From a virus: a stretch of DNA of 48,755 bases. The position numbers were made by a program, and so were the translations under genes. The stretch lies in IMG/VR virus record IMGVR_UViG_3300025151_000059, positions 1 to 48,755 of that record; one strand, given 5' to 3'. Every line of letters begins with the position of its first letter. The first letter of the stretch is position 1. Positions 1 to 48,755 of the stretch are shown piece after piece. The notes under the pieces are model-generated. The model worked only from the letters and a program-made list of their open reading frames with translations. It was not told the origin of the DNA and ran no database searches.

Positions 1-181
1 TATATTTTTCTAACAACTCATATATTATGGCTTGAAATTCACTTATTGCTTTATCTTCAGATTCTAAATCTTTTTTAAGTAAATTAAAAGCCCTACTAAC
101 CAAATCTTCTGCTTGTCCTATTGAAAAATTAGGATTTGGATATTCTTCATCTATTTTTCTAATCTCGTCTTTCCATGTCAT
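1..181 (-). CDS. WK-tag small protein, 3' end cut by window edge
   Basis: The gene reads leftward off the window edge, so only the first 60 residues are visible. It starts with MTWKDEIRK, the N-terminal peptide shared with the five genes upstream of it. A GGTGA ribosome site lies a few bases before the ATG, overlapping the end of the preceding gene. The visible body is acidic and predicted helical (LVSRAFNLLKKDLESEDKA). No family is recognised. Membership in the tag family is seen directly; a virion or assembly role is only inferred from its place on the strand that carries structural genes. Confidence 0.7.
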   Translation of the reverse strand, partial: MTWKDEIRKIDEEYPNPNFSIGQAEDLVSRAFNLLKKDLESEDKAISEFQAIIYELLEKY

Positions 182-182
182 A

Positions 183-443
183 TTAATCACCTTCTTCCAA
201 ATCATCTATGATTTTCTGAATGTCAATTATCGCCTTATCTATTACATTGATTCTTCGCCCAATTTCGCTTATGGATAAGGGGTCGTTTGGCCTGTCTATC
301 GGGCCGGAGACTAAAATTTTCCATCGGTAACCAAGACCTTTTTCTGCCTCACGCCCTGCATCTCTTGATTCCCTCAATAAGTTAATCATTGATTTGTATT
401 CAATCGGCATTGGTGCTTTTCTAATCTCGTCTTTCCATGTCAT
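183..443 (-). CDS. WK-tag small protein, 86 aa
   Basis: It begins MTWKDEIRKAP, with the same first nine residues as the next gene, then an unrelated helical body rich in Arg, Glu and Ile that ends in an acidic tail. I place the start at 443 because GGTGAGAAAT lies just upstream; a GTG three codons earlier would overlap that site. The ribosome site directly follows the stop codon of the upstream gene, so the two are probably co-translated. Function unknown. Confidence 0.75.
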   Translation of the reverse strand: MTWKDEIRKAPMPIEYKSMINLLRESRDAGREAEKGLGYRWKILVSGPIDRPNDPLSISEIGRRINVIDKAIIDIQKIIDDLEEGD

Positions 444-453
444 ATTTCTCACC

Positions 454-915
454 TTAGTAACTTCCCTGCCATAATATCATGCCACTTATTTCAAATTTAG
501 AAGGGTCAGTTTGCCCTTTCATATCAATCTCTACATCTATCTGTGCCGGATTAAGTTTTTCACTCTGTCCGGAAATAGTATCGTCTTCAAATGAAGAAGA
601 ATCAACCTCAATTTCAAAAGTTTCGTATATTTCGCCTTCACTATCATCAAAAATTAAGTCAAAGGCTATGCTAGTAGCAAAACTATATACTCCTTTAATT
701 CCCCAATGTCTAACATCTGCTTCAAACATACCTTCAACTGTTGCTAGGCCTACGCTAACATCTACTGTATCAAAATCATCGTAGCCTTCTTCCTTATAAT
801 TGTGGATTAATTCTTCGGGTTTGTTTTTTAGACTGTCTAAACTAACCTCTATTTCCTTCCAAGTAATATTGTAGTCTGACTTACGCAAATCAGACTTTAG
901 AAGATTCTTCCACAT
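454..915 (-). CDS. WK-tag small protein, 153 aa
   Basis: It starts MWKNLLKSDLRKSD, a variant of the shared peptide without the Thr. A second, similar stretch (NITWKEIEV) lies near residue 16, as if the tag were partly duplicated. The rest alternates polar and hydrophobic residues, predicting a beta-rich domain, and is strongly acidic (EVDSSSFEDD, EIDMKG). Ribosome site AGGAGA precedes the ATG. No family recognised. It belongs to the same minus-strand series and is most simply a small virion or assembly protein, which is an inference. Confidence 0.75.
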   Translation of the reverse strand: MWKNLLKSDLRKSDYNITWKEIEVSLDSLKNKPEELIHNYKEEGYDDFDTVDVSVGLATVEGMFEADVRHWGIKGVYSFATSIAFDLIFDDSEGEIYETFEIEVDSSSFEDDTISGQSEKLNPAQIDVEIDMKGQTDPSKFEISGMILWQGSY

Positions 916-949
916 TTTAATTTCTCCTAAAATTTTTCCGGAATTTTTT
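916..949 (-). repeat. AT-rich spacer repeat, copy A
   Basis: On the minus strand the spacer reads roughly TTGAAAAAAATTCCGGAAAA followed by a T run and the next ribosome site. Similar sequence fills the gaps at 1385-1418, 1746-1786 and 2051-2085. The AATTCCGGAA core is palindromic, so it could be a weak terminator or a processing hairpin. Confidence 0.6.
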
Positions 950-1384
950 TCAACCTATTCTTTTAAAATTACCATCTTTGTCAAATTTATATTCGGCATC
1001 TGCTCCGACTATTCGCACTCCATCTTCTGTTTCACCTTCGCTAAGGTCTATGTAAAATGCAGAATCTTCGGGAACATAATCTACATGAATTCTATTAAAA
1101 TTAAATGCGGAGTTTAGAGCAGTTTTCAACCTATCTCTAGTTTCATCATTATAGTCGCTCGCATCAGAAACATGATAATTCAATATCTTCTCTATCATTG
1201 GCTCGATTTCTTTAGCAAATTCATCAGTAGTTTTTTGCCTTTCTCTACCATGTTCCTCCATCGCATCTAGCAATTTCTTTCTTTGTTCAGGAGATAGGGA
1301 TGAAAAATACTTATCTTGTGAATCTGCTGCATATAAATCTTCCAATAATTTTTTGCCGTCTGCTTTCAGTATATCTTTCCACAT
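950..1384 (-). CDS. WK-tag small protein, 144 aa
   Basis: It starts MWKDILKADGKKLLEDLYAAD. The start at 1384 is chosen because a GGGGGA ribosome site lies just upstream; a TTG five codons earlier would overlap it. The first two thirds are charged and helical (SPEQRKKLLDAMEEHGRERQ). The C-terminal third looks like a small beta sheet (FYIDLSEGE, VRIVGADAEYKFD). No family recognised. It is flanked on both sides by copies of the AT-rich spacer repeat. Confidence 0.75.
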   Translation of the reverse strand: MWKDILKADGKKLLEDLYAADSQDKYFSSLSPEQRKKLLDAMEEHGRERQKTTDEFAKEIEPMIEKILNYHVSDASDYNDETRDRLKTALNSAFNFNRIHVDYVPEDSAFYIDLSEGETEDGVRIVGADAEYKFDKDGNFKRIG

Positions 1385-1418
1385 ATAAAAATCCCCCAAA
1401 AATTTTCCGTAATTTTTT
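1385..1418 (-). repeat. AT-rich spacer repeat, copy B
   Basis: On the minus strand: TGAAAAAAATTACGGAAAA, a T run, then GGGGGA and the next start. The repeat begins at or near the stop codon of the upstream gene and ends at the ribosome site of the downstream gene. Confidence 0.6.
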
Positions 1419-1745
1419 TCAAGCAGGAACTATTTCAAATTCTGCTACTTTTGTGTCGGGTTCGCCCCTTTGTTGTGCCATTTGCCCAATAGTCCCTTTC
1501 ATTGGAATATCAGCAGTTGGCCCTGTGCCAAACTCTGTTGCTTGCATAGTCAAATTTTTCTCTATAACAAAATCTTTCAAATGATAAAATGCTTCCGCCT
1601 TACCAGAAGAAGTAATAGGACCTCTTCTTCCTCCTTGTTGTAGGCCGACTTCTTTTTCTCCAAATACTTGAGGACTATATCCTGATAATGGGGGTGTCGT
1701 CTTAACCGTAAAGCCTTGTTGTTTTAGTATATCTTTCCATGTCAT
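1419..1745 (-). CDS. WK-tag small protein, 108 aa
   Basis: It starts MTWKDILKQQG, the most typical form of the shared peptide. The body differs from its neighbours: rich in Gly, Pro and Gln, fewer charges (GLQQGGRRGPITSSGKAEAF), then TADIPMKGTIGQM. Ribosome site GGAGATGATAAC precedes the ATG. No family recognised. A largely unstructured body behind a conserved helical tag would suit a protein that is docked or cleaved, but that is speculation. Confidence 0.75.
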   Translation of the reverse strand: MTWKDILKQQGFTVKTTPPLSGYSPQVFGEKEVGLQQGGRRGPITSSGKAEAFYHLKDFVIEKNLTMQATEFGTGPTADIPMKGTIGQMAQQRGEPDTKVAEFEIVPA

Positions 1746-1786
1746 GTTATCATCTCCTTTTTTTCAAAAAATTATGGCGGATTTTT
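1746..1786 (-). repeat. AT-rich spacer repeat, copy C
   Basis: On the minus strand it reads GAAAAAATCCGCCATAATTTT, then a purine stretch with the GGAGATGA ribosome site. It is the most diverged copy of the spacer family. Confidence 0.5.
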
Positions 1787-2050
1787 TCAAGCATTTGTTC
1801 TAGCCCATCGGGTAAAATCATCAGAAGGCCCTGAAGACATTGTTATCTGAGTAAGGCGGTCAATTTTATTTCCCGTTGCTTGCTCATATCTATCCAATAC
1901 TTCTCCAAGTTGGCTTTTAGGAATAGTGACATTTTTGGACTTATCCGTAAATCCTCCAAATTCAACACTATCTCCTAAATCCTTAGCATAATTAGTGCTT
2001 CCTACTTCCATATTCCTTTCTTGCTTTCTTATTATGTTCTTCCATGTCAT
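1787..2050 (-). CDS. WK-tag small protein, 87 aa
   Basis: It starts MTWKNIIRKQERN and is the first gene of the leftward series. The body contains a short beta-like part (DSVEFGGFTDKSKNVTIP) and a helix (SQLGEVLDRYEQATGNKID). Ribosome site GGATATGATAAC lies before the ATG and closely resembles the one used by the next gene. No family recognised. A promoter for the whole series probably lies in the intergenic region to its right. Confidence 0.75.
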   Translation of the reverse strand: MTWKNIIRKQERNMEVGSTNYAKDLGDSVEFGGFTDKSKNVTIPKSQLGEVLDRYEQATGNKIDRLTQITMSSGPSDDFTRWARTNA

Positions 2051-2428
2051 GTTATCATATCCTTAATTTTCTCAAAAATTTCCCGTAATTTGTTCGTCAC
2101 TTGCGCTTTTTTTTATTTTTTTAATTTACTATTCCCAGAATAAGACTTTTAACTTTAGTTTTTTTAATTTTATTTTAAATTCTGCGTTCTTTTGTATTGT
2201 TTGTATGGCGCAAAGTAATAATTTAAGTTATTCATACAAGTGGCGTTTAACTTCCTGATGTTAAGAGGCTAAAGTAGCATGGTATTTAGTATTTATTCGT
2301 AATTAAGGGGCCGAAAGTCTAACTGCGGGAATTAAACAATCGACTTTTAAAAAAAGATTTTTGATACAAAGCCATATGGTTGTAGGCTTTGATGCAACCT
2401 TATATAATGAAATAAACCATATTAAGAT
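2051..2428. promoter_or_regulatory. Divergent intergenic region with promoter-like AT tracts
   Basis: No convincing gene is present. Going left, a fourth diverged copy of the spacer repeat lies at about 2051-2085, followed by long A/T tracts (2108-2185) that could contain a TATA box for the minus-strand series. Going right, AAAGTC (2316) and GACTTT (2342) can pair around an AAACAATC loop region, and a CCATATGG element (2366-2392) is followed by TTATATAAT at about 2400, a good TATA candidate for the gene at 2429. The promoter roles are inferred. Confidence 0.5.
2366..2392 (+). repeat. CCATATGG palindromic element, copy 1
   Basis: ACAAAGCC, then ATATGGTTGTA, then GGCTTTG. The 8-bp outer arms are inverted repeats and the centre is CCATATGG. 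It lies about 40 bases before a plus-strand gene. Confidence 0.7.
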
Positions 2429-2728
2429 ATGCGCAAAATCACACAAGAGGCTTGCAATGCGTTTGAATGCCAACTTAATTTCAAAAGAGGAAATACTGAG
2501 GTTAAGCGATTTATTAATGATGAAGTGAATATGGAATATAGACTTCATGGAAATTTAATCGCATACAATAACTCAAAGGGAACATTCGTTTCAAATGGTG
2601 GTTGGTCTTCAAACACAACTAAGGAAAGGCTAAACGGTTTAACAGGGGTTCACATTCAACAAAAGGAATTTGTATGGTATCTAAATGGCGAGGCTTGGAA
2701 TGGCGATTGGATAAAGGTAGGAGAGTGA
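2429..2728 (+). CDS. Conserved small phage protein, 99 aa
   Basis: MRKITQEACNAFECQLNFKRGNTEV, followed by YRLHGNLIAY, GGWSSNTTKERLNGL and KEFVWYLNG. This order (R[KI]TQEA...AF, NTEV, LHGN.IA, W.S.TT.ERLN, FVWY) matches a small protein of unknown function that I recognise from many marine phages, especially cyanophages. The start at 2429 keeps the conserved N-terminus. No ribosome site is obvious, so the mRNA may be leaderless. It is preceded by a CCATATGG element and a TATA-like sequence. Confidence 0.75.
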   Translation: MRKITQEACNAFECQLNFKRGNTEVKRFINDEVNMEYRLHGNLIAYNNSKGTFVSNGGWSSNTTKERLNGLTGVHIQQKEFVWYLNGEAWNGDWIKVGE

Positions 2729-2732
2729 TATT

Positions 2733-2882
2733 ATGAGTTTTGCAAATGAATTAAAAATGGTGCATATTACAAGAATTAAGAACAGTGTAATAGACGCTCA
2801 AAATAAAAGAATAGAGGAATTAGAGAAGATAGTAAAGGGCTATATTTTTGCTCATGCTCTTATATCAAAGGCCACTGATTAG
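2733..2882 (+). CDS. Small coiled-coil protein, 49 aa
   Basis: Starts four bases after the preceding stop, with GGAGAGTGATATT before the ATG. The sequence MSFANELKMVHITRIKNSV continues into a heptad-like stretch (DAQNKRIEELEKIVKGYIF). It is probably co-transcribed with the gene at 2429. Function unknown. Reading frame, ribosome site and spacing support it; there is no family match. Confidence 0.6.
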   Translation: MSFANELKMVHITRIKNSVIDAQNKRIEELEKIVKGYIFAHALISKATD

Positions 2883-2901
2883 GGCCCTTCGGGGTTGTCA
2901 C

Positions 2902-2932
2902 ACAAAGCAAACCATATGGTAGTGGCTTTGTA
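2902..2932 (+). repeat. CCATATGG palindromic element, copy 2
   Basis: ACAAAGCAA, ACCATATGGT, AGT, GGCTTTGT. It lies just after the gene pair at 2429-2882 and just before the candidate structured RNA. Confidence 0.7.
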
Positions 2933-2939
2933 GTACCCT

Positions 2940-3323
2940 AAGATGAGAAATCGGGAGCCGTTGCTATATTTCACTAAAGGGGACTACGCTCACTGATGGT
3001 TTCTTCCTACCTACTAATTTAACTAGTATTTCATAGGTAATTGTTAATCATTCCGATTTTGCTGTTAGACCTTTGCTACTTTATTGCTCGTTACTCCGTC
3101 ATTCTCACCGAACCCGAAGTCGCCTAGGATGTTCAACGGGTATTGTGGGTGGAAAAGGAATGGGGACAGATTTGATGACAACAAAAACACAGACAATCTC
3201 TGCTAAGAATACAGCCTGTCCCCTTGAAATAGGAGAGAGAAAATCTTTATCTGTTTAAAACAGGATGCGGGGATGACGGTAGTTAAATGCGCAGATAACT
3301 ACATTAGCCCTTAAGATTTTTTT
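2940..3323 (+). ncRNA. Candidate structured noncoding RNA with 3' T run
   Basis: About 380 bases with no convincing gene but many pairing segments. AAATCGG (2948-2954) can pair with CCGATTT (3053-3059), enclosing TACCTA/TAGGTA (3008-3013 with 3034-3039). GGGGACAG (3162-3169) pairs with CTGTCCCC (3216-3223). GTAGTTA (3279-3285) pairs with TAACTAC (3296-3302). A seven-T run follows at 3317-3323. It does not show the core motifs of archaeal RNase P RNA, SRP RNA or tRNA that I checked. The RNA call is an inference from structure; a 61-residue frame inside it looks unlike real protein. Confidence 0.4.
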
Positions 3324-3345
3324 AATTGCTCCAAACTCTCATGAA

Positions 3346-3516
3346 GTGTGGTTATACTTCGGGTTCTTCTTCAAGAAAATCCCAAATATCTCTATTTGGG
3401 TTATCTTTACTATTCAAGTAAATATCATCTCTATTTTCCCCCTTGTTGTATAACCACATCAAGTGGGAGTCAGTTATGTATCTACTTGTCCACTTGAATA
3501 TCCTAAGTGGACTGAC
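3346..3516. other. Second hairpin cluster between regulatory repeats
   Basis: TGTGGTTATAC (3347-3357) and GTATAACCACA (3448-3458) form an 11-bp perfect inverted repeat. To its right, GTCAGT (3469-3474), CCACTT (3490-3495), AAGTGG (3505-3510) and ACTGAC (3511-3516) nest into a long interrupted hairpin. It could be a structured RNA or a protein-binding site. The strand cannot be decided. Confidence 0.4.
3352..3459 (-). CDS. Possible micro-protein, 35 aa
   Basis: The frame runs MWLYNKGENRDDIYLNSKDN to a strongly acidic end (FLEEEPEV). The composition resembles real proteins of this window, but there is no ribosome site, and the open frame extends upstream without another ATG. The gene would coincide with the 11-bp inverted repeat, so the sequence may instead be selected for structure. 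It could also be the remnant of a longer gene. Confidence 0.25.
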   Translation of the reverse strand: MWLYNKGENRDDIYLNSKDNPNRDIWDFLEEEPEV

Positions 3517-3535
3517 CGAATGAATAGTAAGGTAG

Positions 3536-3652
3536 ACAAAGCCCTACCATATGGTATGAAATATGATATTGCGAAATGTATTGAGTCATATCTTATGAAA
3601 ACCTAGGTTGAGGTTTAATTTCATACCAACCATATGGTATTGGCTTTGTAGA
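3536..3652. repeat. CCATATGG elements, copies 3a and 3b in inverted arrangement
   Basis: The left copy reads ACAAAGCCCTACCATATGG followed by TATGAAAT. The right copy reads ATTTCATACCAACCATATGG followed by TATTGGCTTTGT. The two are inverted relative to each other, so the whole 117-base segment can fold with ACAAAGCC opposite GGCTTTGT and ATTTCATACC opposite GGTATGAAAT. Confidence 0.7.
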
Positions 3653-3674
3653 CCCCACATTTTAAACATGGGGC

Positions 3675-3687
3675 CGAGCAAAGCAAA
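3675..3687. repeat. 13-bp inverted repeat, left arm
   Basis: CGAGCAAAGCAAA lies just past the 3' end of the leftward gene. Its exact reverse complement is at 4289-4301, just before that gene's 5' end. Each arm is next to a CTCGACTAA sequence in the same orientation. Confidence 0.55.
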
Positions 3688-3698
3688 ACTCGACTAAA

Positions 3699-4256
3699 TC
3701 AGCCTTGTGCCTCCTTTTGAGGGGCGGCGTCCTCTTCTATAATTTCGTTTGAGTGGTCATAGTCTCCAATTGTGGAAACTTGGCCATCCCAAACTCCAGC
3801 AGAATAGCGAATCATCATTTGCTTATCTGCGTGGTTCATTAAGTATTCTGAGAATTCTTCAGCAGAATCGAAAGTTCGTGGTACTCCCTTAACTATGCGT
3901 CCATTGTGGCTGATGTCCATAGAACGGCCACGCTGATTCCAATAAGGTAGCATTTCTTTGGCGAAAGCCAAACATGCCTTGGATAATTTCTTTGATTTGA
4001 GGGAATCCCAAGCAACTTGGTTTTCTGCCTCTAGTGTTGGTTGAGAATTGCTCAACTTAGGCGCATCAGGTAGTGCATTGTACTGATTTCTTAGTAGAGT
4101 CCAAACTTCATCTACTTCGGTTTCAGTCTTTGCGGCTCTGATAGCCTCAATCATAGGTGGAATTGTTGCACCTAAGAATCCCAAATTTTTTGGGCCTTTT
4201 TCTGTCACATACGCTTCAATCGTATTTACTTTGTTTGTTAAACTTGCATTCATCAT
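3699..4256 (-). CDS. Hypothetical protein, 185 aa, isolated leftward gene
   Basis: I start the protein at MMNASLTNKVNTIEAYVTEK, where GGAGATGATT lies upstream; the open frame continues to 4382, but that stretch overlaps the CCATATGG element and the inverted repeat. The first half is helical and includes KTETEVDEVWTLLRNQYNAL. The second half has RSMDISHNGRIVKG, then FDSAEEFSEYLMNHADKQMM. The C-terminus is acidic. No family recognised. It is the only leftward gene between the WK-tag cluster and the tail module and has its own promoter region, so it may be regulated separately, for example as an early or regulatory gene. Confidence 0.7.
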   Translation of the reverse strand: MMNASLTNKVNTIEAYVTEKGPKNLGFLGATIPPMIEAIRAAKTETEVDEVWTLLRNQYNALPDAPKLSNSQPTLEAENQVAWDSLKSKKLSKACLAFAKEMLPYWNQRGRSMDISHNGRIVKGVPRTFDSAEEFSEYLMNHADKQMMIRYSAGVWDGQVSTIGDYDHSNEIIEEDAAPQKEAQG

Positions 4257-4288
4257 AATAATCATCTCCAAAAGGTTTGATTGGTCGG

Positions 4289-4301
4289 TTTGCTTTGCTC
4301 G
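4289..4301. repeat. 13-bp inverted repeat, right arm
   Basis: TTTGCTTTGCTCG, the exact reverse complement of 3675-3687. It lies in the 5' flank of the leftward gene at 3699-4256, within its likely promoter region. Confidence 0.55.
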
Positions 4302-4340
4302 ACTAACCTTAGACCTGTGACCGAATAATAAGGTATTGCT

Positions 4341-4376
4341 ACAAAGCCACCAATACCATATGGTTGTATGCTTTGT
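4341..4376. repeat. CCATATGG palindromic element, copy 4
   Basis: ACAAAGCCACCAATA, CCATATGG, TTGTATG, CTTTGT. It lies between divergent genes (3699-4256 leftward and 4407 rightward), a typical operator or promoter position. Confidence 0.7.
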
Positions 4377-4406
4377 TATCACCCTACTTAATTGTAAAAT
4401 AAAAAT

Positions 4407-4613
4407 ATGGGCATGAAGTCAGATATACCGGAAGAAGATAAAAGAACGATAGATGCACAGATAGTGAAAACATGTGCATTGCATAAAAGAATGAGCGATG
4501 AGGACTTCATACTTATTTTGATGGAAATATGTAAGGGGGCGTTTATTTTAGGACAAAAAAACGCAATTGTGCAAATAGGAGAGGAATTGAAAAAGGGGGT
4601 TAGAGTACTATGA
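4407..4613 (+). CDS. Small helical protein, 68 aa
   Basis: MGMKSDIPEEDKRTIDAQIV continues as a helical protein with a hydrophobic stretch (DFILILMEICKGAFILG) too polar to be a clear membrane segment. Starts are possible at 4407 or 4413. No ribosome site is evident, suggesting a leaderless mRNA; the upstream sequence is very A/T-rich. The gene overlaps the next by four bases (ATGA), so the pair is one unit. No family recognised. Confidence 0.65.
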   Translation: MGMKSDIPEEDKRTIDAQIVKTCALHKRMSDEDFILILMEICKGAFILGQKNAIVQIGEELKKGVRVL

Positions 4614-4870
4614 ATAATAATATTATTGATTGGGAAAGGGTAGTAAAGGATTACAAGAAACAGTATGACGGAGATGAATGGATTCATGAATATGTGGATA
4701 GTTTAGTTCCTATTTATTACGGGGACATATTGTACGCCTTTAACGATATGACCTTTGAAATAGCAGAACATCATATCGGCATACCGATATGGGAGGTTAT
4801 GACTGAATGTATCTATAATGAGTTTTATAATTCATTCATGGAAGCATGGACCCCATTTGAAGAAGAATGA
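4610..4870 (+). CDS. Hypothetical acidic protein, 86 aa
   Basis: MNNNIIDWERVVKDYKKQYD, then many aromatic and acidic residues (YVDSLVPIYYGDILYAF, EFYNSFMEAWTPFEEE). The ATG overlaps the stop codon of the preceding gene. Function unknown. A hairpin-rich stretch begins eight bases after its stop. Confidence 0.65.
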   Translation: MNNNIIDWERVVKDYKKQYDGDEWIHEYVDSLVPIYYGDILYAFNDMTFEIAEHHIGIPIWEVMTECIYNEFYNSFMEAWTPFEEE

Positions 4871-4877
4871 TTATCCT

Positions 4878-5013
4878 CGGTTTTCCCAACCGTTGTAGGC
4901 GCATTATTCGCTTCTACGAAAAAGTAAGGCGAAATAATGTGTTTCTGCCCCCTCTAGGGTTTAGGCCCTAGGGGGTGGCTACCACCGGGGTTGCTAAAAC
5001 AAAGCAAACAACC
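4878..5013. ncRNA. Candidate structured RNA: chain of hairpins
   Basis: Five stems follow one another: CGGTT/AACCG (4878-4892); CATTATTCGC with GCGAAATAATG (4902-4939); CCCCCTCTAGGG with CCCTAGGGGG (4948-4975); GGTGG/CCACC (4974-4986), which competes with the previous stem; and GGTTG/CAACC (4989-5013) enclosing ACAAAGC. Competing stems are typical of switches and attenuators. No known RNA family is recognised and no gene is present. It could also be a compound terminator for the genes at 4407-4870. Confidence 0.4.
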
Positions 5014-5039
5014 TAAAACTAATATAATCCCCTCTTTTG

Positions 5040-5405
5040 AAAAAGGTATATTTTTAATTCTCTGTATATTAATTTAAAGTACACATATGGTTCAATTGGC
5101 TCTTATACTATATAGGGAATATAATATGATATATTTTATGGTATAGGATATAACATGTACGGGGTCAGTCTCACGGTTTGGTGATGAGACTGAAAATGAG
5201 ACTGAAAGGATAGGCTTTCAGTACATCATTTATTATTGTATATTCTCATAATCTCATAATCTCATATCATATATCTCTCTCCCACCCCTATTTCTCTCTA
5301 TATCTCTCTCTCTTGGGCGATGAGACATGAGACATGAGACTGAAGGGGCAAAGTTGGTCGCAGTGGTGCGTTTCTCTTTGTCTCATGGTTTGTCTCATGG
5401 GTGTA
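5040..5405. other. Candidate replication origin: AT-rich region plus TGAGAC iterons
   Basis: A highly A/T-rich stretch (5040-5160) is followed by about ten copies of TGAGAC or its complement. TGAGACTGA occurs at 5185, 5197 and 5335, and inverted near 5165. TGAGACA is in tandem at 5321 and 5328. TTTGTCTCATGG occurs twice in tandem near 5377 and 5389. TCTCATAA repeats three times in tandem (5244-5267). A pyrimidine tract of TCTCTC lies at 5273-5314. Tandem iterons beside an easily melted region are the usual look of a viral origin. No protein-coding gene is convincing here. The origin role is inferred. Confidence 0.5.
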
Positions 5406-5570
5406 AAGTAAAGGATTTTTTACGGGGGGCGAAGTTTTATTGGTAATAAATATGTAAATATTAAAGAGGTTCATATTTGATAAAGGGATTATTTGTCTTA
5501 TCATTATGTGTGTAATAAATACGGACTTCATGATAAAGGGCTTTATTAGATGGTGCAAAAGTAGGTAAAT

Positions 5571-6047
5571 ATGAACTGGGAAGAATTCGTAGAAGTCGTG
5601 GAATCGTATGTGGAATTAGAAGCAGAGCAACTTGGCGGTATTGTTCAAGTGGTAGGTCTGTTACTAGATGCAGGTAAGAATAATGAAAAGGAAAGAAAGA
5701 ATGCTGAAGCGTCTGTTAGGGGCTTGCTAAAGGGTAGAGAGGGTTCTCCCTTTAGACAGGGCGTAAGGACGACTAAGCCTATCTCCGTAAAGGTTAGTAT
5801 AGACAAAGTAGGTAAGATGGTAGAAGAGGCTTCTATTGTTTATTTTAATATGGTTCCTAGTGGTCTTCACTTGAAGCATGGTAAGAGTGGAGGCGGAGGC
5901 TTTGCTAGTGCAGAAGAATATGCTAAGGTTGAAAAAAATAAGGTGATGACAATGCTCCATAGAAGACATACTGATGGTCTGTGGGATGGCACTTTAGAAG
6001 GGCTTGGCTATGGAGATAAGAATGGGCTTTTTTCTGAAGAGGAATAA
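5571..6047 (+). CDS. Hypothetical protein, 158 aa, beside the iteron region
   Basis: MNWEEFVEVVESYVELEAEQ begins a helical, acidic N-terminal third. A basic middle follows (NEKERKNAEASVRGLLKGRE, RQGVRTTKP), then a Gly-rich segment (HGKSGGGGFASAEEYAKVEK) and an acidic end. The basic and Gly-rich parts could bind nucleic acid. As the first gene after the iterons it is a reasonable candidate for an origin-binding or regulatory protein, but this rests on position only. Confidence 0.7.
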   Translation: MNWEEFVEVVESYVELEAEQLGGIVQVVGLLLDAGKNNEKERKNAEASVRGLLKGREGSPFRQGVRTTKPISVKVSIDKVGKMVEEASIVYFNMVPSGLHLKHGKSGGGGFASAEEYAKVEKNKVMTMLHRRHTDGLWDGTLEGLGYGDKNGLFSEEE

Positions 6048-6297
6048 GAATTGAGATAGAAGTGTAACTATTTTTTAACATAATGTTACCGAATAAAGGC
6101 CACACCTAGTTATAAGTGGGGAGGGGGTCTAGGGGTATCTTGTCAAGTTTGAAAAATACCCGATGCAATATATTTTGTCATCAATAAACTAGAAATAGGT
6201 TTTTCAAAAAGGGCAATTTAACCGAGAGGGTAGGGGTCGAGCAAAGGGGCCGTTTACGACAAAAAATATGCTCCCCCTATCCTCACAGGTGATTCAA
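6048..6297. other. Intergenic region, no gene seen
   Basis: About 250 bases between genes. It holds short purine-rich runs (GTGGGGAGGGGGTCTAGGGG near 6117) and a GTCGAGCAAAGG sequence near 6237 that resembles half of the inverted repeat at 3675 and 4289. There is no convincing frame or strong hairpin. It probably contains the promoter for the long rightward run. Confidence 0.4.
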
Positions 6298-6387
6298 ATG
6301 AAATTCAAGCAGATATATCCTAAGACATATAGACTTCTACAATTAGCAGAAGTTTTGTTAGTAATATATCTAATTAGTTTAATATAA
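6298..6387 (+). CDS. Possible single-pass membrane micro-protein, 29 aa
   Basis: MKFKQIYPKTYRLLQLAEVL, then VIYLISLI. A basic start followed by about 16 hydrophobic residues predicts one membrane segment. AGGTGATTCAA, a good ribosome site, precedes the ATG. It is too short for a family match. The ribosome site is the main support. Confidence 0.4.
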   Translation: MKFKQIYPKTYRLLQLAEVLLVIYLISLI

Positions 6388-6480
6388 TCCAGTCGGTTTA
6401 TGCAGTAAAAACAACAAAGGGCTTAAGCAAATAGTAGTGCCTCCAAACTATGAAGTTGTTTTCCGACAGGAGGGATTATT

Positions 6481-6708
6481 ATGATAGAATGGATTAAAAG
6501 GTTCTTTACCAAGCGTGAGATAAGTAAGTCTGACTTGCCTAAATGTAGTAAGTGTGGTCTTCTATCTACCAAGAAAATAGAGATAAGATTTATACAGGGC
6601 GAAAGTGTTTCGTCAATATCGGGCAATTGCTGTGACAGTTGCGAAGATGATTTAAGCAGGGAGTTTAATCCGTTATGGATTCCTCCCTTAGTTTTTAAGG
6701 AGAAATAA
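6481..6708 (+). CDS. Zinc-ribbon protein, 75 aa
   Basis: MIEWIKRFFTKREISKSDLP is followed by a zinc-ribbon pattern: CSKCG near residue 22, then CCDSC near residue 50. The two CxxC pairs lie 24-25 residues apart. A strong GGAGGG ribosome site precedes the ATG. The ribbon could bind nucleic acid or protein; partners are unknown. It opens the long rightward run of closely packed genes. Confidence 0.7.
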   Translation: MIEWIKRFFTKREISKSDLPKCSKCGLLSTKKIEIRFIQGESVSSISGNCCDSCEDDLSREFNPLWIPPLVFKEK

Positions 6709-6710
6709 AT

Positions 6711-6953
6711 ATGGAAGAAATAATAGAATATTGTGGATATAAAAATGCCTTTGACTTAATCAAAGACCACTCGAAAGAAGAAGACCTAGCGACCTTGTTA
6801 GAGGACTTAGTTAATAGTCCCGAAGATGCAGTTGATTTTGTTAGGGAAGAAGTTGAAAGAATAGCAACCGATATTTTTGATTGGGTAGACCATGAGAAGA
6901 TAAAGGCTGATGCAGATGAAGAATCCTATCAAAGATATAGGGATGGTGACTAA
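6711..6953 (+). CDS. Acidic helical protein, 80 aa
   Basis: MEEIIEYCGYKNAFDLIKDH continues almost entirely helical and very acidic (EEDLATLLEDLVNSPEDAVD). It starts two bases after the preceding stop and abuts the next gene. Strong acidity is common in small phage proteins that mimic DNA or bind host enzymes, but nothing specific supports that here. Function unknown. Confidence 0.65.
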   Translation: MEEIIEYCGYKNAFDLIKDHSKEEDLATLLEDLVNSPEDAVDFVREEVERIATDIFDWVDHEKIKADADEESYQRYRDGD

Positions 6954-7397
6954 ATGACTAGATATTATCACGCAACACCTAAAGAAAATTTAGAATCAAT
7001 TCTACGACACGGAATACAGGTAAAGTTCGAAGGAGTATATTGTTCGACAAACGAAAAAACTGCCGCTCGCTGGATTTGTTTTTCAAGAATGGGATGTAAA
7101 GAAATCATAACAATACCATTCGACAGACCTCAAGGTGATAAAAGGATGTCATACGGGCAGGACCATTCGCCTATCTTAACTAAATTACTTGGCGTTGATG
7201 AAGAAGGCGCATCATTTATTTCGAGCGAAACAATACCGCCTAAAGATATTGATATAGATAACATCATGGTTTGGCAAAACACATTCTATACAAAGGAAGC
7301 AGAAATAGCAATGCTCAAGATGGTGAAAAATAATCAAGACTTGTTAATGAAAGCAGGTGCAGAAGAAATGAAGAAAGAAGTAGGAGAGGATGATTGA
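6954..7397 (+). CDS. ADP-ribosyltransferase-fold protein (KptA/DarT-like N-terminus)
   Basis: The N-terminus YYHATPKENLESILRHGI (residues 4-21), followed by GVYCSTNEKTAARWICF (27-43), matches the start of the ART fold: a strand with the NAD-binding H-x-T (H6, T8), a helix with ILxxGI, then a strand and helix with an Ala-rich turn. The same layout is found in RNA 2'-phosphotransferase KptA, DarT and DUF4433-type enzymes. A catalytic Glu cannot be assigned by eye. If active, it would use NAD to modify or repair RNA, DNA or protein. Phage ARTs often modify host enzymes. The fold assignment is moderately sure; the substrate is unknown. Confidence 0.55.
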   Translation: MTRYYHATPKENLESILRHGIQVKFEGVYCSTNEKTAARWICFSRMGCKEIITIPFDRPQGDKRMSYGQDHSPILTKLLGVDEEGASFISSETIPPKDIDIDNIMVWQNTFYTKEAEIAMLKMVKNNQDLLMKAGAEEMKKEVGEDD

Positions 7398-7398
7398 T

Positions 7399-7671
7399 AT
7401 GAGCAGGGTAAAAAGATTAGGCGTATTAACTAGACAAGAAGAGAATTGGCTAGATACTTTAGAAAGAAGTTCAATATATACAAGAACCCCTTTTTCTGCT
7501 ACGGAAGCATCTAGAGCAATAGCGGTGACGCCTAACAAAAAGGGTCACATATTGAAGATGGTCCCTAACCCTAGAAAGATGGCCTACATTCTTAGAAAGA
7601 GTCAGAGATATGTTAGGTGGAACAAACCTAAAATCAACAATAAAACTACAGTATATTGGGTGAAAAAATGA
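7399..7671 (+). CDS. Small winged-helix-like protein, 90 aa, paralog A
   Basis: I start at MSRVKRLGVLTRQEENWLDT because GGAGAGG is well spaced for the ATG at 7399 and abuts an earlier ATG at 7390. The layout is a helix, an ATEASRAIA helix, a basic loop PNKKGHI, a helix with MAYILRKS, and a final strand VYWVKK. The same order occurs in the genes at 15520 and, more loosely, 30135. It resembles small winged-helix DNA-binding proteins common in tailed viruses of archaea, where a basic loop precedes the recognition helix. A DNA-binding role is likely but not shown. Confidence 0.55.
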   Translation: MSRVKRLGVLTRQEENWLDTLERSSIYTRTPFSATEASRAIAVTPNKKGHILKMVPNPRKMAYILRKSQRYVRWNKPKINNKTTVYWVKK

Positions 7672-7883
7672 CTAAATACACAGAAGAAAATATTGGCGAT
7701 ATAGTAACTATTGAAAGAGATAGTGGCACATTAATTGATGAACGAATTGTAATGGTTTATTGTCAAGTTTGTGCGGCTAGATATATTGGCCCCATTAGAG
7801 AAGCAGGTGGTTTCTTAGGAGGCCATGAAGTTTTTCACACATGGGAATTTAAAGTAGAAATGGAAACAGCGTTGGAGGCATAA
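7668..7883 (+). CDS. Hypothetical protein, 71 aa
   Basis: MTKYTEENIGDIVTIERDSG, then VMVYCQVCAARYIGPIREAG, a single CxxC. GGGTGA overlaps the end of the preceding gene and lies just before the ATG at 7668, which decides this start over a TTG four codons earlier. The later part includes HEVFHTWEFKVEM. With only one CxxC and two His (HEVFH), a zinc site is possible. Function unknown. Confidence 0.65.
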   Translation: MTKYTEENIGDIVTIERDSGTLIDERIVMVYCQVCAARYIGPIREAGGFLGGHEVFHTWEFKVEMETALEA

Positions 7884-7885
7884 AA

Positions 7886-8152
7886 ATGGCAGAAGTAATA
7901 TGGACAGAAGGAAGGGGATTGAAGTATGGATTACCCGACCAAGATTGGCCTACTAGAAAACTACTAACAGTTTATCCAACTAAACATGGTTGGAGAGTAA
8001 TGGTTTGTTGGGGAGATACTTGGGGCCACTTAGTAATTAAAACGGGTGAAGATTTTCACACTTGCTTTAGAGAAGCAATTACTAGGGCGATTAAAGATGG
8101 TTGTCCTAAAGAATGGCTACCCGGACCTTTAGACGGAGTTGATTCAGAATGA
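7886..8152 (+). CDS. Hypothetical Trp-rich protein, 88 aa
   Basis: MAEVIWTEGRGLKYGLPDQD, with many Trp residues (WPTRKLL, HGWRVMVCWGDTWGHLV, EWLPG). It is predicted to be a small alpha/beta domain ending with a helix (FHTCFREAITRAIKDG). It starts two bases after the preceding stop and overlaps the next gene by four. No family recognised. Confidence 0.65.
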   Translation: MAEVIWTEGRGLKYGLPDQDWPTRKLLTVYPTKHGWRVMVCWGDTWGHLVIKTGEDFHTCFREAITRAIKDGCPKEWLPGPLDGVDSE

Positions 8153-8496
8153 GTTTAGGAAAAGAGTTTGTACCTAGTCTTAGAAGAAGCGGTAGCGTTG
8201 CCATGAAGGTAAATGTTAGACCAATTATTATGAGTAGAAATGAAGCCATTTCTTCTCTAGTAGAAAAGATAGGATGGAGAGGAATTCCATACATTCATAA
8301 TCTAAACAAGGGTAAAACCAAAGCCCAATTATCTATGGCGGCATCTTATTTGGCCTACTATGATTATTTTGAACATCAGCCACAATCTAGAGAGAATTGT
8401 GAAGAATACTACGAAGACCAACTAGAAGTTTGGGATGCTTGTGCTTATTTAATTGACAAGCACTTTCCTGAATTCAATTATTTAAAAGGTGAATGA
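8149..8496 (+). CDS. Hypothetical protein, 115 aa
   Basis: MSLGKEFVPSLRRSGSVAMK begins a basic N-terminal part, followed by a helical, aromatic and acidic region (AASYLAYYDYFEHQPQSREN, YYEDQLEVWDACAYLIDKHF). The ATG overlaps the preceding stop. The basic-then-acidic pattern is unusual, but no family is recognised. Confidence 0.65.
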   Translation: MSLGKEFVPSLRRSGSVAMKVNVRPIIMSRNEAISSLVEKIGWRGIPYIHNLNKGKTKAQLSMAASYLAYYDYFEHQPQSRENCEEYYEDQLEVWDACAYLIDKHFPEFNYLKGE

Positions 8497-8497
8497 A

Positions 8498-9121
8498 ATG
8501 AATATATTTGCACTATCAGAATGTCCAATAAAATCAGCACAACAAATGCTGGATAAACATGTAGTAAAAATGCCTACTGAAAGTTGTCAGATGTTACACA
8601 CCAATTCCCTTTATTTTTTATATTGGGAATGCCACGGAAGAGAACCTTCTCTAAAAGAACTGAAGGCCTTCCACAAAGAATCGCATTTTTCATATTTTAT
8701 GAAACCTGCTATGCTTAACCACCCTAGCACAATTTGGGCTAGACAAAACAAAGCAAATTACATGTGGTTATACAATCATGCCCTTGCCCTCTGTAAAGAA
8801 TATACTTTCAGATATGGTAAGATTCATGGTACGGAAAAAAGAATCTTGGATAGTTTTACCTTTTCCTATGAAGATGAAGACTTAACTCCGGTGACTATTG
8901 CTATGGCTGACCAATACAGAATCCCTAAAGAAAAACACACTTGGGGTTTTGTGATTAAAAGTTATCAGCAGTATTATTTAGAAGGCAAATGGAAATTCGC
9001 TTCTTGGAAAAAGAACCGAACTCCTACTTGGTGGCCTAAAGACCAATACAAGAAAATGAAGAATAAGGAAATATTGCGTTTCAATAAATTATGGAATGCT
9101 AATTTGGAGATGATTGAATGA
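8498..9121 (+). CDS. Conserved phage protein with MNIF...DKHVVKM signature, 207 aa
   Basis: MNIFALSECPIKSAQQMLDK then HVVKMPTESCQML, later NHPSTIWARQNKANYMWLYN and HALALCKEYTFRYGK, and finally QQYYLEGKWKFASWK with PTWW. This order of motifs matches a protein widespread in marine T4-like and other phages, with no experimentally known function that I can recall. I start at 8498 because GGTGA precedes it and the family begins MNIF. Conserved His, Lys and Trp residues suggest an enzyme. The family match is from memory. Confidence 0.75.
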   Translation: MNIFALSECPIKSAQQMLDKHVVKMPTESCQMLHTNSLYFLYWECHGREPSLKELKAFHKESHFSYFMKPAMLNHPSTIWARQNKANYMWLYNHALALCKEYTFRYGKIHGTEKRILDSFTFSYEDEDLTPVTIAMADQYRIPKEKHTWGFVIKSYQQYYLEGKWKFASWKKNRTPTWWPKDQYKKMKNKEILRFNKLWNANLEMIE

Positions 9122-9309
9122 TTGACACAGACAAATACGAAGGTTGTATTACTGATATGAAAGGCTACGACTTAGCGATATTAACAGAAGAACTACTAGC
9201 AGAAGTCAAGCAGTTGCGTGAAGAAGTTAATACTTTGAATGAAATTATTGACACTGAAAGAAAGAAGGTGTATGATATTGCACAGAAACTATTAGAGGTG
9301 ATTGAATGA
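9118..9309 (+). CDS. Coiled-coil protein, 63 aa
   Basis: MIDTDKYEGCITDMKGYDLA, then a long heptad-patterned helix (LLAEVKQLREEVNTLNEIID). It overlaps both neighbours by four bases (ATGA). It probably forms a dimer. Function unknown. Confidence 0.65.
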   Translation: MIDTDKYEGCITDMKGYDLAILTEELLAEVKQLREEVNTLNEIIDTERKKVYDIAQKLLEVIE

Positions 9310-9554
9310 TTGAATGTTTGCAATGTAAAGGTAGTAACTTCATCAAGAAGTTTTGCCGTGTAACTGAAAGATTCGAATATGATGATTGTTGGGATTGCCT
9401 TTCGGAAGAAATGTATGAAGCACATATTCAAGAAAAGATAAGAGTACTCATTAGTAAAGATGAGAAAGTAACAGGATTTACAAGAGATTTGGCTAGGCTA
9501 TTAATTAGCGAGCCATTGATTTACGAAAATGTATGGAAATACTTGAGGGATTAA
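9306..9554 (+). CDS. Small Cys-rich protein, 82 aa
   Basis: MIECLQCKGSNFIKKFCRVT then DDCWDCLSEEMYEAHIQ. The pairs CLQC (4-7) and CWDC (near 28-31) form a likely zinc ribbon. A helical C-terminal half follows, with VTGFTRDLARLLISEP. The ATG overlaps the preceding stop. A nucleic-acid or adaptor role is possible; no family match. Confidence 0.65.
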   Translation: MIECLQCKGSNFIKKFCRVTERFEYDDCWDCLSEEMYEAHIQEKIRVLISKDEKVTGFTRDLARLLISEPLIYENVWKYLRD

Positions 9555-9555
9555 A

Positions 9556-9789
9556 ATGGAAATAGAATTTAGAATAATAGACGACGAGGAATTACCACCG
9601 GTAATTATTAAGAAGGGCGAAAACGACCAGCCTAAGATATTGATTAACAATTATCATAGGCTTTGGATTTGTCTTAATAGAGGATTGATTAATGGGATAT
9701 TCGAAGTGTTCCCAAAGAAGGTAACTGAAATATTAGATGCCTATTTGAGAGAACAATATCAATATGAGATTATGGATAGAGGTGATTAA
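9556..9789 (+). CDS. Hypothetical protein, 77 aa
   Basis: MEIEFRIIDDEELPPVIIKK, then PKILINNYHRLWICLNRGLI and a final acidic helix. Predicted as two strands followed by helices. It starts one base after the preceding stop and ends two bases before the next gene. No family recognised. Confidence 0.6.
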   Translation: MEIEFRIIDDEELPPVIIKKGENDQPKILINNYHRLWICLNRGLINGIFEVFPKKVTEILDAYLREQYQYEIMDRGD

Positions 9790-9791
9790 AT

Positions 9792-10172
9792 ATGGGATAT
9801 AGAAGTTATGTATATGTAATTACAGATATAGAAAATAAAGCACTGATAGCCGCACTTAAAGCGGCCACACCGGATGAAGAGGAAGAAGGGATTTTTAAAT
9901 TTCAGAATCTATCGACATCTAAACCTACGATGAGAGAAGTAATGCTTTTCGAATTTCATGATGTAAAATGGTATGAATCATATGCTGAGGTAGGGGCAAT
10001 AATGTTAGAAGTAAATAAATTAGAAAGTGATAAAACTAAATGTAATACATTTGGTTATATTGAACTAGGTGAGCATGATGTCGATATAACTCATTTAGGG
10101 AGTCCTTGGGATTTTGATATGCACTTGAATAGAAGCGTCGATATGCCTTACTTACATAGAAAGGAGGAATAA
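9792..10172 (+). CDS. MGYRS-type hypothetical phage protein, 126 aa
   Basis: MGYRSYVYVITDIENKALIA. Proteins beginning MGYRS are widespread, uncharacterised phage proteins. The middle includes FHDVKWYESYAEVGAIM and an acidic segment (YIELGEHDVDITHLGSPWDF). Predicted alpha/beta. The start has AGAGGTGATTAAAT just upstream. The N-terminal resemblance is from memory. Confidence 0.6.
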   Translation: MGYRSYVYVITDIENKALIAALKAATPDEEEEGIFKFQNLSTSKPTMREVMLFEFHDVKWYESYAEVGAIMLEVNKLESDKTKCNTFGYIELGEHDVDITHLGSPWDFDMHLNRSVDMPYLHRKEE

Positions 10173-10174
10173 AT

Positions 10175-10363
10175 ATGGTAGGATTAAATAAGATGGAAAG
10201 TAAGTTTGGGAATTGTTCTCAATGCAAAACGAAACAGGCATCAACTAGATGTGATAGATGTAGGGGTGAAACTTGTACCTCTTGTGTTCATATTATAGTT
10301 AAGACATTTGGAGAAATAGAAATAAGGCATAATGCCTGTATAACAAATAGAGGTGGACAATAA
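10175..10363 (+). CDS. Small zinc-finger protein, 62 aa
   Basis: Four Cys pairs with a His: CSQC (near 14-17), CDRC (near 26-29), CTSC (near 34-37), then RHNAC. The spacing resembles B-box or cross-brace fingers that bind two zinc ions. AGGAGG precedes the ATG. In eukaryotes such fingers often mediate protein binding, including in ubiquitin ligases. That is worth noting because a ubiquitin-like system lies 1.2 kb downstream, but no link is shown. Confidence 0.65.
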   Translation: MVGLNKMESKFGNCSQCKTKQASTRCDRCRGETCTSCVHIIVKTFGEIEIRHNACITNRGGQ

Positions 10364-11502
10364 TGGATGAACTATTAATCAAACCTAAGAGAAAATTAGG
10401 TACAGGAAGATATGATAAAAAATTAATTGAGAGAATGATTGATTTATCTGTAGCGGATAATTATGAAGATGCCGCAAAAGAATGGATTGCAACCGGTAAT
10501 GTATATTGGGGAGATATAGAAGTTCCTTCTTGGTGGGAAGATAGAAGGGGTAGTTGCCTCTGTGGGCATAGAGTCGTATATCATTTCGAAGTAGAAAATA
10601 CTGAGAATGGTGAAATGATTTTAGTTGGCTCAGACCATATCAATTCTTATCATATCCTAAAACAAATTGCGCTTTCTACCGGAATGCAGGAATCTATGAT
10701 TACAGATGAAATGATAGATGAATGGATGAAAGTAAGAGTCGCTTCTATGATGCAAACTGCTTGGTGGCATAACAACGGTGATATGTTCACAAAGATGTTT
10801 GAAGCAGTTAAAGAATATGACATTAGGGTAAATGTTAGGGTTCTGAAGTGGGAATATAATGGGAACTATATGCGGAATATGCCAGTAACAGCAATTAGAA
10901 AGGCCGGTAAGGGTTCTGTTACAGATTCAGATTACAAGATGGCTTCTATCGTTTGGAGATGGAATCATCCCGATAATCCTAAAGCCCAAGTAAATACAAG
11001 GGGCTATCCTACTGATAAATTATGGAATGATTTGATTATGTTTTATTGTAGAATTCAAGAGTTCAGAGAACAGTGCGAAACCGAAGACGAAAGAAATGCA
11101 CATCTACTGAAGAATGCTGAAAGGCACAAGATGTTACGGAACATCTCATTAGATATGATTGAAGAAGATAAGGCAAGAATAGAAAGGTCAATCTTTGATT
11201 CTAACTGTGAGTACTACGGGATAGAAAATTTCTATGACTTTGATTCTAGTGGACTAGATAATTGGTCCCAAGCGTTCCTAAGAGATATGAAGAAGAAACT
11301 TGTGTATGGCTACTATGACCCAACAGGGAATCAACTAAAGAAACTAGGAGAGATTTTGCAAGGTAATACTCCCGCCACACCTAAACAAATTAGATATTTG
11401 TCGAGGCTCGGCTACGAAGGAGAAGTAGAAGGTTTGGGTAAAATGGAAGCAAGCAAATTAATTACAGAATTGATTGCGACAGGAGCCAAGCCCGACTACT
11501 GA
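10363..11502 (+). CDS. Zinc-finger and C-terminal TPKQ-domain protein, 379 aa
   Basis: The first third carries RRGSCLCGHRVVYHFEVEN then GEMILVGSDHI, a treble-clef-like finger layout found in phage proteins of unknown function (CxCG ... F.v.N...G...vGs.hi). The C-terminus ATPKQIRYLSRLGYEGEVE with GKMEASKLITEL is a small helical module (TpKQ..YL..LG......l...EAs.lI..L) that occurs at the end of many phage nucleic-acid enzymes and may bind DNA. The middle is helical and charged. It overlaps the preceding stop by one base. Probably a nucleic-acid-binding accessory protein; the activity is unknown. Confidence 0.65.
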   Translation: MDELLIKPKRKLGTGRYDKKLIERMIDLSVADNYEDAAKEWIATGNVYWGDIEVPSWWEDRRGSCLCGHRVVYHFEVENTENGEMILVGSDHINSYHILKQIALSTGMQESMITDEMIDEWMKVRVASMMQTAWWHNNGDMFTKMFEAVKEYDIRVNVRVLKWEYNGNYMRNMPVTAIRKAGKGSVTDSDYKMASIVWRWNHPDNPKAQVNTRGYPTDKLWNDLIMFYCRIQEFREQCETEDERNAHLLKNAERHKMLRNISLDMIEEDKARIERSIFDSNCEYYGIENFYDFDSSGLDNWSQAFLRDMKKKLVYGYYDPTGNQLKKLGEILQGNTPATPKQIRYLSRLGYEGEVEGLGKMEASKLITELIATGAKPDY

Positions 11503-11557
11503 AACACAGGGCTTTAATAGGTAATGTGAACTAAAAAAAATAGAAGAGGTGAAATGT
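11503..11557 (+). promoter_or_regulatory. Probable promoter and leader of the ubiquitin-like gene
   Basis: A 55-base gap interrupts an otherwise overlapping gene run. It contains CTTTAATAGG and a run of A residues, which may hold a TATA-like element, then GAGGTGA, a strong ribosome site five bases before the ATG at 11558. Together with the terminator at 11782 this suggests a separate transcription unit. Confidence 0.35.
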
Positions 11558-11758
11558 ATGATAAGTTTAACAATTTTGAATGAAACAGGACATACTTCGC
11601 TATCCCTTGAGGCTAGTGAAGTTATAGAACAGATTAATACCCATCCTACAGATTGGGTATTCATTGATGGAGAAATGGTAACAAGAGAAAACCTTTCTTC
11701 AGTCAATTGGGACGATGTTGATTCAGTTGTTTTAACTCCGGCTATCGTCGGTGGTTGA
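11558..11758 (+). CDS. Ubiquitin-like MoaD/ThiS/SAMP-type protein ending in Gly-Gly, 66 aa
   Basis: The 66 residues follow the beta-grasp plan of MoaD, ThiS and archaeal SAMPs. Strand ISLTIL (2-7), strand TSLSLE (13-18), helix ASEVIEQINTHP (19-30), strand WVFIDGEMV (33-41; compare valNgeiV in ThiS), then VDSVVLTPAIVGG (54-66), ending exactly in Gly-Gly. In the family an E1-like enzyme adenylates this Gly-Gly tail, which then either carries sulfur as a thiocarboxylate or is conjugated to lysines. The start at 11558 is set by GAGGTGA; a GTG at 11549 overlaps that site. An E1-like gene (14370) and a JAMM protease gene (14921) follow on the same strand. Fold and tail are well supported; conjugation versus sulfur transfer is open. 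Confidence 0.8.
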   Translation: MISLTILNETGHTSLSLEASEVIEQINTHPTDWVFIDGEMVTRENLSSVNWDDVDSVVLTPAIVGG

Positions 11759-11781
11759 GACAATTTCAACAGGAAATTATA

Positions 11782-11815
11782 AGGGGAGGGTAGAAAACTA
11801 CCCTCTCCTGTTTTT
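11782..11815 (+). terminator. Strong hairpin terminator after the ubiquitin-like gene
   Basis: AGGGGAGGGTAG (11782-11793) pairs with CTACCCTCTCCT (11798-11809) around an AAAA loop, and five T follow after a G. The pairing is 12 bp with one or two mismatches. It is one of the clearest terminators in the window, ending the ubiquitin-like transcript 24 bases after its stop. Confidence 0.75.
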
Positions 11816-11830
11816 CTTGGAGGTTTTTCG

Positions 11831-12097
11831 ATGCGGTATTTTGATAATGCAGAAGAGTGTAAAATCGTGATAGAGTCTTTTATGAAAGATTTGAGTCCTC
11901 TAGATAGAACGAAATTAAATGTCGTTTTTCAGAACTTGGATGGGAAGTCCGATAAAGAAAAACAATGGACTATGGTAGCCATGTTTAGAAAATGCCTATG
12001 GAGTATTCCCGAAGCGGTTGAAAGGGGATTCGCTGATTGGTTAATGCAAGAATTACCAAACAGGAAAGCCGCACTACAATATCATGGGGAATTATGA
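11831..12097 (+). CDS. Hypothetical helical protein, 88 aa
   Basis: MRYFDNAEECKIVIESFMKD, then DRTKLNVVFQNLDGKSDKEK and a helix with MVAMFRKCLWSIPEAVERGF. All-helical by eye. TTGGAGG lies before the ATG, immediately after the terminator, so this gene probably begins a new unit. It sits between the ubiquitin-like gene and the E1/JAMM genes. No family recognised, and it has no visible E2-type active-site motif. Confidence 0.65.
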   Translation: MRYFDNAEECKIVIESFMKDLSPLDRTKLNVVFQNLDGKSDKEKQWTMVAMFRKCLWSIPEAVERGFADWLMQELPNRKAALQYHGEL

Positions 12098-12264
12098 TGA
12101 AAGATAAAGACCCTGATTACACCCAAAGCAATTGGTCTTACAAAAAAAGAATTGCGACCAAATGCAGAATATGTGGTAAGCAGTTAATCTTACCCGAAGA
12201 AATGAAAAAAGAAGTACACGCACAGTGCGATAATAATTTAAATAGTAATACCTATATGATGTGA
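12094..12264 (+). CDS. Small zinc-finger protein, 56 aa
   Basis: MMKDKDPDYTQSNWSYKKRI, then CRICGKQLILPEEM and EVHAQCDNN. The Cys pattern CxxC ... H..C suggests a single treble-clef or ribbon finger. The ATG overlaps the preceding stop (ATGATGA). Earlier in-frame codons from 12037 lie inside the previous gene and are not needed. Function unknown; possibly an adaptor. Confidence 0.6.
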   Translation: MMKDKDPDYTQSNWSYKKRIATKCRICGKQLILPEEMKKEVHAQCDNNLNSNTYMM

Positions 12265-12268
12265 TAGA

Positions 12269-13543
12269 ATGATAGTAAGAATAAGTAATGGAAGTAATGA
12301 ATCGTTTTCTACAGAAATAAATATACAGAGAATCGGAGACAATTTCGCAATAGATTTTGCTCGCTCCTACAATATTCGACCCGATTGGAATGCAAAGGGC
12401 GACCCTCTACTAAAAGGGATTTCTGATTTTTGGTCTAGTATTATAAGAGGTACAACTAAAAATTATGGGAAGTTTGAATGTGTTATCGAGATTGCTGACT
12501 ATCCTGTTCATGTTAAGAAGGACAAGGCGTATTCAATTAATGGGTCAAAAATCGGACTAAAGACTATGTGTATGGTGTTAGCAAAACTAACATATGCTTC
12601 TTGTTTAGAAGTTAATAGAAACAATAGTAAAATGACATCAATATTTATTGATGCCATGTCTGAACCGGAACAGGTTTCCTATGTAATAGAAAATCGTGCG
12701 CCGTTCTTTTTCTATGAAGATTATACAAGGGTAGATGTTAGACTGAATGTTGAGCCTATTGGTCGTAAAAGATATGCGATAGAAATATCCGATTCTGTTT
12801 GGGGAGAGATAAGCCAAAAGGATTTAATCACATTTGTTAATTCTTATAGAGAAAATAAGAAGGCAGGTTCTTGGAGTAGATTAAGCCCTAAAGGTTTGTA
12901 TGAAAAACTTATGGGAGAAGCCCCCTCCGAATCTGAATTAAAATTAATGAAAGCGTTTCTTTCGCAAAATAGGACTAAGGATATTGTAGAAAGGCGAGCA
13001 AAGGAATTAGTGCGAGAAACCTGCGAAAAACTACCGGATAGGTTCTTCTATCATAAGATAGAAGTAGAACCTGAAAACGATGAACGGTGCGCTACTATAG
13101 AAGTAGACGGGAAAAAGCACATGGTTTCCAAAGAAAATAACGAATGGTTATTTGTCAGAGGGAAACTATACGATTGGAAAATCAGAAAGAATTCTAATTC
13201 GCAAAGTAGGCAATCCGTCGGAACATATGTCTATAATAAAGTAGTCCTAAGAGAAAAAACCGGGCAGGTTAAAAACGAATTTGGTGAGTGGGAAGATACC
13301 TTTGAACAAGTGCATAAGTATCAGTGGGTAGGCCCGATTTGTGTGGACAATTTATCTTTTAGTGGGGCAACATCAGTCGGCGACCAAATGGTAGCAAGAG
13401 CATATGCCTTTTTGAATGATATGGTAACAGTGGAAATTGTTAATACTATCGGGGGCTATTTAAATCAAAAAGATATGTCGGAACATAGATTAAATTTCGA
13501 AGAGTTAATAGATAGTGATGTGAATAAATTATGTCTTGCGTAG
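12269..13543 (+). CDS. Unknown 424-aa protein within the ubiquitin-like island
   Basis: MIVRISNGSNESFSTEINIQ starts a long alpha/beta protein with no motif I recognise. Notable parts are a Cys near residue 70 (YGKFECVIEIADYP), a helical block LSPKGLYEKLMGEAPSESEL, a charged helix KDIVERRAKELVRETCEKLP, then a beta-rich part (ATIEVDGKKHMVSKENNEWL, VGTYVYNKVVLREKTGQ) and a WVGPICVDNLSFSGATSVGD segment. It overlaps the TFB gene by 13 bases, so the two are probably co-translated. It could be a transcription or replication partner, or part of the modifier system. No function is claimed. Confidence 0.7.
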   Translation: MIVRISNGSNESFSTEINIQRIGDNFAIDFARSYNIRPDWNAKGDPLLKGISDFWSSIIRGTTKNYGKFECVIEIADYPVHVKKDKAYSINGSKIGLKTMCMVLAKLTYASCLEVNRNNSKMTSIFIDAMSEPEQVSYVIENRAPFFFYEDYTRVDVRLNVEPIGRKRYAIEISDSVWGEISQKDLITFVNSYRENKKAGSWSRLSPKGLYEKLMGEAPSESELKLMKAFLSQNRTKDIVERRAKELVRETCEKLPDRFFYHKIEVEPENDERCATIEVDGKKHMVSKENNEWLFVRGKLYDWKIRKNSNSQSRQSVGTYVYNKVVLREKTGQVKNEFGEWEDTFEQVHKYQWVGPICVDNLSFSGATSVGDQMVARAYAFLNDMVTVEIVNTIGGYLNQKDMSEHRLNFEELIDSDVNKLCLA

Positions 13544-14373
13544 AATGTGGAAATGATAAATTTAGTTTTGATGAAGTAATGGGAGAAAGAATCTGCGAAG
13601 AATGTGGCTTGGTAGAAATAACCGAATTGTTTGAACAGAGCGTTTCCCAATATAATCAATCGGGAGAATTAGTTAGAGAATCTACATTTAGAAATACTCT
13701 AGGAACCACTAATCGTAACAGATATGATGTCTCTGAAAGCAACATACAAACAGGATTGGTTTATTGTAATCTAGTACTATCTTCCATAGCACCAAACAAC
13801 CCACTTAGGGATAGAGTAGAAGAATGTTACATATCTCTATTTAGAGGACATGTGTTTAGTAACAAATATAGTTATGAAAATAGGGCTACTGCTTTAGTCT
13901 ATTATGTTTTGAAAGAAAACGGAATAGCGATTAAGATGAGCGAAGTTAGAAAGGAATTCGAATGTGATATGCGTAAGGTGAATAAACTTACTAGGATAAT
14001 AGCGAAGCACTTTGGGAACTCTAGTGTTTATGCTAGAAATAATATAGTGTCTCTTTTGGATAAGACTTCTAGACAAGTAAGCGATACAGCAGAATTCATA
14101 ACTCTCTGTCAGGAAATGCACATCATGGTTAATCCTATTTTAGAAGCAAACAACTTTACCAAAGGAAGAACTTATTGTGCCGCTATTTGTTTAATCGTGG
14201 CGAGCGCAAATTTAATGCAGATAAAACAAAGCGACTTAGCAAAGAATACAGGATATAGTATTTCCACAATCCGTATTCAAGCGAAGAAGATTTTACAGAT
14301 GTTAGGCTACGATAGTCTAAAAGAAATTAGTGGAAAAATAATTGAAAATAAAAATAAGAAGGAATTACAATGA
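13531..14373 (+). CDS. tfb: Transcription initiation factor IIB homolog (TFB)
   Basis: The N-terminal zinc ribbon has C3, C6 (SCVECGNDKFSF) and C22, C25 (ICEECGLV), the classic TFIIB spacing. A linker with FRNTLGTTNRNRYDVSES follows, then two cyclin-like repeats: roughly residues 75-165 (SYENRATALVYYVLKENGIA, MRKVNKLTRIIAKHF) and 175-270 (FTKGRTYCAAICLIVASANL, KNTGYSISTIRIQAKKILQM with a helix-turn-helix). At 280 aa it is near the normal length. TFB bridges TBP and RNA polymerase at archaeal promoters, so a viral copy can favour viral promoters. It overlaps its neighbours on both sides. It is the clearest evidence for an archaeal host. Confidence 0.92.
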   Translation: MSCVECGNDKFSFDEVMGERICEECGLVEITELFEQSVSQYNQSGELVRESTFRNTLGTTNRNRYDVSESNIQTGLVYCNLVLSSIAPNNPLRDRVEECYISLFRGHVFSNKYSYENRATALVYYVLKENGIAIKMSEVRKEFECDMRKVNKLTRIIAKHFGNSSVYARNNIVSLLDKTSRQVSDTAEFITLCQEMHIMVNPILEANNFTKGRTYCAAICLIVASANLMQIKQSDLAKNTGYSISTIRIQAKKILQMLGYDSLKEISGKIIENKNKKELQ

Positions 14374-14924
14374 GAAAGGTATTAATTATAGGCGCAGGTG
14401 GTATTGGAAGTTTTCTAATTCCCCTACTAAAAAAGACGGGGCTGTATTCTATTACAGTAGCAGACCCCGACATCGTAGAGAATAAAAATCTACCCTACCA
14501 AAACTATGAAAAGGTAGATGTAGATAAAAACAAAGCACAGGTTATGTATGAGAGATATGAATTAGAAAGTATGGTTCCTCATAAGATTCTAACACTTGGA
14601 CAAATGAAAGGATATAATTTGATTATATCTTGTGTAGATAATCTGAGCCTACGGAGAACATTATATCGTAGCAATCTAACTTGGTTAGATTTGAGAGCGC
14701 AAGGCCGCAATGCAGCGTTTATCTCTTCAGATTCTAGTCCTGAAATGTGGGACACAATGTTGGCTGGCCCTGACGGAAGTTTTTCCTGTCAAGGAAATTC
14801 TTGGGATGGAAGCAATAAAAATGTTCATTTTATGCAAGTGGCAATTGCTGGAATGGCGGCTGAATGGATTCAGCGTTGGTTCAACAAAGAAGATGTTGGG
14901 CTTTTTAAGGTGGTAAATGTATGA
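14370..14924 (+). CDS. E1-like (ThiF/MoeB/UbaA family) adenylating enzyme, minimal form
   Basis: A Rossmann nucleotide-binding start LIIGAGGIGSFL (G8, G10, G11, G13), acidic residues VADPDIVENKNL (D32, D34, N40), DKNKAQ (52-57) and IISCVDNLSLRR (D90) follow the E1/ThiF order. The helix VHFMQVAIAGMAAEWIQRWF (152-171) matches the family's crossover helix. C140 (GSFSCQG) is the best candidate for the thioester cysteine. At 184 aa it is shorter than MoeB (about 250), lacks the usual two CxxC zinc pairs and has PYQ where NLxRQ is expected. It would adenylate the Gly-Gly tail of the protein at 11558. It overlaps the TFB and JAMM genes by four bases each. Confidence 0.85.
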   Translation: MRKVLIIGAGGIGSFLIPLLKKTGLYSITVADPDIVENKNLPYQNYEKVDVDKNKAQVMYERYELESMVPHKILTLGQMKGYNLIISCVDNLSLRRTLYRSNLTWLDLRAQGRNAAFISSDSSPEMWDTMLAGPDGSFSCQGNSWDGSNKNVHFMQVAIAGMAAEWIQRWFNKEDVGLFKVVNV

Positions 14925-15523
14925 CTAAAATAATGGGTGATGATTTAGGCCCCGATTATAAAGTCGGGATTGTGTCTGAATGGGAATTAAATGCTGAAAT
15001 TACAGAGAAATTCCTATCAGAAATATGGAAGGCTTCTACAGAAATACTTCCAAAACTAGAAGTACAGGTTGTTATTGATAATAACGACAGACTACACATT
15101 AGTAGTGGTACTGCTGGATATGTTGATTTTCAAGTGGACCCTGTAGGAATGAAACTTCCTATTAAGTGTTGGATTCATACACATCCATTTGGTTCTGCTT
15201 ATTTTAGTGGTACAGATATTAGTACGGTTTCTATTTGGGAGCCTATGATGAAATCTGCAATAGTATTAGGCGGAGAGGGCCACTATGGTAGTTGGAATAA
15301 TAGAAGTCCACAACAGTTGGTAATTTATAGGAACCATGATTTTGAAAGAGTGCAAACTTGGGGCAACAAATCTGTAGGCTATTCTAATGAACCCGTAAAT
15401 TATTACGAAATGGTTGATTATGAAAGGCTTAGAGAAATTCTGTTAGACTACGATTTTATTACTGAGACTAATCTCAATAAAGCGGAAGAATTACTCCGTA
15501 TAGAAACAGAGGGAGAGGAATGA
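14921..15523 (+). CDS. JAMM/JAB (MPN) metalloprotease
   Basis: WIHTHPFGSAYFSGTD (84-99) is an exact JAMM motif, HxH-x7-S-x2-D: H86, H88, S96, D99. A Glu near residues 20-22 (IVSEWEL) could be the catalytic base. Strands VQVVIDN and a Gly-rich AIVLGGEGHYGS fit the MPN fold. JAMM enzymes cleave the isopeptide bond after a Gly-Gly tail (Rpn11, archaeal HvJAMM1) or trim the modifier. The gene is joined to the E1-like gene through ATGA overlap, so the two are made together. At 200 aa it lacks any NlpC/P60 domain, unlike the JAB-containing phage tail protein K, which favours a modifier role over tail assembly. Confidence 0.85.
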   Translation: MTKIMGDDLGPDYKVGIVSEWELNAEITEKFLSEIWKASTEILPKLEVQVVIDNNDRLHISSGTAGYVDFQVDPVGMKLPIKCWIHTHPFGSAYFSGTDISTVSIWEPMMKSAIVLGGEGHYGSWNNRSPQQLVIYRNHDFERVQTWGNKSVGYSNEPVNYYEMVDYERLREILLDYDFITETNLNKAEELLRIETEGEE

Positions 15524-15777
15524 AACTTAGACATAGAAGAATGGAAAGGAAACTTATAGAAGGTACTGAAATAGGTCAAACAGTAACTTCGGCCTCAGCA
15601 ATCGCTATTCTGAAGTCAATGATAGGCCCTATCCCCGATAAGCGTGGCTATCGCCATCAGACAATGGCATTCATCCCTACTATGCAGGGTATGGCCTACT
15701 TGCTTAGAATATCTCCTCACTTTAAAAAATGTGAAGTGGGAATGAGGAAGAAAAATGTTTGGAGGAGAATACTATGA
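15520..15777 (+). CDS. Small winged-helix-like protein, 85 aa, paralog B
   Basis: MKLRHRRMERKLIEGTEIGQ, then TSASAIAILKSMIG, a basic loop PDKRGYRH, a helix QGMAYLLRISPHFKKC and a final strand NVWRRIL. Compare the gene at 7399: PNKKGH, KMAYILRKS, VYWVKK. These look like paralogs built on one winged-helix plan with a basic loop. It overlaps the JAMM gene by four bases, so it is in the same run; it might regulate the cluster or merely ride along. Confidence 0.55.
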   Translation: MKLRHRRMERKLIEGTEIGQTVTSASAIAILKSMIGPIPDKRGYRHQTMAFIPTMQGMAYLLRISPHFKKCEVGMRKKNVWRRIL

Positions 15778-16049
15778 TGCAATGGATGATTAGAAGATTA
15801 ATTGGTTTAATGGGAACTGTGTATGTTATCTTAGATAAGATGCTTAAGCACGAAGATGGCCCAATTCTAGGAATAGAAATTGATGAGGATTTCGGAAATA
15901 TGTCTAGGCGAGAATTGTGTAGATATATCGAGGTCAAGTTGGGTTGGGATAATGATGCCTTTTGGAAGTTAGAATCTACTCAGAAGATTAGACTATGTTG
16001 CCAAGTAGCACGATTGAATAAGTTTAAGTTAGGTGATAAAAATGATTAA
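15774..16049 (+). CDS. Hypothetical protein, 91 aa
   Basis: MMQWMIRRLIGLMGTVYVIL forms a hydrophobic, mildly basic start, possibly a membrane-associated helix. A more soluble part follows with MSRRELCRYIEVKLGWDNDA and LCCQVARLNKFK. The GGAGGAG ribosome site fits the ATG at 15774; a TTG at 15759 is rejected for that reason. No family recognised. Confidence 0.6.
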   Translation: MMQWMIRRLIGLMGTVYVILDKMLKHEDGPILGIEIDEDFGNMSRRELCRYIEVKLGWDNDAFWKLESTQKIRLCCQVARLNKFKLGDKND

Positions 16050-16272
16050 AACAGTAGGTAAGTGGATTGCCTTTATCCCATTAGTAGAAGAAAGTGCTAG
16101 TGGAATAAAAAGCGAGAGCCTAGACAAAGGGACCATTTTATTTGAGACTAAAGGAGTTACCAACGAACTAAAGGTTGGAGACAAAATACATTTTGATATT
16201 AACAAGGTCGCACACAAGAGTAGCGACTATTGGATTATTGATATAGATTATATTTACGGGGTGTTAGAATGA
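16042..16272 (+). CDS. groES: GroES-like co-chaperonin (Cpn10), short form, 76 aa
   Basis: MIKTVGKWIAFIPLVEESAS, then GIKSESLDKGTILFETKG, then LKVGDKIHFDINKVAHKSSD, ending YWIIDIDYIYGVLE. This follows GroES: an N-terminal strand with a proline, a flexible Gly/Ser loop that docks GroEL, the V-GD-x-V turn and a final strand pair ending in a hydrophobic dilavL-like motif. At 76 aa it is shorter than GroES (about 97). GGTGATAAAA precedes the ATG at 16042. It overlaps groEL by four bases, which strongly supports the pairing. Confidence 0.75.
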   Translation: MIKTVGKWIAFIPLVEESASGIKSESLDKGTILFETKGVTNELKVGDKIHFDINKVAHKSSDYWIIDIDYIYGVLE

Positions 16273-17768
16273 TTATACATGGAAAAGAAGTAAAGGAAAA
16301 ATTGCTACAGGGAATTAACTTAGTAGCAGATACAGTAAAACCTACTCTTGGCCCACAAGCAAAGACGGTTATCTTGCAAGGTAGCCCTCCTGTTATTATT
16401 AATGACGGAGTTACCATTACTAAGTATATTTCTCACCCCGACCCCTATGTTAGTTTAGGAGTTAAGATGGTTCAGAATCTTGCAATGCAAGCACAACAAA
16501 ATGCAGGTGATGGCACTACCACCGCTTGTATTATTGCTCAGGCGTTGTGTAATGGTTTAGCAGAACTAGATATAACAGACTTGCACCATCTTAGATTAGA
16601 GATGGAGAGTATCAGAAATACCGTTCTAAATACTTTATCCGAGCAAGCAATAGAAGTTACAGAAGAAACTATAATTGATGTTGCTACGATTGCATCTAAT
16701 AACGATGTTAAGATGGGTAAATTAATCGCAGAAGTATTATCTCATGTAGGTAAGGATGGAGTAATAACAGTAGAAGAAGGAAACCAATTAGAAACTTCTT
16801 ATGAAGTTAAAGAAGGTCTAGAAGTAGATGAAGGATATTTCAGTCACCTTATGGCAAATGACCCATCGGGAGTTTGTGAGTTGCGAAATCCATTAGTGTT
16901 AGCAACAAATATGCACTTAACTAATTTCTCAGATTTGCTTCCGGCATTAGAATTGGCTTCTGCTAGAGGAAAACCTATTCTTATCTTCTGTAAAAACATA
17001 CAGGGTCCGGCACTAAATAACACAATAATGAATATTGTAGATGGTAGGATTCAAGCATGTATCGTTACTGCTCCTAATTTTGGAGATGCACAACTAGACG
17101 AATTGGGAGACATAGTTTCTCTACTCGGAGGGAATGTATTCAGTGATGAGAATAATTCAGACCTAAGCAAAGTTACCCTAGAAGATTTGGGTACTTGTGA
17201 AAAGGCAATAATTACTTCTAGCAATACTACTTTGGTCGGAGGAGAAGGAGATGTATCAGATAAGATTTCATCTTTGAAAAGCCGCTACGAAGAAATAGAA
17301 ACCAACTATGATAGAATGCGAATCAAGAAAAGACTTAGCAGACTACAAGGCGGAGTAGCAGTAATTACTGTAGGCGCAGGTTCAAGTATGGAAATGCGTG
17401 AAACTAAAGAAAGATTAGACGATGCTCTAAATGCAACAAAGGCCGCTTTACAGGAAGGAATTGTTTTGGGTGCTGGAAGGGCTTTATGGGATGCTTCTAA
17501 AGAATTAGATATAGATGGAAATGTAGAATTGAATAGAATTGTTATTGATTCTCTAAAGACTCCTCAACTAATTCTTAGCGGAGATGTACCGTTGGTTCGT
17601 TTAAAAAACAATCAAGGATGGAATGCAGTAAAGGGAGAATATGTAGACTTATTAGAAGACGGAATCATCGACCCTGTTAAAGTTACTAAGAGTAGTTTTT
17701 CTGTAGCCATGTCTATTGCAATGTTATTCCTTACAACCGAAGTGGCAGTATTGTTACCGGAGGAATAA
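16269..17768 (+). CDS. groEL: GroEL-type group I chaperonin, 499 aa
   Basis: NLVADTVKPTLGPQAKTVIL (18-37), INDGVTIT (45-52), NAGDGTTTACIIAQAL (79-94), VGKDGVITVEEGN, DEGYFSHLMAN, then RLSRLQGGVAVITVGAGSSM and ETKERLDDALNATKAALQEG, IVLGAG. These are group I (HSP60/GroEL) signatures: the ATP-binding GDGTTT and DALNATKAA with the catalytic Asp. It is not the thermosome expected in archaea. It is about 40-50 residues shorter than GroEL and lacks the GGM tail. With the adjacent GroES it should form a folding cage for virion or replication proteins. The origin is probably bacterial or bacteriophage, by inference. Confidence 0.9.
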   Translation: MIIHGKEVKEKLLQGINLVADTVKPTLGPQAKTVILQGSPPVIINDGVTITKYISHPDPYVSLGVKMVQNLAMQAQQNAGDGTTTACIIAQALCNGLAELDITDLHHLRLEMESIRNTVLNTLSEQAIEVTEETIIDVATIASNNDVKMGKLIAEVLSHVGKDGVITVEEGNQLETSYEVKEGLEVDEGYFSHLMANDPSGVCELRNPLVLATNMHLTNFSDLLPALELASARGKPILIFCKNIQGPALNNTIMNIVDGRIQACIVTAPNFGDAQLDELGDIVSLLGGNVFSDENNSDLSKVTLEDLGTCEKAIITSSNTTLVGGEGDVSDKISSLKSRYEEIETNYDRMRIKKRLSRLQGGVAVITVGAGSSMEMRETKERLDDALNATKAALQEGIVLGAGRALWDASKELDIDGNVELNRIVIDSLKTPQLILSGDVPLVRLKNNQGWNAVKGEYVDLLEDGIIDPVKVTKSSFSVAMSIAMLFLTTEVAVLLPEE

Positions 17769-17770
17769 TA

Positions 17771-17887
17771 ATGTTTGACGATAAGACAATAGTAAGAATG
17801 ACTATTGTTTATGAAGATGGTTCTATGACTATCCTTAAAAAAGAAAAGGATGGGTCGATGTCTGTTGATAGGAGAGAAAAGTCATGA
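17771..17887 (+). CDS. Micro-protein after GroEL, 38 aa
   Basis: MFDDKTIVRMTIVYEDGSMT, then ILKKEKDGSMSVDRREKS. It looks like a beta hairpin plus a charged tail. The GGAGGAATAATA ribosome site overlaps the end of groEL and fits the ATG, and the gene overlaps the next by four bases. Function unknown. Confidence 0.6.
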   Translation: MFDDKTIVRMTIVYEDGSMTILKKEKDGSMSVDRREKS

Positions 17888-18288
17888 CCAAGAAAAGAGC
17901 CGTTACCGTAACTTTACCTGCCCCACATGCGGCAGAAGTACAGTGTCCCATTTGCGAAGGAAACAAATGCAAGGTTTGTAAAATGTCCGGCTCCTTAAAA
18001 ATAAAGGTGGCCCCCAAGATACCTATTCAAAGAGCGCACATAATCAAATATGTTAGGGATAATATACACGAAGTCGCAGGGGAATTAACTAGGATGTATG
18101 GACTAATTCCGGAAATAGCAACTAGAGAAATAATAGAAGTGGAAAACGGCCAATACGAAATAGTACAAATTTCTAGTTTGGGAGGAGCCTGTTGGGTTGC
18201 TAATAGATTAGATTCTTTAGAATCTCCAAGATATTTTATCTCGCCTACAGATTTACAAAAATTCAAAGGGGGACTAATGATTGAGTGA
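17884..18288 (+). CDS. Protein with DnaJ-like Cys motif, 134 aa
   Basis: Near residues 21-32 CPICEGNKCKVC resembles half of a DnaJ-type zinc centre (CxxCxGx..CxxC). The rest is alpha/beta: AHIIKYVRDNIHEVAGELTR and a C-terminal SSLGGACWVANRLDSLESPR. Being next to the chaperonin pair makes a co-chaperone possible, but the J-domain and the second half of the zinc module are absent. It overlaps its neighbours. Confidence 0.6.
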   Translation: MTKKRAVTVTLPAPHAAEVQCPICEGNKCKVCKMSGSLKIKVAPKIPIQRAHIIKYVRDNIHEVAGELTRMYGLIPEIATREIIEVENGQYEIVQISSLGGACWVANRLDSLESPRYFISPTDLQKFKGGLMIE

Positions 18289-18505
18289 TTTAACATTAAG
18301 AGGAAGAGTGGCTAGAAACGCTACAGATGAAATACAGATATATTCGGGAGAATATTGGAAAAAGAAAGTCGTGGATATTAGATGGTACTCTAATGATAAA
18401 CCTACCAAGAAAGGCATTAGAATGAACCTAGAAGAAGCGACTAGAATACATACTATTCTAACAAGAATACTTTCGGAGGAGAACAACAATGTGGAAATGG
18501 ATTAA
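18281..18505 (+). CDS. PC4/Sub1-like ssDNA-binding transcription cofactor, 74 aa
   Basis: RGRVARNATDEIQIYSGEYW then KKKVVDIRWYSND, PTKKGIRMNLEEATRIHTIL. The order (beta strands, kvvDiR.WY, pTkkGi.l.leea, helix) is that of the PC4 fold, which binds single-stranded DNA and stimulates transcription from TFIIB-type promoters in eukaryotes; related proteins occur in phages and bacteria. The start is TTG at 18281 after GGGGGA; no ATG suits this frame. It could work with the viral TFB or in replication. The fold call is fairly sure; the role is inferred. Confidence 0.7.
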   Translation: MSDLTLRGRVARNATDEIQIYSGEYWKKKVVDIRWYSNDKPTKKGIRMNLEEATRIHTILTRILSEENNNVEMD

Positions 18506-18893
18506 GATATACAAAGACGAAAAGGAATTTGCTAAGTGGGCTAAAACAATTGAAAAGAAATTAAAGGGAGAAGTCTCGGACTTATTCAAAGAGGCTTGGC
18601 CCTCGCTTCTTAATGCCAATGAAGCAGTGAAAGGTTCCTTTGTTTATTATTGGGAATTGAGAACCAACATGACACAATTTCATAACATGGCACAACCGAT
18701 GACAATAGGCTACTTGGCCTATTTAGCAGATGGAGCGCAAAGCGTTGAGCGAGAAGATATTGTCAATCTAATTAATAATATGATTAGAAACATACCTAGA
18801 ATAAATCTAGAGATAAGCAATTCTCTAGTGGCTAAAATGGGAACTGATAAGGTAGAAGTCCCCGAAGAAGGTGGGAAAGATGAAGAGGAATGA
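18489..18893 (+). CDS. Hypothetical helical protein, 134 aa
   Basis: MWKWIKIYKDEKEFAKWAKT then a helical body, with NEAVKGSFVYYWELRTNMTQ and QPMTIGYLAYLADGAQSVER, and an acidic end. The MWKWI start recalls the WK-tag peptide at the left end, but the following residues do not match and I do not count it as a member. GGAGGA precedes the ATG. Function unknown. Confidence 0.65.
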   Translation: MWKWIKIYKDEKEFAKWAKTIEKKLKGEVSDLFKEAWPSLLNANEAVKGSFVYYWELRTNMTQFHNMAQPMTIGYLAYLADGAQSVEREDIVNLINNMIRNIPRINLEISNSLVAKMGTDKVEVPEEGGKDEEE

Positions 18894-19122
18894 ATGGATT
18901 CGCATTGGTAGAAAATTAACCAAATTAGCGAATAATAAAAACAATAGTGTTTTATATCCTTTTGATGATAAAGAAAAAGAACTGATAAAGGAAATGATAA
19001 TAATAATAAATGGAGTGATAAAATATGACGATGAAAATGATGTCGAGGCTATTAGAGAGTTTAGAGGACAAGAAGCCAACTCAACAAATCTCTTTAGTTT
19101 CCAAAGAAATAATGAAATTTAA
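18880..19122 (+). CDS. Hypothetical protein, 80 aa, overlapping the ligase start
   Basis: MKRNEWIRIGRKLTKLANNK then KEKELIKEMIIIINGVIKYD. GGTGGGAAAG precedes the ATG at 18880. Its last 33 codons overlap the ligase start in another frame, an unusually long overlap here. The first two thirds look real; the true end may have moved by recent loss of an earlier stop. Function unknown. Confidence 0.5.
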   Translation: MKRNEWIRIGRKLTKLANNKNNSVLYPFDDKEKELIKEMIIIINGVIKYDDENDVEAIREFRGQEANSTNLFSFQRNNEI

Positions 19123-20566
19123 GCCTAGCGATAGGAGAATAGTATTTCAGATTCTATCCCTAGAATATCCTACTAATAACATTGGTCTATCTAAGGCTAA
19201 GAAGTGGATTGCCAAGGCGGTAGATATGTTCGAAGATGAAATCGAATGGTCTTATAGTATGAGTAATGATATGGGATATGTCGCCAAAGAAATAGATTTG
19301 AGAAAGCAGAATGATTCTGACATTCCATTAAATAGGATTCTAAATGTATTGAGTTTAGATTGCGGAGGAATAACCTCAGATGAATATGCTTTATTCTCTA
19401 CTTTATTTTCGGACATGTCTGCTATGGAAAGAAAATGGTTCACCCGCTATTGGCTTAGAGTTCCTAGAAATGGGATAAATGTTGGAACCGTGCAAAAGAT
19501 GTTGGCCAAGACTTACGACAGGAAAATTTCAGAAGTAAAGTCCCACCATAATTTTAATGACATTCCTACTTTAGTAAATTACTACGAGATGAAGGAAAAC
19601 CCTTCTTGTGTTTTGCAACATGGTAAGTTTCTGAAACCGATGCTGGCGAAGGAAGTGCCGATGGATAAGTGGCCAAAGGAGAAAATTGTCGATTATAAAT
19701 ATGATGGAAATAGATACCAAGTCCATAGAAAAGGCGAAAGTGTTATTGTTTTCAATAGAAAAGGCAAAATTGTAACGCCACAATTCTCAGACATAGTAGA
19801 CCTTGTAAGAAATTACAGTGTTGATTGTATTTTAGATGGCGAAATCTATCCGATTAAGGACGATGGAAGCCCTGCCGAACATAAAAGGATGGGAACGAGG
19901 GTTCACTCAAAAGACCACGCTAAAGCGATTAAAGAATGTCCTGTAAGATGGGTTGCTTTTGATGCTTTAATGGTAGATGGAGAAACCCTAACAGATTTAC
20001 CGTATCATGAACGGCTAGAAAAGATGTCAATGATTCCCGACCAAGCACATAGAATGGAAAGGGATGGAGATGTTTTGGCATTTTATAATGTAGCAATTAA
20101 CGATGGCTTCGAAGGAATTATTGTTAAAGATGCGAACCATAAATATGAGTCTGCAAAGCGTTCCGTTTCTTGGGCTAAATACAAACCACCTAGAATTGAT
20201 TTAGATGTAGTGATTACTTCTGCTAGATATGGCGAAGGTGCTAGGTCAGGATTCTTTGCTTCTTTTGATATTGCGGTAAAAAGTGACAGTGGCTTTATGA
20301 ATATAGGTTCTGTAGGAACAGGACTTTCACAAAGGGAGATGATTCAACTAACTACTAAACTTAGAACATTAGTAGAAAGTTACAAAGGTCAAACATACCA
20401 TTTTGTTCCAAAGGTAGTATTGCAAGTTACTGCCGATTTAATTTCTAGAGATAGTAAAGGAAATATTGGTCTAAGATTTCCTAGGGTAGTAAGAATAAGA
20501 GAAGATAAATATATTGTAGATATTAATACCGTTGCAGATGTAATTCAGACTATGACGGGATTTTGA
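19025..20566 (+). CDS. lig: ATP-dependent DNA ligase, 513 aa
   Basis: Motif I is YKYDGNR with catalytic Lys225, which takes up AMP. Motif III is DCILDGEIYP, motif IV GFEGIIVKD, and motif V SWAKYKP with a following DLDVVI. The N-terminal half (1-210) is the helical DNA-binding domain with IGLSKAKKWIAKAV, and the C-terminal third is the OB domain. This is the archaeal/eukaryal type layout. It seals nicks during replication and repair, probably with PCNA. The start at 19025 has GGAGTGAT upstream. The length is close to archaeal Lig1 (about 550-600). Confidence 0.92.
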   Translation: MTMKMMSRLLESLEDKKPTQQISLVSKEIMKFKPSDRRIVFQILSLEYPTNNIGLSKAKKWIAKAVDMFEDEIEWSYSMSNDMGYVAKEIDLRKQNDSDIPLNRILNVLSLDCGGITSDEYALFSTLFSDMSAMERKWFTRYWLRVPRNGINVGTVQKMLAKTYDRKISEVKSHHNFNDIPTLVNYYEMKENPSCVLQHGKFLKPMLAKEVPMDKWPKEKIVDYKYDGNRYQVHRKGESVIVFNRKGKIVTPQFSDIVDLVRNYSVDCILDGEIYPIKDDGSPAEHKRMGTRVHSKDHAKAIKECPVRWVAFDALMVDGETLTDLPYHERLEKMSMIPDQAHRMERDGDVLAFYNVAINDGFEGIIVKDANHKYESAKRSVSWAKYKPPRIDLDVVITSARYGEGARSGFFASFDIAVKSDSGFMNIGSVGTGLSQREMIQLTTKLRTLVESYKGQTYHFVPKVVLQVTADLISRDSKGNIGLRFPRVVRIREDKYIVDINTVADVIQTMTGF

Positions 20567-20570
20567 TACG

Positions 20571-20927
20571 ATGATAGAACCAGAATTATTGAAGTGGGTA
20601 GGGGAATTTGGAAAGGTGACTACTATCAGTTTTATGATTTATGGTCCACCTCTCTCAGAAGAAGATAGTGGGTTATTAGCAAAAGGAATTAATTTACATT
20701 TAATTGCTGAACATGAAATGCCCCTACATATGATATTTCTAAAAGAAGTAGACGAAGAAGAAGCAAGAGCATTGGGGACTTTCCAAGGAACAAATTTTTC
20801 TATAGTATTGCCCGAAGATAGGAAAGACATATGTGATTATGTTAAGGGAGTGTGTGAAAACTTCCTAAGATTTGTCAGATTAAAAAATGAGTTCTTGGGA
20901 ACTAGAGTGGTGGAGAATAATGTTTAA
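20571..20927 (+). CDS. Hypothetical protein, 118 aa
   Basis: MIEPELLKWVGEFGKVTTIS, then SEEDSGLLAKGINLHLIAEH, MIFLKEVDEEEARALGT and a helical C-terminus ENFLRFVRLKNEFLGTRVVE. A small alpha/beta fold by eye. It lies four bases after the ligase and overlaps the next gene. Function unknown. Confidence 0.65.
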   Translation: MIEPELLKWVGEFGKVTTISFMIYGPPLSEEDSGLLAKGINLHLIAEHEMPLHMIFLKEVDEEEARALGTFQGTNFSIVLPEDRKDICDYVKGVCENFLRFVRLKNEFLGTRVVENNV

Positions 20928-21318
20928 TGATGGAATGTTGATTGGCATATTTGTGGGATTAGCAAATTGTGATATTAGAATAGAATCTAATCACAGGGCT
21001 AACTTAGGCTATACTATTAAACCTAGGATTCAGATTAGGGGAGAGTTACCTTTCCTCAAACAATTAAAACACGCCTTGGAGATGAGACACACCAACCCCC
21101 ATTTAAAAGAAATAGAAGGCGCAAATAGAAATAAGCCAATAATTACTATTTCTAGAATACATGATTTGAGCATAGTCTGTAAGATGGTCCCCGACTATTT
21201 AGAAGATGCAAGAAACCAATGGAAAGATTTCAAGAGAGTAATAGAACTAATTGAAAATAAAAAACATCTGTCCCTAGAAGGACTAGATGAAATATTAAAA
21301 ATAAAGGAATTGATTTAA
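20920..21318 (+). CDS. LAGLIDADG-like homing endonuclease relative, 132 aa
   Basis: MLIGIFVGLANCDIRIES (6-23) resembles LAGLIDADG helix 1 (l.G.fdGdG...). GYTIKPRIQIRGELPFLKQL and later IITISRIHDLSIVCKMVPDY fit the strands and helices of one repeat. The end QWKDFKRVIELIENKKHLSL EGLDEIL is typical of this family's C-terminal part. The catalytic acidic residue of the LAGLIDADG helix appears replaced (GLANCD), so it may be inactive or act as a maturase-like or DNA-binding protein. I start at 20920 because GGAGAATA precedes it. It stands free among replication genes. Confidence 0.6.
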   Translation: MFNDGMLIGIFVGLANCDIRIESNHRANLGYTIKPRIQIRGELPFLKQLKHALEMRHTNPHLKEIEGANRNKPIITISRIHDLSIVCKMVPDYLEDARNQWKDFKRVIELIENKKHLSLEGLDEILKIKELI

Positions 21319-22184
21319 TGGGTTTAACCAGTATAAATAAAGATAGAACTATAGTAATTACCGGAAAGAATGGAACGGGCAAATCTACTATGGCCAAGGA
21401 GATGTTTGAAGATGCTATTATCTACTACGCTAATGATATGGAAATACCTGATATTAAATCGGTCCCAAAAGAAAGAGGAATAATAATAGAAGATATACAT
21501 TACAAGCCAAAGAAAGATGAGATACTAAATGTACTTAGAAACTATGGCGGCAAAGTAGTGATGACTTCTTTAAACCAAAAGAGCGTACCTTCTGCTATTA
21601 AGAACATGGTAAAATTCAAAAGAGCGGGTACTAAACAATATCTAAGAGATGAGATTAAAGGCTTGGCTCCTAGATGCGAAGAACCATTATCGTTTGAGAA
21701 AGATACATTCTCATTAGTAATGGATTACATGAAAGAAAGCGACAGAGATTTAGTTGCTAAGTTGTTAAAAATTAACAAGCCATCAGATACACAAATAATG
21801 TCTTGGCTTGTAGAAAACATTCATCCGAATAGATTAATATTTGCAGATGGTGTTGTTAAAAGGAAATGGTCGCAGAAATATTTCTATGAGATATTAGCGT
21901 ATGCCTATCAAGGTAGAAATTTTAGTAGGCCAGCATATCCTAAAAGAAAGGCATATTCCAAAATACCTTCTCTATGTAGAAGGCTAAAACTAAGAAGCGG
22001 GGATGAAAGACTTCTTCGCCAATTATGTAAAGATGAAAACTTTAGCCGTTGGGCTAAAACTAAACTAAACAATGGTGAGTGTAGATTACTCGGTCTTGGT
22101 GAAAAGAAGATAAGAAAATCTAAACCTAAAATAAAAATAAGTAAGTTAAGTGATTATTATGATGAAGGAATGCGTGGTTTGTAA
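21318..22184 (+). CDS. AAA+ ATPase, possible clamp-loader large subunit, 288 aa
   Basis: Walker A VITGKNGTGKST (13-24), a Walker B-like RGIIIEDIHY with ED in place of DE, and a sensor 1-like VVMTSLNQKS form a short AAA+ core. The helical part with SDTQIMSWLVENIHPNRLIF resembles the lid of RFC/DnaX proteins. A basic C-terminus follows (KKIRKSKPKIKISKL). An RFC small-subunit gene lies 1 kb downstream, so this may be a reduced large subunit. It could also be a Holliday-junction or helicase-loader type ATPase. The ATPase call is sure; the exact role is not. Confidence 0.65.
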   Translation: MGLTSINKDRTIVITGKNGTGKSTMAKEMFEDAIIYYANDMEIPDIKSVPKERGIIIEDIHYKPKKDEILNVLRNYGGKVVMTSLNQKSVPSAIKNMVKFKRAGTKQYLRDEIKGLAPRCEEPLSFEKDTFSLVMDYMKESDRDLVAKLLKINKPSDTQIMSWLVENIHPNRLIFADGVVKRKWSQKYFYEILAYAYQGRNFSRPAYPKRKAYSKIPSLCRRLKLRSGDERLLRQLCKDENFSRWAKTKLNNGECRLLGLGEKKIRKSKPKIKISKLSDYYDEGMRGL

Positions 22185-22959
22185 AACTTGTAGAAAGTGC
22201 AAGGAAACAAAACCCATCTCTGAGTTTCACAATAATAAAGCGACCAAAGACGGTAAAACTTCAAGATGCAAAATTTGTAGAACAGAAGCGGCTAAGAAGT
22301 GGAACGCTGAGAATTGGGACAGACATAGAAAGAACACTAGTCGTTGGGTCAAAAATAATCGTGACAAGGTTCTGATTCATTCAAGAAGGATAGAAAAGAA
22401 AAGAGTTGATTATCACAAGACCAAACATAATAATTATTTTACCACCAAACAAAAGGAAAATCCCGAACTGTATTTTTTGAAGTGCCAAGCAGATAACTGT
22501 TGTAATTTCTATTACAGTAAAGGCGGTGGCTCACAGGCTAAGTATTGCGGTAAAGTCTGCCGGAATAAAACGAATTATGAGAAATACTATTCAACAATAG
22601 AAGGTAAGTTATGTACCTCTATGAGAGTAGGAATCAAAAAAGGACTCGTACACAAAAAAGAAGGTAGGACTTTTGAAATCTTAGAATATACATTGCTCGA
22701 CTTAATCGAGCATTTAGAATCATTGTTTGATAAACCTAAATGGAATGGTTATCAATGGGTTGATGATATTGTAGATTTGTCATGGGATAATAGAAGCGAA
22801 TGGCACATAGACCACATAAGACCCGTTGCATCATTTAACTTTGATTCAACAGAACACCCCGACTTCAAGAAGTGTTGGGCGTTAAATAATTTACAACCGC
22901 TATGGGCGGCAGATAATATTCGCAAAGGCGACAAATGGGATGGAATAATAAATAGGTGA
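22159..22959 (+). CDS. HNH endonuclease, 266 aa
   Basis: The N-terminus has zinc pairs (CVVCKTCRKC, then CKIC) in a KPISEFHNNKATKDG setting known from phage HNH proteins. A second finger with QADNCCNFYYSK and KYCGKVC follows. The C-terminus WHIDHIRPVASFNFDS then LNNLQPLWAADNIRKGDKW is a complete HNH nuclease. Such free-standing genes are mobile homing endonucleases that cut intronless or uninterrupted alleles. Here it lies between two clamp-loader genes. The start at 22159 is chosen over a GTG at 22150; no ribosome site is clear, so translation may be coupled to the overlapping upstream gene. Confidence 0.85.
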   Translation: MMKECVVCKTCRKCKETKPISEFHNNKATKDGKTSRCKICRTEAAKKWNAENWDRHRKNTSRWVKNNRDKVLIHSRRIEKKRVDYHKTKHNNYFTTKQKENPELYFLKCQADNCCNFYYSKGGGSQAKYCGKVCRNKTNYEKYYSTIEGKLCTSMRVGIKKGLVHKKEGRTFEILEYTLLDLIEHLESLFDKPKWNGYQWVDDIVDLSWDNRSEWHIDHIRPVASFNFDSTEHPDFKKCWALNNLQPLWAADNIRKGDKWDGIINR

Positions 22960-22963
22960 TAAT

Positions 22964-23176
22964 ATGAGTATAATAGAAAGAATAAAAGAAATTGAAGAAA
23001 ATTTACAACGATATAAAACGCTCTTTGAACAACTACAGGATATGGAAATGATATATGATAATTTAGATTGGGGCGATGTCTACAAACCCCACCATATAGA
23101 TATGGAATTATCTGATGCTATTAGTGAAGTTGAAAATAAAATAAATGAGATTGAAAGTAAATTGGAGATGATATAA
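22964..23176 (+). CDS. Coiled-coil protein, 70 aa
   Basis: MSIIERIKEIEENLQRYKTL, a short loop with LDWGDVYKPHHIDME, then SEVENKINEIESKLEMI. Two helices with heptads probably form an antiparallel coiled coil. GGTGATAAT precedes the ATG. It overlaps the clamp-loader gene by one base. Function unknown. Confidence 0.65.
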   Translation: MSIIERIKEIEENLQRYKTLFEQLQDMEMIYDNLDWGDVYKPHHIDMELSDAISEVENKINEIESKLEMI

Positions 23177-24087
23177 TGTTATGGACAGAAAAATATAGGC
23201 CCGCTTTACTAAGCGGAATAAAAGGACAGGAACACTTCGTAATGGATGCGGAGAATTGGGTAGAATTACAGAACATGCCAAATGTTTTGTTTTACGGTAC
23301 TTCCGGTACAGGTAAAACTGCGGCAGGTTTAGCCCTAGCAAAAACATTACTCGGAGAAAACGCACTAGATAATTTCTTTGAGATTAATGCTTCTGATGAT
23401 AGAAGACTAGAAACGGTTAGAACTAGAATTAAAGAGATTGCCCAAAGCGGCAAACTTGGTAATGTTCCCTTCAGAATAATTCTATTAGATGAAATGGATG
23501 GAATGACAAACGATGCACAAAACGCATTGAAAAGAATCATGGAAAGATATTCTGAAAATGTTCGTTTTATTATTACATGTAATGATAGGACTAAGATTAT
23601 CTTTGCACTACAAAGTAGATGTGCAAATTATCATTTCAAACCATTATCACCTTCAATTGTATGTTCGATTCTTATGGACATACTGAAAGAAGAATCAGTC
23701 ACCAACATACCTTCCGAGTCTGAAATGCAGGGCTTTATAGGTGTATATGGTGGTGATTTAAGGAGGGCAATCACCGAGTTGCAAGCCGCAATATCATCGG
23801 ACAAGCCCCTCAAAATGCAAGTTCAAGAAGGACTACAAGAATATGAAAATATAATTAATGATTTGATAAATAAAAATGCTAACATTCTTACAACACTACA
23901 CGACTTACTTTACGACGGAAAAACCGTGAAGGACATTTGTGTATCTTTACATGATGTTATCATTAATGCTACTTTAGATAATAATACAAAATACAAATTT
24001 CTGAGAGTGATAGGAGAAAGCGAATACCGGTCCACTACCATGACACCTAGAGTTTTAGTCTCTTGGATGGTAGGACAATTAATATGA
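23176..24087 (+). CDS. rfcS: Clamp loader small subunit (RFC-S)
   Basis: MLWTEKYRPALLSGIKGQEH is the RFC box II-type start (WxEKYRP). Walker A is YGTSGTGKT (40-48), Walker B IILLDEMDGM, sensor 1 FIITCNDRTKI and the arginine finger LQSRC. The GGDLRRAITELQAA segment is sensor 2. All standard RFC-S motifs are in order, in 303 aa, about the family's normal length. It opens PCNA and loads it on primed DNA, with PCNA at 26502 and PolB at 27248 as partners. It overlaps the preceding stop by one base. Confidence 0.93.
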   Translation: MLWTEKYRPALLSGIKGQEHFVMDAENWVELQNMPNVLFYGTSGTGKTAAGLALAKTLLGENALDNFFEINASDDRRLETVRTRIKEIAQSGKLGNVPFRIILLDEMDGMTNDAQNALKRIMERYSENVRFIITCNDRTKIIFALQSRCANYHFKPLSPSIVCSILMDILKEESVTNIPSESEMQGFIGVYGGDLRRAITELQAAISSDKPLKMQVQEGLQEYENIINDLINKNANILTTLHDLLYDGKTVKDICVSLHDVIINATLDNNTKYKFLRVIGESEYRSTTMTPRVLVSWMVGQLI

Positions 24088-24104
24088 AAAAGGAGGAATC
24101 TGAT

Positions 24105-25316
24105 ATGGATGAAAAATTAAAGAACGAAATAGAGCAAGGAGCAAGTCTTCTCGGACTTAGTGCGGAGGACGCACTAGGAAAGTACGAAGATATTTGCAGA
24201 GAGAATGGGGTAGAAACAAATAACCCCATTGGACTTGGACTTTGGCGAAGTCATGTTGCACAAAGCCGAAGGCAGAAGTCTAAACCTAGTGGTGGCGGAA
24301 GTAACCAATTGTCTAAGAAGGCATTTGGTTTCTTTATCTCACTTGAGTCTCCTAGAGACACAATGGTTTGGAACAGAAACAAGGCCAAAGAAGAATACGC
24401 TAGGAATGCTGATGCGGCATTAGAAGCAGGGCTAATTGCTACTGCTGAAGAAACAGACGGTGGATGGAAAATCCTTAGAGTTTTCAAGGGCGATTACCAA
24501 GAAAGAATGGTAAAAACCCTACCTGATGGTGCAGAGGAAATTGGTGGTAATACTATCATTCCACTTGACGCAACCGAAAGTTATCCTAACGGTGGTAAAA
24601 ACCGAAACTTTGGAAAGCCACTACCAGCACAAGAATTCCGCCGAACCGGAGTTTTCTATGGTATGGTCGGGGACAGTACAGAGATGAAACCGTATTTCTT
24701 TTCTTACAAGAAAGATGGTTGTTTAGACTTTGCACCAAATTGTTTTGAATACCTACACATGGTGGTAATTAAGAATGAAAATTCGGATGACATTTATGGA
24801 TATACCGAAGTTACAAAATCTAGTTTAGTTATGAATACAAATCTAGACCCTGAAAACTCTGACTATAGAGATATGTCCAACTACAATTATGTGGAAACTT
24901 TGACTAGTGAATTCTCTAACAAGATTACAGAATTAGTGGACATTGATAGACAACATGGAAATTTAGCCATGCTACCTGTAAAGGAGAGATATGTAATTAC
25001 CGACGGTACAGTTTGTAATATGAACATGACTCCATTTGGAAATGGAAACCGTGTTCTAAACATTACAGATTTAAATGCAGAATTCGATTATGAAGGTGGA
25101 AATAATATGACAACATGTTGGGTTCCTGAACATATCGAAATTGATTTTGGTATCGGTAGTAACATTATTGTTATTGGTAGGACTTCTCAAAGACAAGGAG
25201 ATGACGGACCCGAACCTGTTACAATTAATGTATCGGGTATTCTAACTGTAGAAAGAGTCGGCTCTCCTGTAGAGATTGAGCAGACTGAAGAAACCAACGA
25301 CGATTGGTTTAGTTGA
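24105..25316 (+). CDS. Candidate ssDNA-binding protein (OB/RPA-like), 403 aa
   Basis: The start at 24105 is set by AGGAGGAATCTGAT; earlier in-frame ATGs lie in the rfcS gene. The N-terminal helix SLLGLSAEDALGKYEDICRE is followed by a Ser/Gly/Lys linker, then a beta-rich region (KAFGFFISLESPRDTMVWNR, EEIGGNTIIPLDA, VFYGMVGDSTEMKPYFFSYK) that may be an OB fold. A long C-terminal beta region includes NIIVIGRTSQRQ and VTINVSGILTVERV. The acidic tip ETNDDWFS resembles the tail of many SSBs. Position between rfcS and the recombinase supports a replication role. The OB call is by eye. Confidence 0.5.
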   Translation: MDEKLKNEIEQGASLLGLSAEDALGKYEDICRENGVETNNPIGLGLWRSHVAQSRRQKSKPSGGGSNQLSKKAFGFFISLESPRDTMVWNRNKAKEEYARNADAALEAGLIATAEETDGGWKILRVFKGDYQERMVKTLPDGAEEIGGNTIIPLDATESYPNGGKNRNFGKPLPAQEFRRTGVFYGMVGDSTEMKPYFFSYKKDGCLDFAPNCFEYLHMVVIKNENSDDIYGYTEVTKSSLVMNTNLDPENSDYRDMSNYNYVETLTSEFSNKITELVDIDRQHGNLAMLPVKERYVITDGTVCNMNMTPFGNGNRVLNITDLNAEFDYEGGNNMTTCWVPEHIEIDFGIGSNIIVIGRTSQRQGDDGPEPVTINVSGILTVERVGSPVEIEQTEETNDDWFS

Positions 25317-25421
25317 TTCCAAAGGGGTCGTTCCCTTCAACTGCTAGTGTAAATATATTCTAGTGGGAAAAAAAAGATATTCAAATGGGTGCGAAGCCCA
25401 TATTTTCAATGAGGAATTATA
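25317..25421 (+). promoter_or_regulatory. Intergenic terminator/promoter region
   Basis: AAGGGGTCGTTCCCTT just after the SSB-like gene is a short hairpin. AAATATATTC near 25352 is a TATA-like sequence, and ATGGGTGCGAAGCCCAT near 25385 is another hairpin before the next ribosome site (GAGGAATTATA). This gap divides the replication genes into two transcription units. Confidence 0.4.
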
Positions 25422-25676
25422 ATGAGTGAATTAATAGATGAAAGATATGTAATGAAGGCTGGCAGTTATGTGGCAGACTTGTCCCTTGTGGAATTTATTA
25501 CATGGAGACAGAACGACGACGGGATTTTACTAAAGTTGCATATAGGGCAAAAGGAAATACGATTCCTTAGTACTAAGGAAATGGCAACTGAAGTTATGGG
25601 AATTTGGACAAAATTCCGTGGTCAAGAAATAGACTTTAGAGAATATGAAATAGGTGGTAAATATGAGTTTAACTAA
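25422..25676 (+). CDS. Hypothetical protein, 84 aa
   Basis: MSELIDERYVMKAGSYVADL then EFITWRQNDDGILLKLHIGQ. A small mainly beta protein. GAGGAATTATA precedes the ATG. It overlaps the next gene by 14 bases. First gene of the second replication unit; function unknown. Confidence 0.65.
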   Translation: MSELIDERYVMKAGSYVADLSLVEFITWRQNDDGILLKLHIGQKEIRFLSTKEMATEVMGIWTKFRGQEIDFREYEIGGKYEFN

Positions 25677-26505
25677 AATGAAGAAGGAAGTTATGGAAGA
25701 AGCAAAGGTAACTGCTGATGCTAAGAAGAAAACTATCTTTGGTAAGAAGCAAGAAGAGTTTAATTCTTCCTTTGCAGATTATATGAAAAAGAAAAGAGAA
25801 GCCAAGAGTTCTAGAATGGTTCTAGGCATTTGGGGAGAACCTAAATGCGGAAAGACTGGAATTGCTTTGGATTTCCCCGATAGAAACATTTGTGTTTTAG
25901 ATTGGGATAAAGGCGTAGATTCTACATGGAGAGAATGGCACAATTCTTCTGAGAAGATTGATGTCTATTGCCCTATTGTCATGAACAAAGACAATGTTGT
26001 AGATATTGATAAGAGCGATGATAACTCTCACGCCTTTGTTAAATATGTTAGGCAGAAAATAGAAGATGGAGATAATCCTATCTTTGTATTCGATGGAGTA
26101 GATACTTGGTTTCAATCTTGTTTGTTGAAAGTAAATCCAAATCCTAGAGTAGTCACTAAGGTAATGCCATACCAATACGGCGCAAGAAATAATATCTTCT
26201 ACCATCTTTTGGAAACTATTTACCAACTGAACTGTGATGTGATTTACATTACTCACGAAACGGAGAAGTATCTAGATAACTCTCCTGTGGGTATGATGCC
26301 TAACTGGAAAGATTGGGGAGGAAAACTAGAACAGGAAATCTACTGTACTAGAAAGAAGATAAAGGGACAAACTCACTTTGTTGCAGAACTAGTAGGTAGC
26401 CGAACTAATGGAAACTTAGTAGGGAAGTCTTGGACTGTTAGAGAAGGTAGTCCTCCTAACATTAAGTGGAACGGAGTACCGGAATTAAAAGAGGGTAAAA
26501 TATGA
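25663..26505 (+). CDS. RecA/RadA-like phage ATPase (Sak4-type), 280 aa
   Basis: After a basic helical start, MVLGIWGEPKCGKTG (52-66) is Walker A. The strand NICVLDWDKG and IFVFDGVDTWFQSC (Walker B with D) and VIYITHETEKY follow in the order of the RecA core used in phage Sak4/AAA_24 recombinases. GGTGGTAAAT precedes the ATG at 25663; a GTG three codons earlier overlaps it. It probably loads on ssDNA for recombination-dependent replication. It lies between the SSB-like and PCNA genes. The C-terminus has VREGSPPNIKWNG. Confidence 0.75.
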   Translation: MSLTKMKKEVMEEAKVTADAKKKTIFGKKQEEFNSSFADYMKKKREAKSSRMVLGIWGEPKCGKTGIALDFPDRNICVLDWDKGVDSTWREWHNSSEKIDVYCPIVMNKDNVVDIDKSDDNSHAFVKYVRQKIEDGDNPIFVFDGVDTWFQSCLLKVNPNPRVVTKVMPYQYGARNNIFYHLLETIYQLNCDVIYITHETEKYLDNSPVGMMPNWKDWGGKLEQEIYCTRKKIKGQTHFVAELVGSRTNGNLVGKSWTVREGSPPNIKWNGVPELKEGKI

Positions 26506-27242
26506 AATTTAATATTGATAGTAAAGTAATATGTAATGCACTAGATGATATTCAGGGTAAAGGAAAGTACGGAGTTTCTAACAGTAGTTTAGATGATTGC
26601 GTCTACCTAACTCTAGAAGGAAATAATCTAGAATTATGGAATGCGGATTCTACACTTTCGCTAACAATTGATTTAGAAGTAAGCGGAGAGGAAGATGGGG
26701 ACTTTGTAATGAATGCAAAGATACTAACTACTTTCTTGAAAAAGTTTAGTGGAAATGCTACTTTCGTAGGAGAAGATACTCTTACAGTTACTTGCAATAG
26801 TCAAGTAGTAGTCCTACCTAGAATCATTGCGCATTCTAATATAAATGCGATTACTAGAATCAAGGGAATGTTGGAACATGTTTTTTATGAAGAAGAACCT
26901 CAAACATTATTTATGTTTGGCCCTTCTAGATTCGAGTCAGCATTCACTATTCATTCTGAAGATTTTAAGAAAACTATAGGCCTATGCGAATTAATTAAGA
27001 GCGGGGTTTATCGTTTAGATTCTAATGAAGAAGTAAAGATTAGTAGCCAAACATCTGCTTCTAATAAGTACATGGAAACTATGACCACTACAAATAAGAT
27101 AGGCGAAGAGGCTACAGTAGAATGGTCAGGACCACTACACAAATTCTTTGACGGGAAAATAAACTTCTATATCAAAGATGAATTCCCCCTACTTTTAGTA
27201 GGAACAGATAGAAAGTTAATCCGTGCGCCGCATGTGAGTTGA
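26502..27242 (+). CDS. pcn: Sliding clamp (PCNA-like), 246 aa
   Basis: MKFNIDSKVICNALDDIQGK then DDCVYLTLEGNNLELWNADS and FVMNAKILTTFLKKFSGN follow the first half of PCNA. The end NFYIKDEFPLLLVGTDRKLI RAP matches the last strands (..v.fY..DEFPL.i......l..APr). Length is that of PCNA (about 245-250), two domains, so a trimeric ring. It tethers PolB, ligase and nucleases to DNA. It overlaps the recombinase gene by four bases and ends just before PolB. The sequence is diverged, with no other obvious paralog in the window. Confidence 0.85.
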   Translation: MKFNIDSKVICNALDDIQGKGKYGVSNSSLDDCVYLTLEGNNLELWNADSTLSLTIDLEVSGEEDGDFVMNAKILTTFLKKFSGNATFVGEDTLTVTCNSQVVVLPRIIAHSNINAITRIKGMLEHVFYEEEPQTLFMFGPSRFESAFTIHSEDFKKTIGLCELIKSGVYRLDSNEEVKISSQTSASNKYMETMTTTNKIGEEATVEWSGPLHKFFDGKINFYIKDEFPLLLVGTDRKLIRAPHVS

Positions 27243-27247
27243 GGACA

Positions 27248-28972
27248 ATGATAATATCCACATTTTGTGACAATAAAAATATCTATGTAAGTTGGAGAGA
27301 AAACGGAGAAAAGAAGGAAGAGATAAAACCTTTCAGGCCGTATTTTTTTATAGACGATGAGGATAGAGAGTTTAGATTTTATAACCCTAGCAAATATACT
27401 AAGCGAGAGTTTGAATATGAAACCGGGGAATGGTATTCTCTAGAAGGAAGAAAACTAAAGAAGGTATATGTAGAAAACTCTACGGACATTAGAAATGCGA
27501 AGGAGAGGTTTTCAAAAACTTGGGAAGCAGATGTAAGATACCATCACAGATATGCTATTGATAATTTAACCGAGATACCTGAATATAAAATGCGTAAATG
27601 GTATTGGGATATGGAATGGCAACAAGGCGGAGAACATCATGACAAGATTACTACTATTGTAATGTATGATAATTACGATAAAGAATACTATCAATGGGTT
27701 TGGTTTCCCGATGCCCCCTCTCATTTACATTGGAAACAATCAGATAAGATAGCGGTATTTAATAATGAAAAAGATATGATTGAATCTTTTATGACAACTA
27801 TGCAGGAGAAAAACCCCGACATGTTAATCGCTTGGTTTGGTTTAAAGTTCGATTTACCAAAACTGATTGATAGATGTTGTGCATTAGGAGTTAGCCCACT
27901 AAAGTTATCTCCTTATGCTTCTGTTTCAAATGTATTTCCAACTAAAGATGGATATAGATTTACAAAGGCAGAAGAAGGGTTTTCCCCTATCTCTCAACCT
28001 ATTGGTGGGAGGATTTGCCTAAACTTAGATTTAGCATTCGAAAGGCAATGGAATGATTCACAAAGAGGAACCCTACCATCGCTTAGTCTAAACTATGTTT
28101 CTGAATATGTCTTAGGTAGAAATAAATTAGAATCAGAAAAGTTTCCTGACCCTAATGAATTCTATCGCAGGGCATGGTTAGAAGATACAGAAACTTATCT
28201 TAAATATGCTTTGATAGATGTAGAATTGATGGTGGAAATAGATGACTCTAATTATTGTAGTGAGGCAATGTTAGCCCTACAAAGATTACTAGTTGCTCCT
28301 TTCGACGCTTGCTTTTATGCAAGTCATATGGGCGGAGTTTATTTTATGCGTAATGCTACTTGGAAGGCTCCTACGGGATTCCGGCCTAAGAATAAAATAT
28401 GTCCGGATTGCAATACAGTAAATGATAAGAAGGCCAAAGTTTGCAAAAGTTGTAAAGTGAGTTTATCTTATCAAGGGGCTATGGTATATGACCCATTGAG
28501 CGAAAGCACAAACGGTCTTCACAAAGGAGTGGCGGCATTCGACTTTGCTGGCCTATATCCTTCGATGATATTGGCTAGGAACATTTCATTTGAAACAATC
28601 AGCGATACCCCCACTGAATTAGGAGCGAATCTTGCTACGCCGAAGGACTTCAGCATATGCGATAAGAAGGACATGGTTTATTTTAAAACTGATAAATTAG
28701 GATTGTTGCCAACTGCTGTTTTGGAATTGAAAGAATTGCGTAATGAATATAAAGCAAGGATGAAAGAAGCCAAAAAGCAGGGGAATGATTCTGAATATGT
28801 TAAGTGGTACAATAACCAAATGGCGGTCAAAAGACTATCTGCATCTTTCTACGGGATTCTTGCTTTTGCTGGATTCGGTTGGTCGAATGTAACTTTGGCA
28901 GAAAGCATTACTGCGAGCGCAAGAGAAGCAATTAGAAGTGCGGCATTTAAAGCAAAGGAGATGAAAGTATGA
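27248..28972 (+). CDS. polB: Family B DNA polymerase, N-terminal part (exonuclease and palm motifs A, B)
   Basis: Exo I KWYWDMEW (D121, E123), Exo II AWFGLKFDLPKL and Exo III KYALIDVELM give a complete 3'-5' proofreading site. A zinc ribbon CPDC ... CKSC follows near residue 400. Motif A is AAFDFAGLYPSMI and motif B KRLSASFYGILAF. The protein stops at EMKV, 574 aa, before motif C. The rest is at 30906. GAGG lies before the ATG at 27248; the TTG at 27239 is less likely. The two proteins presumably assemble into one enzyme, as known for the split PolB of Methanothermobacter and some T4-like phages. Confidence 0.93.
   Translation: MIISTFCDNKNIYVSWRENGEKKEEIKPFRPYFFIDDEDREFRFYNPSKYTKREFEYETGEWYSLEGRKLKKVYVENSTDIRNAKERFSKTWEADVRYHHRYAIDNLTEIPEYKMRKWYWDMEWQQGGEHHDKITTIVMYDNYDKEYYQWVWFPDAPSHLHWKQSDKIAVFNNEKDMIESFMTTMQEKNPDMLIAWFGLKFDLPKLIDRCCALGVSPLKLSPYASVSNVFPTKDGYRFTKAEEGFSPISQPIGGRICLNLDLAFERQWNDSQRGTLPSLSLNYVSEYVLGRNKLESEKFPDPNEFYRRAWLEDTETYLKYALIDVELMVEIDDSNYCSEAMLALQRLLVAPFDACFYASHMGGVYFMRNATWKAPTGFRPKNKICPDCNTVNDKKAKVCKSCKVSLSYQGAMVYDPLSESTNGLHKGVAAFDFAGLYPSMILARNISFETISDTPTELGANLATPKDFSICDKKDMVYFKTDKLGLLPTAVLELKELRNEYKARMKEAKKQGNDSEYVKWYNNQMAVKRLSASFYGILAFAGFGWSNVTLAESITASAREAIRSAAFKAKEMKV
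28961..28969 (+). repeat. 9-bp direct repeat at PolB split, left copy
   Basis: ATGAAAGTA, codons for Met-Lys-Val at the end of the N-terminal polymerase part. The same nine bases occur at 30906-30914, where they begin the C-terminal part. Joining the flanks through one copy restores KEMKVVYGHTDS in frame. Confidence 0.8.
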
Positions 28973-29091
28973 AGTGTAGACTATGTTTAAGAAAAGTAGG
29001 CGCACTACACCCAATTCAGAATGCTTGCTCTGAATGTGTTAGAAGAATAAACTATGTAAATAAAAAAAGGAGTAATAAATATGGAAGGTAA
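28969..29091 (+). CDS. Small zinc-finger protein within the PolB split, 40 aa
   Basis: MKCRLCLRKVGALHPIQNAC then SECVRRINYVNKKRSN. The pairs CRLC (3-6) and CSEC (20-23) form a zinc finger with a basic tail. The ATG overlaps the polymerase stop codon (ATGA). It is the first gene of the inserted segment. Possibly nucleic-acid binding. Confidence 0.6.
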   Translation: MKCRLCLRKVGALHPIQNACSECVRRINYVNKKRSNKYGR

Positions 29092-29215
29092 ATGTAAATT
29101 ATGTAAGAAAGAAATACTTGGCCACGGCAATATGTTAAGCAAAGGCGGAAAGTGCTGCGACGATTGCAATTTATATATTGTTTTACCCGCTAGACTGAAG
29201 GGGGTTCACTATTGA
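29081..29215 (+). CDS. Small phage zinc-finger protein (CxxC...CCxxC), 44 aa
   Basis: MEGKCKLCKKEILGHGNMLS then GGKCCDDCNLYIVLPARLKG. The layout CxLCxKEI.G.GN......G.CCD.CN..V...R is a tiny protein I recognise from many phages; its function is unknown. AAGGAGTAATAAAT is a good ribosome site. It overlaps the previous gene by 11 bases. Confidence 0.65.
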   Translation: MEGKCKLCKKEILGHGNMLSKGGKCCDDCNLYIVLPARLKGVHY

Positions 29216-29418
29216 ATACCTTTTTAAGAAATAGAATAAGAATCGAAGTACACAACATGCCGCAGCCATTTACTTCTCATATGTTGAGAGTACACATGAT
29301 AGAAATTTATGGCACTAAGTTTGCTGGAAATACTAGAAGTATAGGCTACATCCTTACTAGAATGGACAATATAGAAAGAGCGAGTAAGACGGAATGGAGG
29401 GTTAAAGATGGAGTTTAA
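29212..29418 (+). CDS. Hypothetical protein, 68 aa, TTG start
   Basis: MNTFLRNRIRIEVHNMPQPF then MLRVHMIEIYGTKFAGNTRS. It reads from a TTG overlapping the preceding stop, with GGGGG upstream. A beta-rich basic protein; function unknown. Confidence 0.5.
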   Translation: MNTFLRNRIRIEVHNMPQPFTSHMLRVHMIEIYGTKFAGNTRSIGYILTRMDNIERASKTEWRVKDGV

Positions 29419-29680
29419 TTTAGAAACATATTACAAGTTGCTGGAATGGTCTAGTAGCAAAGAAGGCATTCTAGTTGCATTGATAGTGCTTTACTTCGCT
29501 TGGTTTTTTATACCCGCAGTAAGAGTATCTTTCTTTGATTCTGAAGGAGAAAAGACCGACCCACTTACTAAAGTTATAGTTTTCTTAGTGGTTTTTCTTG
29601 TGTTGCCCCCACTACTAATATTAGGAATAATACTCAATTTCCTAGGCTTACTAAGTGAAGAGGAAGGTGTCGAAGTATGA
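29408..29680 (+). CDS. Two-span membrane protein, 90 aa
   Basis: GILVALIVLYFAWFFIPAVR (19-38) and KVIVFLVVFLVLPPLLILGI (54-73) are clear membrane helices, joined by a charged loop and ending in EEEGVEV. A small membrane protein could be a holin-like or host-membrane factor, but nothing is specific. Its place between two polymerase parts shows that the insert is not simply a replication gene set. Confidence 0.7.
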   Translation: MEFNLETYYKLLEWSSSKEGILVALIVLYFAWFFIPAVRVSFFDSEGEKTDPLTKVIVFLVVFLVLPPLLILGIILNFLGLLSEEEGVEV

Positions 29681-29829
29681 AAACTAAATACATTACAGTT
29701 AGAGTAGATTATGATTCAGAAGAAACTTGGGAAGTTTCTCTAGAAGAAATTAGCGAGATAATTTCTATGATGACCAACCTAAAACGCAAGGCTGAGATAG
29801 TAGGAATAGAATCGGAGTTGAAAACATGA
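29677..29829 (+). CDS. Hypothetical small protein, 50 aa
   Basis: MKTKYITVRVDYDSEETWEV then SLEEISEIISMMTNLKRKAE. A strand-helix protein. Four-base overlap with both neighbours. Function unknown. Confidence 0.6.
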   Translation: MKTKYITVRVDYDSEETWEVSLEEISEIISMMTNLKRKAEIVGIESELKT

Positions 29830-29957
29830 TGATGGATAAAACCAATGAACTCCTAGAAGAATTGCTGGCTATGATAGCAAAAAGTAACAAGATATTAATG
29901 ATGGTAAATATCGTGAACATAGCAACCATCATAACAATAGTAACGGTGATATTATGA
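29826..29957 (+). CDS. Single-span membrane micro-protein, 43 aa
   Basis: MMMDKTNELLEELLAMIAKS then ILMMVNIVNIATIITIVTVI L. An amphipathic acidic start precedes one long hydrophobic helix that runs to the C-terminus, as in tail-anchored proteins. Four-base overlap on both sides. Function unknown. Confidence 0.55.
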   Translation: MMMDKTNELLEELLAMIAKSNKILMMVNIVNIATIITIVTVIL

Positions 29958-30130
29958 GTAAAGAATTAGAAGAAGAGATTATTAATCTAAAGGACAGAAT
30001 CAAAGGCCTAGAAAGAGACTTGGACTATCAGGTAGAACAGAACCACAACAATACAGAGATGTGGAATGCCATTAGAGAAATCCAAGATGAATTAGTTAAG
30101 AAAGGACTATGGTTTATTCATCAGTTGTGA
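29954..30130 (+). CDS. Coiled-coil protein, 58 aa
   Basis: MSKELEEEIINLKDRIKGLE with a continuing heptad pattern (RDLDYQVEQNHNNTEMW, REIQDELVKKGLWFI). The ribosome site GGTGATATT overlaps the preceding gene. Function unknown. Confidence 0.6.
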   Translation: MSKELEEEIINLKDRIKGLERDLDYQVEQNHNNTEMWNAIREIQDELVKKGLWFIHQL

Positions 30131-30134
30131 TACT

Positions 30135-30431
30135 ATGAAAGAAAATAAAGTCTATTGGAATAAAAATAAAATATGTACTAGAATAATTAGAGCCTTCTCT
30201 GAAAGTGAAAATAAGGCTATGACTACAAGAGAAATCTTTTATTTAATGTTAGACCAAAAAAACCATCGAGGTGCAAACTGCCGTAGCAATTTCACCGTAC
30301 AAAAGGTGGCGCAGATTCTTAACAAATATCCTTTCTTTGAAAAGTCAGGTACTAAGTATGCTAGAAGTATGCTTAATAACACTATGCAGGTATGTGTTTG
30401 GAGACTAACGGCATTAGGAGAGGAAGAATAA
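30135..30431 (+). CDS. Winged-helix-like protein, 98 aa, paralog C
   Basis: NKICTRIIRAFSESENKAMT then TREIFYLMLDQKNHRGANCR, VQKVAQILNKYPFFEKSGT and MQVCVWRLTALGEEE. The order (helix, TxxEI helix, basic loop, AqiL recognition helix followed by F.k, final strand with VW.L) is that of a winged helix and resembles the genes at 7399 and 15520. A DNA-binding role is likely. It starts four bases after the preceding stop. Confidence 0.6.
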   Translation: MKENKVYWNKNKICTRIIRAFSESENKAMTTREIFYLMLDQKNHRGANCRSNFTVQKVAQILNKYPFFEKSGTKYARSMLNNTMQVCVWRLTALGEEE

Positions 30432-30763
30432 TGGGCCGAGGAAACATAAGAAGATTAGATTGGTCTGCTATAGATGCTTCTTTAGATGAAGTGTTGTCAG
30501 AATTATCTGTAGATGAAATATGGGTAGAAGATTTGTTGTGTCGGGTTATAGATAGGTATGTTAAGTTAAGTAAGCACAATGTTTTCTATCACAATACTTA
30601 TCCTAAAAAAAGATTCTTAAGTGCCTTAAGCAGTAAAAGGCTTCTAGATAGAGGATGGACCTGTAAGCGTAGGTCTAAATTTTCCTTTCTTAAAATAAAC
30701 GGAGAGAAGAGGCGAATTTCAAATAGAAAGATGAAGGCATTTAGGAGTAGTGAAGAAGAATGA
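30431..30763 (+). CDS. Basic helical protein, 110 aa, possible winged helix
   Basis: LDWSAIDASLDEVLSELSVD then EIWVEDLLCRVIDRYVKLS and a basic C-terminal half (KKRFLSALSSKRLLDRGWTC KRR, SNRKMKAF). The ATG at 30431 has AGGAGAGGAAGAATA just upstream; an in-frame ATG at 30392 lies in the previous gene. The basic half suggests DNA binding. It may be a fourth, more distant relative of the winged-helix set. Confidence 0.6.
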   Translation: MGRGNIRRLDWSAIDASLDEVLSELSVDEIWVEDLLCRVIDRYVKLSKHNVFYHNTYPKKRFLSALSSKRLLDRGWTCKRRSKFSFLKINGEKRRISNRKMKAFRSSEEE

Positions 30764-30903
30764 CGCAGCAAAAAATTCTATTGGATTGGTTAAGCCAATA
30801 CATAGATGATGTTACTACTATTCGAGTAGATAAGGATGTAATACATTTATTTGTTAATGGGAAAAGAATAGGGATAATCACACATCAGAAAATAGGTGTT
30901 TAG
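30760..30903 (+). CDS. Small protein before the PolB C-terminal gene, 47 aa
   Basis: MTQQKILLDWLSQYIDDVTT then IRVDKDVIHLFVNGKRIGII. A helix plus beta hairpin. It overlaps the preceding stop and ends two bases before the C-terminal polymerase start, so its AGGTG could also serve that gene. Function unknown. Confidence 0.55.
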   Translation: MTQQKILLDWLSQYIDDVTTIRVDKDVIHLFVNGKRIGIITHQKIGV

Positions 30904-30905
30904 AA

Positions 30906-30914
30906 ATGAAAGTA
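30906..30914 (+). repeat. 9-bp direct repeat at PolB split, right copy
   Basis: ATGAAAGTA, identical to 28961-28969, here supplying the start codon of the C-terminal polymerase part. Confidence 0.8.
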
Positions 30915-31790
30915 GTATATGGACATACAGATTCAATCTATGTTGAGATAGATTCAATCGAAACGGCTAAAAAAGCCGTTATAGAAATCAACGACCATGT
31001 TAGGAAATCCTTTCCTAATGTTTTGGGGCTAAGTGAGCATCCGGTAGTGCTAGAATTTGAAAAATACTATTCTAGACTAGGAGTGGGGGCAACTAAGAAC
31101 AGAAACGCAGGTCTAATCTCTTGGAAAGACGGATATGTGTTAGAAGAACAGGAATTTACTATGACTGGCTTTACTGCAAAGAGAATTTCCGAAACTCCTC
31201 TAGCAAAAGGCGTCCAAATGAAAGTTTTAGAGATGTGGCTTAACGATTGTACCTTCAAGGAGATTAATTCTTGGCTAAATGCAAAATACACTTCAATAAT
31301 AAATAGCGAATTTGATAAAGTGGATATAATTAAGCGAAGTAGGCTAAAAGTCGAGAGACTTTCTGTAAAATGCCCGTCTTGCAACAAGAAATACAAAGTA
31401 GAAGAATGTTATTCTATAGATTGGTGTGAAAAGTGCGGAGAGGAGAAGAAAAACTTCACAACTTTACAAAACAAGAAGCCTATCTTCGGAGAAGGCATAA
31501 GTGGAATACTCTACGGTAAGGAAAAGTTAGATATGGACTATGATGACTCATATCTGTTTATGAAAATCAAGGCAACAGATACATTTACTCATCCATTGAC
31601 TAACGAATTGAAGGCTGCGGAATATTTTTCCGCTACGACTTATGAAGATTTTAAGGAAGCGCAACCGGACTTGCTCTATTATGGTAATACTGTAATTAAA
31701 AAGGCGGAGCCTATCTACAAGGCTATGGGTTGGAATACAGATTCAATCCGAACAGGTAGAATGCAAACAAGTTTTGATGATTGGTGGTAA
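30906..31790 (+). CDS. polB: Family B DNA polymerase, C-terminal part (motif C, thumb, PIP box)
   Basis: Begins MKVVYGHTDSIYVEI: motif C with the catalytic Asp at residue 9. FEKYYSRLGVGATKNRNAGL is the palm/thumb boundary that holds the conserved K-x-Y and K-R region. A zinc ribbon CPSC ... CEKC lies at about 158-183. The end QTSFDDWW matches a PCNA-binding PIP box (QxxhxxWW). GGTGTTTAGAA precedes the ATG. It needs the product at 27248 for the exonuclease and motifs A and B. Total for both parts is 868 aa, close to archaeal PolB plus two zinc inserts. Confidence 0.93.
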   Translation: MKVVYGHTDSIYVEIDSIETAKKAVIEINDHVRKSFPNVLGLSEHPVVLEFEKYYSRLGVGATKNRNAGLISWKDGYVLEEQEFTMTGFTAKRISETPLAKGVQMKVLEMWLNDCTFKEINSWLNAKYTSIINSEFDKVDIIKRSRLKVERLSVKCPSCNKKYKVEECYSIDWCEKCGEEKKNFTTLQNKKPIFGEGISGILYGKEKLDMDYDDSYLFMKIKATDTFTHPLTNELKAAEYFSATTYEDFKEAQPDLLYYGNTVIKKAEPIYKAMGWNTDSIRTGRMQTSFDDWW

Positions 31791-31792
31791 TA

Positions 31793-32686
31793 ATGACTTA
31801 TGAAGAAGAGATAAAAAATATGGATGAATATACTTATCAGTGGAATGCTGATAATTACGATAATGAAGACGAACCAATTCTAAAGATTACAAAGTCTTCT
31901 ATGATGTCACATCTTTGGTGTCCCAAGAAATATGAATTTGGGTATATACAAAGACTACCGCAAGACCAAAGCGAAGCGATGAGAAAGGGTACGGTGATGC
32001 ACAATGCTAGAGAAGATTTCTTTAACGATTTCGATATTGCTAAGGCCGAAAATATGTCACATGATGAATTGGTAGATTATTGTACTAGCCTGTTTCCTAT
32101 AGATGACTATTTCGACGAGTATCTTACGATAGCCTCATTTGAAGCAAACAGGTTTTCAGAATCTAAAAATGAAGATAAGTTGGGAGAATTTCTTCCAGCA
32201 TGTAACGAAGGTAAATTTGATTGTGAGATTGTAATTAGTGCGGAAACTGACCCAAACTATCCTCTTAGGAGAGATTACAAAGTCCATCTACAGGGTATTA
32301 TTGATAGGGTATTCCGAGAAGGAAATGGCTACATCCCTATGGAATTTAAAACCGGGAAATGGACAGACGGGAAAGTTTCTAGCATGAGAAAGGAAATGGC
32401 TTTCTATAAACTAATGATAGATAATGCAAGTGATGAAGTTCTAAGGCAAGCGGGACTAGAACCAAATGTTGATGTTACTCATTGGGCTTGGTACTATCCT
32501 ATTTCTAACTACATGTATGTAGAGGAAGTGAAAAAGATGTCAATGGGTGCTATGAAGAAAAGTATTGCTAGATTGATTCATGCGTATGAAAGAAAGAATT
32601 TCCCTGCAAAGTTTTTCTACAAGACTTGCGCTCACTGTAGTTACTTTGGGATTTGTGAATCTGCACAAGAAGATACATGGGTGTGA
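31793..32686 (+). CDS. Cas4/RecB-like PD-(D/E)XK nuclease with Fe-S cysteines, 297 aa
   Basis: KSSMMSHLWCPKKYEF with an early Cys, GTVMHNAREDFF (conserved His), LQGIIDRVFRE and IPMEFKTGKW (D ... E-x-K) are the nuclease core. CAHCSYFGIC near the C-terminus adds three Cys, giving the four-Cys Fe-S site of Cas4/AddB-type enzymes. It is likely a DNA end-processing exonuclease for recombination. No CRISPR array or other cas gene is in the window, so a CRISPR role is unlikely. GGTGGTAATA precedes the ATG at 31793. Confidence 0.85.
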   Translation: MTYEEEIKNMDEYTYQWNADNYDNEDEPILKITKSSMMSHLWCPKKYEFGYIQRLPQDQSEAMRKGTVMHNAREDFFNDFDIAKAENMSHDELVDYCTSLFPIDDYFDEYLTIASFEANRFSESKNEDKLGEFLPACNEGKFDCEIVISAETDPNYPLRRDYKVHLQGIIDRVFREGNGYIPMEFKTGKWTDGKVSSMRKEMAFYKLMIDNASDEVLRQAGLEPNVDVTHWAWYYPISNYMYVEEVKKMSMGAMKKSIARLIHAYERKNFPAKFFYKTCAHCSYFGICESAQEDTWV

Positions 32687-32690
32687 TTAG

Positions 32691-33062
32691 ATGATTGATT
32701 TATTAATAGAAGCAAAAGTAATTTCTAGGGATTGGACATTTAATCAAATATCTGATTTAAAGAATACTATAGAAGAACTTTCTACAGAATTATATTCTGA
32801 AATGAAACTGCAAGAAAGATTTGAATTAATTAGAGAATGTCCTGTTAATGATTTATATGTGGGGCAGACCTTTGAAGATGCTTTTAGGGAAGTTGTAATG
32901 ATAACTCTAAGAGGAGAAGTCGCAGGTAAAATAAAAAATATGCTAGGAAAAGCAACAATAAGTTTTGGTGATAAAAATGAAGTTTCCGAGAGAAGTGTGG
33001 GCGGGAAGCCACATAAAGAACGCTCCTCAAATGAAAAGAAAGATAGTAAGAACAAAGAGTGA
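32691..33062 (+). CDS. Hypothetical protein, 123 aa, overlapping the primase
   Basis: MIDLLIEAKVISRDWTFNQI then TIEELSTELYSEMKLQERFE and AFREVVMITLRGEVAGKIKN. Helical. The last 28 codons overlap the primase start in another frame and encode a low-complexity charged tail (KPHKERSSNEKKDSKNKE). The core looks real; the tail may be a by-product of a shifted stop. Function unknown. Confidence 0.6.
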   Translation: MIDLLIEAKVISRDWTFNQISDLKNTIEELSTELYSEMKLQERFELIRECPVNDLYVGQTFEDAFREVVMITLRGEVAGKIKNMLGKATISFGDKNEVSERSVGGKPHKERSSNEKKDSKNKE

Positions 33063-34023
33063 ATATACTGCATTTGTAAAAGCGCAGAATAATCGCACTA
33101 ATGTTTATACTACGGTCTATGACTTTGAGCATTTTAGTGAGATGGCTAAGATTGATTCTAGTGTAATTCTAGATAAGATTTTCTTAGACTTCGATGCTCA
33201 TGGAGAAGACTTAGATAATGCCTTTGAGGATTTGAAAATGGTAATGGAATATGTAATTACAAATGACATTGAACATTCATGTTTCTTTTCGGGAAGAGGA
33301 TTCCATTTATTTTTACATGGTGAAGTTACAGATAATATCCGTGACATCCAAGCCTATTTTAGAATAATTAAAAGGTATCTAAAGAATAATACCAACTACG
33401 AAATTACATTGGATGACAGGGTGGGACAATCTACTAGATTACGAAGAGTACCTAATACTGTAAATATGTCAAGTAGAAATGAAGCAGGTATTCCTTACTA
33501 TTGTATTCCTATCTTCTATGAAGATTTGGCAAGGGGACTTTCACACATTCTTAAATTGGCAGAAAGACCTAGGCTCATACCTAAGAGGATTACAGGAAAG
33601 GAAAAAATATCATGGCCAAAATCTAAGCCCTTAGAAGCAGTAAAGGGAGAAGTAGTGGCTACCGTTTTCAAGGGGAGGCTACCTATTCTTCCCTGCTTAC
33701 ATAGTGCAATTATGGTAGAGAATCCTAGCCATATGGCTAGAGCATATCTTGTATCTTGGTATAGGGATTTACTATCCGGTTGTAGTAAAGGGTTAAGTAA
33801 TTCTGAAAAGCAAGATATATTAGATAAAGTCGTAGAGGAAATTAAATGGATAGCCGAAACCCATGATGAGGTTTGGCTTGATTGGGACGAAGGAGAAACT
33901 AGGAAACATGCTCGCTTTACAGTGTTTGGAGAATATACTGCTCCGCATTGTAAAACAAAATTGATTCCCGAAGGGTATTGCATTGGAAAATGTTGGAGAT
34001 ACCCCGAAGAGGTGAAAAAATGA
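32977..34023 (+). CDS. Single-chain archaeal-type primase (PriS-like AEP fused to PriL-like C-terminus)
   Basis: The N-terminal half has the AEP site: KIFLDFDAHGED (metal-binding DxD near residue 67) and CFFSGRGFHLFLHG (SGxGxHl). A downstream basic RLRRVPNTVNMSSRNEAG fits the nucleotide-binding region. The last 130 residues carry LPCLHSAIMVENPSHMARAY, then HCKTKL and YCIGKC. Four Cys and a conserved NPSHxAR resemble the Fe-S C-terminal domain of PriL. Archaea normally use two proteins; a single 348-aa chain is typical of viruses and plasmids. GGTGATAAAA precedes the ATG at 32977. Confidence 0.85.
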   Translation: MKFPREVWAGSHIKNAPQMKRKIVRTKSEYTAFVKAQNNRTNVYTTVYDFEHFSEMAKIDSSVILDKIFLDFDAHGEDLDNAFEDLKMVMEYVITNDIEHSCFFSGRGFHLFLHGEVTDNIRDIQAYFRIIKRYLKNNTNYEITLDDRVGQSTRLRRVPNTVNMSSRNEAGIPYYCIPIFYEDLARGLSHILKLAERPRLIPKRITGKEKISWPKSKPLEAVKGEVVATVFKGRLPILPCLHSAIMVENPSHMARAYLVSWYRDLLSGCSKGLSNSEKQDILDKVVEEIKWIAETHDEVWLDWDEGETRKHARFTVFGEYTAPHCKTKLIPEGYCIGKCWRYPEEVKK

Positions 34024-34151
34024 ATATAGATAAATTAACACACGCAAGTATATGCTTAGATAATGCACTAGAAGAAGTGTTCAAAGGAAATACTGAAAAG
34101 GCACAGGAATACATTCGTAAAGCAAAGGAAAGTTTGGAGTGGTTTGAATGA
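34020..34151 (+). CDS. Small helical protein, 43 aa
   Basis: MNIDKLTHASICLDNALEEV then TEKAQEYIRKAKESLEWFE. Two helices, resembling a TPR-like hairpin. The GAGGTG ribosome site and four-base overlaps on both sides support it. The next gene ends with a similar helix. Confidence 0.6.
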   Translation: MNIDKLTHASICLDNALEEVFKGNTEKAQEYIRKAKESLEWFE

Positions 34152-34333
34152 AATTAGAAGGAGAATATATTGAAAGACATATCAAGAATTTGAAGTGGCT
34201 TGAAGTAGATTTAATGGTTGCAATCGAAATACGGGAACTAGACATCACACCGACTGTAATAGTAGAGGAACTAAAAGAAGCATACAACCATGTTCAGAAG
34301 GCTTTAGAAATATTAGATGGAAGTGATTTATAA
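34148..34333 (+). CDS. Small helical protein, 61 aa
   Basis: MKLEGEYIERHIKNLKWLEV then VIVEELKEAYNHVQKALEIL DGSDL. Helical; its end resembles the preceding small protein. Overlaps both neighbours. Function unknown. Confidence 0.6.
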   Translation: MKLEGEYIERHIKNLKWLEVDLMVAIEIRELDITPTVIVEELKEAYNHVQKALEILDGSDL

Positions 34334-34416
34334 TGCAAATGACATTAGACGATTTTGGATTGACAATGGAAGGGCAAACTAAGTTGAGTGATTTTGATGT
34401 TAGTGATAGACAGTAG
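34333..34416 (+). CDS. Micro-protein with tandem PIP-box-like motifs, 27 aa
   Basis: MQMTLDDFGLTMEGQTKLSD FDVSDRQ. QMTLDDFG and QTKLSDF both resemble PCNA-interacting peptides (Qxxhxx[FYW]). The frame starts with a one-base overlap to the preceding gene and overlaps the nuclease start by 20 bases in another frame. It may be a free PCNA-binding peptide, or the first part of the nuclease made by frameshifting. Short length limits certainty. Confidence 0.45.
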   Translation: MQMTLDDFGLTMEGQTKLSDFDVSDRQ

Positions 34417-35092
34417 AGAAAGGAAAGGTTCTCTTCTAGTAGACTTAGTAGAAAATAAGGCTAAGTCTCTAAATATAACAACTGAAAAGAAGTGGCTTGA
34501 GATTGGAGACTATGTTTTTGATGATGTCTGCTTTGAAGCAAAGTCCGTTGTAGATTTTATTGGTTCGGTTATGAGTAAAAGAATTTGGACTCAAATAGAT
34601 AATATGGATAGATATTACAAGACCAATATTGTTATTATTTACGGTAGTTTATCCGAAGGCATTAATAACATAATGGAAAATAGTCAGTCTAAGTTGCCCC
34701 CTTCCGCTAGGGCCATAATGCTAAATAATAAGTTTTTAGGAGCCATAGGGAGAATCACATTAGACACAGACTGTAAGGCATTTTGGGTTCCTACCGAAAA
34801 AGAAGCCGCACTAATAATCACAGCAATATGCAAAATGAAACCGATAGAAAGAGATGTAATAAGACCTGAAGTATTCAAAAGAATAACAACAGATGATTTA
34901 AGATTAGATTTACTAACAAGCATAAAAGGCGTATCAATAAAAAAGGCAAAAGGACTCATTAAAGAGTTTGGCTCTATTATGGAAATAGGGGAGCAAAGGC
35001 CTCACGAATTGACAATAATAGACGGCATTGGAACAGTCGTCGCCGAGAGGATAATTAAGGTTCTAAACAATGAAGGGAAAGTGAAAATATGA
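34397..35092 (+). CDS. XPF/ERCC4-family structure-specific nuclease, 231 aa
   Basis: MLVIDSRERKG (D5, R7, E8, R9), LEIGDYVFDDVCFEAKSVVD (GDY at 37, E47, K49) and FIGSVMSKRIWTQIDNM give the ERCC4 active site GDX(n)ERKx3D with EAK in place of ERK. The C-terminal part has two helix-hairpin-helix motifs: LLTSIKGVSIKKAKGLIKEF and ELTIIDGIGTVVAERIIKVL. It cuts branched or flap DNA, working with PCNA in archaea. The 34333 peptide could supply the PCNA contact. The ATG at 34397 has GAGTGA upstream. Confidence 0.85.
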   Translation: MLVIDSRERKGSLLVDLVENKAKSLNITTEKKWLEIGDYVFDDVCFEAKSVVDFIGSVMSKRIWTQIDNMDRYYKTNIVIIYGSLSEGINNIMENSQSKLPPSARAIMLNNKFLGAIGRITLDTDCKAFWVPTEKEAALIITAICKMKPIERDVIRPEVFKRITTDDLRLDLLTSIKGVSIKKAKGLIKEFGSIMEIGEQRPHELTIIDGIGTVVAERIIKVLNNEGKVKI

Positions 35093-36525
35093 ATTATGAT
35101 GATGAGATAGAAATACCCGAAGAATACTACGGGGTTGCACTAGAAGAAAAAATGCCTAGGGTGGTAGAAGATTGGAAGAAAACAGTACTAACGGTTTCTC
35201 ATAAAAATGATATTCCGGCTATGGCTTCCTTCTTTTCTTTACTTGGGCAGATTACTAAAGATTTTATTAGAATACCTAGAGGAAAGAATACTGAAGATAG
35301 CAGAATACATTTTTGTTGGATGCAGACTTCAGGTACAGGAAAAAGCACTCTTTGGAATTTTATGGGTCCGGTTAGCAAATCCCTACACAAGAAAATCAAT
35401 GACTTCGAAGGAACAGGAAGTAGTAATTCTTCAGAAGTCTACATTCCTAGAAAATATGACAACTTCGATGTTGTAGAATATACAGATGCGGCTTTGATTG
35501 GTTTCTATGAAAAACTAAAAGAGTTGGATGAGAATGACGAACCCGTATTTGAGAGAAGGTCCGGCTCCTTAGAAGGAAACGGTTTGGCCCATTGGGACGA
35601 ATTTGAGTATTCCGGAGTTTTCAAACAAAGCCAACACAAAGAAAACATCATCGTCTATCTAAATACATTGATGAATACTTTAGAAGGAGAATCTTGGATA
35701 ATTACTAAGAAATTAAAGGAAGGACATTTGATGGAATGTATGTGCCAGCGTTCAGTTTGGGCCACTACTTATATTCCTAAACATCTTAAATCTGTAATAG
35801 CAGAAAAGGGTGTATTACAAAGAATGTTAGTTTATGTTAGAGAAGTACCTGAAGAAGAACAACATGATATGAGAATGTTACAATTGAGACAATCAGGTAA
35901 AAGAGAAGTAACCGAAGTAGATACAGAAAGATTTGCAAAGGCACTATTCACTCTTTACAAAGATGTAAAGGCGAGATTCTTAGAAGTCGGGGAAGACCCG
36001 TTTAGTACCATTACTTATAGTGAAGGATTCGCAGACGCATTGATAAACGAATATATGAAGATGAGAGACTACATTAAATCTTCTAGACCGGAGATTAGAG
36101 AGATTGCTCAGAACTTTATGACTAGAATTAATGTTCAGTTGTTGAAATTATCTGTTCTATGTTGTATAGCCGAAAGAAAATTTGTAGTTACTCCTACCCA
36201 TGTTCGTCAGGCATATATTTTAACCCAACAATGTTATAGCACATTGGTAGAGTGGCTAGAACGAAGCCTGAAGATACAGAAGTCGGCTCTCGTCCAAAAT
36301 AAATCTGTAGTGTTCGTACAAGAATATAATGGAATGGTAAAGGATGGAGAAGTAAAAGACGATGGTTATGTTAGCAAACCTAAACTGTTTGAGAGAGTAC
36401 AAAAGAAAGGAATTTCGAGAGCGCAATGTTATAGGGACTGGAAAATTATTGAAAGCAAATTCGAGAATGATACAGTGAACAGGTCAGTATTTGTCAGGTT
36501 AAAAAAAGGAGATGATGGAAAATGA
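35089..36525 (+). CDS. AAA+ ATPase, replicative helicase candidate, 478 aa
   Basis: Walker A MQTSGTGKST (78-87), Walker B LAHWDEFEYSG (D170, E171), sensor 1-like SVWATTYIPK and an arginine-finger-like GVLQRMLVYV (residues 240-250) form a complete P-loop ATPase. The GVLQRml segment after sensor 1 is found in DUF3987 and MCM-like viral helicases. The C-terminal 110 residues are helical with a probable winged-helix domain (KPKLFERVQKKGISRAQCYR). No other helicase is seen among the replication genes, so this is the best candidate for unwinding at the fork. The exact family is uncertain. Confidence 0.65.
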   Translation: MNYDDEIEIPEEYYGVALEEKMPRVVEDWKKTVLTVSHKNDIPAMASFFSLLGQITKDFIRIPRGKNTEDSRIHFCWMQTSGTGKSTLWNFMGPVSKSLHKKINDFEGTGSSNSSEVYIPRKYDNFDVVEYTDAALIGFYEKLKELDENDEPVFERRSGSLEGNGLAHWDEFEYSGVFKQSQHKENIIVYLNTLMNTLEGESWIITKKLKEGHLMECMCQRSVWATTYIPKHLKSVIAEKGVLQRMLVYVREVPEEEQHDMRMLQLRQSGKREVTEVDTERFAKALFTLYKDVKARFLEVGEDPFSTITYSEGFADALINEYMKMRDYIKSSRPEIREIAQNFMTRINVQLLKLSVLCCIAERKFVVTPTHVRQAYILTQQCYSTLVEWLERSLKIQKSALVQNKSVVFVQEYNGMVKDGEVKDDGYVSKPKLFERVQKKGISRAQCYRDWKIIESKFENDTVNRSVFVRLKKGDDGK

Positions 36526-36755
36526 TATGGGAAAACCACTTCCTAGTATTTGATGTGTCGAAAGGACCGAAGGTAATTATCGAAGCACTGAATACTTATG
36601 GAGAAGAAGGATGGGAATGTTCTGCTATGATTGCGGTTGCAAATACAAACATAGTAGTATTTCTAAAGCGTAGAACCGATGTCGAGGAAGAACCAAAGGA
36701 CGAAAAGGCAGAACAACTTGCCAAACTTTGGACTTCCCCTAAAGGAGACAAGTGA
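36522..36755 (+). CDS. DUF4177-like small protein, 77 aa
   Basis: WENHFLVFDVSKGPKVIIEA then LNTYGEEGWECSAMIAVANT and NIVVFLKRR. This follows DUF4177 (Y.v.......... LN.lG.eGWElv..........vlKR). Acidic C-terminal tail. Function unknown even for the family. Four-base overlap with the helicase gene. Confidence 0.6.
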   Translation: MIWENHFLVFDVSKGPKVIIEALNTYGEEGWECSAMIAVANTNIVVFLKRRTDVEEEPKDEKAEQLAKLWTSPKGDK

Positions 36756-36759
36756 TAGT

Positions 36760-37353
36760 ATGTCAGTATTAGCCATTGATTTAGAAACTAAGAACATGTC
36801 CTATGAAATAGGGGGGTTTGGAAATACCCACATGTTTAAAGTTTCTACCGTGGCTACATGGGACGGTACTTCAGGAACAGTATATGTAGACGAACCGGTA
36901 GATTCTTTTGCGAAAGCGGGTGCAGAAACAAAGCCACTTTCCCAATTGAAGTATGACTTAGATGACCACTTGCAAAAAGGCGGGTTGTTGCTAGGACATA
37001 ATATCGCCGTTTTTGACCTACCTATACTTAGAGATTCTATGGATATATATTGCATTAATAAATATCTAAAGGAAGAAAAATACATTGATACTAGCAAACT
37101 ACTAGTTAAGGAACACGGCGAAAGATTCCAATTAAAGAATCTAGTAAAGTGTTCTCTAGATGATGCTAAATTAATGGAGAGCGCAGACGCTCCCAAACTT
37201 TGGAAACAGGGAAACCATACCGAAGTAGTGGAGTATTGTTTGAAGGACACGCAATTAGTTTATGACCTATGGAAATATGGTCAAGATAACGGATTTGTAA
37301 AGGCCTTCTCGACTGAAAAAGAAAAACACTTGGAATTAGGAGTTGATTGGTAA
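36760..37353 (+). CDS. DEDD-type 3'-5' exonuclease, 197 aa
   Basis: VLAIDLETKN (D7, E9), LLGHNIAVFDLPIL (D86) and VVEYCLKDTQLVYDLW (Y159, D163) are the three Exo motifs of the DnaQ-like DEDDy superfamily. It would digest single DNA or RNA strands, in proofreading support or in repair. The ATG at 36760 has AAGTGATAGT before it; an in-frame extension to 36679 overlaps the previous gene. PolB already has its own Exo domain, so this one acts separately. Confidence 0.85.
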   Translation: MSVLAIDLETKNMSYEIGGFGNTHMFKVSTVATWDGTSGTVYVDEPVDSFAKAGAETKPLSQLKYDLDDHLQKGGLLLGHNIAVFDLPILRDSMDIYCINKYLKEEKYIDTSKLLVKEHGERFQLKNLVKCSLDDAKLMESADAPKLWKQGNHTEVVEYCLKDTQLVYDLWKYGQDNGFVKAFSTEKEKHLELGVDW

Positions 37354-37505
37354 TGGACACACTAGAATGGTTCGGCCTTCTTATTTTCTTGGTTATCGTG
37401 ACCTTGTTGTTCTTCGCAGCATTTGGTGGTTCTAAACTATCAGATTCTAGCGTAGAAGAATATCTATCACGATTAATGAAGGAAGATGAGAAGCGTGGGC
37501 CTTAG
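37353..37505 (+). CDS. Single-span membrane micro-protein, 50 aa
   Basis: MDTLEWFGLLIFLVIVTLLF then FAAFGG, a clear membrane helix (7-24), with a charged C-terminus KLSDSSVEEYLSRLMKEDEK. It starts one base into the preceding stop. It could be a spanin-like or holin-like factor; nothing is specific. Confidence 0.6.
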   Translation: MDTLEWFGLLIFLVIVTLLFFAAFGGSKLSDSSVEEYLSRLMKEDEKRGP

Positions 37506-37638
37506 AAAGAAATGCAAATATTGTGGTTCGCTTACAATAGCGAAGCGCATGAAAGGTTTCTATTTAGGTTCGGACAAACAAAAGAAACTTTGGGAATGTA
37601 GGGAATGCAAAGGCATTTGGTCTGAAGAATCAGACTAA
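37486..37638 (+). CDS. Zinc-ribbon protein, 50 aa, last rightward gene
   Basis: RKKCKYCGSLTIAKRMKGFY then KKLWECRECKGIWSEESD. CKYC (near 10-13) and CREC (near 38-41) form a zinc ribbon. GGAAG precedes the ATG; it overlaps the preceding gene by 20 bases. Last gene before the terminator. Confidence 0.6.
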   Translation: MRSVGLRKKCKYCGSLTIAKRMKGFYLGSDKQKKLWECRECKGIWSEESD

Positions 37639-37645
37639 AATTAGA

Positions 37646-37696
37646 CGGGTCGGAGACTCACTTTAATCGGTGGGTTTCCGGCTCGATTTTTTTTAT
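37646..37696 (+). terminator. Terminator of the rightward gene run
   Basis: GAGACTCAC (37653-37661) pairs with GTGGGTTTC (37670-37678) with two G-T or mismatched positions, extended by CGG/CCG, then GATTTTTTTT. It marks the end of the replication module. Confidence 0.75.
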
Positions 37697-37754
37697 AGCG
37701 ATTTTTCCAGATATATGCGATTTTTGTATTAGATATTTTCTACCAAAATATTCT

Positions 37755-37792
37755 AAAGTGGGTATTTTATACTTAAGAAAAACCCTACTTTT
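37755..37792 (-). terminator. Probable terminator of the leftward tail genes
   Basis: AAAGTGGGTATTTT faces AAAAACCCTACTTT, leaving a stem of about 12 bp with flanking T runs when read leftward. It lies 15 bases past the stop of the tail fibre gene, opposite the rightward terminator, so the two modules converge here. Confidence 0.5.
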
Positions 37793-37806
37793 TGCTCACT
37801 AACAAT

Positions 37807-39840
37807 TTATGCAAGTCTAATAACAAGCCATGTTGTAGCATCATATCCTATTACTGTATATGTGGCTCCAGCAACTAAGTTGAGTGGGCCACTGCTATTA
37901 AGTGGTGCTAGATTTTCGTCTAACATAGAATTACCGCCCGACCCAATTTCTAGGTCTACTGCATCTCCCCCTCCAGCATTTGCGGTACAAATTATGGTCA
38001 TTTGATGCCCTATTGTAAAAGCGGAAGCGGCGGGTAGCATTATATTAAGCGGCCCGCCACTAGGGGGAGGCCCCGGTGCAAAGGCAGTAGTGCTACAAAT
38101 AATAATATTATTATTAGTTGTCATTTGGTAGGGGCCACCCGCACCTGTAGCACTGTTTATAATAGATACTGGTTGCCTAATTCCTCTGCTAGTTATCACA
38201 CCGTCTACTTCAAGTTCAGTATCGGGAGTTGTAGTACCAATACCAACTTTACCACCGGAGTTAATTCTCATTCTTTCAAAAGTTGCACCACTTGTGGCTG
38301 AACCATGTTCTGCATCGCTAGAAGCCGTAGAGAATACAAGGTCTGTTTCATTATTATCTGTGTCGAAAGTATCACTAGCCAGTGCAGTAATTGATGCACC
38401 GGGTAAGATTGCATCCGTACCGCTTGCTTCTAATGGTGCTTTGAAATCAATCTTACCTAATACATCATTTGCTACAACTGTTGTTTCCTTTGTTGATAAA
38501 GTTAATACTGCACCTGTAGTAGTTAAACCATCTTGTATTTCTAATTTAGAAGAAGGAGTACCAGTACCAATACCTACTCTGTCAGTACCAGCATTAGCAT
38601 ATATTAAGTTAGTATCTGAATCACCCTCAACGATGAAATCTATATCTTGACCGCCTTGATTGAATGTAGTGTGAGTTGCGTTAAACTCGGCCCTGCTATA
38701 CATTGTTCCAGCCTTTTTAGTCCTAATATTAAACTTACCGCTTTCAGTACCGTTAGTTATTACTTGCTTTTCAACATATATATCAGCATAATCTGATTCC
38801 GCCCCACTATCGGTTTTACCTCTCCATTTGACATGACCTATATCTTCATTAGTTCCCGTAGGCGTTCTATTTTTGTAAAAGGTAATATCGGGTGCGCCTG
38901 TCCCTGATGTTTCTGATGATTCTATCAAAAGAGCGTCAGCCGCATGGTCTGTTTTGATATGTACCAATTGGTCTGCTCCATCTATTGTTAATACATCTTT
39001 AGTCGCACCGCCATCATTTACTCTAAATATAATATCTTTGTCTTGAGTTATATTTTCAATTATAGCATTATCAGAAGAAGTAGACATTTTTAAATCAGTA
39101 CCTACTTCTAAAGTACCAAATGCTTGAGTTCTCCCTCCACCCGTAACTGCAAATTTATTATTTCCGGTATCGTCTTTAACTACTACTGCGGTAGCATCAG
39201 TATCAGTACCTAATTGTAAAATTATTTGGTCATCAGTATCTTGGTTATCTATTGTAAAATCGCCAACTGTGTTAGTAATAGTAGTTCCTGCTGCCGCACC
39301 GACAATACTAGCAGTTGGTGTATAAACATTAGAATTAGCATAAGCAATACTCAAACTATTAGATTCTTTATTTGTAGTAAAGTATTGAATTAATCTAGAA
39401 CCGGCAGAAGTCGCACTAGAGTATTCTATCATTGCAACGATGGTATCTCCTAGTTTGAATTCCGGAACTCTTTCGTTAGCAGTTGGTGGCCTCAAGTATA
39501 GAACATTTACAGTTTCCCCACCTTCCCTTCCATCAGCCACCACTAGCAAATGATAGCCTTTGGCATAAGTAGTTGTCAAAGCACTATCTGCAAATGTCTT
39601 AGTTGCGACTTCTTGATATTCACCATTGCGTAATATCTTCCCTGCGGCTACCACTAGGTTTCCTCCGGTTTGATTTATGTCAAAGTCTGCTCCTGTTTTT
39701 ACTACTACATTCCCTGCCGCCATTTGATTCAGTGCCTTGATTAGTCCTGAATGTGGAAAGTCTACTGTATCTACAGGCTGAGTTAAACTTGTACCTGTAG
39801 CATTTTGTGTTATGTAGTGTGGGTTTGTTGTATTAACCAT
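37807..39840 (-). CDS. Tail fibre-like protein, 677 aa
   Basis: The N-terminal 130 residues (VDFPHSGLIKALNQMAAGNV, TTTYAKGYHLLVVADGREGG) resemble the baseplate-binding part of phage fibres. The long middle is Thr/Asp/Gly-rich and beta-structured, with repeats such as RVGIGTGTPSSKLEI and KVGIGTTTPDTELEVDG. VGIGTxTP repeats are typical of trimeric tail fibres and needles. A Gly/Pro-rich C-terminal 110 residues (GPPPSGGPLNIMLPA) probably contains the receptor-binding tip. It would sit at the tail tip and bind the archaeal surface. No chaperone for fibre assembly is seen next to it. Confidence 0.85.
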   Translation of the reverse strand: MVNTTNPHYITQNATGTSLTQPVDTVDFPHSGLIKALNQMAAGNVVVKTGADFDINQTGGNLVVAAGKILRNGEYQEVATKTFADSALTTTYAKGYHLLVVADGREGGETVNVLYLRPPTANERVPEFKLGDTIVAMIEYSSATSAGSRLIQYFTTNKESNSLSIAYANSNVYTPTASIVGAAAGTTITNTVGDFTIDNQDTDDQIILQLGTDTDATAVVVKDDTGNNKFAVTGGGRTQAFGTLEVGTDLKMSTSSDNAIIENITQDKDIIFRVNDGGATKDVLTIDGADQLVHIKTDHAADALLIESSETSGTGAPDITFYKNRTPTGTNEDIGHVKWRGKTDSGAESDYADIYVEKQVITNGTESGKFNIRTKKAGTMYSRAEFNATHTTFNQGGQDIDFIVEGDSDTNLIYANAGTDRVGIGTGTPSSKLEIQDGLTTTGAVLTLSTKETTVVANDVLGKIDFKAPLEASGTDAILPGASITALASDTFDTDNNETDLVFSTASSDAEHGSATSGATFERMRINSGGKVGIGTTTPDTELEVDGVITSRGIRQPVSIINSATGAGGPYQMTTNNNIIICSTTAFAPGPPPSGGPLNIMLPAASAFTIGHQMTIICTANAGGGDAVDLEIGSGGNSMLDENLAPLNSSGPLNLVAGATYTVIGYDATTWLVIRLA

Positions 39841-39841
39841 T

Positions 39842-40183
39842 TTAGTTCACCTCTATTGTTAAGAATAGTTCTAAAGTTTCGGATGCGGTAAATGGGCCAA
39901 TTCCGTCAAAATTAACCCTCGCAATCATCTCGCTACTTGTTTTGAATATGCCCAATTCTCTTATTACTTTGCCTGTAATGTTGCTTCCTGCACAAGTAAC
40001 CTTGACTTCTAGCACATTTAAATCAGAACTCTCTTTTGCTATTGTTACGGTTGCGCCGCTAGGCACATCTAATGCTGTTGCTCTAGGACTAGTAGAGTTA
40101 CCACCATAGCCTATTTGTGCGCTAATGGCTAATGTGTCTTTTATGTGACTAAGTACTTCTGCTCTCATTTCGTCTGTAATCAA
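39842..40183 (-). CDS. Small structural protein, 113 aa, between hub and fibre
   Basis: MITDEMRAEVLSHIKDTLAI then VTIAKESSDLNVLEVKVTCA, KVIRELGIFKTSSEMIARVN and TASETLELFLTIEV. Predicted helix plus beta sandwich. This plan (RELGifk.....lar..f..i......e.l...t.ev) is common in small phage baseplate or fibre-adaptor proteins. It overlaps the hub gene by four bases and ends one base before the fibre gene. It probably connects the two; the exact role is inferred. Confidence 0.7.
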   Translation of the reverse strand: MITDEMRAEVLSHIKDTLAISAQIGYGGNSTSPRATALDVPSGATVTIAKESSDLNVLEVKVTCAGSNITGKVIRELGIFKTSSEMIARVNFDGIGPFTASETLELFLTIEVN

Positions 40184-43100
40184 TATTCTTCCTCCACTAA
40201 ATTTGTAATGGTATCAACTGCGCCGCCAGTAAATCCCATTGGAGTGCCGCTAGTATTTAGGGCTGACCCAAACCCTAGGCTTGCCCCACTACCACCAACA
40301 ATCTTCCTAACTAAAAGTTTGCTAACATTAACATTAATAGAATCTAAGAGGTCGTAAGATACTGACCTTTCATCAAATTCTTTTGCTCTAATATCTGCAT
40401 ATATTTTTTTATTAGTGGCAAGTAATTCTGCAAACCTATCTTCTAACTGCTTACTGTATTTTCCTAATTCTAGCCTTAACATTCCTAGGTAATCATGTTC
40501 TATCTGTAGCACGATATAATCATCTAATTCTATTCCTTCTTTAAGTAATTCTACTTGGACAACATCTCCGGCTCTAATCTGACTAATGTTAGTATGGCCC
40601 ACTGTTATATTTAATCTAACATTGTCAGACGAATGTAGCCTTAACAATTCCCCTGCCCTTTGATTCACTGCCTCTTGCGAAGTTAAATCGCTTTCATAAA
40701 CTTCTAAAGTCTTTCGACCTAGTTTCTTAACGCTTCTCAAATTCTTCCTGCTGCCTTTATGTGCCTTTCCATAAACTATGACTTCATTATAAAAATCAAA
40801 TACGGACTTTACTTTCTTATATTCAAAAATCTGATGGTCCCCATCGTCGCTAAGTAAGACCTTCGGGAAATTAGAAGTAGAAAGATTGTTGGCTAGTTTA
40901 AAAATAGATTCTTTAGGATTATATATTGTGGTGACAGCAGGTTCCTCAATTAGTCTTCTATTCTTTTTATTTAAAACTAAATTAATGGCAGAAAACAAAT
41001 CTATTCCTTTGTAGTTGGGTGCTAAGAAATACGGGAAATCACTGTCCTCACTAGTGAATTCTATGTCGTTTGTTTCCAATAAGTCGTTAATTAAATCATC
41101 AGCCTCATAACATACGGTAGCCACACTACCAATCATTCCCCTCTTAGCATCTAAAGATAAGTCCCCATTTACTGTTAGGGTTATTGTTTCGCTAATAGAA
41201 GCAACGCCCAAAGTTTCTTCCATCTTATCAAAAGTTAGGAAATGTCCTATATCATCTCCATTATCTGTGTAAGTCATAGATGTTTTGTAGGCATTATCAC
41301 CATCGGAAACCGCTACAATAAAATCACTATTAGGAGTAAGTAGACTTTCCATTTTATTCGCTACTCTCTGCACAATAAAATTGGAATCAGATTGAGCATC
41401 TGTATCTATTGCAACATACATTGAAAGAGCCGCCTCCTTTCCTCCTGTATTATGGAATCTAGTAAAAGACCTACCTCCGCTTGTATCTCTAACCATATAA
41501 GAATTAATTTCCGAAGGGACATAACACCCATTTTCTCCACTGATTTTAGTATATGCAGAAGATAGAGTATTCAATCTAATTTTCTTAGGAGAGTATTTGT
41601 AGAAACAGACATGGTTAGGCTGCATAACCCTATAAAAGTCTGTAACTATTTCTGTATCTAATGTTAAAATATGTCTCTCAGCACTATTAGTAGTATCTAT
41701 CTCATGAGATATTACATAGGCAATGATATTAGGAGTTTGTTCGTTTAGAGAAGGAGTATTCGCAAATAAGTCAGAATAAGTCTGAACAACGAACTCATCG
41801 TCGTAATATTTTCCTTTTTCTGAAACTAGATAGCACCCAGTTAAATCGTTCATTAATCTTAGGCTCTTTCTATTTATATTAGCAAAGTCCGATGAGTTGC
41901 CAGTAACATCTTCATCGAAATAAGTTATACTAGTTACATCAGTATCTAACTCGATGACATAATGATATATGTCCCTATTACCCGCCGCTTTATTTCCGTA
42001 AGGTGAGCCTGTTTCTAAATATAATCTAGGCTTGAATCCCATCATAACTCCATCTGCATCCTTAGCATATGTTCTATTTGCATGTGAACCTATACCATCT
42101 TCATGTTCAGCAAAATCATTTAATAGCCCCATTCCAACTAAACAAAAGTCACTGCCAACATTTTGTGAACTCCTGAAAGAAATTGATTCAACAGGCCCAC
42201 CTACAGTACCTTTAGAAACCAAACTTCCTCCCCCATCTTCAACATTAAACCTATCTAAAAATATAGGTAAGAAAGGATTGTATAAACATTCGTCGCCAGC
42301 AGCGTCGCTACTATCAGGTTCATCCAAAGAACCATGCCATGTATCAAATAATTGATATGGATGGTCAGTTATTTGCGAGGCCGCTTCAGAAGTATCTCCA
42401 AAAATACTAGTAGAATCTAAATCAATAGGAAGATAAGTGTTGAAGGATTTGTCGGCACTACCTAAAGCCGCAGTATCTAAGTGTACGCTATTTTCCCTGT
42501 ACCAAGCAGAAGAAGTTCCATGACCATAATGAGCCGCACCGCTAGGATTACCAACATCGTTCATAACTATTGACTTCATCATATGTACTTCTTCTTTTAT
42601 CTTTACAAATGTGTCTCCCTTTCCGTGTCCTCTAATAGTAGGAACAAAGTCCTGATTCGCAGTACCACCTGTGTTTCTCAGTTCATGTAAGAGGTATAAA
42701 GTACCTGCAAAGTAAGAAGTACCATTTGTTTTTCTAGCCTTATCCATTAAAATAATTTTCCAACTACTACCACTTCCATCAATAGCCGCTACTTCCCCAA
42801 TATACCTACCATTAGAATCTGCTATAATAGTTCTAGGGGGTGCAAGTATAGTACCGGGATTAACAGAAGTATCTGTAGCAATATAAGAACCGAAAGTTAG
42901 AGTTTGATTAGCCGAAGAACCGCCATCTCCCTGTGCGCCCCCGGTAGTAGAGGCAGATAATTCAAATGAAGTTACACTAACTCCCGCACTACCTCCATTT
43001 AGACTAGCGATTACTGCGCCCGTTGGTATTCCCGGTCCACTTACAGGCATACCTACCCTAAGTTTTGCAGAACTGCAAAGAATGGTTGGGTCATTATCGT

Positions 43101-46100
43101 AGGTGCAACCTGTAACTGTGTAATCTTGGTAATCTGCTGTAGCAACTTCAGAACTAGAGAAGCATGTTGCTAAAGAATTAAATTGAAAAGTTGAATATTT
43201 AAACATAGGCAAAACCCTTTCTTTAGAAATTATATTTTCAGGGTCTATTTGATTAAATGCCCAATCTATAACCACCTCTGTTAATCTCATAAGAGAGAAT
43301 CTTTTTAATTCTGAAATAGTCCTATCTGCGGATTCAATAGAAGCAGAAGAATAATTAGAATCATTTAGTGTCAAAGTATTAGTTTTGCCTATTGTTCCTT
43401 CTTTAATATCTGAAGATGAGGTTTCTATCGGGGCTTCTAATGCAAGGAAATTATAATTAGAAATATCTCTAGTCTGACTAAAAGTTAATATTTGACTAGA
43501 TAAACTCCCTCCTGTGGTTGATACAGATAGTTCAAAGTGTGTAGCATCAGTAACACTTGCTACCGTAGAACCTTCAGGTATTCCCTCACCACTAACAGAC
43601 ATTCCTGCTATGATGTCAGAAGAAGAAGTATGAGTAATAGTTGGGTCATTATTGTATGACGCACCACCAACAGTAAAACTATGCATCAAACTATCATGAC
43701 GCTTAGAAGAATAGGGATGTAGGTCCGATGTGGCAAACAAAAACATTCTAGATACTTTGTAATCTAATAAATCTAAATGGTCTTTAGCGGTAAATATATT
43801 TTCGTGAGTACCCGGTACATCTGCTACGACATTAGTTATAGTGGGGTCGTGGGTAAATAGAACTCTTTGAGCAGAGGCCCCATTATGATGTAAGTCACTA
43901 TCAAAAAATCTAGAGCCATATACTGAAGTATTTCCTCTTGATTCAGGAAGTCGGTGAGTACTATAATCATCGGCTGCATTCTTGCCCGTCTTACCCACAC
44001 CGACGATAGGATAATCTTCAGAGAAACTTTCTATGTAATTTCCTAATCCAAATCTATAGGAACTGGCATAATAAGGAACTTTACTCACGGTTTCTAAATA
44101 ATACTCAGAAACATCCTTTATGTCAGTAGTGCTAGTAGTATTAATCCTGTTATAATTTCCTTTTTCTAGATTTATTATTCTAAAATAAGGAGAACCATAT
44201 TTTTCAGAATAGTAGTATTCGTGGGCCTTATCCCCGTAATGAAATGGGTAATTCATAGATAGGGTTTTGTAGAGACTATCCGAATTAACATGAGGACTTA
44301 ACAAAGATATTATTTTCCCCGTATGTAAATGGCCAGCATTTAATAATGCTAGTTCGTGAGTTAATTTTCCTGTTTCTAAGAAAGTACTCTCTGCTAATAT
44401 CTGTATAGTATGAGTGCTAATAGTAGATGTTAATTTTCTATCCAAGTAGACATAAATTGTATCGTGGTCTGTATGGAGAGTCACTGTAATAATTTTACCT
44501 AAAAAAACACCGTTAGCATAAACCGGTTTATTATGTAATTTTCTAGGACTAGCAGTAGTGGAAAGTAGGGCATCGCTAGTAGTAGTTCCGCCCCCTGCAT
44601 CTTTATCAATTGTAAAATAAGTGTTACCGGAAGTACCCGTAGTACAAGCCCCTAAATCTGTAAAGGTAGTATCTTGGGTATTTGCAAAATTGATGTCTAC
44701 CCTTCCTAAAGTTAAGGGTATGTGTGGAGCAATTTCTACCAAACTCCTACCGTCAGATTTCTTAATGCTTAATATAGAGAAATCAATTAAAGTATTTACG
44801 GTGTCGAAGTCCTGATATGCAGAACCGTTGTTACTTAGCCTTGCTTGGAATGCCGAATCACTTTTTATTCTTACAGTGTCGCTAAGATAATGCCCCAACG
44901 CCCTACTATCACTACTAGAAGAAGTACCGATTAAGGTGGCAGATTCAGCACCGGCACTTGTAAGGCTTTGACCACTTTCGAAAAATATTCCTTTATTAGA
45001 AGCCGCAGTTAAATCAGTACTAGTATTTTGGAATGAATTAGTAGAAAGAGCCTTATTAAACATATAATGTTTAGAAGTTGCCTTTGCTCCTACTGCATCA
45101 CTTGATGGACTACTAGTAGGGTCACTTTCTACTAAAGCATAGTTTTCTAAAGTAACTCTTGTGCTACTATTAACGGTAGCAATCTTTCCAACATAGGAAA
45201 CATTAGCATGGTCGGTATGGTAGGCATAGAGATGAGTTCCAACATCAGCCGATTCGGAATATGCAGGAGAACCGCTATTATCAAAATGATGAGTAGAATC
45301 AAAATCAACAGTCTTACTATCAAAAGAACATGTCAAAAGGGGACTACCGGTAATTAAAGTCACATCATTAAATGGGCTATTACTAGAATAGATAATGTCT
45401 TGAGAGTGTATAGTATTTTTATTTACAGCAGGTGATAATAATTTACTATAATTATTTCTTCCACTTATCTGTATAATTCTTTGGCCATTTTCTAGATATG
45501 AGTCTATATTTTCAATAGAGCCATTGAATTTTTCTATTTCTATTTCATATTCCCCACTTAGCCACTCTAAAGCAGAATTAGACACCCCAATTCCATATGT
45601 TTTATCTATAAAATCAAGCGTCATTAGTTTCTTCTCTACATCTATCGCAGTAACCGTAGCCCTAAGAAAAGCAAAGTCACCAGAAATAAAATTAATGAAT
45701 AAGTTTTCATACCTATCAGCAACTAGAGGAAAAGAAGTTAATAGCGTTTTGTCTGTTTTATTAAACGCCCTACGGTATAGTTTATCTCCTACAGAAATAG
45801 TTGGGTCAGTTGAATCAATAAATGTTCCCGCAACCTCATCAGTTTTATGATATTTAGCAGAAGACGCTAGTAAAGTAATCGGTTGGCTTGCCGGAGTAGT
45901 GGCTGTAGCCGCAACAAAAGTGCCAATTGACGCTATAATGAATAAAGTAGAACCTATTTTTATTTCGTCATTAGCATTTAGGAAATTATTCAAATCATGG
46001 GTAGTGGTAAAGGTATAAGTTGGGGACGATGCAGAAAGCACCTCCACTTCTAAATCAAACCATCCGTCTAATTGGGAGGTATGTACTTTATGTCTAACCC

Positions 46101-47397
46101 TATACCCTTCGTTTTCCACGATTTTTTTATCTTGGATTCTAAACATATCCGCAATCTTAGTTTCTGCATATCCTCCTCTTTGTCCGTAGGACTCATAGAC
46201 AATATTATCAAACACTCCAAATGCTTGATTGGATTTATCAGGAGAATATTTGTAGTGTAAATATCTGCTCGGTCCCCTAAATTGTAAAGTGGTATGGTCA
46301 TCGTCGTCATCTCTTCTAGCATTAGGAAACGCCTTATCGTAATCTGTAAAATCTAAAGCGTGAACAGTATGTGCTTCGTTAGAAGTGTTTGTTAGAGGAG
46401 CATCTAAAGTTTTTAGATTGTCCACTACAGTTGCCCTTAAATTATACCTACTGTAGTCTACAATATCTTGTGCATAGTCTGTAACGGTTAAGAAAGTAGT
46501 CTGTAGGCCGGTTGCTAGATTAACTTCCCCACTACTGTTAGTATTTTCACAAAAAGAATAGTATTTTGTTCCGTGATTTAATTGCCCATCTTTATCCATA
46601 CTCTCATCAAAGAAGTAAAATAAAGGACGGGAAACTTGCAAGTCAAATTGTAAATCCATTTTAATTCCAGCAGATATAGCCAAAGGGTTAGTAGTCTTTG
46701 CAGGGCCTCTAAATATCATGAACTTAGTACCCTTTGTAATTTCTTCTCCCAATCTAGGCTCAAATTCGAAGGAGTCACCCGCAGTATCGCCACTAGTAAC
46801 TTGAGTTATTCTAGCAAAGTGATGTAGGAGGTGGTTATCTGAATGCAATAAAACAAAATAATGGTAGGTGGAAAAGTCACTATCGCTATAATTAGAAGTA
46901 GCATCAATCAATCTCACCCCTTCACCTGTAGACGAATCGTAGCACTTTATTTTATATCCCTCTGTATTTACTAGATTCTGCCTCTCTGTATTAGCAGTAG
47001 TTGTCCCAACCTCATTAAATTTTATATAACTACTACTAGTTAGCGAATCATCGGAAAATATCCCTGTATAGAGTCTATGTGTAGGAGATAGGCCCTTTAT
47101 CAAATTCATATGGGGGTTGGTAGGAACATCATGATTAACGCTAGTAAATTTTGCTGATAATCCTATAGCGGCATTAGTAGTATCTTCGCTAATTATTATT
47201 TGGGTGCTGCTATAAATGGATTCAATAAAAGTATTTGCTGGTATTTGGGTTAGGCCACTTACTTGCATTCCGGGAGTTAGAGTAGAAGTTCCTTCAGCAA
47301 TCGTTAGGACAGAAGTACCACTACCACAAGTAACCGTTAGGGTAGTTCCGGGAACCGCTTTACCTCCACTAGATAAAACACTTAAAACATTGGTCAT
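40180..47397 (-). CDS. Giant tail hub/host-recognition protein, 2405 aa
   Basis: By far the largest gene. The C-terminal 300 residues (EVIVYGKAHKGSRKNLRSVK, ESDLTSQEAVNQRAGELLRL, IRAGDVVQVELLKEGIELDD) match the shape of tail-hub/late-control proteins: vvyG.........s.ltsq..a...A..ll......i..GD.v.v. Three copies of a beta domain occur: near residue 15-65 (LTPGMQVSGLTQIPANTFIE), near 1240-1310 (IIAGMSVSGEGIPEGSTVAS) and near 1425-1500 (LRVGMPVSGPGIPTGAVIAS). The middle is Ser/Asp/His-rich and beta-structured. It likely forms the central tail tip, with inserted domains for receptor binding. No transmembrane segment or peptidase motif is evident. Confidence 0.75.
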   Translation of the reverse strand: MTNVLSVLSSGGKAVPGTTLTVTCGSGTSVLTIAEGTSTLTPGMQVSGLTQIPANTFIESIYSSTQIIISEDTTNAAIGLSAKFTSVNHDVPTNPHMNLIKGLSPTHRLYTGIFSDDSLTSSSYIKFNEVGTTTANTERQNLVNTEGYKIKCYDSSTGEGVRLIDATSNYSDSDFSTYHYFVLLHSDNHLLHHFARITQVTSGDTAGDSFEFEPRLGEEITKGTKFMIFRGPAKTTNPLAISAGIKMDLQFDLQVSRPLFYFFDESMDKDGQLNHGTKYYSFCENTNSSGEVNLATGLQTTFLTVTDYAQDIVDYSRYNLRATVVDNLKTLDAPLTNTSNEAHTVHALDFTDYDKAFPNARRDDDDDHTTLQFRGPSRYLHYKYSPDKSNQAFGVFDNIVYESYGQRGGYAETKIADMFRIQDKKIVENEGYRVRHKVHTSQLDGWFDLEVEVLSASSPTYTFTTTHDLNNFLNANDEIKIGSTLFIIASIGTFVAATATTPASQPITLLASSAKYHKTDEVAGTFIDSTDPTISVGDKLYRRAFNKTDKTLLTSFPLVADRYENLFINFISGDFAFLRATVTAIDVEKKLMTLDFIDKTYGIGVSNSALEWLSGEYEIEIEKFNGSIENIDSYLENGQRIIQISGRNNYSKLLSPAVNKNTIHSQDIIYSSNSPFNDVTLITGSPLLTCSFDSKTVDFDSTHHFDNSGSPAYSESADVGTHLYAYHTDHANVSYVGKIATVNSSTRVTLENYALVESDPTSSPSSDAVGAKATSKHYMFNKALSTNSFQNTSTDLTAASNKGIFFESGQSLTSAGAESATLIGTSSSSDSRALGHYLSDTVRIKSDSAFQARLSNNGSAYQDFDTVNTLIDFSILSIKKSDGRSLVEIAPHIPLTLGRVDINFANTQDTTFTDLGACTTGTSGNTYFTIDKDAGGGTTTSDALLSTTASPRKLHNKPVYANGVFLGKIITVTLHTDHDTIYVYLDRKLTSTISTHTIQILAESTFLETGKLTHELALLNAGHLHTGKIISLLSPHVNSDSLYKTLSMNYPFHYGDKAHEYYYSEKYGSPYFRIINLEKGNYNRINTTSTTDIKDVSEYYLETVSKVPYYASSYRFGLGNYIESFSEDYPIVGVGKTGKNAADDYSTHRLPESRGNTSVYGSRFFDSDLHHNGASAQRVLFTHDPTITNVVADVPGTHENIFTAKDHLDLLDYKVSRMFLFATSDLHPYSSKRHDSLMHSFTVGGASYNNDPTITHTSSSDIIAGMSVSGEGIPEGSTVASVTDATHFELSVSTTGGSLSSQILTFSQTRDISNYNFLALEAPIETSSSDIKEGTIGKTNTLTLNDSNYSSASIESADRTISELKRFSLMRLTEVVIDWAFNQIDPENIISKERVLPMFKYSTFQFNSLATCFSSSEVATADYQDYTVTGCTYDNDPTILCSSAKLRVGMPVSGPGIPTGAVIASLNGGSAGVSVTSFELSASTTGGAQGDGGSSANQTLTFGSYIATDTSVNPGTILAPPRTIIADSNGRYIGEVAAIDGSGSSWKIILMDKARKTNGTSYFAGTLYLLHELRNTGGTANQDFVPTIRGHGKGDTFVKIKEEVHMMKSIVMNDVGNPSGAAHYGHGTSSAWYRENSVHLDTAALGSADKSFNTYLPIDLDSTSIFGDTSEAASQITDHPYQLFDTWHGSLDEPDSSDAAGDECLYNPFLPIFLDRFNVEDGGGSLVSKGTVGGPVESISFRSSQNVGSDFCLVGMGLLNDFAEHEDGIGSHANRTYAKDADGVMMGFKPRLYLETGSPYGNKAAGNRDIYHYVIELDTDVTSITYFDEDVTGNSSDFANINRKSLRLMNDLTGCYLVSEKGKYYDDEFVVQTYSDLFANTPSLNEQTPNIIAYVISHEIDTTNSAERHILTLDTEIVTDFYRVMQPNHVCFYKYSPKKIRLNTLSSAYTKISGENGCYVPSEINSYMVRDTSGGRSFTRFHNTGGKEAALSMYVAIDTDAQSDSNFIVQRVANKMESLLTPNSDFIVAVSDGDNAYKTSMTYTDNGDDIGHFLTFDKMEETLGVASISETITLTVNGDLSLDAKRGMIGSVATVCYEADDLINDLLETNDIEFTSEDSDFPYFLAPNYKGIDLFSAINLVLNKKNRRLIEEPAVTTIYNPKESIFKLANNLSTSNFPKVLLSDDGDHQIFEYKKVKSVFDFYNEVIVYGKAHKGSRKNLRSVKKLGRKTLEVYESDLTSQEAVNQRAGELLRLHSSDNVRLNITVGHTNISQIRAGDVVQVELLKEGIELDDYIVLQIEHDYLGMLRLELGKYSKQLEDRFAELLATNKKIYADIRAKEFDERSVSYDLLDSINVNVSKLLVRKIVGGSGASLGFGSALNTSGTPMGFTGGAVDTITNLVEEEY

Positions 47398-48551
47398 AAG
47401 TCCACCTCCTCAAATCTAAAGTAAAATAATGTATTATCAAAATTAGGTAGGAGATTAAAAAGTCCTTTAAATTCCTTCCTAGCGACATTCATCATAGACA
47501 TTTCATGAATTTCTCCCATGAATTGTTGGTTTGTGGTTGCCGAACCTGCTCCTGTAGCCCCCGTACCGTTTGCTCCTATATAGCAATCGGTCCTATCAAA
47601 AGAAAAGGTAGAATCTGTAGAATGTGTATCGGTCTTAATATTCCTACCATTAAAGAAAATGCTTAGTTTTCTATTAGATGCGTTAAAGGTGCAAGCAATA
47701 TGAAAAGTATTTTCGGTATAGAGTGCCATCTGTTCGGCTTTAATATACAAGGCTGTTCCATCTGTAATTGAAGTAGAATACGCACTGCTTAAAACAACCG
47801 CCTGACTTGAGGTTGTTCCTGCCAAAGTATTAATTGTCCCCAGAGAAATTATTTCTCCAGCAGGTGCAATAAAAACTTCCTGTTTGTTTCCAGCAAATAA
47901 TTTATTAGCATGGCTAGTGGTAAAATTAGTTCCACTGTGTCCACTAATCGTAGCAACTTTTATGTATTTTTGTCTACCATCAGCATCTACTAATACTGAC
48001 TTATGGCCCAACAGTTCTGAATAAGTATATTGTTGGCCTGAACTAACCGGTAAAATTATTTCATTAGTAGTGTAGGTTTCTGTACTACTTCCCAATTTCA
48101 ATCTAACTCTAATCTTATATCTAGCAGGTTCATTTTCATTATGTAAAGTAGAATTAACTAAAGACATTTGGAAATTAGTATTATAGAATAGCATCATTTC
48201 GTGAGTTAGTCTAGCAGTTCTAGAAAGATATTTTTCGCTTTGGTAGTTCGCTTCATTTCCAGCAGTATAGACTGACTGAGAAAGAGCGGGCATTACCTTG
48301 GCTTTTGATTGCGCCCCTGATGGAGCCATGTAAGAAGAATAAGTTCCGTAGCCATTTATTTCATAGGGTGTAACTATGCTTTCAAAAGTAAAAGAATCTT
48401 CGTGCGCCCACAATCCATAGGCTACATCATTTGCAGTAGAAGAATCACCCTCTGTATCTGCTACATTGTCCCTGTAGTCTATTTTGACATGACCATTGCA
48501 CATAATAGGAAAAACCAATGCCCTTTGTCTTCCTGTGAGTATTTCATACAT
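47394..48551 (-). CDS. Tail protein with LamG-like lectin domain, 385 aa
   Basis: The C-terminal third, NTFHIACTFNASNRKLSIFF NGRNIKTD, then DRTDCYIGANG and QFMGEIHEMSMMNVARKEF, is the concanavalin/LamG jelly-roll pattern (whhva.t.dg..l.iyvnG ... iG......f.G.iddvri.n). The N-terminal part, FPIMCNGHVKIDYRDN, is beta-rich. Such domains bind sugars, so this protein may recognise host surface glycans. It overlaps the hub gene by four bases. Probably a minor tail protein at the tip. Confidence 0.8.
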   Translation of the reverse strand: MYEILTGRQRALVFPIMCNGHVKIDYRDNVADTEGDSSTANDVAYGLWAHEDSFTFESIVTPYEINGYGTYSSYMAPSGAQSKAKVMPALSQSVYTAGNEANYQSEKYLSRTARLTHEMMLFYNTNFQMSLVNSTLHNENEPARYKIRVRLKLGSSTETYTTNEIILPVSSGQQYTYSELLGHKSVLVDADGRQKYIKVATISGHSGTNFTTSHANKLFAGNKQEVFIAPAGEIISLGTINTLAGTTSSQAVVLSSAYSTSITDGTALYIKAEQMALYTENTFHIACTFNASNRKLSIFFNGRNIKTDTHSTDSTFSFDRTDCYIGANGTGATGAGSATTNQQFMGEIHEMSMMNVARKEFKGLFNLLPNFDNTLFYFRFEEVDL

Positions 48552-48560
48552 CTAATCGCC

Positions 48561-48755
48561 TCAAGGAAATACTAGTGCTACTTCAAATTGCATATTAAAT
48601 GAAACCTCTACAGTATCGGAAGTAAAATCGCAACCGAACTGTCGGATAAATCCTTTAACTCCTTCAGAAGTAGAAGAAGTAGGAAAGACACTAGGAATAG
48701 GAACTAAGTAATTATCTAATTCATTGGCTTCTCCCCTAGAATGGAAAGTCCAAGG
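48561..48755 (-). CDS. Tail protein, C-terminal end only (cut by window edge)
   Basis: The frame enters at the window edge and ends at 48561. The visible 64 residues (SRGEANELDNYLVPIPSVFP, GVKGFIRQFGCDFTSDTVEV, SFNMQFEVALVFP) are beta-rich, typical of structural proteins. It lies nine bases upstream of the LamG protein start, on the same strand. Function unknown. Confidence 0.6.
   Translation of the reverse strand, partial: PWTFHSRGEANELDNYLVPIPSVFPTSSTSEGVKGFIRQFGCDFTSDTVEVSFNMQFEVALVFP

Follow-up and report, generated by a model that had tools for sequence, protein, structure and literature searches.

Why should a virus of ocean archaea carry a ubiquitin-like modifier (UBL) alongside an enzyme that could activate it and a protease that could cut it free? 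The question is raised by a stretch of viral DNA of 48,755 nucleotides (IMG/VR record IMGVR_UViG_3300025151_000059, positions 1 to 48,755; hereafter the window), in which genes for a UBL, a ThiF-type activating enzyme (E1) and a JAMM metalloprotease lie on one strand within 4 kb. The window also encodes a TFB-like transcription factor, a Cpn60 chaperonin, an RFC small subunit and a family B DNA polymerase (PolB) in two pieces, all supported by search matches in its open reading frames (ORFs), as well as an ATP-dependent DNA ligase, recognised by its sequence and likewise kept by relatives, and a sliding-clamp-like gene at 26502 with a weak match (8.5e-5). Split PolB, RFC-S, clamp, ATP ligase, TFB and chaperonin make up the gene set of the Magrovirales, viruses of Poseidoniales (PMC10768690), and on this gene set, as distinct from formal taxonomy, the window can be assigned to a tailed magrovirus-type virus of Poseidoniales. 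Ubiquitin, ThiF and JAB go unmentioned in the magrovirus and archaeal-virus papers compared (PMC10160649, PMC8651126, PMC10768690, PMC12999244), as they do in PMC5332604, with Philosof 2017 and Prabhu 2025 falling outside the comparison. Our answer is that the genes at 11558-15523 probably form a virus-encoded ubiquitin-like modification module, an old sister of a poly-UBL system on host chromosomes. The features concerned are:

11558..11758, + strand: UBL, a beta-grasp ubiquitin-like modifier of 66 aa that ends in ...PAIVGG and then stops
11781..11815, + strand: predicted terminator-like hairpin (about -22 kcal/mol) followed by the T-run TTTTTC, just 3' of the UBL gene
12269..13543, + strand: C-protein (P424) of 424 aa, whose C-terminal domain holds the invariant C358 in the pattern IC[IV]D...GD...ND
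13531..14373, + strand: TFB-like transcription factor (Zn_Ribbon_TF, 3.8e-6), between the C-protein and the E1
14370..14924, + strand: E1, a ThiF-type UBL-activating enzyme of 184 aa, with GAGGIG, D32, D34, K55, D90 and the candidate catalytic C140
14921..15523, + strand: JAMM/MPN+ metalloprotease of 200 aa, with E47 and H86-x-H88-x7-S96-x2-D99, overlapping the E1 by 4 nt

The modifier is recognisable by its fold and its C-terminus. An AF2 model (pLDDT 87.4) has the element order E-E-H-E-E-H-E, and MoaD, ThiS and TtuB are among its best VIA-align matches (Z 5.9-5.1, 56-65 residues, rmsd 2.5-3.5), with SUMO and ubiquitin also in a set that spans Z 5.9-4.6; at Z of about 5-6 these are modest resemblances. 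Foldseek alone returned nothing for the model at E <= 0.001, the sequence found nothing significant in the PDB, and the UBL of the window on its own had no Pfam match, while three of 46 family members matched Pfam ThiS (best 8e-4). The Gly-Gly is invariant in all 55 distinct viral UBLs. The sequence-only reading, made before any search, had described a protein ending exactly in Gly-Gly: this holds for seven of the 55, the tail-less end being limited to the clade to which the window belongs and to a few others, and the remaining 48 continue for one to three residues (CY, NY, SY, QY, HY, SC, NC, SL, Q, Y, C, GNQ and others). Because these 48 carry residues beyond the Gly-Gly, their precursors must be trimmed before activation, for which the JAMM would be the obvious candidate. 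Just 5' of the start codon (ATG, 11558) sits GAGGTG. The predicted hairpin on the 3' side suggests that the UBL ends its own transcript, and a hairpin of at least -6 kcal/mol with a T-rich run occupies this place in 29 of 46 relatives, a count made with no shuffle control.

The E1 matches Pfam ThiF at 57.1 bits against a cut-off of 28.1 (1.9e-15), and its G8, G10, G11 and G13, D32, D34, K55, D90 and C140 are invariant across 46-68 viral and 12 cellular homologs. It is a short form that begins at the Rossmann motif, its only cysteines are C88 and C140, and the zinc CxxC pairs of MoeB and UbaA are absent. An arginine in the motif NLxRQ is the conserved norm in ThiF/MoeB enzymes; the virus has Tyr at this position and the host enzyme described below has His. 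The replacement makes a canonical E1 mechanism less sure and leaves superfamily membership, which rests on the profile match, unaffected; together with the Rossmann-motif start and the lack of MoeB-type zinc cysteines, it means that adenylation is assumed. The JAMM of the window reaches 18.6 bits with Prok-JAB, under the cut-off of 25, and 55 of 58 relatives match that profile; its own profile finds AMSH-LP in the PDB (9e-5). Its AF2 model (pLDDT 83.5) is structurally closest to Pyrococcus JAMM1, free and with SAMP2 (Z 8.8, 105-106 residues, rmsd 3.1 by VIA-align), with AMSH at Z 8.4, and E47, H86, H88, S96 and D99 are invariant in 58 viral and nine host sequences. The stop of the E1 and the start of the JAMM overlap in ATGA, an arrangement kept in virus and hosts alike.

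Neither chance nor a lambda-type tail-assembly system accounts for the set. Among the 409 stop-to-stop frames of at least 40 aa in the window, one ends in GG and one contains HxHx7SxxD, and this rarity, with the selection, conservation and co-occurrence described next, rules out spurious ORFs. Searches of a phage collection gave no match for the UBL or the JAMM; the E1 matched nothing there beyond distant ThiF proteins from bacterial phages. A JAB/UBL pair for tail assembly, as in lambda, is ruled out by the neighbouring genes and because an E1 is present. As for CBASS type II or Bil, the PADLOC E1-E2 models matched the Rossmann part of the E1 only, and neither a CD-NTase nor an E1-E2 fusion was found.

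The cassette recurs throughout the virus group. Scans of IMG/VR contigs gave 62 loci with the JAMM and 40 with the E1, 86 distinct contigs together, and 61 contigs besides the window hold UBL, E1 and JAMM all on one strand; in the remainder, the locus ends ahead of the place of the missing gene. When loci were instead anchored on the unrelated DNA ligase and restricted to those with at least 9 kb upstream (n=31), C-protein, TFB, E1 and JAMM were present in 31 of 31, and the UBL was absent only where a locus stopped short of its place, so that the cassette can be counted among the fixed genes of the group. Changes are mostly synonymous, those in the UBL most so (dN/dS of 0-0.07 for the UBL, 0.12-0.27 for the E1 and 0.10-0.20 for the JAMM), which points to purifying selection on the viral genes. 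Thus far the sequence-only reading stands: the three genes, their coordinates, motifs, shared strand and ATGA overlap all hold, and the virus has a UBL, an E1 and a JAMM of its own. The 66-aa protein is modelled as a beta-grasp, its Gly-Gly is invariant in relatives and the three genes co-occur in related viruses, so that none of the three grounds for refutation named in that reading applies.

The cassette also keeps its position: every anchored contig has it in the early region, beside TFB and chaperonin. Such a fixed place would suit old viral core genes that have lost their part in conjugation and now serve, for instance, in virion protein processing or replication. We consider this very improbable, given the invariance of the catalytic residues in both enzymes, E1 and JAMM, and of the Gly-Gly in the UBL.

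The sequence-only reading had called the system minimal, a description that gives way to a larger one, as a fourth protein belongs to it. In these viruses the C-protein gene falls between those of UBL and E1, and C358 is invariant over 46 viral sequences. The top non-viral matches of its C-terminal domain are proteins adjoining host E1-JAMM genes (hhalign probabilities of 78% and 67%), and a profile built from them detects the domain in 76 members of a set of 146 host-order genomes, where it tracks the cassette: it occurs in 73 of 76 genomes with any cassette gene and in three of 70 without. The Cys is present in 23 of 23 aligned examples, Methanoperedens included, and several host proteins with the domain start with what looks by eye like a zinc-ribbon CxxC/CxxH pattern. 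No classical E2 or E3 was recognised in the system. An E2 identity for the C-protein was suggested by eye from the ICxD motif and the placing of the Cys; Pfam and PDB profile searches with the domain gave no match, and E2-likeness is unsupported because hhalign against three E2 sequences gave a probability of at most 1.6%. The C-protein is best treated as a candidate transfer, ligase, receptor or adaptor module, which may stand in for an E2. The TFB may also be a member: two host contigs of Thalassarchaeaceae type likewise have a TFB grouped with C-protein and E1, in a cluster that includes an AAA+ ATPase and whose TFB matches TFIIB at 3e-29.

Where, then, does the viral system have its nearest kin? 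When genomes were scanned with the E1 alignment, Poseidoniales metagenome-assembled genomes (MAGs) came up that carry an E1 about 28-33% identical to that of the window over the full alignment. In three host loci UBL, E1 and JAMM lie side by side among ordinary chromosomal neighbours, those read from sequence being enolase-like, aminotransferase-like and B12-type ribonucleotide-reductase-like. In other hosts the UBL is encoded at a different chromosomal site as a tandem 2-4-mer with internal Gly-Gly (di-UBL in G002 and G010, tri-UBL in G005, tetra-UBL in G088). Every unit closes with GG, after which comes a short linker or, in the last unit, a short tail; the di-UBL of G003 has AG in place of GG. 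Of 146 genomes from the order, 71 have JAMM, 69 UBL and 69 E1; all three occur in 62, none in 70 and a partial set in 14 (Fisher p below 1e-26 for each gene pair, a statistic that ignores relatedness and MAG incompleteness). At least two UBLs share one frame in 43 of the 68 genomes with listed UBL places. Fusion ORFs, UBL-UBL-E1 in three genomes (G103, G134, G036) and E1-JAMM in two (G069, G076), tie the three proteins to one pathway. In Methanoperedens-type genomes that have the E1 and a C-domain neighbour, a UBL was not found. This host poly-UBL system, of which we found no description in the literature searched, is the counterpart of the viral one, a place that the sequence-only reading had given to the SAMPs of Haloferax.

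The relationship between the two seems to be an old one. In a tree of 81 E1s the viral sequences form one clade (99/95) and the host sequences another (100/93), with long branches between them, which implies that any exchange is old and gives no sign of repeated recent capture; recent host-to-virus capture is unsupported, since viral and host enzymes form two supported clades. The host lineages look vertically inherited.

Orthology of the viral and host systems also bears on what the virus gains. If the host cassette were a defence or regulatory UBL system, the virus might strip its conjugates with the JAMM, decoy it with UBL and E1 or redirect its machinery. The absence of the host system from about half of the genomes of the order would agree with this, as would the service of UBL-type conjugation in bacterial anti-phage defence (PMC10097602, for CBASS). 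However, it is the whole set, beyond the protease alone, that is under purifying selection in the virus; the host E1 lineages are apparently vertical, with the viral clade set off by long branches, and no defence genes were recognised beside the host operons. On balance we regard counter-defence or hijack of this kind as unlikely, if still worth some weight.

The host genomes also bear on another reading, in which the E1 would thiocarboxylate the UBL to carry sulfur for tRNA, cofactor or nucleotide modification and the JAMM would trim it as in QbsD/QbsE. The UBL fold is nearest to MoaD, ThiS and TtuB, and the one- and two-residue tails (CY, NY, SY) resemble that of QbsE. Prokaryotic UBL-E1-JAB sets are found, moreover, in sulfur and siderophore operons (PMC1779556). 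Against this, a separate canonical ThiS-family protein is present in 11 of 11 host genomes tested and a separate long canonical E1 in nine of 11, with both cassette-less genomes having the two proteins; in G001 and G002 the cassette E1 is the only one found, which may reflect MAG incompleteness. Because hosts keep a separate ThiS and, mostly, a separate E1, the cassette is not their housekeeping sulfur carrier. In the ORFs of the window that were compared with Pfam, neither a rhodanese nor a thiolase was recognised, and tandem poly-UBLs and proteins with a Zn-ribbon and an invariant Cys suit protein modification better. The option of sulfur transfer for tRNA thiolation, which the sequence-only reading had left standing, is accordingly weakened, and we judge a sulfur-carrier role improbable.

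A protein-modification module, our preferred reading, draws on folds, motifs, conservation, co-occurrence, host homologs and precursors that require processing, and from these we infer adenylation, conjugation, transfer via the C-protein, deconjugation, targets and viral benefit. In relatives with one to three extra residues, the JAMM would cut after the Gly-Gly and so mature the UBL, much as CsRpn11, the JAMM of Caldiarchaeum, cuts a ubiquitin precursor exactly after Gly-Gly (PMC6043591); the virus of the window makes its UBL already mature, with no such step needed. The E1 would adenylate the UBL tail and may take the UBL onto C140, after which the modifier would be joined to lysines on proteins of the host or the virus, perhaps with the C-protein acting instead of an E2, and the JAMM would take it off again. 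That the window's clade has kept the JAMM though the tail is gone fits a second role for the protease in deconjugation. More speculatively, and with rather less than even confidence, we propose a new class of conjugation common to magroviruses and Poseidoniales, in which a hitherto unrecognised invariant-Cys domain takes the place of an E2 (and perhaps of an E3), the host makes its modifier as a tandem precursor resembling polyubiquitin and the virus as a single unit, and the virus employs an orthogonal modifier of its own to re-tag the infected cell or to disarm the system of its host.

With a complete set of UBL, E1 and JAMM fixed in its genomes, this abundant family of viruses of ocean archaea would be, as far as the literature searched shows, the first virus lineage to possess a full module of its own for activating and processing a ubiquitin-like protein. 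An undescribed poly-UBL system is indicated in roughly half of the genomes sampled from an order that is among the most abundant archaea of the surface ocean; its tandem modifier resembles eukaryotic polyubiquitin, and its gene fusions are ready test constructs. Both bear on the origin of ubiquitin-like conjugation without an E2, and on whether archaeal viruses and their hosts contend over protein tagging.

Of the systems compared, that of the Poseidoniales hosts is closest to the viral one, sharing orthologous UBL, E1, JAMM and C-domain, the 4-nt E1-JAMM overlap and the invariant GG, SCQ, HxH...S..D and C-domain Cys; it differs in its 24-36% identity to the viral proteins, its often tandem UBL, its fusions, its separate E1 clade and the AAA+ ATPase added in Thalassarchaeaceae-type operons. 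The lambda/T1 phage TAPI-TAPK pair (PMC1779556) is likewise a virus-borne UBL with a C-terminal Gly and a JAB protease, but these are tail-assembly proteins without an E1. In Caldiarchaeum (PMC6043591) a JAMM similarly cuts a UBL precursor after Gly-Gly, whereas a true E2, a RING-type E3 and a ubiquitin much nearer to the eukaryotic protein set that operon apart. The bacterial E1-JAB-Ubl operons of types 6a-6e (Iyer et al. 2006, PMC1779556), compared by description, resemble the cassette in having a rhodanese-free E1 adjoining or fused to a JAB, a GG-type Ubl that is single or tandem (poly-Ubl as type 6e) and accessory Cys or Zn-finger proteins; the present system is archaeal and viral, with a new C-domain and no recognisable E2/RWD domain. 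The haloarchaeal SAMP/UbaA/JAMM1 system also combines an archaeal beta-grasp GG modifier, one E1 and one JAMM with no classical E2. The sequence-only reading had credited the virus with a SAMPylation-like machine; membership in SAMPylation is not supported, as the E1 is not UbaA-like (short, free of MoeB/UbaA zinc cysteines, with Tyr or His for the conserved Arg). A C-domain partner, processing tails, poly-UBLs and hosts that keep ThiS and, in most cases, a canonical E1 apart from the cassette are further differences. Judged from the sequences and the E1 features tested, the module would work like the SAMP systems and the operons of Iyer et al. without itself being a SAMP system, and appears to represent a family of its own, common to virus and host and distinguished by a new partner domain.

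Proteins sharing the invariant-Cys C-terminal domain of the C-protein occur in archaeal genomes, and some from Poseidoniales (loci L346, L347, L348 and L353) are about 800 aa long, join it to a zinc-ribbon-like N-terminus and match no Pfam family. In Methanoperedens-type archaea a 714-743-aa protein with this domain is directly followed by an E1 relative (L111, 5758-8582; L117, 5761-8486), a pair with which no UBL was found, and on a Thalassarchaeum contig (L120, 271-8203) a single cluster gathers E1, TFB, an AAA+ ATPase, two UBLs and three C-domain proteins.

In the majority of viral JAMM proteins the C-terminus is a short acidic stretch, frequently EEE (about 15510-15520 in the window). Elsewhere in the window lie a pyrimidine-dimer glycosylase family protein (8489-9121; Pyr_excise, 5.9e-7) and a DNA polymerase B split between two ORFs (27239-28972 and 30906-31790) some 1.9 kb apart. 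The 184.7-kb virus record IMGVR_UViG_3300021958_000021 carries two differing cassette copies (loci L024/L072 and L102) and is perhaps two genomes joined in assembly. A Maricaulis MAG bin includes magrovirus-like contigs (L104, NZMJ01000073; L105, NZMJ01000151).

Host chromosomes hold cassette components as natural fusions and as tandem UBLs:

Fusion and tandem UBL ORFs, by host locus
L258, 1042-2292, minus strand: UBL-UBL-E1 fusion
L259, 369-1619: UBL-UBL-E1 fusion
L260, 480-1760: UBL-UBL-E1 fusion
L261, 696-1901: E1-JAMM fusion
L262, 619-1929: E1-JAMM fusion
L191, 964-1698: two UBL units
L192, 1267-2100: three UBL units
L263, 320-1177: four UBL units

The tandem ORFs, each on a Poseidoniales chromosome and each with internal Gly-Gly, resemble polyubiquitin.
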